26,463 nt of DNA from a virus (IMGVR_UViG_3300043772_003212:1-26463); one strand, 5' to 3'. Counted from the stretch's first letter, positions 1-26,463 are shown. The notes: generated by a model not told the origin, from the sequence alone. Program-made: numbers and translations.

Positions 1-1001
1 TCTGACACCGTAATGGATTCACCGGGCTCAACCGCGACGCTAGGGTCCTCGCGAATGTACGCGACACCCTTCTCGTGCAGGACGTGCACATCAGAAGCAG
101 GGAGCTCAATTCCGCTGACGTAGAGCACAGGGCTTGTGACGGCGGGAGCTTGGAAGTATGCCGTGAAGCGGTTGCCATCTCCCTGCAGGTTGGGCAGCAG
201 GTACGACTTGGCGGCTACCGTCTCCTGCAGCCCATCCATGCCACCGCCGTTGTCCACAACGAGCTCGGAGTAACCGCGCATGTCCGGGTCATTCCAGATT
301 CGCGCATGCGTCAGGCTGGCACCGGTAGAGCTTGTGAAGCTGAGGGCCAGCGTCTCAATAGCGTTGTTCTGGCACAGGGCCAAGGATGCCAGCCACCGCT
401 GAGCACGGCGGCGCAGCACGTCATCCGCCTCGCGGTCTTGGGCCCCCGTGATGGGCTGGGTATTGCTGCACTCTACGATGTCCGCCACGCCCGACACGAT
501 GGTGTCAATGGCGCTGACAGAGGCCAAGTTGCCCTGAGTTCCAGGGGTCAGCGCGATGAAGCTTGGGTTGAGCGGAGTCGACGGGATGTTGCTCCCGGCC
601 TCGAAGATGATCTGACTCACGTTGGTGTACGTGACCTTCGGGTTAGCCGAGGAGGACACGACCATCGTACGCGCAGGAATAGCGAGTGCGTCCGTCGTCG
701 TTTCACGGTACATGTAGAAGGCGCCACCGTACGCAGACGTGGCCCCCATGCGCCGCGCAAAAGACGAGGGGAACTCTGCGATCCTGCGGTCGAGGTCAGC
801 ACCTTCGAGCTCCATGAAGAAGCTCTGGGACAGCGCATAAATGCGCAGGTCAAGGTTGCTGAGCTCTTGAGCCACCGAGCCCAAGATGGTGGTGAGGACG
901 CCACCTTCGCTGACGTCGGTCAGCCCCGCCTCGTTGCTGGCAATGACTCGAGCAAGAAGCTGAGAGAGAATCTCAGGAGGAATGCGGGGCGTGAAGGTCA
1001 T
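1..1001 (-). CDS. Baseplate J-like wedge protein (3' end cut by window edge)
   Basis: I translated this frame by hand; it runs open from an ATG at 1001 to the window edge (333 complete codons), so the C-terminus is missing. The protein begins MTFTPRIPPEILSQLLARVI and contains features typical of baseplate J / T4 gp6-like wedge proteins. These are an early 'GADLDRRIAEF' segment, an 'AIPARTMV' segment before a beta-rich stretch, a central 'GNLASVSAIDTI' followed by a 'SGVADIVE' turn, and a 'GAQDREADDVLRRRAQRWL' helix. The family forms the iris-like wedge ring that triggers sheath contraction. Its ATG overlaps the stop of the upstream gene by 4 nt (ATGA), so translation is probably coupled. Positions and motifs are seen; the wedge role comes from family knowledge and from its place at the end of the baseplate module. 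Confidence 0.85.
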   Translation of the reverse strand, partial: MTFTPRIPPEILSQLLARVIASNEAGLTDVSEGGVLTTILGSVAQELSNLDLRIYALSQSFFMELEGADLDRRIAEFPSSFARRMGATSAYGGAFYMYRETTTDALAIPARTMVVSSSANPKVTYTNVSQIIFEAGSNIPSTPLNPSFIALTPGTQGNLASVSAIDTIVSGVADIVECSNTQPITGAQDREADDVLRRRAQRWLASLALCQNNAIETLALSFTSSTGASLTHARIWNDPDMRGYSELVVDNGGGMDGLQETVAAKSYLLPNLQGDGNRFTAYFQAPAVTSPVLYVSGIELPASDVHVLHEKGVAYIREDPSVAVEPGESITVS

Positions 1002-2902
1002 TGCGGCCTCCCATCGGGGAAGGTGTAGGTGAAAGCAACGCTTTTGGCTTGGCCACTGATGGGGGTGACGACAGCCGAGACCCGCACCTTGTCGCCTTGC
1101 TCTTGTAGCGTCAAGCGCGTAACCTTGTCCGTGCGGTGGTCTTGGTGCAGCTGGTCACGTATGTTCGACCGAATCTCGCTCACGATAGACGAGCTAGCAC
1201 TGCCATGAATGTTGGGCAGGAGCCCATATTCTGGACACACCTTGTTGCTGCCCTGCGGGGTCTGCATACGGTGCGTGAGATTCTGGCTGTAGCAGGCATA
1301 GCCGCTGACACGCTGCACGTCGTTGTTGCCGACGAGCTGCAGATCGCCGTTCACGATGAGCAAGTCCGTGCCCAAGATGTCCTGACTCTTGGTAGAGGTC
1401 TTGCCCTCTGACGGGATGAGCACCGTGGACCCCGGCGCAAGCGGTGTGCCGTCGCCGCGAGTGTATGCATCCTGCATGTCGTTGATGGCGATGATGCGCC
1501 AGTACAGGTTGCGGTCACCGAATACGTAATGGGCAATGCTGAATGCATCGGCCCCTTGAGCGGGTACGGTCCACGTGTCGAAGTAGCCTACGGGGAACAC
1601 CGGGCGCGGCTGGTAGAACGCTTGGCGCGCCGGTAACTTGTTATCCTGCTCGTAGAAGATGAGCGAGCTCGGAGGCACGTAGCCGCCAAACAGTGCAGCC
1701 AATGCGTCGCGCAGGGCCGTTGCGTCGGCGTACCCGCCGGCCAGCCTGTAGTACAGGTCGGACCATGGCGGTGCAGGACAGGGACTTCCTGACCTACCCT
1801 TGGCAAGCACAGAGGCATCAAGCAGCAAACCCATGACCCCGAGCTCATAGCGAATGCGTGCGATCTCGGTCTGGTTTTGCGGCGCGTTTCGCTCAAGCTG
1901 CTCAAGCCAAAGGCACAGCTGAGCTATGAACAAACGTGCTTGGACGATGCCATCGCAGGTCAGCTGCGTGAACAGGTTCGGGTACTTTATAGGGGTACCC
2001 TGAGCTCTGGACAGGTTTGTTAGCCCCTTGAAGAAGTTAGATAGCTTAGGCATCACCTCTTCAGGGCTACTGCGCCCGAACTCAGGCAGATCCGAAATCT
2101 CTGTGGAAGGCTCTGAGACACCATCAAGCAGCGAAGAGCTTCGACGCTTCTTACCAATGTGGTCATTGGTGATGAGGGTCAGCGTGTACTCAAAGCTGTA
2201 CGTACTGGTGTCAGTGCTACGTCGGTAGCTGAAGTCAACGACGTCGCACAGGAACTGCTCGTCCTCAAATGAGAAGCGCAAGACGAGTTGGGTGTTCTTG
2301 CCGCGCACAAGGGCGTTCTTGTTGACCGCGCTAGTCTTGCCGTAGAGCTCCATGAAGTTGCGCAGCTTGGTGAACCGCGAGATGTTCAACACGTTGAGGT
2401 CTTCGGGTGGGTTCCACACAGCTCCCGAGCGGCCCTCAATAGTGAACGTGCGCTGGGCGAAGCCTGCGTGCTCCACGTACACCGAGTTGTCCATGCCACG
2501 CGTCCGCTTCATGGCGTTCGGCGCAGTCATGGCGATGCGGTTGACGTAGGGCAAATCCACAGACGCCACGAAGTTTGTCTGGGATACGTCCCAGTCCTCG
2601 AAGAACAGCAGCGTGTAGGTGTTGTTGACGGCACCACCGGGAGATTCAGCAACGGGGTCATCGTAGGAGCTGAACTCCAACGTGCTGTAAGCCTGCTCCT
2701 TGCTGCGGTCCGCCTGCTGGTTCAAAGAGAAGTGAGCCAAGCCTTCGCTGGCAGTACCACGGCCTCCGGGCGACCCAGAGGTATCAACCGGTGCCAGCTG
2801 AACGACTTCCGTCTTTGCATCAAGGTCACGCCCAACCGCGTAGGCCTTGACTTCGCCGGCCTGAGCTATCGGAGTCTCGCGAAGCGGAAGTGATTGGTCC
2901 AT
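998..2902 (-). CDS. Multidomain baseplate protein: gpU/DNA-circulation-like, LysM-like and gp25-like domains
   Basis: This 634-residue protein appears to be a fusion of baseplate pieces usually encoded separately. Residues about 90-250 hold a beta-rich region with 'FTIEGRSG', as in phage DNA-circulation/gpU-like or LysM-partner proteins. Residues about 440-498 ('TWTVPAQGADAFSIAHYVFGD' region, then 'YWRIIAIND' and 'LAPGSTVLIPS') look like a LysM or gp53-like module that anchors a wedge to the hub. Residues about 505-634 ('GTDLLIVNGDLQLV', 'IRSNIRDQL', 'VSAVVTP') resemble the gp25/gpW wedge family. I chose the ATG at 2902 because GAGG lies 7 nt upstream; a GTG at 2908 is in frame but sits directly on that ribosome site. 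It follows the spike-like gene with almost no gap. Domain limits are approximate and functions are inferred from families and position. Confidence 0.75.
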   Translation of the reverse strand: MDQSLPLRETPIAQAGEVKAYAVGRDLDAKTEVVQLAPVDTSGSPGGRGTASEGLAHFSLNQQADRSKEQAYSTLEFSSYDDPVAESPGGAVNNTYTLLFFEDWDVSQTNFVASVDLPYVNRIAMTAPNAMKRTRGMDNSVYVEHAGFAQRTFTIEGRSGAVWNPPEDLNVLNISRFTKLRNFMELYGKTSAVNKNALVRGKNTQLVLRFSFEDEQFLCDVVDFSYRRSTDTSTYSFEYTLTLITNDHIGKKRRSSSLLDGVSEPSTEISDLPEFGRSSPEEVMPKLSNFFKGLTNLSRAQGTPIKYPNLFTQLTCDGIVQARLFIAQLCLWLEQLERNAPQNQTEIARIRYELGVMGLLLDASVLAKGRSGSPCPAPPWSDLYYRLAGGYADATALRDALAALFGGYVPPSSLIFYEQDNKLPARQAFYQPRPVFPVGYFDTWTVPAQGADAFSIAHYVFGDRNLYWRIIAINDMQDAYTRGDGTPLAPGSTVLIPSEGKTSTKSQDILGTDLLIVNGDLQLVGNNDVQRVSGYACYSQNLTHRMQTPQGSNKVCPEYGLLPNIHGSASSSIVSEIRSNIRDQLHQDHRTDKVTRLTLQEQGDKVRVSAVVTPISGQAKSVAFTYTFPDGRPQ

Positions 2903-2904
2903 GG

Positions 2905-3753
2905 TCACACCTCAGTGGCTGAGCTGACGCGCAGTGTGGCCGAGGCCACAGTCTGCGGGTCAATCGGCTGAAGTGGGATACTGGTTGATGCCTCTACCAG
3001 AGGAAACGATGTCTGCTGGGGATAGACTCCTCCTGGAACAACACACAGCGCAACAGTAGGAAGGGCCCCGGGTGGGGCTGGAACGGCCGGTGTTACAGGT
3101 ATAGGCGCAAGATTCTGTAAGAGCGTAAGCGTGCCCGTAGTCAACTGCAGGCGAAGCGACCTGACCTCGTCCTGCAAGTCATTGATCTTGTCCGCCATCT
3201 CCTCAAGGATTTCGACCAATGGGTCCACAAGGGGGATGCGCCCGCCGGTGTCCCCACCAGAGGATATGCGGACGTAGGACCCCTGTGGAATTTGTAGGCT
3301 GATGCCGAGGCCAGCGAGTACAACCCGGCCATTGTGCTTGAGCAGCAGGCGCCCACCTCGAGGTGACGCGAGCGCGACCTCCTCCATCAATGCTACATCG
3401 GTGGGCAAGTCTGCATCGGCATCATCGGTAAGGCGTGGCTCCGCAGCCGTGTCGTCGTAGTTGGTGGTCGTGTCCGTTGCGGTGCTGTAGGCCACACCCG
3501 CGTTGTCTAGGGCGCCTAGTACGACAGGTTTAGGCTCGCCCTGCATGAATCCGGCCACGACGAGTGGGTATTCTTTGTACCTAGTGAACGGAACTTCCTT
3601 TTCAAGCGGTACATTGAGCGGCATGCCGGCGCCGCTCATGACATACGCACTACGAAAGATGGTGCCGTAGCGGTCAACCAAGTCAACGCGCTTGCGTCCA
3701 TCAGCGGTGACATGCTGATTGAACGCGTACATCATTGCGACGCCGTTTCTCAT
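2905..3753 (-). CDS. Baseplate spike/OB-fold protein (gp5 or gpV N-domain-like)
   Basis: This 282-residue protein starts with an OB-fold-like segment (residues about 20-85; 'RKRVDLVDRYGTIFRSAYVMS' region, 'YKEYPLVVAGFMQGE', 'PVVLGAL'), as in central spike and hub-cap proteins. Residues 130-167 ('GGRLLLKHNGRVVLAG', 'IPQGSYVRISS') form a short beta-repeat-like patch. Residues about 175-205 form a likely coiled coil (LVEILEEMADKINDLQDEVR). The rest is Pro/Val-rich with no recognisable needle or beta-helix. It lies between the hub and the LysM/gp25-like fusion, where a spike or its adaptor is expected. The ATG at 3753 has AAGGGG about 6 nt upstream. Later in-frame ATGs at 3735 and 3732 are possible but lack a comparable site. 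The spike role is an inference from fold cues and context. Confidence 0.6.
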   Translation of the reverse strand: MRNGVAMMYAFNQHVTADGRKRVDLVDRYGTIFRSAYVMSGAGMPLNVPLEKEVPFTRYKEYPLVVAGFMQGEPKPVVLGALDNAGVAYSTATDTTTNYDDTAAEPRLTDDADADLPTDVALMEEVALASPRGGRLLLKHNGRVVLAGLGISLQIPQGSYVRISSGGDTGGRIPLVDPLVEILEEMADKINDLQDEVRSLRLQLTTGTLTLLQNLAPIPVTPAVPAPPGALPTVALCVVPGGVYPQQTSFPLVEASTSIPLQPIDPQTVASATLRVSSATEV

Positions 3754-3762
3754 GCTGTCCCC

Positions 3763-6700
3763 TTAGTCTACCAAGCCACTAGCAATAAGGTCCGCTACGG
3801 CACGCTCGTTGGTTGCCATGTGCGCAGGACGCCCGATACCGGGGCACTTTATCGCGCGCACGCCTGTAGCAAGAATCTGCTCCATGCGCTCGGTGCCATT
3901 CTCAGCAAAATCTCTAGTGTACACGTACACGAACTTGCCGGGATTTGCTTGAATCAAGGGCAAGTAGATGTCGATGCTGTTTTTTAGGTAGGCATCAACC
4001 AAGTAGATTTTGTCGAACTGTGCAAAGGGCACCAGCTCTAGGGAAGGCTTCTGCCCACCGGAGAACATGTATAGGATGCGCTTGCGTGGCGAGCCTGTAA
4101 TCCGCTGGGTGATCCAAGCATAGGCTTCCGCACCACTGACCCGAGTATTTTTGGCGACGAACACGCTGTTCTCACTGAGAAGCGGGCGCACGTAATCGTA
4201 CATGTAGTCACCAGACTGGCGCCCCGCATTTGGAACACCGCCGAACACGACGACCAGCGGCGCAGCCGGGTTGCTGTTGACATCCAGCTGCCCGTATGGC
4301 CCTGCCGCCGAGGAGACCGATTGGGATACAGGAGCAGGTGCAGGGGCACTTGAGCCATTCAGACATGAAGCCTCAATGCCGAGCACCTGAAGAACGTTGG
4401 GTACACGTGCATCAACCGCGTGCAGAAACGGGTCGTTCTTTCCGTCGTTGTTGTAGTATGCCTTCACCGCGTCACGGATGGGAACTCTGGCCTGCTCTCC
4501 CTTGCCTTGGGAGTCTAGGATAGCTGCGGTGTCAAAACGCAACCGCAGCATCTCCCCGATGCGCGGCGGAGGCGCTGTCATCCGAGCGTATTTGTTAAGC
4601 TTCTCGTAGTTGGGGTCTGCGAGGTTGGCCATCACCACGTCGAGCGAATCTGGAATCGCCCCCGTTTCGTTAGCCGCTTCTTTCGCAGTGCGCTCAGCTG
4701 GGTCGTAGGGGCGCCCAACGGTGAACTGGTCGCTGCCTCGGCCGAGCCAGTCAGTGGAGATCCACTTCGACCCAAGCCCCGGTGCCACATCAAATGATCC
4801 GCGGATGTCGTAGTGCGTCCAAGACGACGCCCCAAGCGGATAGCCCAGCTTGCCGCTTGTAGGCGAACCGGACAGCTCAGGGGTCGTACCTTGAATTCCC
4901 GTCACAGGGTTGACGTTCAGATAAAGGCCGCGTCCCCCGACCGGGATGCGCTTGGCGTCGCTCAGTCGCTTGAGTGACGCCCAGATCTGCAGTGCTCCTG
5001 GAGGCTGCCCCGAGGCAGAGGGGAGCTTGAGGTAAAAGTCAATCGCAGACCCATTGTTATGGTTGGAGTCTTTGCGCAACACACTGGCGAACATGATGCG
5101 AGCGCGCGGGTAGCGGATGCGCCAGTAACGCTCAAGCACATACATACAGGCGATGCTAGCCCACAGATTATTCTGTGTCGCCGCGTCACCTGACTTGCCA
5201 TCCAGTGTGTTCAGAAGATTCGTAGCAGAGGCGGTACCGAGATTTGCGGATATCCGCTCAGTCGCCCAGCATCGAAGCCACGTCGGACGCTTGTTAGCAG
5301 GGACAGCAGACGGGAAAGCGGCTGCGGCACGGCCATCGGCACAAGCATCCAAAGACGAGGCCAACAGTGAGTACGTAGAGCACTTTGAATCCTGCGCGCC
5401 CGAGCTCGGGTAAAGCGGCTCGGGCGAGCTAAGGTTACCACCACTGTACGGCGGAGACGACGGAGGCTTAGGATTCCCACCACCGACGACAGGATTTGAC
5501 GCAACGGTGCCTGTCGGCTGTGCCGGCGCAAGCTGCTGTGGGTAGTCTTCAGCACCAATCGGTACGACGACGCCGTGCAGCAGGTCCCACATGCTTGAGA
5601 AGTGTCCGCGTACGAACTGCACCGTCGTTGCCGCAGAGAGCATGCCGTCCGCTTCGCGCCTAAGATTGTGGCTCACTGCGGTGATGTAGCCGTAGTACTC
5701 GTCCTGCTTGGCCGCGTTACCCGACTGACCTAGAATCTTGGTACGGAACCACCTTCCGGGCTCTACGCCAGGTACTGCTGGCGTGAACGTAGTCTGCTCC
5801 TGCTTGTAGTCTTCTTTTATCTTCAGCGTGTTGGTGAAGTGTAGCTGCAGCGAACCGCTGTCAAACAGGTGTGCGCTCTGGTAGAACTGCATGACTTGCG
5901 CAGCAACAGTGCGGTAAAACACCGTGAGGCTTTGCGCGGTGCCGTCGCCTGAATTTGGCGGCGGGTAGAATGGCCACGTCGGGATATACATCCGAAGGCC
6001 ATGGTTCTCAATCTGGTCATCAATCGTGATGGGCAGCCCGGAGGCTTCCATGGCACCCACGACGACCTCGCCGGAGCTTGGCGGCGGGGTGGCATTGATG
6101 GTGGTCGCATTCAGGCGCTCACCGTCGTTGCGGCCGCGAGAAATCTGAGAAATGTACGCTGAGGGGATGGGTACCAAGGATTCAGACGTGAACGTCTGCT
6201 GCGAGAACATGCCTTCTTCAAAGAGTCGCTGAGTCGTAAGGGTGCGCGCACGGCGCCGCGCATTCAGGAAGTTCTCACGGAGCGTGGCGTCGTACAGCTC
6301 AGAACCCTTGTCAAGGTATCCAATCTCAAGGTTCTCACCGGAGTAACTCACCTTGGTCACCGCAGCAGTATAGAGCGGGTCCATGCGGAAGGGCTTGATG
6401 CGGTACACCACGACAGGCTGTACCCCGAGGATCTTTCCAAGCGGGGTCATCTCTTCACTACCGCCCACAGAGAGGTACGGAACCATCTCAATGAGCATGG
6501 AGTCCGGGACGAACATACTGGCCAGCAGCGAGCCAACATTCAGCGACCGCTGCGAGCCAAGGCCTGATGTCACTTGAGGCATCAAGGTGCCGAAAGACAC
6601 AGGCTCAATGCCTTGGAACTCCGGTGCAAAGCGCGTGGCGGTCTCTTCGTCGTAGATGACACGGACCTCGTCTGCGAGCCAGCCGCCTCCCAGCGAGGGA

Positions 6701-7209
6701 GGAAGCTTGATGCGCAGCAGCTTGCGCAGCATGAACATCAAGATCTCGCCGGCAGGGCGCCCGACGTACGTCTGCAGCTCAGCGTGAATGCTTTCCCACT
6801 CAATGATGCTGTACAGCGTTCCGACCGTGCGTTCGCCCTGCTGGAATATCTGAACCTTGGTGCGCCCCAAGAAGTCGAACCATCCCTTCACACTGACAGT
6901 GTAGGGCGCATGTGAGAGCACACCGTTGGGTTCGCGCACCATGTTGCTGCGAATAGATTCAACGCGGCCCCAACTCCAAGCGCAGCGCACTTGGTCACGG
7001 AGCACTACGAAGTCACCAGGGGTGAAGCTGGTGGTCGAGTCGGTGTAGGTACCGAGCATCGACAGGTGCATGTCCTCTCGGCCAGCCAAGTCCTTGGTGC
7101 CGGACATGGCCTGCATGCGGTTCTCGTAACGCGCGGCTTCGGTGTCACCATAGCGATGACGCTCAAGGATGATGCCCTTGGGGTCGATGTTCCCGGGGGT
7201 CCTACGCAT
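3763..7209 (-). CDS. Tail hub protein fused to M15-type murein peptidase and alpha/beta-hydrolase-like domain
   Basis: This 1148-residue protein has three parts. Residues 1 to about 550 look like a baseplate hub (beta-rich, 'GDFVVLRD', 'LEIGYLDKGSELYDATLRE', 'YYGYITAVSHNLRREADG'). After a Pro/Ser/Gly linker, residues about 605-810 hold a zinc-peptidase signature: S-N-H717-N-N-G-S-A-I-D724 and later W-T-H799-Y-D801-I-R803. This is the His/Asp/His ligand set of the M15 family, closest to the type ending HxDxR. A Pro/Ala linker leads to residues about 980-1148, an alpha/beta-hydrolase-like domain with 'LVVVFGGV', Ser1050 in 'MFSGGQ', Asp1072 in 'LVDAYL' and His1130 in 'PAHMATN'. The ATG at 7209 is preferred: AAGGAG and GGAG lie upstream, while the in-frame GTG at 7221 has no usable spacing. 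The peptidase likely opens peptidoglycan during injection; the hydrolase substrate is unknown. Confidence 0.8.
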   Translation of the reverse strand: MRRTPGNIDPKGIILERHRYGDTEAARYENRMQAMSGTKDLAGREDMHLSMLGTYTDSTTSFTPGDFVVLRDQVRCAWSWGRVESIRSNMVREPNGVLSHAPYTVSVKGWFDFLGRTKVQIFQQGERTVGTLYSIIEWESIHAELQTYVGRPAGEILMFMLRKLLRIKLPPSLGGGWLADEVRVIYDEETATRFAPEFQGIEPVSFGTLMPQVTSGLGSQRSLNVGSLLASMFVPDSMLIEMVPYLSVGGSEEMTPLGKILGVQPVVVYRIKPFRMDPLYTAAVTKVSYSGENLEIGYLDKGSELYDATLRENFLNARRRARTLTTQRLFEEGMFSQQTFTSESLVPIPSAYISQISRGRNDGERLNATTINATPPPSSGEVVVGAMEASGLPITIDDQIENHGLRMYIPTWPFYPPPNSGDGTAQSLTVFYRTVAAQVMQFYQSAHLFDSGSLQLHFTNTLKIKEDYKQEQTTFTPAVPGVEPGRWFRTKILGQSGNAAKQDEYYGYITAVSHNLRREADGMLSAATTVQFVRGHFSSMWDLLHGVVVPIGAEDYPQQLAPAQPTGTVASNPVVGGGNPKPPSSPPYSGGNLSSPEPLYPSSGAQDSKCSTYSLLASSLDACADGRAAAAFPSAVPANKRPTWLRCWATERISANLGTASATNLLNTLDGKSGDAATQNNLWASIACMYVLERYWRIRYPRARIMFASVLRKDSNHNNGSAIDFYLKLPSASGQPPGALQIWASLKRLSDAKRIPVGGRGLYLNVNPVTGIQGTTPELSGSPTSGKLGYPLGASSWTHYDIRGSFDVAPGLGSKWISTDWLGRGSDQFTVGRPYDPAERTAKEAANETGAIPDSLDVVMANLADPNYEKLNKYARMTAPPPRIGEMLRLRFDTAAILDSQGKGEQARVPIRDAVKAYYNNDGKNDPFLHAVDARVPNVLQVLGIEASCLNGSSAPAPAPVSQSVSSAAGPYGQLDVNSNPAAPLVVVFGGVPNAGRQSGDYMYDYVRPLLSENSVFVAKNTRVSGAEAYAWITQRITGSPRKRILYMFSGGQKPSLELVPFAQFDKIYLVDAYLKNSIDIYLPLIQANPGKFVYVYTRDFAENGTERMEQILATGVRAIKCPGIGRPAHMATNERAVADLIASGLVD

Positions 7210-7231
7210 GGTGTACTCCACTCCTTAGATG

Positions 7232-10075
7232 TCAGTCAGTACCCATGCCGACGTTGCCCGCCCACACTGCACCCGACTGAGGTGCCACGAGGTCTGCACC
7301 AAACTCGACTAGCGCGTCAATAGTGGCGCGCATGGCCTTTGCCAGAGAATCAATAGTGTCTCCGACCTCAGCCTGTGCGCGCAGCTTCTCAGAGTCGCTC
7401 TGAGCACCCAAGGCGTTCCAGGTCTTGTTGTTCTCAAACAGCTTACGCATCCATGTCATGGGGTCCAGCGTCAGCTCACCACTGGCCTTCGCTTGTCCCT
7501 CAGTCGCGCCGCCGCCGACGGCGCGGAGTGATTCGTACATCTGCTTGCGATTGGCCGGCGACAGGCCCCCCGCCACATAGTTGATCATGGCGGGGTCGGT
7601 CAGGTATCCACGCTTGATTGCGTTTTGAATCTGCTCTGCTTCCGAGGTGTTGGCCATGTAGTCCAATGCCTCGTCCGGGCTACCAACCCCAGCATACGCC
7701 GACGCTTCCAAGATGGAAGACAATGCTTCCTTTCGCGGGGCGGTGTTACGTTCAATGGCGGTCATGCGCATGCCAGTGAGCGTGTTCATAATATTCGAGA
7801 ACTCCTGCCCTGGGACATTCTGCTGCTGCATGGTCCGCTGAAACAGCGCGTCCCGGTCGAAGTCAGACCGCACACCGACAGCAGCTAGGGCAGATTGGCG
7901 CTGCAGCGTCTCCTGCAGAATATGGCTTGCAGGCGCGCCAGTCATGCCGCCGCGTGCCAGGGTCTCCTGCTGGTATCGAATGGCCGCGGGATCGGGCATC
8001 CCATGCATGTCTCGGCGCATGCCACCGCCGCGCATCCCCGGAACTGCCGCCACACGCGATGCGGCAGCCATAAGACTTGGGTCCAAGCCCGACTGCAAGC
8101 CGGTCCCAATAATGGACGCAGCGTCTTCAGAAGTCATATCAATGATACCGGCGTTGCGCCGGAACATGTTGTACGTATGCATGCCTTCCTCCAGCCCCAT
8201 GAAAGGCTGAAGATGGCGCCGGATGGCTGACATACGCTTAGTAGCGAGGTCCGTCAGAACCTCACCGGTCGCATCCATGCGGTCAGACATAGATGTGTAA
8301 TCAATCCGGTTGCCTTGCGCATCCTTAGTGCCGCGAGCGAAGTGCTCTCCGGGGGTGGCTCCGGCGAGGCGTAGGCGCTTGAAATCCTCCTGCTCTCCGG
8401 CGAGGTCTTCGTATTGATACAGCCCTGCTACCTGCATCTCCTGAAGTTCCCGCGCAAACATAGGCTCCATCTCAGCATAGACGGGGTCAGCCAGTTTCTG
8501 CAGCTCAAGGCCTCGCTTATAAAGATATTTGACACCTTCCTTGACTGCCTTGGTGAGCAAGGGTGACGGAGGTCCTGACGAAGACCCCGGCGATCCTACA
8601 GGTATTGGCGGTCTAGGAGGGCTTGGAGGACCTAGAGACCACGAAGGGCCAGCAGGGCCATTGGGACCGCCGGGGTCACCCGGCCCTCCAGGGCCTGGGA
8701 GCCGCAGCGGGGGTGGCCCAGGGTACCGATACCGCTCATACGGGGGCACAGGCTCGGGCATGCCTGTGTAGGGAAGCTGCAGCGGCGGTGGCCCAGGGTA
8801 CCGATACCGCCAATACGGAGGCACAGGCTCGGGCATGCCTGTGGCGGGAACAGGCAGATTCGGCTGGTAAGGAACTGGAAGATATGGCTTAGGCCGTGGC
8901 AACTTTTGCCGAGGTGTCGGCAGAATAAATCGGCCGTAGACAGGCTCGTAAGTGTAGCCTGAGCTGTCGTCGTCAGTGCCGGAATACGCACCGAACCCAG
9001 GGCTCATTCCGCCGGGCAGCAGGCGGGAACCGGTTCCGCCAAAGCCACGTGAACGAAATTTAGAAAGCAATGCAGGGAATGCCTGTGACGCAACAGTCTG
9101 GCGAGCCTGCGGCGTATTTGCGGCAGCCTGGGCAGCAGCAGCGGCTACCATAGGGTTTGCAGCCAGCTGTGCCGTCAACTGCTGGGCAGCGAAAGTGTTC
9201 ATTCCGCCAGCAGTGGTATCACCTAGCGGTGACAGTGGCGTGCGAGCCCATGACGCATATTCTGTAACAGGCGCCGCACCAGGCCCCATGCCGCCAAATC
9301 CAGGCTGACCCATCCCGCCGTCTATCGACGATGAGCGCATGCGAAAGGCAGCACTAATACCAGCGAGCTGGCGGCGAAGGCGCGCCATAAACCCATTAGA
9401 AGACATGCCGCCAGCGGAGTATGAACCAGGCGCTAAGACATCGTCAGCAGCGCCGAGGCGAGACCGCAGCATGCCACCAAAGCGCGCGAGGCCGGTACCG
9501 AACGGAGATAGCGAATCGATAGCAGCACGGAGTGGCCCCCACTGAGGGCGCGCGGTGCGCACATAGTCAGAGTCGTCTATGCTTGATATGGAGGGCGCTG
9601 TCGGGGGAGATGGGTATGATGTAAAAACCGAGCGAGTAGGCGTGCCCCGGCGTGCGAGACGTTCTGCTGCGATGCGACTTTGGCGCGCATATCTGGAAAG
9701 ATAGGTCGCGCCACCTTCAGTAGCACTGATGGATGCGGGGCTCGCCGCGAAGTCATGGGCATCAGCTGCCCCTGGATTGGCTGCGGCATCCGCTTGCATT
9801 TGAGCACGCGCCTGCTGCTTCAGCCTAGCGCGCAACTTTTGTGCAGCATGCCGAGAGAACGGCTGACTTGACCCTGCAGCGTAATGGTGTCCTGCATCGA
9901 GGCCCATAGGTGCAGCGGCGGCTGCCTGAGAATTTAAAGCTGCAGCCTGCGTTTGCTGGAGGGCGCGCTCTGCCTCCACCCTAGCACGCACGACCTCTTG
10001 TATGCGCGATGCGTTTGATCTGTCATTGCCCGCTGTCGTGATGACAAGCTCGGTCTGGTACTTCGTAGTAGCCAT
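7232..10075 (-). CDS. Tape-measure protein with Pro-rich duplicated insert
   Basis: This 947-residue protein directly follows the tail assembly chaperone pair and precedes the hub, which is the standard tape-measure position. Residues 1-350 are Ala/Arg/Gln-rich and mostly helical. Residues about 386-506 are extremely Pro/Gly-rich and include a tandem 25-residue repeat (412-436 and 437-461, starting TGMPEPVPPY) and a collagen-like GPGGPGDPGGPNGPAGP run. Residues 507-947 are helical again with Met-rich segments ('GMRGGGMRRDMHGMPDP') and a C-terminal 'AMRATIDALVEFGADLV'. I see no long hydrophobic membrane segment, which is somewhat unusual for tape measures. The ATG is 3 nt beyond the TGA of the chaperone frameshift product, with AAAGG upstream. 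The assignment rests mainly on synteny. Length-to-tail scaling would predict a tail near 140 nm if the whole chain were helical, which the insert argues against. Confidence 0.7.
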   Translation of the reverse strand: MATTKYQTELVITTAGNDRSNASRIQEVVRARVEAERALQQTQAAALNSQAAAAAPMGLDAGHHYAAGSSQPFSRHAAQKLRARLKQQARAQMQADAAANPGAADAHDFAASPASISATEGGATYLSRYARQSRIAAERLARRGTPTRSVFTSYPSPPTAPSISSIDDSDYVRTARPQWGPLRAAIDSLSPFGTGLARFGGMLRSRLGAADDVLAPGSYSAGGMSSNGFMARLRRQLAGISAAFRMRSSSIDGGMGQPGFGGMGPGAAPVTEYASWARTPLSPLGDTTAGGMNTFAAQQLTAQLAANPMVAAAAAQAAANTPQARQTVASQAFPALLSKFRSRGFGGTGSRLLPGGMSPGFGAYSGTDDDSSGYTYEPVYGRFILPTPRQKLPRPKPYLPVPYQPNLPVPATGMPEPVPPYWRYRYPGPPPLQLPYTGMPEPVPPYERYRYPGPPPLRLPGPGGPGDPGGPNGPAGPSWSLGPPSPPRPPIPVGSPGSSSGPPSPLLTKAVKEGVKYLYKRGLELQKLADPVYAEMEPMFARELQEMQVAGLYQYEDLAGEQEDFKRLRLAGATPGEHFARGTKDAQGNRIDYTSMSDRMDATGEVLTDLATKRMSAIRRHLQPFMGLEEGMHTYNMFRRNAGIIDMTSEDAASIIGTGLQSGLDPSLMAAASRVAAVPGMRGGGMRRDMHGMPDPAAIRYQQETLARGGMTGAPASHILQETLQRQSALAAVGVRSDFDRDALFQRTMQQQNVPGQEFSNIMNTLTGMRMTAIERNTAPRKEALSSILEASAYAGVGSPDEALDYMANTSEAEQIQNAIKRGYLTDPAMINYVAGGLSPANRKQMYESLRAVGGGATEGQAKASGELTLDPMTWMRKLFENNKTWNALGAQSDSEKLRAQAEVGDTIDSLAKAMRATIDALVEFGADLVAPQSGAVWAGNVGMGTD
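8693..8842. repeat. Tandem 75-bp duplication inside the tape-measure gene
   Basis: Two adjacent 75-bp copies (8768-8842 and 8693-8767) encode 25-residue units that match at 22 of 25 positions. They differ at W/E, Q/R and the last residue (Y/G). The shared DNA core includes ggtaccgataccg. The repeat stays in frame and lies in the Pro-rich insert. Confidence 0.95.
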
Positions 10076-10078
10076 GCG

Positions 10079-10829
10079 TCACCTTTGCTTTTGGCGGAAC
10101 TTCTCAAACATCTGGGCTTCAATCGCATCCACCTCTGCGATGCCGGTCTGAATAGGACCGTCGCTGGTGGATGATCTGCGCACGAGGTAGGAAGACCACT
10201 CGGAATCGCTCAGGGACATCAGGCGGTGCTCAAGCAAAGCTGAAGGCACCCAACCAGGCATTAGCGGGTTCAGTTCAGATGCTGGTGGCCGGGGAAGAGA
10301 CAGTTGCACGACCGACCATGAATCTTGGGCGCGGACTCTCTTCACTCTGTCCTCGATATCCGCGAAAATACAACTCCGTGTGCGCACCCACCTCGAGCGC
10401 CAGCGTTTCCGCAAACTCAGCATCATTGAGGTAGGCGTGCTTGAGCCACTCTGGGACAGTCTTGTCACGGTCCCATTGCACCCGACATACCGCCGTCGCA
10501 TATGCCTCTTCACGGGCAGCAACAGGAGCAGTAGCCCAGGGCATGCCCAAGGTAGCTGCGGCTACATTCCACACCATCATACGCTCATCGGTCTTGAGCA
10601 GTACCCGTGAGGGGATAGTGGCAGAGAGCTCTTGTCCTGAGACAGGGTCACGGTAACGCACGTTGATGTGAGCCACGGCAGCCACAACGTCCTCAGTGTC
10701 TGTGGGCTTGGGCGTGAGCGCTTTGGTAAAATCCTGCTTCTGTTGTTCAATCTCGTCCAGGCTCTTGGCCTTCTGCTTCGCCTCAAACGCCTGCTTCATG
10801 AGTTCCAGCTCGTCCACCGTGACCTCCAA
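10079..10829 (-). CDS. Tail assembly chaperone, frameshifted long form (gpGT-like)
   Basis: This is the proposed product of ribosomal frameshifting. It reads the first frame from ATG 10829 to Phe155, then moves +1 and reads 10363 down to the TGA at 10081-10079, giving about 249 residues. The second-frame segment (94 residues, starting ADIEDRVKR, with 'WVPSALLEHRL' and 'DSEWSSYLVRR') looks like real protein. It has no well-placed start codon of its own: the only upstream ATG, at 10522, lies where the first frame is clearly coding and gives Arg/Ser-rich noise. Such G/GT-type pairs load the tape measure during tail assembly. A shift of +1 (or -2) is needed because the second frame begins one base later. 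The pair lies immediately upstream of the tape-measure gene, as expected. Frameshifting itself is inferred. Confidence 0.7.
10275..10829 (-). CDS. Tail assembly chaperone, short form (gpG-like)
   Basis: This 184-residue protein lies between the tail tube and the tape measure, the usual place for the abundant short form of the tail assembly chaperone. It opens with a helical N-terminus (MEVTVDELELMKQAFEAKQK), then a compact central region ('HINVRYRDPVSGQELSATIPS') and a helical 'WLKHAYLNDAEFAETLALEVG' segment. The last 29 residues after Phe155 are Arg/Ser/Pro-rich and overlap the second frame, which is expected if they exist only when the ribosome does not shift. The ATG at 10829 has GGAGGT upstream. 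The gene begins just after an intrinsic terminator. No sequence motif identifies this family, so the call depends on position and on the two-frame arrangement. Confidence 0.7.
   Translation of the reverse strand: MEVTVDELELMKQAFEAKQKAKSLDEIEQQKQDFTKALTPKPTDTEDVVAAVAHINVRYRDPVSGQELSATIPSRVLLKTDERMMVWNVAAATLGMPWATAPVAAREEAYATAVCRVQWDRDKTVPEWLKHAYLNDAEFAETLALEVGAHTELYFRGYRGQSEESPRPRFMVGRATVSSPATSI
10362..10370 (-). promoter_or_regulatory. Candidate +1 ribosomal frameshift site UAU_UUU_CGC
   Basis: In the chaperone frame the codons here read TAT TTT CGC. A tRNA-Phe on UUU can re-pair one base forward on UUC, which moves the ribosome to GCG and into the second chaperone frame. The core UUU_CGN matches the +1 site of influenza PA-X (UCC_UUU_CGU). 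No convincing -2 slip sequence was found in the overlap. Confidence 0.55.
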
Positions 10830-10835
10830 ATAGAA

Positions 10836-10857
10836 AGGGCCGCCTTGCGGCGACCCT
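10836..10857 (-). terminator. Intrinsic terminator after the tail tube gene
   Basis: On the minus strand a 9-bp stem (AGGGTCGCC / GGCGGCCCT, one G-U pair) closes a GCAA tetraloop and is followed by TTCTATTT just past the stem. It lies between the tail tube stop (10898) and the chaperone start (10829). Confidence 0.8.
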
Positions 10858-10858
10858 C

Positions 10859-10886
10859 ACTATGCCCTTGACAGGACAGGTGTCAA
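10859..10886 (-). promoter_or_regulatory. Promoter-like site with consensus -35, overlapping an inverted repeat
   Basis: On the minus strand TTGACA (10886-10881) is followed by a 16-nt spacer and CATAGT (10864-10859; 4 of 6 matches to TATAAT). The -35 is also one arm of an inverted repeat, CTTGACA-N7-TGTCAAG (10867-10887). The inverted repeat could be an operator, an RNA hairpin or half of a tandem terminator. Transcription from this site would begin at about the base of the downstream hairpin, so promoter activity is uncertain. Confidence 0.35.
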
Positions 10887-10897
10887 GCTCAGTCGGC

Positions 10898-11389
10898 TTA
10901 GGCGGTGGGTGTCTGTCCGTCAACCGTAAGCGTCGGCTTGCTTTCCACCATGCGACGAGCAACGAACGAGCAGTTCTCCATGAGAACACCATCCGTGGTC
11001 AGCGTGATGGACCGGTCGGTAGGCTTGAACTGCTCGACGAGGTACAGGTCCTCGCCCGTGTGGATGTTGTACACCACGAAGCTGGTGAGGTACTGGCGGA
11101 CGAACTCAATCGTCTCGCCCTGCTTCAGCCAGCGGTCGTTGTCGGGGCCACCTGCCTCGCGCAGGTCGGTGAGGGGTGAGTTGTAAATGCGGATGCGGTC
11201 GAACGAACCCGACACGCGAACGCGGGTCAGCTCGTGGTACTTCGTGTACGCATCCCCGAGGGCGTCAATCGGGAACTGCGTGAAGGACTCCTGAAGGCGG
11301 AAGCCCTGCACCCAGCCAATCGGAACGTTCTTGATGCGGATGCCCGCAACAAGCGAGGATACTGCTCTATCCGGGAGATTCTCAGCCAT
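10898..11389 (-). CDS. Tail tube protein
   Basis: This 163-residue protein directly follows the sheath gene, the standard position of the myovirus tube. It shows the tube-type pattern of a short N-terminus, a beta-rich body with a central loop ('GWVQGFRLQESFTQ', 'RVRVSGSFDRIRIY'), and C-terminal strands ('SITLTTDGVLMENCSFVARRM'). Hexamers of such proteins stack into the rigid inner tube through which DNA passes. The ATG has AAGGAG upstream in the 15-nt gap after the sheath stop. An intrinsic terminator follows the gene. The fold call is from sequence pattern and synteny, and I am fairly sure of it. Confidence 0.85.
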   Translation of the reverse strand: MAENLPDRAVSSLVAGIRIKNVPIGWVQGFRLQESFTQFPIDALGDAYTKYHELTRVRVSGSFDRIRIYNSPLTDLREAGGPDNDRWLKQGETIEFVRQYLTSFVVYNIHTGEDLYLVEQFKPTDRSITLTTDGVLMENCSFVARRMVESKPTLTVDGQTPTA

Positions 11390-11404
11390 GGGTGTGACTC
11401 CTTA

Positions 11405-13621
11405 TCAGATGGTGCCGACCGGGACGGTCACACCGACGTTCAGGGTGATGAAGTTCTTGTTGATGCGAACCGTGATGATGTAGCCAATCTCGTACCGGTC
11501 AGCCAGTTCCGAGATGCGCACACTCGCCGCATCGTAGTTGGTGATGAGCGGAGACACCGAGCGGGCCTGGCGCTCAAGCTCCGACAGCACCGTCGCCTTC
11601 ACGTCAGCGAGAACGAGGACGCCAGCACCCGGCTGGATGAGACCGTCAAGAGCCGCGCGCATGGCCTTGGTGCTGGCACGAACAGAGCGGGTGCAGATAG
11701 CCTCGGTGCGGGCCGGGTTGGTATCCGCCGTCCACGTCGTGACCTCACGCTCAATCCGAGTAGCAGCGCCCGGAGGCGTGGTCGAGATGATCAGACCGCC
11801 ACGGATGAGCTCGTTGACATCCTCCTGCGCCTCAAGACCCTCGGCACGCTCAGTGCCCAGTACGCGCGGGCGAGCACGGGTCAGGGTCTCAACAGCCAAG
11901 AGCGACGCATCAGAAGCTGCGAGCATGAGGGCGTACCAGTACGGCTTCATGAGCTCCGAGCTGCCATCGGGCTGCTGGATGTAAGCGCTGTCGACGACAA
12001 CGTTCACCCGCTCACTGTTGAAGACGGCAGCGCGCTGGACGAGCGTGTCGAGGTCTTCGTCTTGGCCGGCTCCGAGCCACAGGGTGCGCTCGTTGGCTCC
12101 GTCGGCCCACATCTGGTCGATGTGCTCCTTGAACTGCGCGAGTACAACATCGTCAGCAGCCGGCGTACCTGACGGGTCATAGAATGCCGCGACGGTGTCA
12201 ACGTTATACCACACAAGACTATCAAGCGCATCACCCCAGTCGCCGGCGACCAGCACTCCCGATTCGGTGCCACCAGCCAGCCTGCCGAAGAAAGCGGCCA
12301 CGAGCGTGGAGGGGTCTTCTGCATTGCCGCGCTCCAGGGTGATGAGCTTGGACGCCGCGTTGATCGTCGTGACAATCTTCCAGCCATTGGCCGTGAGGGA
12401 GACTGCGTCGTCCGAAACTTCGGCGCCAAAAGCCGTCTCAGGCAGCACGTCAAGGTCGGTCAGCTTGATGCTGGACACACGCGACGACAGCGTAGAGGCC
12501 AAGAAACCCTTGTCCGAGTACTGCTGCACAATTCGCAGGACGTCGCTGACATAGCGCTGACCATTAGCAGCGTTCATGTCAGGGAAGCAGTTGCCGGTCA
12601 GCAGCATGCCAGCGCCGGAGAGCGTCGGAGGACCACCCGATCCTGCGGTGATGGACATGAGTACGGAGTCAACCGAGGCGAAAGACCGCGTAGTGGTCTT
12701 AGACACTTCGGCCTCAAGTTGGGCAATGCTGAACTCGACTGCCTCGGATTCCGTGAGGCCATTGGCCAAGTTAACACCAGTCACTAGGAGCCGCAGGGCG
12801 CAACCGGCGAAGTCAATGGTGTTACCCAAGCTGCTGATGGTAACCGGGCCGTACACCGGCCCCTTTGGCAGCCAAGCAGTGATAGGGCCGGAACCCGTGC
12901 CGATCTGTTCTGCAGCGATGTTGCGTGCGAACGAAACGCGCAAGGTGCCTGGGCTACCTGCCTCAATCTCGCCGAGCTCTGCTTTGAGCGAACCTGGCAC
13001 AGTGATTTGAGTGGGGTCGCCCAATGCATCAAGCACAGTAGCTTCCCAATCACCGAAGCCTTCAATAGGCGCCTGAACGACAGTAGTCGGCGTGTACGGG
13101 CTGTCGTAGTCCAGCACGAGAGGAGTAGCCTCGCTCGCGATGCGGATCTTTTCCTGCGTGCCGTTGTTGGCAACCACGGCATCCCAGCCACCCCGTGGCA
13201 CGTTGGCCGTGATTTTAAGGCTGGTGCTGTTGCCCACCACGCCCCACTGAAGGGACTTGGCGACAATCCCATCCTCGGGATCGGAACCTTCCGTACCCGT
13301 GACGCGCAGGGCAGCCTGCGTGTTGCCGCGAGGCGAAAGAAGATAGACAGCCGCAGGCGCAGCGCTGAGGTTGGCGTCAGCCAGCGGATTGTAGATGATA
13401 CCTGACATCTTCTTGAGCAGTGCGCTCTGCGGCGCAATCGCCTCAAACTCACGCTGCGACGTGCTGAGGTAGGGCACGCCCTGCTGCAAGAAGGGAAGGT
13501 CACCAACAACCGCAAGCACCGTTCCCTGCGTAGGCGCGCCGGGGATGGTGATGTAGTTGATGTTACTGTAGATGCCCGGTCGCGCTACGAAGCGGCCATT
13601 GATAACGATTCCACCTGCCAT
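11405..13621 (-). CDS. Contractile tail sheath protein
   Basis: This 738-residue protein has the sheath layout. The N-terminus (MAGGIVINGRFVARPGIYSN) supplies the inter-subunit strand, followed by 'GTVLAVVGDLPFLQQGVPY'. A variable outer domain follows (residues about 110-350, beta-rich with many Gly/Thr). The conserved C-terminal sheath domain includes 'REVTTWTADTNPARTEAICTRS' (region), 'YEIGYIITVRINKNFITLNV' and the final VTVPVGTI strand. It forms the contractile outer tube. Its presence is the main reason to call this a contractile-tailed phage. The ATG is preceded by AAGGA in the 21-nt gap after the tail terminator gene. Confidence 0.92.
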   Translation of the reverse strand: MAGGIVINGRFVARPGIYSNINYITIPGAPTQGTVLAVVGDLPFLQQGVPYLSTSQREFEAIAPQSALLKKMSGIIYNPLADANLSAAPAAVYLLSPRGNTQAALRVTGTEGSDPEDGIVAKSLQWGVVGNSTSLKITANVPRGGWDAVVANNGTQEKIRIASEATPLVLDYDSPYTPTTVVQAPIEGFGDWEATVLDALGDPTQITVPGSLKAELGEIEAGSPGTLRVSFARNIAAEQIGTGSGPITAWLPKGPVYGPVTISSLGNTIDFAGCALRLLVTGVNLANGLTESEAVEFSIAQLEAEVSKTTTRSFASVDSVLMSITAGSGGPPTLSGAGMLLTGNCFPDMNAANGQRYVSDVLRIVQQYSDKGFLASTLSSRVSSIKLTDLDVLPETAFGAEVSDDAVSLTANGWKIVTTINAASKLITLERGNAEDPSTLVAAFFGRLAGGTESGVLVAGDWGDALDSLVWYNVDTVAAFYDPSGTPAADDVVLAQFKEHIDQMWADGANERTLWLGAGQDEDLDTLVQRAAVFNSERVNVVVDSAYIQQPDGSSELMKPYWYALMLAASDASLLAVETLTRARPRVLGTERAEGLEAQEDVNELIRGGLIISTTPPGAATRIEREVTTWTADTNPARTEAICTRSVRASTKAMRAALDGLIQPGAGVLVLADVKATVLSELERQARSVSPLITNYDAASVRISELADRYEIGYIITVRINKNFITLNVGVTVPVGTI

Positions 13622-13642
13622 GAGATGTATCCTTGTGGAAGT

Positions 13643-14377
13643 TCATTGGTCAGCGCGCCAGCCAACCTTTCCAAAGCTTATCGGCGTGATCGGCGTAAAC
13701 GTACGAGTCTCAGGGTCAGGGATCGCAGTGACCACCGTGCCTTCCGCGTGTACCAGCGGGAACTTCTGGGGCGGCGGCGTGATGTCAAGCGGCGTGATGC
13801 GCTCGACGCCGCGCACGTCGAAGTGCATGCGACGAACAAATTTCATCACAGTTTCGCGGCCATTCATCACGGCTAGCGGCTCAAGGTCAGAGGCCATCTG
13901 AAACGAAGGCGGTGTCTCCATGCCCTGCTGTATGAACCATTTGCCCATGGAGACGATGCCTGTCTTCACGAAGCGGGAAACCATTCGCAGGATGTCCTTC
14001 GTCGGGGCGATGACGTAGATAGAGACCGCGACATCCGTCATGAACTGGTACTTCTGTCCTGTCATGGTCTCGCCGCTGGGCCCGATGACGGCAGCGCGAA
14101 GATGAGCGTCGTTACCGAGGAATCGCTTGTTGATGGTCTCGGCGTGCAGGCCCACGCCTATGATGGTCGTGTTGTGCGTCTCCTGCACCGGAATGTCGGC
14201 GGAGCGGATGCGCGGACCGTTGGTGCGGATGAGCGAGTCATAGACAGCGTCCACAGCCTCCTGGTCGTAGAAGGCGTAGTCCTGCGTGCGACGCCATGCG
14301 TCTAGCCCATCAGCCTCTACCTGCTTCCATGCGTAGTTGAGGGCGAGCTCAATGAGAAGGTCTGGGTCAGCGGCCAT
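13643..14377 (-). CDS. Tail terminator / tail completion protein
   Basis: This 244-residue protein lies between the gp10-like neck protein and the sheath, where contractile phages encode the tail terminator (T4 gp15 or gpU type). The sequence alternates helices and strands: 'LLIELALNYAWKQVEADG' at the N-terminus, a central 'YQFMTDVAVSIYVIAPTKDILRMV' strand-helix unit typical of terminator folds, and 'RRMHFDVRGVERITPLDI' near the C-terminus. Such proteins cap the finished tail and join it to the head. The ATG lies 4 nt after the preceding TAA; the ribosome site GGGAG overlaps that stop. The family is inferred from order and secondary-structure pattern, not from a diagnostic motif. Confidence 0.6.
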   Translation of the reverse strand: MAADPDLLIELALNYAWKQVEADGLDAWRRTQDYAFYDQEAVDAVYDSLIRTNGPRIRSADIPVQETHNTTIIGVGLHAETINKRFLGNDAHLRAAVIGPSGETMTGQKYQFMTDVAVSIYVIAPTKDILRMVSRFVKTGIVSMGKWFIQQGMETPPSFQMASDLEPLAVMNGRETVMKFVRRMHFDVRGVERITPLDITPPPQKFPLVHAEGTVVTAIPDPETRTFTPITPISFGKVGWRADQ

Positions 14378-14381
14378 GTTC

Positions 14382-15422
14382 TTAGCTCCCGTCAGGCTTC
14401 TTGCCTGCCATGATGTTCGCTATGGCGTTGGGGATGATGTGTGTCCTCAGCCACTCCATGCTCTGGGCTGGTTCAATGCCTTTGGTGAAAAACAGGCCTG
14501 CGGACTTTTGGATGTAAGAGTCGGTAATCGTGCGGAACACGCTGAACTTTGACTTCTGCATGATCAAGTTCAGCGCGAGGCGGCGGTCGTTCTTGGTGTC
14601 CTTCAATCCCTTGAGGAGTTGGGTGCTCGCGAGTGTAGCACGGTGGTAGACCCAGTGGCGGTGCATGCCCTCGGGGTCAATGTCAGAGTAGTCCAGGGGC
14701 TTGAACACCAGGTTGCCGTTCTTGTCCGTCTCCAGCCGGCTCCTAGCCGTGTGCGTGAGCTTCTTAACATGCGCTGCCCGCATTTCACGCTCTTCTGTGT
14801 CAGACGCGTAGTCCTGATTCCGGTAGAACCGTTGAACATTTTCTTGCGCAGTCGCGGCGCCAGCGCTCAGGTCAATGATAGTGCTGAGCTCAGGAGCGTC
14901 GAAGCGAAGCACGCGATACCTGCGCGCTCCAGTGCGGGAAACCCCAGCCCCTGTTTCCCCCTTTGCCTTTGAAAGCGCAGGTAGGGCCACGTCGTGAACG
15001 TGGGGACTTGCAGGATTAAGAAGCCACGGGCGCAGGTCTTGCAGCGCGCCACCGGCATATTGACCAATACCGTCGTGCCATTCCGTCGAGTTCTGGGGCA
15101 CGCCCCAGCCAAATTCTGCAGCAAGAGCCTTGTCGCCCTCTATGCTGAAGGTAACACCGCTGCCGCTTACAGATTTTCTGATCCCACCTAGCAGGTCAGC
15201 GCGGTAGTCGCGTGACCGCCAGGGGGCAGTGCTCGCGCCGACATCCTGGTGGACGTCTTTGATAGTATCTTTCCACTGCTCATAAGCGTACTTGGCCAGA
15301 TCATTCATCTGCGTCTTGGTCAAAGTAACGCTGTCCGCGATAGCCTGCGACAGGCTACCTATGTCAGACCCTCTGTAGCGCATGCGACCTGACTGGTCTT
15401 TGAACACATAGTTAAATTGCAT
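14382..15422 (-). CDS. HK97 gp10-like neck / tail completion protein
   Basis: The real start is the ATG at 15422 (346 residues, MQFNYVFKDQSGRMRYRG). The frame is open 50 codons further upstream, but that stretch is Ser/Arg/Pro-rich noise read out of frame through the preceding gene. The protein has gp10-family hallmarks: an N-terminal helix ('TQMNDLAKYAYEQWKDTI'), 'LLGGIRKSVSGSGVTFSIEG' then 'ALAAEFGWGVP' (the usual 'E.G' turn), and a C-terminal 'VFRTITDSYIQKSAGLFFTKGIEPAQ' segment like the 'FRTIS...W.HPG' block. It is larger than typical gp10 (about 120-200 aa), with a long inserted helical middle (residues about 150-270). It overlaps the upstream gene by 11 nt. Confidence 0.6.
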   Translation of the reverse strand: MQFNYVFKDQSGRMRYRGSDIGSLSQAIADSVTLTKTQMNDLAKYAYEQWKDTIKDVHQDVGASTAPWRSRDYRADLLGGIRKSVSGSGVTFSIEGDKALAAEFGWGVPQNSTEWHDGIGQYAGGALQDLRPWLLNPASPHVHDVALPALSKAKGETGAGVSRTGARRYRVLRFDAPELSTIIDLSAGAATAQENVQRFYRNQDYASDTEEREMRAAHVKKLTHTARSRLETDKNGNLVFKPLDYSDIDPEGMHRHWVYHRATLASTQLLKGLKDTKNDRRLALNLIMQKSKFSVFRTITDSYIQKSAGLFFTKGIEPAQSMEWLRTHIIPNAIANIMAGKKPDGS

Positions 15423-16299
15423 CGCGGTACACCGGGGTGAAGTCAGGGTTGGGCACCTGCTCCTCAACTTCCGGGACGCCCTCGTTACCGAGGAACTCGG
15501 GTGAGGCATGGACGAGTACGGGCGCGAGCTCAAGCTGCGCCTGGGGGGCATCGTAGGGCTGCGCGAAGCCATCGCGGCGGACGTAGGGCATGCCCTTCAC
15601 GATGAAGACCGGGCGAGCGAAGTAGCGCATGGTGTACCAGGCGCCCTCGACTGGAGCGGTTTCAGCCTCGTCGCCGAGGTCCCAGTCGATCCGACCGTCG
15701 TCCGTGATGGCGAAGTCCTCGTTCTCTACAAGAACGGTGTCCTGGATGGTGCCGTCGACGTTGGTAGCTCGAGCGTAGATGACGCCAAGCTCCATGATAC
15801 CGGCCATTCCCTGACTGCCGTCCTCGTGGCCCACGGGGAACTTGCGGCGTACGATGGGGTAGCGCAGGCGCTCATAGCGCGCGTCAGTGCGCCGGCGGCT
15901 CTCGTTGTAGACGCGAGCGCCGGACTGCATGGTGAGTCGGTCCCACCGGTCCGGCAGGTGCTCAGGCAGCATGCTGATGAGCACGTCGCCCTCGCTGTAC
16001 TGCCCGTGCGGCGTGGACAGGATGGCCTTCTCGCGCGTATCGTGAACAAGGCCAATTGTGTTCTGAGCACCACCGTACAGGACGCCGGTGCCTCGGCAGG
16101 CTTCGCAATCGGTGCGCGCCTCAGTGGACTGCACCACCACGACGCCGCGCGACTGGGTGCGCTTGCAGGGACAGACGAGCGCGAACTCCCACCGGAGCGG
16201 AACGCCGTGCTGCAGGAGCACGCGGCGGAAGTCATGCTGGTTGAAGTCGACCCGGTTCTTGTCGAGGTTCGACTCAGTGATGATCGGAATATAGGTCAT
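15412..16299 (-). CDS. Neck / head-tail connector protein with zinc-knuckle motif
   Basis: This 295-residue protein sits between the head adaptor and the gp10-like gene. Four cysteines (C43-P-C45 and C65-E-A-C68, followed by RGTG) make a CPC-X19-CxxC pattern likely to bind zinc. After them come strands with 'VLISMLPEHLPDRWDRLTM' and a block reading 'YPIVRRKFPVG'. The C-terminal third is acidic and beta-rich ('WDLGDEAETAPVEGAWYTMRY'), ending in an extended Pro/Glu tail. Its ATG overlaps the preceding stop by 4 nt (ATGA). I recognise the position as a connector or neck gene but cannot name the family; the zinc motif is seen and its function is unknown. Confidence 0.6.
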   Translation of the reverse strand: MTYIPIITESNLDKNRVDFNQHDFRRVLLQHGVPLRWEFALVCPCKRTQSRGVVVVQSTEARTDCEACRGTGVLYGGAQNTIGLVHDTREKAILSTPHGQYSEGDVLISMLPEHLPDRWDRLTMQSGARVYNESRRRTDARYERLRYPIVRRKFPVGHEDGSQGMAGIMELGVIYARATNVDGTIQDTVLVENEDFAITDDGRIDWDLGDEAETAPVEGAWYTMRYFARPVFIVKGMPYVRRDGFAQPYDAPQAQLELAPVLVHASPEFLGNEGVPEVEEQVPNPDFTPVYRDAI

Positions 16300-17273
16300 C
16301 CCATCACCGCCATGTTGACCGGCGCGTACTTCGAGTAGATGGCCGCCTTGGCGGTGACAATCTTCTCGCGATAAGCGTCGATGAGGTTGGCGAACGGCCC
16401 ACGAGGGTGGATGTTATTCGACTGCGAAAGGCCATCGAGGCGCAGGCTAGTGCCGAGCACGCCGGGCCCGTAGAAGACCGCGCCAAGGCTGGCGAGGATA
16501 GGCATGGCAGCAGAGTAGCCGATGAACTGCAGGATGTCCGCGTCGTAGCGCATGATCACGGCAGTACCGGCGAACGATGCAGCCACACCCACCGTCAGGA
16601 TGTAAGACGACGCAGCCACAGAGGTCACGCGGTAGCCTACGCCACCCAGCGAGACCCAGTCGCCCGCCATGATAAGCGTGCGCATGTCCGTGCCTTCTGG
16701 CAGGCCTGTGACAGTCACCGTCTTGCTGCCAACCGTGGCAGGAGCAACGGGACCGACGGTGGTGTGCACGCCTGGCAGGTCCTTCTCGAAGCCTGCCTTG
16801 TAGCTGATGGAGTACATGCCTGGGACGTAGCCCGAGGATGCGGTGGCGGTGTAGAGGTAGGCGCGGTTGTTGGCTTGCAAGCGCACTGGGCCTTGGCTCG
16901 ACGGGATGATGTGGACCTGCCCTTGGTTGGCGGAGGCTACCCACACCCACTCCTTGGGCAGGTCGTACCACTCAAGGTTACCAACGACGATGCTCAGCTT
17001 GTCCACCTGCTGGATGGGGCGCTTGAGCGAGGTCTGGATCTGGTAGCCCTCGTCTGAGAACTGCGTGATGCGCGTACGGTCAATCTCGGCGGAGAACTGG
17101 CTCTGCCGCAAGGCGAGCCCGAACTCCGACTCGAGGGTGCCGACGGCCTCGTCAATCTTTGCCCACAGGCCGTCATCCGTCAGCGGAATGCCGCGCGCGG
17201 TGATGAGATTCACCACCCCATCCAGGATGCGCGTGCGCAAGTAGTCCGGCGTTACGATGTCGGTGACGGCCAT
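16296..17273 (-). CDS. Head completion / adaptor protein
   Basis: This 325-residue protein is the first neck gene after the capsid region. Residues 1-60 are helical ('PDYLRTRILDGVVNLITARG', 'KIDEAVGTLESEFGLAL'), as in adaptors that dock under the portal. Then comes a strand-rich part with 'PIQQVDKLSIVVGN' and 'GMYSISYKAGFEKDLPG'. Residues about 165-245 ('GSKTVTVTGLPEGTD', 'GVGYRVTSVAASSYILTVG') look like an inserted small beta domain. The C-terminal helices ('GYSAAMPILASLGAVFYGPGV', 'NLIDAYREKIVTAKAAI') complete the fold. The ATG has GGAG 8 nt upstream, overlapping the end of the preceding gene. The role is inferred from order; the helical-plus-beta architecture is consistent with it. Confidence 0.6.
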   Translation of the reverse strand: MAVTDIVTPDYLRTRILDGVVNLITARGIPLTDDGLWAKIDEAVGTLESEFGLALRQSQFSAEIDRTRITQFSDEGYQIQTSLKRPIQQVDKLSIVVGNLEWYDLPKEWVWVASANQGQVHIIPSSQGPVRLQANNRAYLYTATASSGYVPGMYSISYKAGFEKDLPGVHTTVGPVAPATVGSKTVTVTGLPEGTDMRTLIMAGDWVSLGGVGYRVTSVAASSYILTVGVAASFAGTAVIMRYDADILQFIGYSAAMPILASLGAVFYGPGVLGTSLRLDGLSQSNNIHPRGPFANLIDAYREKIVTAKAAIYSKYAPVNMAVMG

Positions 17274-17276
17274 AGG

Positions 17277-17819
17277 TCAGACTCCGAGGTCAGAGGCGTT
17301 GAGCAGCGAGATGAGGTCCGCCTTGTTCACGCGCGCCGTACGAATCCCACGCTCGCGACAGAGCGTACGCAACTCTTCAGTAGACATGCCAGAGTACAGG
17401 GTGGCATCGACCGTGTCCGCGTTGGGGTCCACGTCGTCGCTGAAGCCATCTGCTTCTCCGCCATCGTCCTCGTCTTCCTCGTCATCGTCCATGGAGAAGA
17501 CCTCCTCGTTGGACTCTGCCAGGGGCTCGGGCTCGGGCGCGGGCTCCGGTTCGGGGACAGGCATTGGCATGGGCGCATACTCAGGCGCAGGTGCCGCAGC
17601 GACAGCAGCCGCGAGGCTTGCGGCAGCGGCGGGGGCCACGTCGGTGCGGCGCTCAAGTGCGCCTTCACGCTGAACCTCGAAGTACATCTGTGAGGGGCCG
17701 AACATCTTCCACTGCGCCTCAGTCGGCTCTGGGGATAGCAGGCCATCAGGACCAATGTTGAACACACCACAGGTGAAGGCGATGGAGCCACGGCGCAGTT
17801 TCTTGTGTCGGACTTTCAT
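17277..17819 (-). CDS. Acidic virion-region protein with C-terminal SAP-like motif
   Basis: This 180-residue protein has three parts. Residues 1-55 are basic then compact ('GVFNIGPDGLLSPEPTEAQW'). Residues 60-135 are low-complexity, with Ala/Pro, a Pro-Glu repeat (about 89-99) and an Asp/Glu run (about 111-118). Residues 145-173 (MSTEELRTLCRERGIRTARV then NKADLISLL) match the helix-turn-helix pattern of SAP or Rho-N-like nucleic-acid-binding motifs. It follows the capsid gene and its terminator, so it should be made at a lower level than capsid unless transcription resumes. Possible roles are a minor head protein, a decoration protein or a DNA-contacting internal protein; none can be chosen from the sequence. 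The ATG has AAGAGG upstream. Confidence 0.6.
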   Translation of the reverse strand: MKVRHKKLRRGSIAFTCGVFNIGPDGLLSPEPTEAQWKMFGPSQMYFEVQREGALERRTDVAPAAAASLAAAVAAAPAPEYAPMPMPVPEPEPAPEPEPLAESNEEVFSMDDDEEDEDDGGEADGFSDDVDPNADTVDATLYSGMSTEELRTLCRERGIRTARVNKADLISLLNASDLGV

Positions 17820-17829
17820 AGTGAACCTC

Positions 17830-17868
17830 TTGAAAAGAAAAAGGGGCGACCGCGAACGGCCGCCCCTT
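17830..17868 (-). terminator. Strong intrinsic terminator after the major capsid gene
   Basis: On the minus strand a 12-bp stem (AAGGGGCGGCCG / CGGTCGCCCCTT, one G-U pair) closes a TTCG tetraloop and runs into TTTTTCTTTT. It lies 32 nt after the capsid stop codon and is the clearest terminator in the window. Confidence 0.93.
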
Positions 17869-17900
17869 ACCCTACTGGAAGATGCAGGGCTCTACCAGAA

Positions 17901-19418
17901 TCAACCGTACCCGACGTTCTTGATGAGGAACATCTTGGTCGGGACCGACACCTTCAGGGCGCCGAACATCATGAGCAGGAACTGCTCAAGCGTCGTGCGC
18001 GAGAGGGTGATGGGGCGCATGGTGGTCGAGAGGAACTCGCGCCACTCAAGCACGTCCGGGCGGTTCTGGATGATGATCATCGGAGCCGAGTTGGGGCGCT
18101 GCTCGTTGAGGTCAACGATGACAGTGTCCCCATCCGGACGACGCGGCTTGCGGCCGACGAAGTAGAACTTGCGCGGGTCCGTCGGGGCCGACTCAGAGGC
18201 ACCAACAGTAGCGCGGAAGACGTTGTAGTAGCGGATCGAGCCGGTGCCCGAAAGCGCAACCGCGTTGTCGTCAAGCTCAATCTCCACCGAGCCACCGGCC
18301 TCAAGGTCAGTCACCGCGCCCGAGATGGGGAGACGGGTCACGCCCTGGTCACCCACCGCCTCAAGCGTGTAGTAGAACTTGACGCCAGCGACGTCCTGAG
18401 CACGCCACTTGCTGCCCGAGACAGGCGCGCCAACCGAAGCAGCCGCCACCGACATCGACAGCGGAGGACCATCGCCCTGCGTACGGATGATGGGGTGCTC
18501 GTCCCACGCCATGTGGACGACCTCGGTCAGCGGGACCGAGCCGCGCGACCAACCCACCGAGATGCCCTGCGTGTTGAACGTGAGCGGGCCATTGACGGCC
18601 AGGTCACCACGCTTGAAGGGCAGCAGGCTGTTCTGGTACCACGCGTAGTGGCGCGGGCTCATCAGCACGTGCGTGGGCGACGCGTAGTTCGGCGCCGACA
18701 CGAGCTGACCGATGATCTCCTGGAGCTCCTGGCCCGAGATGGTGGCGCCCTGAGCGTCGAAGACGTTCTGGGGAGCACCCTTCTCGATGGAGGCGACGAG
18801 ACCGTCGTACTCAAGCGGGTTGACGCTCGAGTCAGCGTGGAAGAGGAACTTCTCCTGGCGGAACAGGAGCTCGACCGCGCCGTCAGCGGCCTCAAGCGCG
18901 CGGGCCTGACCCACGTTGCCGAGGAGCTGCGTGTTGGCGAGGACGTCCGTGACCTGGCGGAAGACCGCCATGTACTTCATGCGGACGACGTTACGGTCGA
19001 ACTCGGACTGCGTAATCGCCGGCACGCCACCTTCCGCGATAAACGGCGAGGTCGCGGTACCACCGTAGCTCTTCCGGCGGACCCACTCAAGCACCGGCGT
19101 GGTCACCGACTGCTTCGCGAGCATCTTCCAGAACACCAGGGTGTCCTCGGTGAAGGTCGCGTTGTCGATGATGGGCTGGATGCTCTGGGGAACCAGCGGA
19201 GCGTACGAGCCGCCCGGGATGGTCGAGCTGTCGAACGGCATGCCCTGAAGCGGGTAGCCGACGCCCGCCTTGCGGAGCTCGGCATGCGACTTCAGCATGT
19301 TCTGGTTGAGGGCGTGCTGCAGCTGGCGAAGCTCAGCGATCTGAACGTCACCGCCGCGCGCTGCGAGCGACTGGAGGCGGTCCAGAGAAAGAAGAAGCTG
19401 GTCGGGGCTCATGCTCAT
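17901..19418 (-). CDS. Major capsid protein (HK97 fold) with inserted beta domain
   Basis: This 505-residue protein follows the protease and scaffold genes. Residues 1-60 form a helical N-arm that may be a cleaved delta-like region. Residues about 85-260 carry HK97-fold cues: 'FTEDTLVFWKMLAKQ', 'FRQVTDVLANTQLL', a long spine-helix-like 'QARALEAADGAVELLFRQEK', and 'ASPTHVLMSPRHYAWYQNSL'. Residues about 318-440 ('GVKFYYTLEAVGDQGVTRLP' region through 'VGRKPRRPDG') resemble an Ig or fibronectin-like insertion. The C-terminal part ('RPDVLEWREFLSTTMRPITL') completes the A-domain. The first ATG is chosen because GAGG lies 6 nt upstream; a second ATG is two codons later. A strong terminator follows the gene. 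Confidence 0.88.
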   Translation of the reverse strand: MSMSPDQLLLSLDRLQSLAARGGDVQIAELRQLQHALNQNMLKSHAELRKAGVGYPLQGMPFDSSTIPGGSYAPLVPQSIQPIIDNATFTEDTLVFWKMLAKQSVTTPVLEWVRRKSYGGTATSPFIAEGGVPAITQSEFDRNVVRMKYMAVFRQVTDVLANTQLLGNVGQARALEAADGAVELLFRQEKFLFHADSSVNPLEYDGLVASIEKGAPQNVFDAQGATISGQELQEIIGQLVSAPNYASPTHVLMSPRHYAWYQNSLLPFKRGDLAVNGPLTFNTQGISVGWSRGSVPLTEVVHMAWDEHPIIRTQGDGPPLSMSVAAASVGAPVSGSKWRAQDVAGVKFYYTLEAVGDQGVTRLPISGAVTDLEAGGSVEIELDDNAVALSGTGSIRYYNVFRATVGASESAPTDPRKFYFVGRKPRRPDGDTVIVDLNEQRPNSAPMIIIQNRPDVLEWREFLSTTMRPITLSRTTLEQFLLMMFGALKVSVPTKMFLIKNVGYG

Positions 19419-19426
19419 GACTCACC

Positions 19427-20167
19427 TCACTGAAGGCCGAGCTCGACGAGAACGTCGGCCGGGGTTTTGTGACCAAAGGTCAGGGCCGTCGAGGCAGCCG
19501 CAAGGCGAGCGCCCGGCGCACCAGTCTGCTCGGCGGGGGTGAGCTTCTGCATGGCGCCCTTGATCAGGGAGGTGGCACGCTCGAACTCAACCTGATACTT
19601 CTCGATGTCGAACTCACCCGACTTCGCCGCAGCGGCCGCAGGGGACGCGTCGAGCGGGGTCGGGGCGACGACAGCGGCGACGCCAGCAGGCGCAACGGCC
19701 GTGCTGCTGAAGCCCTTGTGCAGCTCGTTGACCTTGTCCTCGAGCGAGCCAAAGCGCGCCGCCATCTCGACGAGGCCCTTGAGCGACGTGGTCGCAGCCT
19801 CGGCCAGCTTGACGATACCCTTCGCGAGCGCAGCGGCGTTCTCGATGGTGGCGCTCTCGACCTTGTCGAGGGCGGCCGCCATGTCGGTCACGGCGCCAAC
19901 AACCTCGGGAGCGTTCTCGGCCGCAGCCGACTTCGCGAGGCGCTGAGCGCGGTCATTGGCGCGGGCCGGAGCGGCCTCCGGAACCTTGCCAAGGCGATCG
20001 ATCGCAGCGGCGAGGTCGGCGTACAGCGACGCAACCGCATCCGACTTGAAGATCGGCTGAGTGCCGAGGTCATTATCGAGGGTCCCGTCGGCGATGCGAC
20101 GAGCGATGATGTCGCCCGCACCGTCAACGTCACCCAACAGCTTCTGAAGCTCACTTGCTTTCATCAT
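19427..20167 (-). CDS. Probable capsid scaffolding protein
   Basis: This 246-residue protein is Ala-rich and largely helical, lying between protease and capsid where scaffolds are normally encoded. Residues 1-60 form a compact N-terminus ('MKASELQKLLGDVDGAGDII'). Residues about 75-155 are continuous helix or coiled coil ('VTDMAAALDKVESATIENAA', 'LAKGIVKLAEAATTSLKGLV', 'FGSLEDKVNELHKGF'). A flexible Ala/Pro linker (157-187) leads to a C-terminal helical domain ('FDIEKYQVEFERATSLIKGA'), which may be the capsid-binding end. Two adjacent ATGs (20167, 20164) share AAGG upstream. Low sequence conservation of scaffolds means this rests on composition and order. A decoration or internal head protein is the alternative. 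Confidence 0.55.
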   Translation of the reverse strand: MMKASELQKLLGDVDGAGDIIARRIADGTLDNDLGTQPIFKSDAVASLYADLAAAIDRLGKVPEAAPARANDRAQRLAKSAAAENAPEVVGAVTDMAAALDKVESATIENAAALAKGIVKLAEAATTSLKGLVEMAARFGSLEDKVNELHKGFSSTAVAPAGVAAVVAPTPLDASPAAAAAKSGEFDIEKYQVEFERATSLIKGAMQKLTPAEQTGAPGARLAAASTALTFGHKTPADVLVELGLQ

Positions 20168-20174
20168 AAGACTG

Positions 20175-20201
20175 CCTTCGTGAAGGTGCTCAGTCGAGCA
20201 C
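20175..20201 (-). promoter_or_regulatory. Two small hairpins in the protease-scaffold gap, one over the scaffold ribosome site
   Basis: The 51-nt gap holds an inverted repeat GTGCTC-GACT-GAGCAC (20186-20201) and then CCTT-CACG-AAGG (20175-20186). The AAGG arm is the scaffold gene's ribosome-binding site. No U-tract follows, so these are not intrinsic terminators. They may tune scaffold translation or mRNA processing. Confidence 0.35.
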
Positions 20202-20218
20202 AGTTGAACTACCTTGCT

Positions 20219-21139
20219 TCAACCACGCACGGACTGAGGTGCGGTGGGCGAGGAGACCGTTCTCAGAACGTGCTGAAGAACGCTCACAGCGTCCCGCCAA
20301 GACATGTCCTGGTGAGACTTCAGGAGACGGATGACCAGTGCTTCCGCCAGCTGGTCGGGAGCGATGCTGCCGGTCAGGTTCTCAAGGACCACCGATGCAA
20401 CATCGACGACGTGCTTCGTCGACACGTCGGACTTGTGGAGCTTGTGCCCAGCGGCGTTGAGCAGCGACTTGGCCACTGGCTCCCACCACGAGAGTTCGTT
20501 CTTGGGGGCGGCGGTGATGGCAAGCCACTTGACCTGCGACTTCTCGACCACCTTGCCCCGACGACCGCCGGGTTTCACCGAGCCTTCAATGCTGAAGCCC
20601 AGCTTGCGGTCCCCACCAGCGCGCTTCATCGTGCACGCCTTCTGGTAGAGCTCCGCGCCCCGGCGGTCCTCAAGGTAGAGCGCGCCCTTGACCTTGGCGC
20701 CCTTCACCATCTCTTCGCCGTTCGGTACCTGAACAGTGCTCACAGAGATGGGATACCCGACGACGTTGTGATTGCCAACAGGATGTTCATCGATAAGGAA
20801 ACCTTTTCCTTCGTTGTCCTTGTCGCCAACGAAGTAGCTCCAGTCGATTCCATCCGTCAGTACGATGTCGCCATCGGCATCCGGGGCTTCAGTGGTGGCA
20901 ATGCCTGAGATGTACCCAATCTTGGGGTCATCATTGGCACCCTTGGCCAGCACCTCGAAGGGTGCCCACAGGCTGATACGGTCGGCATCATTGAACAGCG
21001 AGACATCAAAGCCAGGGACGCCGTTGGCGCCCTTGGCAATGAGTTCACGACTGGCATCAATAAGTTGACGCGTCACGATGTTCAAATGGGCGGTCGCGCT
21101 CATGCGATGAACGTCTGTGCCCGATGCGTTACTAATCAA
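20219..21139 (-). CDS. Prohead protease (HK97/U35-type serine protease)
   Basis: This 306-residue protein sits between portal and scaffold/capsid genes. The His119 region (D-E-H-P, then GNHNVVGYPIS) and Ser183 in 'LGFSIEGSV' match the His/Ser pair of herpesvirus-fold prohead proteases at the usual 50-65-residue spacing. 'ATTEAPDADGDIVL' before them is typical of the family's first strand. The C-terminal 80 residues after 'VKWLAITAAPKNEL' are helical and may be removed or act as a capsid-targeting tail. The frame as given begins at a TTG (21139) overlapping the portal stop as TTGA. An ATG at 21103 is an alternative start giving 294 residues, but it lacks a clear ribosome site. The protease matures scaffold and capsid inside the prohead. 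Confidence 0.85.
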   Translation of the reverse strand: MISNASGTDVHRMSATAHLNIVTRQLIDASRELIAKGANGVPGFDVSLFNDADRISLWAPFEVLAKGANDDPKIGYISGIATTEAPDADGDIVLTDGIDWSYFVGDKDNEGKGFLIDEHPVGNHNVVGYPISVSTVQVPNGEEMVKGAKVKGALYLEDRRGAELYQKACTMKRAGGDRKLGFSIEGSVKPGGRRGKVVEKSQVKWLAITAAPKNELSWWEPVAKSLLNAAGHKLHKSDVSTKHVVDVASVVLENLTGSIAPDQLAEALVIRLLKSHQDMSWRDAVSVLQHVLRTVSSPTAPQSVRG

Positions 21140-22599
21140 GCAGGCTCAACACGGTAGTTCATCCGGCGGCCACCGACAAAGGCAGAGACGTCATCCTGAA
21201 TGATGTCAGGGTTGAGTGACACACCCTGCTCGACAAGCTTCTGCTGATACATCTGGTAAGAGGCGTTCAGCGGACGGTTGGAGACCGGGTCCTTCCACGG
21301 CGGCAGATTGTACATGGACCGCACTTCGTTCACGGACATGTAGTTCTGCACAGCGTCAATGAGGTTCTTCTGACGCTGCGATTCGCTGATGGAGTCGAAG
21401 CCATAGAACTCAAACTGGTAGTCGGGCCAGTAGGGCCAGATGATGGCTTCGTTGATTTGGCGCGCAATCCAACGGAGCAGTGGGCGGAGGCCGCGCTCCT
21501 TGGAGGCGACAATCTTGTCCTGCGGCGAGATGTCAGACTTGTTGCGCGTCTTGGCATTCTCGTCGCCGAAGGTGAAGCCCAGCTCTACCGGGTCCATGGC
21601 GTAGAGGGAGCACATCAGCTTGACCAACCAGTTGATCCAGTTGGCGAACTCCATGTCGCCCGGCGGCTTGCCGAACGGATGAACCTCAATCGACTCGTTG
21701 AGGTTGGGGTTCAACTGCACCACAGGAACAGACTTGTTGCGGCGCACGCCGACGAGCATAGCTTGGATGCTGTTCTCGAAAGCCTTGAAACGATCGGGCC
21801 CCATCAGAGACTTGATGGTGACCATGTTGTTGCCGTGGTAGCCGGTCGTGTAGATCTGGCTGTTGTGCGTCTGCGCGTTGAGCAGTGACGTCACCGTAGT
21901 GACGAGCATGGCAAGCTCAGGGTAGCCGTAGCCAAACGTCGTAATGCCGGGCAGCGAGTTGCGCACCGACCACGAGATTTCACCGGGGGCAAACTCGGCG
22001 ACCTTCTTGTTGTTGATGTACTGGCAGGTGCCAGTCTTGGCGTAGTCGAGCTTGCCATCCTTGACGTACTCGTCGAGGGTGATGTTGCGCCGGATGGTGG
22101 TCGGGTCCAGCAGGCGGAACGCGCATGGCTTGCCCATCTTGGTCTTGATGGACTGGATGTGCGCCTGGTCGACGGTCAGCGTGTAGTAGGTCATCGACCG
22201 GAGGATCTGCTCGAATCCCCCGTCCTGCCACTGACCGCCGGCGGTGTCGATGATGGACGCGATGTGGTCCATGCGGTAGCGGTCGACGCGCGAAGGAATC
22301 GCGTTGGGCTGCCGGAGCTGGATGGACCAGCCGTTCATCATCTGGCTGCGCAGACGGTTTGAAAAGTCCGACACCTGATTCATTCGCGTGCTGATGATGG
22401 ACGCCACCACTGGGGTGCGCGCCATCGCGAACAGCGTGTGGTAGGTGAGCGGCGTGACGCCGATGTGCAGGCCGGTGGACTGCGTCGAGGTGATTGCGGC
22501 AAGCGACGCGTTAAGCGGGTCGACGTTCGCGCCCTCGGGCGAGACCACGGCGACGCTGCGGGGAATGGGTGCCTTGGCCTTGTTCTTACGCGCGACCAT
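21136..22599 (-). CDS. Portal protein
   Basis: This 487-residue protein has the normal portal length and strong family cues. These include an N-terminal 'YHTLFAMARTPVVASIISTR' (helix before the wing), 'PCAFRLLDPTTIRRNITLDE', 'FGYGYPELAMLVTTVTSLLN' (stem and helix), 'RRNKSVPVVQLNPNLNESIE', and 'NWINWLVKLMCSLYAMDPVE' with LGFTFGDENA, the crown-side block of phage portals. Twelve copies form the DNA entry pore and the docking site for terminase and neck. It overlaps the end of the preceding frame by 14 nt, and its ribosome site AAGGAGG lies within that gene. This is one of the safest calls in the window. Confidence 0.93.
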   Translation of the reverse strand: MVARKNKAKAPIPRSVAVVSPEGANVDPLNASLAAITSTQSTGLHIGVTPLTYHTLFAMARTPVVASIISTRMNQVSDFSNRLRSQMMNGWSIQLRQPNAIPSRVDRYRMDHIASIIDTAGGQWQDGGFEQILRSMTYYTLTVDQAHIQSIKTKMGKPCAFRLLDPTTIRRNITLDEYVKDGKLDYAKTGTCQYINNKKVAEFAPGEISWSVRNSLPGITTFGYGYPELAMLVTTVTSLLNAQTHNSQIYTTGYHGNNMVTIKSLMGPDRFKAFENSIQAMLVGVRRNKSVPVVQLNPNLNESIEVHPFGKPPGDMEFANWINWLVKLMCSLYAMDPVELGFTFGDENAKTRNKSDISPQDKIVASKERGLRPLLRWIARQINEAIIWPYWPDYQFEFYGFDSISESQRQKNLIDAVQNYMSVNEVRSMYNLPPWKDPVSNRPLNASYQMYQQKLVEQGVSLNPDIIQDDVSAFVGGRRMNYRVEPA

Positions 22600-23773
22600 C
22601 GCGCACCTCCTTCATGACGTGCTCGATGTGCTTGACAGCTGCGGGCGCACCCTTCTGCAGCAGGAACGTTTGCAGCTCGACTGCGGTGCGGCCACCGTCG
22701 CGCAGCATGCGCAAGATGTAGTCCTGAGCACCCAGTGTGTTGCGGTAGTCGAGCTCGCAGGTCTCGCGGACGTAGTCATCCATGAGGGCGGTGGCAGGGC
22801 GCGGGTCGCAGATTCCCTTCGCAATGATCTCGGGAGCGAGCGACTTCTTGATGCCCTTCTTGGCCTCGTACTGGCGCACCACCTTCTCAGCCCAACGCTG
22901 CCCAGCTGTGCCGCCCCAGAGGAGCCAGCTGATGTAGGCAGCGGAGGTCTTGTCCTGGTGGTACTCCTTGTACTTGGAGTGGCGCGAGAAGAAGTTCTTC
23001 ATGCGCTTCACCGTCTCAATGGACAGCGCCTCACCGTGAGAGAGGTCAGACGCGCGCTGCACGCCTGAGCCAACACCAGCCTTCTTGGCCTGCTTGGTGT
23101 CGAGACCACCGCGCTTGTGCTTGCGACGAAGCTCGAGACCACGGCGAGCAGCGGAGCGCACGCCCTCAGGCGGCACGAAGCCTTCACCCTTGGCAACGAG
23201 TTCAGCACTGTACTCAGACTTGTACAAGGACAGCAGGTGCTTGGCCTTGACGTACAGCACGTCGATGTGGGCCTGCTCCTGCCCAGCGGCCACGCTCTTC
23301 TTGACGCGCTTGTCCGATGTCAGCGAGCGAATCTCGCGCTTGACCGAGGTCAGTTGCTTGATGACAGCCGCGCGCTGTTGCGTACTTGCGGCAGCCTTCC
23401 AAGAATCGCGAAGCTTCCGCAGGCGAGCGCGCAGTGCTTGAACGCGAACAGACTCTTTGGGGCCTTGAGCACCCTGTTTCTTAGCATCTCCGCGCACACT
23501 TCCCATGCGCGCCCACTTGCCGGGGGCAAGCTTGCGCCACTTCGTGCCATCGCTATGAATGGTAATGTGCCCGATAGGGTCCCCGCGAACTCCGGCCATG
23601 CTGCCAGCTTTGGTCAGCGACTCGCTGACCATGCCGACGTACTCGGCCACACTGGTCATGAAGCGAAGGACACCAGTCTCGGTGTTTGCCTGGTCGTAGA
23701 GCTCGAGGAAGTGCGCAAGGGCCGACGCCGAGACGTGCGTGCCCTGCGCCTTCATCAGCACAAGCTTGGCCAT
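22586..23773 (-). CDS. Possible separate product: phage protein with 'RRGLELRRK...YISWLLWGG' domain
   Basis: An ATG at 23773 with GAGG about 11 nt upstream, shortly after the nested gene's stop (23799), could start a 395-residue protein (MAKLVLMKAQGTHVSASALA...). Residues 58-93 repeat the 'DG..W.K...GkW' motif seen at the front of the 933-codon frame. Residues 199-305 ('VRSAARRGLELRRKHKRGGL', 'IETVKRMKNFFSRHSK', 'SAAYISWLLWGGTAGQRWAE') form a domain I recognise as recurrent in phage structural or protease-linked proteins, with no known function. The C-terminal 90 residues are helical and overlap the portal start. It lies directly before portal, so a minor head role is plausible. It is in the same frame as 22586..25387 and may be only the C-terminal part of that protein. 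Confidence 0.5.
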   Translation of the reverse strand: MAKLVLMKAQGTHVSASALAHFLELYDQANTETGVLRFMTSVAEYVGMVSESLTKAGSMAGVRGDPIGHITIHSDGTKWRKLAPGKWARMGSVRGDAKKQGAQGPKESVRVQALRARLRKLRDSWKAAASTQQRAAVIKQLTSVKREIRSLTSDKRVKKSVAAGQEQAHIDVLYVKAKHLLSLYKSEYSAELVAKGEGFVPPEGVRSAARRGLELRRKHKRGGLDTKQAKKAGVGSGVQRASDLSHGEALSIETVKRMKNFFSRHSKYKEYHQDKTSAAYISWLLWGGTAGQRWAEKVVRQYEAKKGIKKSLAPEIIAKGICDPRPATALMDDYVRETCELDYRNTLGAQDYILRMLRDGGRTAVELQTFLLQKGAPAAVKHIEHVMKEVRDGRA

Positions 23774-25387
23774 GAGGTCGCTGACCTCACGGGGGCGCTC
23801 AATAGTTTGTGCGCTCGGTGAAGACGGGGAGCATGGGGTAGCTGTCCCCGACTTCTGAATAGAGGTCTCCGTCTGGCATGATGATGGGCTTGCCAGGCTT
23901 GGGCCAGTTGTAGTTGGTGGCGGCGAGGTAGAGGTCGACGCCTCGGTCGGTGAGCCCGTCAGTGCCGATGGTGGCGTAGTGCTCGAACTCGTAAGGAGGT
24001 GCGCCAGGCTGCCGCTCTGCGGGGTCGGGCTTGTACTCTCCGTAGCTTGCGTCTTCTGCGGTGTACTGAGGGGCCATGGCTGCTGGGTCAACCATCGCGG
24101 CTGCCGGGTCGACTGCAGCGTCGGCGCCGACTTCTCCAGCGTCGGCTCTGTCGCCTTCGTCAGGCTCTCCGGTGATGGCGTCGAGTTCTGATTCGACGGC
24201 GTCGAAGTCAGGCTCTGCGTCAGCATCGTCTCGAACATCGTCAGGACCAGACTCGGGATCTTGTCCGCGCTCATCGTCGACGGGATCGACTTCAGCACCT
24301 GCTCTTGCGCGCTTTGCCATATCGCTTCTTCCTCCTGGGTGCGCACGGACTTGCGCATGTTCAGCTTGTCGTAGGTGTTGCGGTAGTGCTCAGACCCACC
24401 GACAGACTCAAGGTAGGCTGCCTGCACATGAGGCGGCACGAAGGACATGCCGGACTTGGCCATGTCGTGCCCGAAGTGAGCACCGATGCGATTGCTGGCT
24501 GCCATGATGTTGGCAGCGACCTTGTTCATGCCGGCGCCGTAGGCATCGACCTTGACCGTGGGCGCCTTCGACAGGAAGTCAGCAGCCATGCGCGTCGCGA
24601 CGTGAGCGCGGATGGTGGACATCGAGATGCCACCGAGACCGGCTTCCTCCATGGCGGTGCGCACACAGTCGTGGCTGCACGAGAACATCGGAGCAGTGGG
24701 CGAGTGCTCAGCCTTGCTCATGTAGTGAGTGGCCAGCTCGTCGGTGTCCGGCTCCCACTGGAACATGTGACCCTGCGCGTGCTGCAGCGCGATGCGGGTC
24801 TTGGCCTTGCCAGACTTGGCCATGCGGCCCATGCCGACGTGACCGCGCTGCACCGCAAGCATCTGGTCTGGAGTGTGGCCCGACTTCACCACCGAGTAGG
24901 CGGCGAGGTAGCGGTCCTTGTCCTCCGGCTTGCACGACTTGCACATCTTCATGAGCTTGTCGGGCGCCTCGCGCAGGGCTGGCATGGCCTTCTTCATCTC
25001 GGCGAAGGTCTGGCGGTGCCGGCGCTGGTGGAAGTTCACCGTGTAGCTGTTGCGCTTCTTGCCACCGTGCTCCCACGAGAGGACAGGCTTGCTGTCCATG
25101 TCACCGTCGGTGTCGACGGAAACGTGGTCAGGGTGGAGCTCGTCGGGCGGCAGGTGACCGTCGAGGTCGTACTTGCTGCGCATCAGCTGGTAGCCGAGCT
25201 CGGCGCCCTTCATCTCCTCAGATGCAGTGCCCTCGGCAGCCTCCATCTGATTCTGCTTGGCGCGCCCTTGGGTGTTCTTGGAGCCGTCTTTGACTTGACG
25301 CCAAGGCCCCTTGCCGGGCTCTTCCTGCTTCTGCCATTGCGCGCCATCAGCACGCGTGGTCACGACACCGGTGGGCATCTTCTTCAT
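22586..25387 (-). CDS. 933-codon open frame: TopIB-like domain, S/T/P-rich linker, phage domain of unknown function
   Basis: The frame runs unbroken from ATG 25387. Residues 1-35 carry a 'DGAQWQKQ...GPW' motif. Residues about 95-330 resemble type IB topoisomerases/tyrosine recombinases: 'AKSGKAKTRI' (GKxGK-like hairpin), R260 in 'STIRAHVATRMAADFL', and G306-H307 followed nine residues later by F316 where the nucleophilic Tyr would be. Residues about 390-535 are mostly Ser, Thr and Pro and look like an out-of-frame reading of the gene nested at 23799-24320. Residues 539-933 are ordinary protein again (see the separate entry). Either a true fusion with a dual-coding linker exists, or two genes happen to share a stop-free frame. 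No stop ends the first part, so ribosomes starting at 25387 should make the long form. The start has AGGG 8 nt upstream. Confidence 0.55.
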   Translation of the reverse strand: MKKMPTGVVTTRADGAQWQKQEEPGKGPWRQVKDGSKNTQGRAKQNQMEAAEGTASEEMKGAELGYQLMRSKYDLDGHLPPDELHPDHVSVDTDGDMDSKPVLSWEHGGKKRNSYTVNFHQRRHRQTFAEMKKAMPALREAPDKLMKMCKSCKPEDKDRYLAAYSVVKSGHTPDQMLAVQRGHVGMGRMAKSGKAKTRIALQHAQGHMFQWEPDTDELATHYMSKAEHSPTAPMFSCSHDCVRTAMEEAGLGGISMSTIRAHVATRMAADFLSKAPTVKVDAYGAGMNKVAANIMAASNRIGAHFGHDMAKSGMSFVPPHVQAAYLESVGGSEHYRNTYDKLNMRKSVRTQEEEAIWQSAQEQVLKSIPSTMSADKIPSLVLTMFETMLTQSLTSTPSNQNSTPSPESLTKATEPTLEKSAPTLQSTRQPRWLTQQPWPLSTPQKTQATESTSPTPQSGSLAHLLTSSSTTPPSALTGSPTEASTSTSPPPTTTGPSLASPSSCQTETSIQKSGTATPCSPSSPSAQTIERPREVSDLMAKLVLMKAQGTHVSASALAHFLELYDQANTETGVLRFMTSVAEYVGMVSESLTKAGSMAGVRGDPIGHITIHSDGTKWRKLAPGKWARMGSVRGDAKKQGAQGPKESVRVQALRARLRKLRDSWKAAASTQQRAAVIKQLTSVKREIRSLTSDKRVKKSVAAGQEQAHIDVLYVKAKHLLSLYKSEYSAELVAKGEGFVPPEGVRSAARRGLELRRKHKRGGLDTKQAKKAGVGSGVQRASDLSHGEALSIETVKRMKNFFSRHSKYKEYHQDKTSAAYISWLLWGGTAGQRWAEKVVRQYEAKKGIKKSLAPEIIAKGICDPRPATALMDDYVRETCELDYRNTLGAQDYILRMLRDGGRTAVELQTFLLQKGAPAAVKHIEHVMKEVRDGRA
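23799..24320 (-). CDS. Nested gene: acidic N-terminus and compact aromatic C-terminal domain
   Basis: This 173-residue protein lies entirely inside the 933-codon frame, one frame back (-1). It starts at ATG 24320 with a full AGGAGG (24331-24336) 10 nt upstream. Residues 1-90 are strongly acidic and low-complexity ('DPVDDERGQDPESGPDDVRD'). Residues 100-173 look folded ('DGLTDRGVDLYLAATNYNWP', 'KPGKPIIMPDGDLYSEVGDS', ending 'VFTERTNY'). Codons in this half end mainly in C or G like the neighbouring genes, while the overlapping frame reads as Ser/Thr/Pro noise. This is the main evidence that the nested frame is the real gene here. I do not recognise the family. An acidic tail and head-module position would suit a scaffold-like or minor head protein, but that is a guess. 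Confidence 0.72.
   Translation of the reverse strand: MAKRARAGAEVDPVDDERGQDPESGPDDVRDDADAEPDFDAVESELDAITGEPDEGDRADAGEVGADAAVDPAAAMVDPAAMAPQYTAEDASYGEYKPDPAERQPGAPPYEFEHYATIGTDGLTDRGVDLYLAATNYNWPKPGKPIIMPDGDLYSEVGDSYPMLPVFTERTNY
24331..24336 (-). promoter_or_regulatory. Full AGGAGG ribosome-binding site for the nested gene
   Basis: The site lies inside the topoisomerase-like coding region and encodes part of the 'QEEE' residues in that frame. It supports independent initiation of the nested gene at 24320. Confidence 0.65.
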
Positions 25388-25415
25388 GGCGGCGACCCTA
25401 GTGAGGTTGGGCGTG

Positions 25416-25490
25416 TCAGGTGAACACGATCAGTATGAATAGTAAAACTGTCGAGACATAGATCAGTTTCCTATCAATACTGTCGACCAT
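25416..25490 (-). CDS. Possible 24-residue membrane peptide
   Basis: An ATG at 25490 begins MVDSIDRKLIYVSTVLLFIL and ends IVFT, a short polar head followed by a 15-16-residue hydrophobic stretch able to span a membrane. GAGG at the stop of the preceding gene (CTGAGGTCGTCATG) gives good spacing. The frame is open further upstream, but that part is Ser/Arg-rich and overlaps the zinc-ribbon gene, so it is not coding. Single-span phage peptides this small are sometimes lysis or membrane regulators. There is no direct evidence for either, and it could be a chance frame. Confidence 0.35.
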   Translation of the reverse strand: MVDSIDRKLIYVSTVLLFILIVFT

Positions 25491-25497
25491 GACGACC

Positions 25498-26322
25498 TCA
25501 GGGTGTGTCGTGGTGGGCCTGCCACAGCGTGATGATCTGATAGATGTCGAACGGCTGCTCGAGGGTGACCGACTCGTCGGGCATGACGAGAGACATCTGC
25601 GTGGGGAACGTGATGCCGATGCCCTTGCAGACGAGGTGGACCCCGCTTGGGAAGTCAAGCACCAGGTGCCACCGCGTGTTCGACATGGGCGTTCCTAGCT
25701 TGTCTAGGACGCAGGTGACCCCAACCATCGACTCGCCCTCGGCACCCTTCGTACGAGCGATGCTGGTGCTCGTGAGGGGCACCCCGCACTTGGCCAGCCA
25801 GGTGAGGATGGGACGGGCCACGCGGTTGTTGAACCGGTTGCGGAACATTCGCACGTGCAGCGTGTGGCGGTTGCGCTGCTGCGCGAGGAGCATCTGGTTG
25901 GGAGCGCCGTCAGTCACGTCCTCGGCCTCGGCGACCTCGGGGTCTTGTGCCCAAGGGTCGAAGGGCATCGTGTAGGACGTGTAGGTGAAGTCGTTGTCCT
26001 CGTCGCCCCAGAAGCGGGCCACCATGAGGTGCATGAGCCGGTGGGGCTCGAGCTTCTTCATGACGTCCGGCAGCTCTTTGATGTGGGAGGCACCCACGTT
26101 CAGCGCGAGCCACTTCTGCGGCTTGGCTTTGAAGAGCAGGAAGGACCGGGGGCTGAGGATGGCAGGAAGGGGCTCGGTGCGCCGGACCACGCCTGCGTTC
26201 TTCACGCACTCCACACAGAGGGACGTGCGGTGCGGACTGCGGGGTACGTTGCTGCGCCGGCAGTGTGGGCAGCACGGGACCACAGCGTACCAGTCACCGT
26301 CCTTGATGGAAGCTTCAGCCAT
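25498..26322 (-). CDS. Zinc-ribbon protein of unknown function
   Basis: This 274-residue protein opens with a zinc-ribbon-like pattern, CCPHC near residue 17 and CVEC near residue 37. A body follows that is mixed alpha/beta with 'PQKWLALNVGASHIKELPDV', 'MHLMVARFWGDEDNDFTYTS' and a C-terminal 'WHLVLDFPSGVHLVCKGIGI'. I do not recognise the family. It is the first gene of the visible operon and sits where a terminase or packaging gene often lies, but it has no Walker or nuclease motif, so it is not the large terminase. The ATG has AAGG 5 nt upstream. Zinc binding is likely from the cysteines; a nucleic-acid role would be an inference from the motif only. Confidence 0.65.
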   Translation of the reverse strand: MAEASIKDGDWYAVVPCCPHCRRSNVPRSPHRTSLCVECVKNAGVVRRTEPLPAILSPRSFLLFKAKPQKWLALNVGASHIKELPDVMKKLEPHRLMHLMVARFWGDEDNDFTYTSYTMPFDPWAQDPEVAEAEDVTDGAPNQMLLAQQRNRHTLHVRMFRNRFNNRVARPILTWLAKCGVPLTSTSIARTKGAEGESMVGVTCVLDKLGTPMSNTRWHLVLDFPSGVHLVCKGIGITFPTQMSLVMPDESVTLEQPFDIYQIITLWQAHHDTP

Positions 26323-26405
26323 GGCTGCCTTATCGCACGGGTGAGCGTGCTGCGCAATCAGGAGGTGACCTACGGGTTGCCTGCCAGAGATAGCAACGCC
26401 CTCAA

Positions 26406-26463
26406 GCTCTGCGGATAGAAACGAGGAGGCTCTGCGGATAGATCCGGGGGTGGTTTGCGGACA
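26406..26463. repeat. Short direct repeats with exact 23-bp period upstream of the first gene
   Basis: GCTCTGCGGATAG occurs at 26406-26418 and 26429-26441, and a diverged third copy (tttgcggaca) starts at the same phase and reaches the window edge. Start-to-start spacing is 23 bp each time, about two helical turns. The array may continue outside the window. Operator, phage promoter or iteron are all possible. The rest of the 141-nt leader (26323-26463) shows no gene. Confidence 0.6.

Follow-up and report, generated by a model that had tools for sequence, protein, structure and literature searches.

A probable dual-coding linker over a nested gene in a topoisomerase IB-fold fusion frame next to the portal gene of an SPO1-like phage fragment

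Organization of the locus

The DNA analyzed here (the window), a viral fragment of 26.5 kb, encodes head and tail proteins of an SPO1-like myovirus. Its portal protein gene lies at 21136..22599 on the minus strand, matches phrog_12 and PF04860 and is SPO1-like. The protease gene (20219-21139) and the major head protein gene (17901-19418) are also present, and the order of portal, protease, scaffold-like gene and major head protein equals that of the head module of SPO1 (Herelleviridae). In SPO1, small gp5.x genes stand before the portal gene, and no locus like the one described below is annotated there. No tRNAs and no Rfam matches were found. Elsewhere in the window, two overlapping frames between tube-like and tape-measure-like genes (10275-10829 and 10079-10522, together 10079-10829, minus strand) resemble a tail assembly chaperone frameshift pair, and the C-terminal half of the tail protein at 3763-7221 (minus strand) resembles, by eye, a D-Ala-D-Ala carboxypeptidase-type peptidase.

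Directly upstream of the portal gene, whose start overlaps its end by 14 nt, lies a frame of 933 codons (22586..25387, minus strand), which we call the long frame. An earlier sequence-only reading had described this frame as uninterrupted, its middle as dominated by Ser, Thr and Pro, and a 173-codon gene with AGGAGG and ATG as nested inside it in the -1 frame; each of these observations was confirmed. From its N terminus the long frame encodes domain A (residues 1-388, 24224..25387), a Ser/Thr/Pro/Gln linker that is poor in Arg (residues about 389-528, 23804..24223) and a helical region C (22586..23773), all on the minus strand. S, T or P makes up 79 of 134 residues at about positions 396-530, and the AlphaFold2 model predicts the linker to be disordered (all coil, pLDDT about 25). 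The nested gene, B, occupies 23799..24320 (minus strand), wholly within the long frame, and its AGGAGG ribosome-binding site (24331..24336, minus strand) is inside the coding sequence of A. The 173-residue product of B has an acidic N-terminal half and a conserved C-terminal part of about 90 residues; neither profile searches nor AlphaFold2, whose model of B was poor, gave a known homologue or a confident fold.

Searches of viral contigs returned relatives that cover the overlap wholly or partly (contigs L001, L002, L003, L004, L005 and L017/L018). They are all metagenomic fragments, related to one another, and represent about three independent lineages: the near group, the L004/L005 branch and L017. 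Gene B is kept in all of them. No unfused A, B or C was found: queries of the viral contigs with A, B, C and the portal gave only this same small group, together with contigs that match a single cassette of C, and the A query had no matches among the genome contigs or in the phages collection.

Domain A resembles topoisomerase IB in fold

Domain A, delimited by the AlphaFold2 model and the alignment, is 94, 79 and 45% identical to its relatives. The model of the whole fusion, built with nine sequences, has a mean pLDDT of 47.5 and reaches moderate confidence for parts of A and C. In it, domain A begins with an N-terminal β motif, followed by a helical core, and the two helices at its end (351-388) are encoded over the start of B. 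The predicted core (residues about 119-330, 24398..25033, minus strand), modeled with moderate confidence, matches topoisomerase IB and tyrosine recombinase structures by fold (PDB 6z01, 1k4s, 1a41 and 5jjv): in Foldseek searches against the PDB, the first twenty matches were topoisomerases IB, followed by XerH, with probabilities of 0.96-1.00 and a best E value of 4.8e-4. However, sequence-family searches of domain A, including Pfam and the PF01028 profile, gave no match, and sequence searches of the PDB gave nothing meaningful. We therefore describe domain A as topoisomerase IB-like in fold and not as a member of the family.

R181, R260 and H307, which by their spacing in topoisomerase IB we take to be catalytic residues, are invariant in the alignment of relatives. 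The remaining two positions of the proposed active site vary among the copies. At the proposed catalytic Lys position the window and L001 have Asp and L004 has Gln, and Lys is found only in L017. The proposed catalytic Tyr, placed by its spacing from H307, corresponds to codon 316 (24440..24442, minus strand), which is TTC (Phe) in the window; L001 also has Phe, whereas L002, L003, L004 and L017 have Tyr. These substitutions suggest that the window copy of domain A may be unable to cleave DNA.

The two joined domains had been read as unrelated, which needs some qualification, since a short β motif, DGxxWxKxxPGkW, is common to both. It occurs near the start of A (window 25348, minus strand) and again inside C (23551, minus strand).

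Region C and a possible separate C product

Region C was defined by alignment and AlphaFold2 as helical. It contains a cassette of about 109 residues (22850..23176, minus strand) that matches phrog_2859, is found in the near group and is missing in L017. The cassette has a stand-alone counterpart of about 100 amino acids in Synechococcus phage S-CBS4 (L038:6025-6333) and also matches proteins of many Vibrio phages; matches of C in annotated phages fall mainly in this inserted region.

Just after the B stop lies a 10-bp hairpin (23770..23792, minus strand) enclosing GAGGT and an ATG at 23773, from which C might be started on its own. A 44-nt stretch with the hairpin folds at -21 kcal/mol in the window (z -4.45) and has a z of -5.17 in L004. 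The hairpin sequence hardly varies among six contigs, and these features could allow a coupled restart, in which ribosomes ending B at 23799 would open the hairpin and start again at ATG 23773 to make a 395-residue C protein in the near group. Against this idea, both the hairpin and the start are absent in L017, and the hairpin nucleotides also encode a conserved peptide. We give the coupled restart slightly less than an even chance; it would add to the fusion with a nested gene favored below and does not compete with it. Of the three products suggested earlier for this locus (933, 173 and possibly 395 residues), the third thus has its start in the window and its near relatives and lacks it in L017/L018, so that a separate C product is possible in the near group and is not conserved beyond it.

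The long frame is open in all relatives

The A-linker-C frame has no internal stop, and B lies inside it in the same phase, in the window, L001, L002, L003, L004, L017 and, as far as it extends, the partial copy in L005. In L004, B is longer and the linker is longer to match, giving 967 codons in total including the stop. The fusion of L017 has 819 residues and is about 45% identical to the window in A and about 49% in B. Across the relatives, length differences in B are always multiples of three. A stop between the two domains, which would have indicated separate genes, was sought in all relatives covering the region and not found, so the linker frame stays open down to the lineage of 45% identity. 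Moreover, L017/L018 have no in-frame ATG after B, but only GTG/CTG without a clear ribosome-binding site. Taken together, no lineage offers A an end before that of C.

In a single genome, however, openness is weak evidence. When B was recoded with the codon usage of this phage, no stop arose in the long frame in 19% of the window trials and in 8-33% of those for the other complete copies, which is unremarkable and justifies the caution of the sequence-only reading that codon bias might keep such a frame free of stops. A codon-permutation test was uninformative, since P(open) was 1.0 in the near group. What goes beyond chance is the openness in all relatives, with B indels in multiples of three, along with a codon choice in B that tracks the long-frame residue.

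Codon choice in B carries an imprint of the long frame

In this arrangement, each third codon position of B is read as a second position in the long frame. G occupies 12% of B third positions in the window against 27% expected (z -5.5), while none of the other window genes falls below z -1.9. The deficit runs throughout B and persists in the diverged lineages. From B codon 41 to the end, the window linker contains 2 Arg against 17.5 expected from simulated synonymous versions of B; L003, L004 and L017 have similar deficits.

We then made use of sequence context, as a B codon NAG before a purine places Arg in the long frame (Arg/Lys for NAG/NAA) and before a pyrimidine places Ser (Ser/Asn). The NAG:NAA ratio in window B is 0:6 in the Arg/Lys context and 15:2 in the Ser/Asn context. 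The counts pooled over the window, L004 and L017 are 4:19 versus 51:7 (P = 2e-9, a value that overstates independence because the lineages are few and related); L017 alone gives P = 0.07. The corresponding ratios in other genes are 438:120 and 395:44. A weak neighbor effect is thus present in ordinary genes too, with log odds of -2.20 to +1.00 in the other 18 gene segments tested, compared with -4.39 in B. NCG codons follow the same direction: they make up 2 of 56 (4%) in B versus 24-57% in every other gene (about 33% elsewhere). None of the 28 sites in the window, L004 and L017 where NCG would yield the common Arg codons CGC/CGT has it, which points to avoidance of the Arg residue and not of rare codons. 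The synonymous codons avoided in B are exactly those that place Arg in the long frame, a pattern unique to B in the window. The simplest explanation of this imprint is a protein-level constraint on the linker, and the Ser/Thr/Pro linker is, judging by codon choice, almost certainly translated.

These data bear on whether A, B and C are instead three ordinary genes, with the A-C frame open only through the residues of B and codon bias and C started from ATG 23773. Such an arrangement would agree with the 19% of phage-typical recodings that stay open and with the GAGGT upstream of ATG 23773 in the near group. Yet in none of the relatives does A have its own stop, so that it must be read on into C, L017 has no ATG for C, and the codon choice of B depends on the long-frame residue. 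A codon bias that simply avoids stops, raised earlier as the reason for the open intervening frame, can explain neither the dependence of NAG/NAA on Arg versus Ser nor the near-absence of NCG in B only. Three separate genes are therefore very improbable, and the frame open in all relatives and the codon choice in B favor a true fusion whose linker is dual-coding.

Alternatively, B could have been acquired recently from a donor with low G3, its odd codons reflecting that origin and no selection on the linker. The low G3 throughout B fits this origin, but simple donor bias does not predict a NAG/NAA choice that switches with the next base, and the deficit persists in diverged lineages. We regard a donor origin of the codon pattern as equally improbable and retain the fusion with a translated linker.

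Selection on B and constraint along the overlap

The start signals of B are conserved, with AGGAGG in the window, L002, L003 and L017, GGAGG in L004, and ATG in all five. Over its C-terminal 90 residues, B retains dozens of invariant positions even where overall identity falls to 49%, and its conservation exceeds that of the linker. From codon 86 to the end of B, the differences between the window and L003 fall at positions 1/2/3 in numbers of 3/1/15 in the B frame and 1/16/3 in the long frame. This gathering at B third positions indicates that sequence selection acts on B there. In five genomes, codon usage from codon 86 also scores higher for B than for the long frame and nearer to typical.

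The first part of the overlap behaves differently. Codons 1-40 of B, which overlap the final helices of A (24201..24320, minus strand), have 0 differences in 120 nt among the window, L001 and L002, and the comparisons with L003, L004 and L017 show no clear third-position excess in either frame. By this substitution pattern the segment is constrained in both frames. Its codon usage is gene-like in the long frame and off-frame-like in B in the same five genomes. The suggested check for substitutions that are synonymous in the nested frame only thus gives an excess at B third positions for codons 86 to the end and no clear excess for the first 35-40 codons or so. Within the proposed dual-coding linker of about 520 nt, dual constraint is found mainly in those first codons of B; the rest of the linker is constrained in composition and not in sequence.

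That B is an untranslated, accidental open frame in the fusion linker is the least probable account, for although B lacks a known homologue or confident fold and is off-frame-like in its first 40 codons, its ribosome-binding site is conserved, it outconserves the linker with substitutions at its third positions in the C-terminal half, and its last 90 residues keep their invariant positions. A programmed -1 frameshift giving an A-B fusion was also considered: the overlap of the window, L001 and L004 contains no slippery heptamer X XXY YYZ, and the one site in the L017 overlap is not common to the other contigs. The long frame and B form a nested pair in which both frames are open in relatives, B has its own conserved start signals and selection is seen in both frames.

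Discussion

According to the above-described analysis, it is very probable that this locus uses the same DNA for at least two proteins, a fusion with a dual-coding linker and the nested B. Translation starting at ATG 25387 would give the 933-residue fusion, composed of the topoisomerase IB-fold domain A, the disordered Ser/Thr/Pro linker and the helical C. Translation starting at ATG 24320, behind the AGGAGG in A, would give the 173-residue acidic B in the -1 frame, ending at 23799. The linker would then be the alternative-frame reading of B: selection on B would hold the B sequence, while its synonymous codons would keep stops, and nearly all Arg, out of the linker. From the codon and conservation patterns we infer that both frames are translated.

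Most likely, A, B and C were once three consecutive genes, and A lost its stop, extended through B and reached C. Probably the start of B extended into A, or the end of A into B, and A was then read through B into C. Because the searches gave no unfused ancestor of A, B or C, we infer the order of these events from codon usage. The gene position, beside that of the portal, suggests that the fusion might bind DNA as a head or packaging protein. The full combination, with A extended through B to C, a linker cleared of Arg, a near-group hairpin switching on a separate C, and a head-associated topoisomerase-fold fusion that is losing or has lost catalysis, is tentative, and we think it somewhat doubtful as a whole.

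Nested genes have been known since phiX174 (PMC8227390). Like phiX174 E within D (PMC8227390), B is a phage gene lying wholly inside another, in another frame and with its own start. Unlike in phiX174, a small ssDNA phage, the outer gene here is a two-domain fusion, and the overlap falls mainly in a disordered linker. A closer parallel may be the polymerase spacer and PreS of hepatitis B virus (HBV), where a nested gene of structural type likewise covers the flexible spacer that separates two folded domains in a larger protein. Lauber et al. describe how PreS and the spacer overlap and how this overlap arose (PMC5604429), and Pavesi proposed from codon usage that a short gene stood between two genes that a de novo spacer frame later joined (PMC8227390). 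As in HBV, the overlap is split into zones by codon usage (PMC8227390, PMC5604429). In contrast to HBV, the present genome is that of a tailed dsDNA phage, and B, in the -1 frame, stops where the linker does, whereas the HBV nested gene continues over the downstream catalytic domain. The parallel is one of architecture, drawn by analogy, and we claim no homology.

Extended dual coding on one strand is familiar from small viruses and has rarely been demonstrated in large tailed phages, in which annotation programs tend to discard such overlaps; a limited literature search found no described case of this kind there. The context test used here, in which synonymous choice is conditioned on the residue in the other frame, could be applied across phage genomes to find further cases. 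The locus offers a codon-level demonstration of such coding. It also gives, in a phage, a counterpart of the route suggested for the HBV polymerase spacer, in which two genes would have been joined over a retained third.
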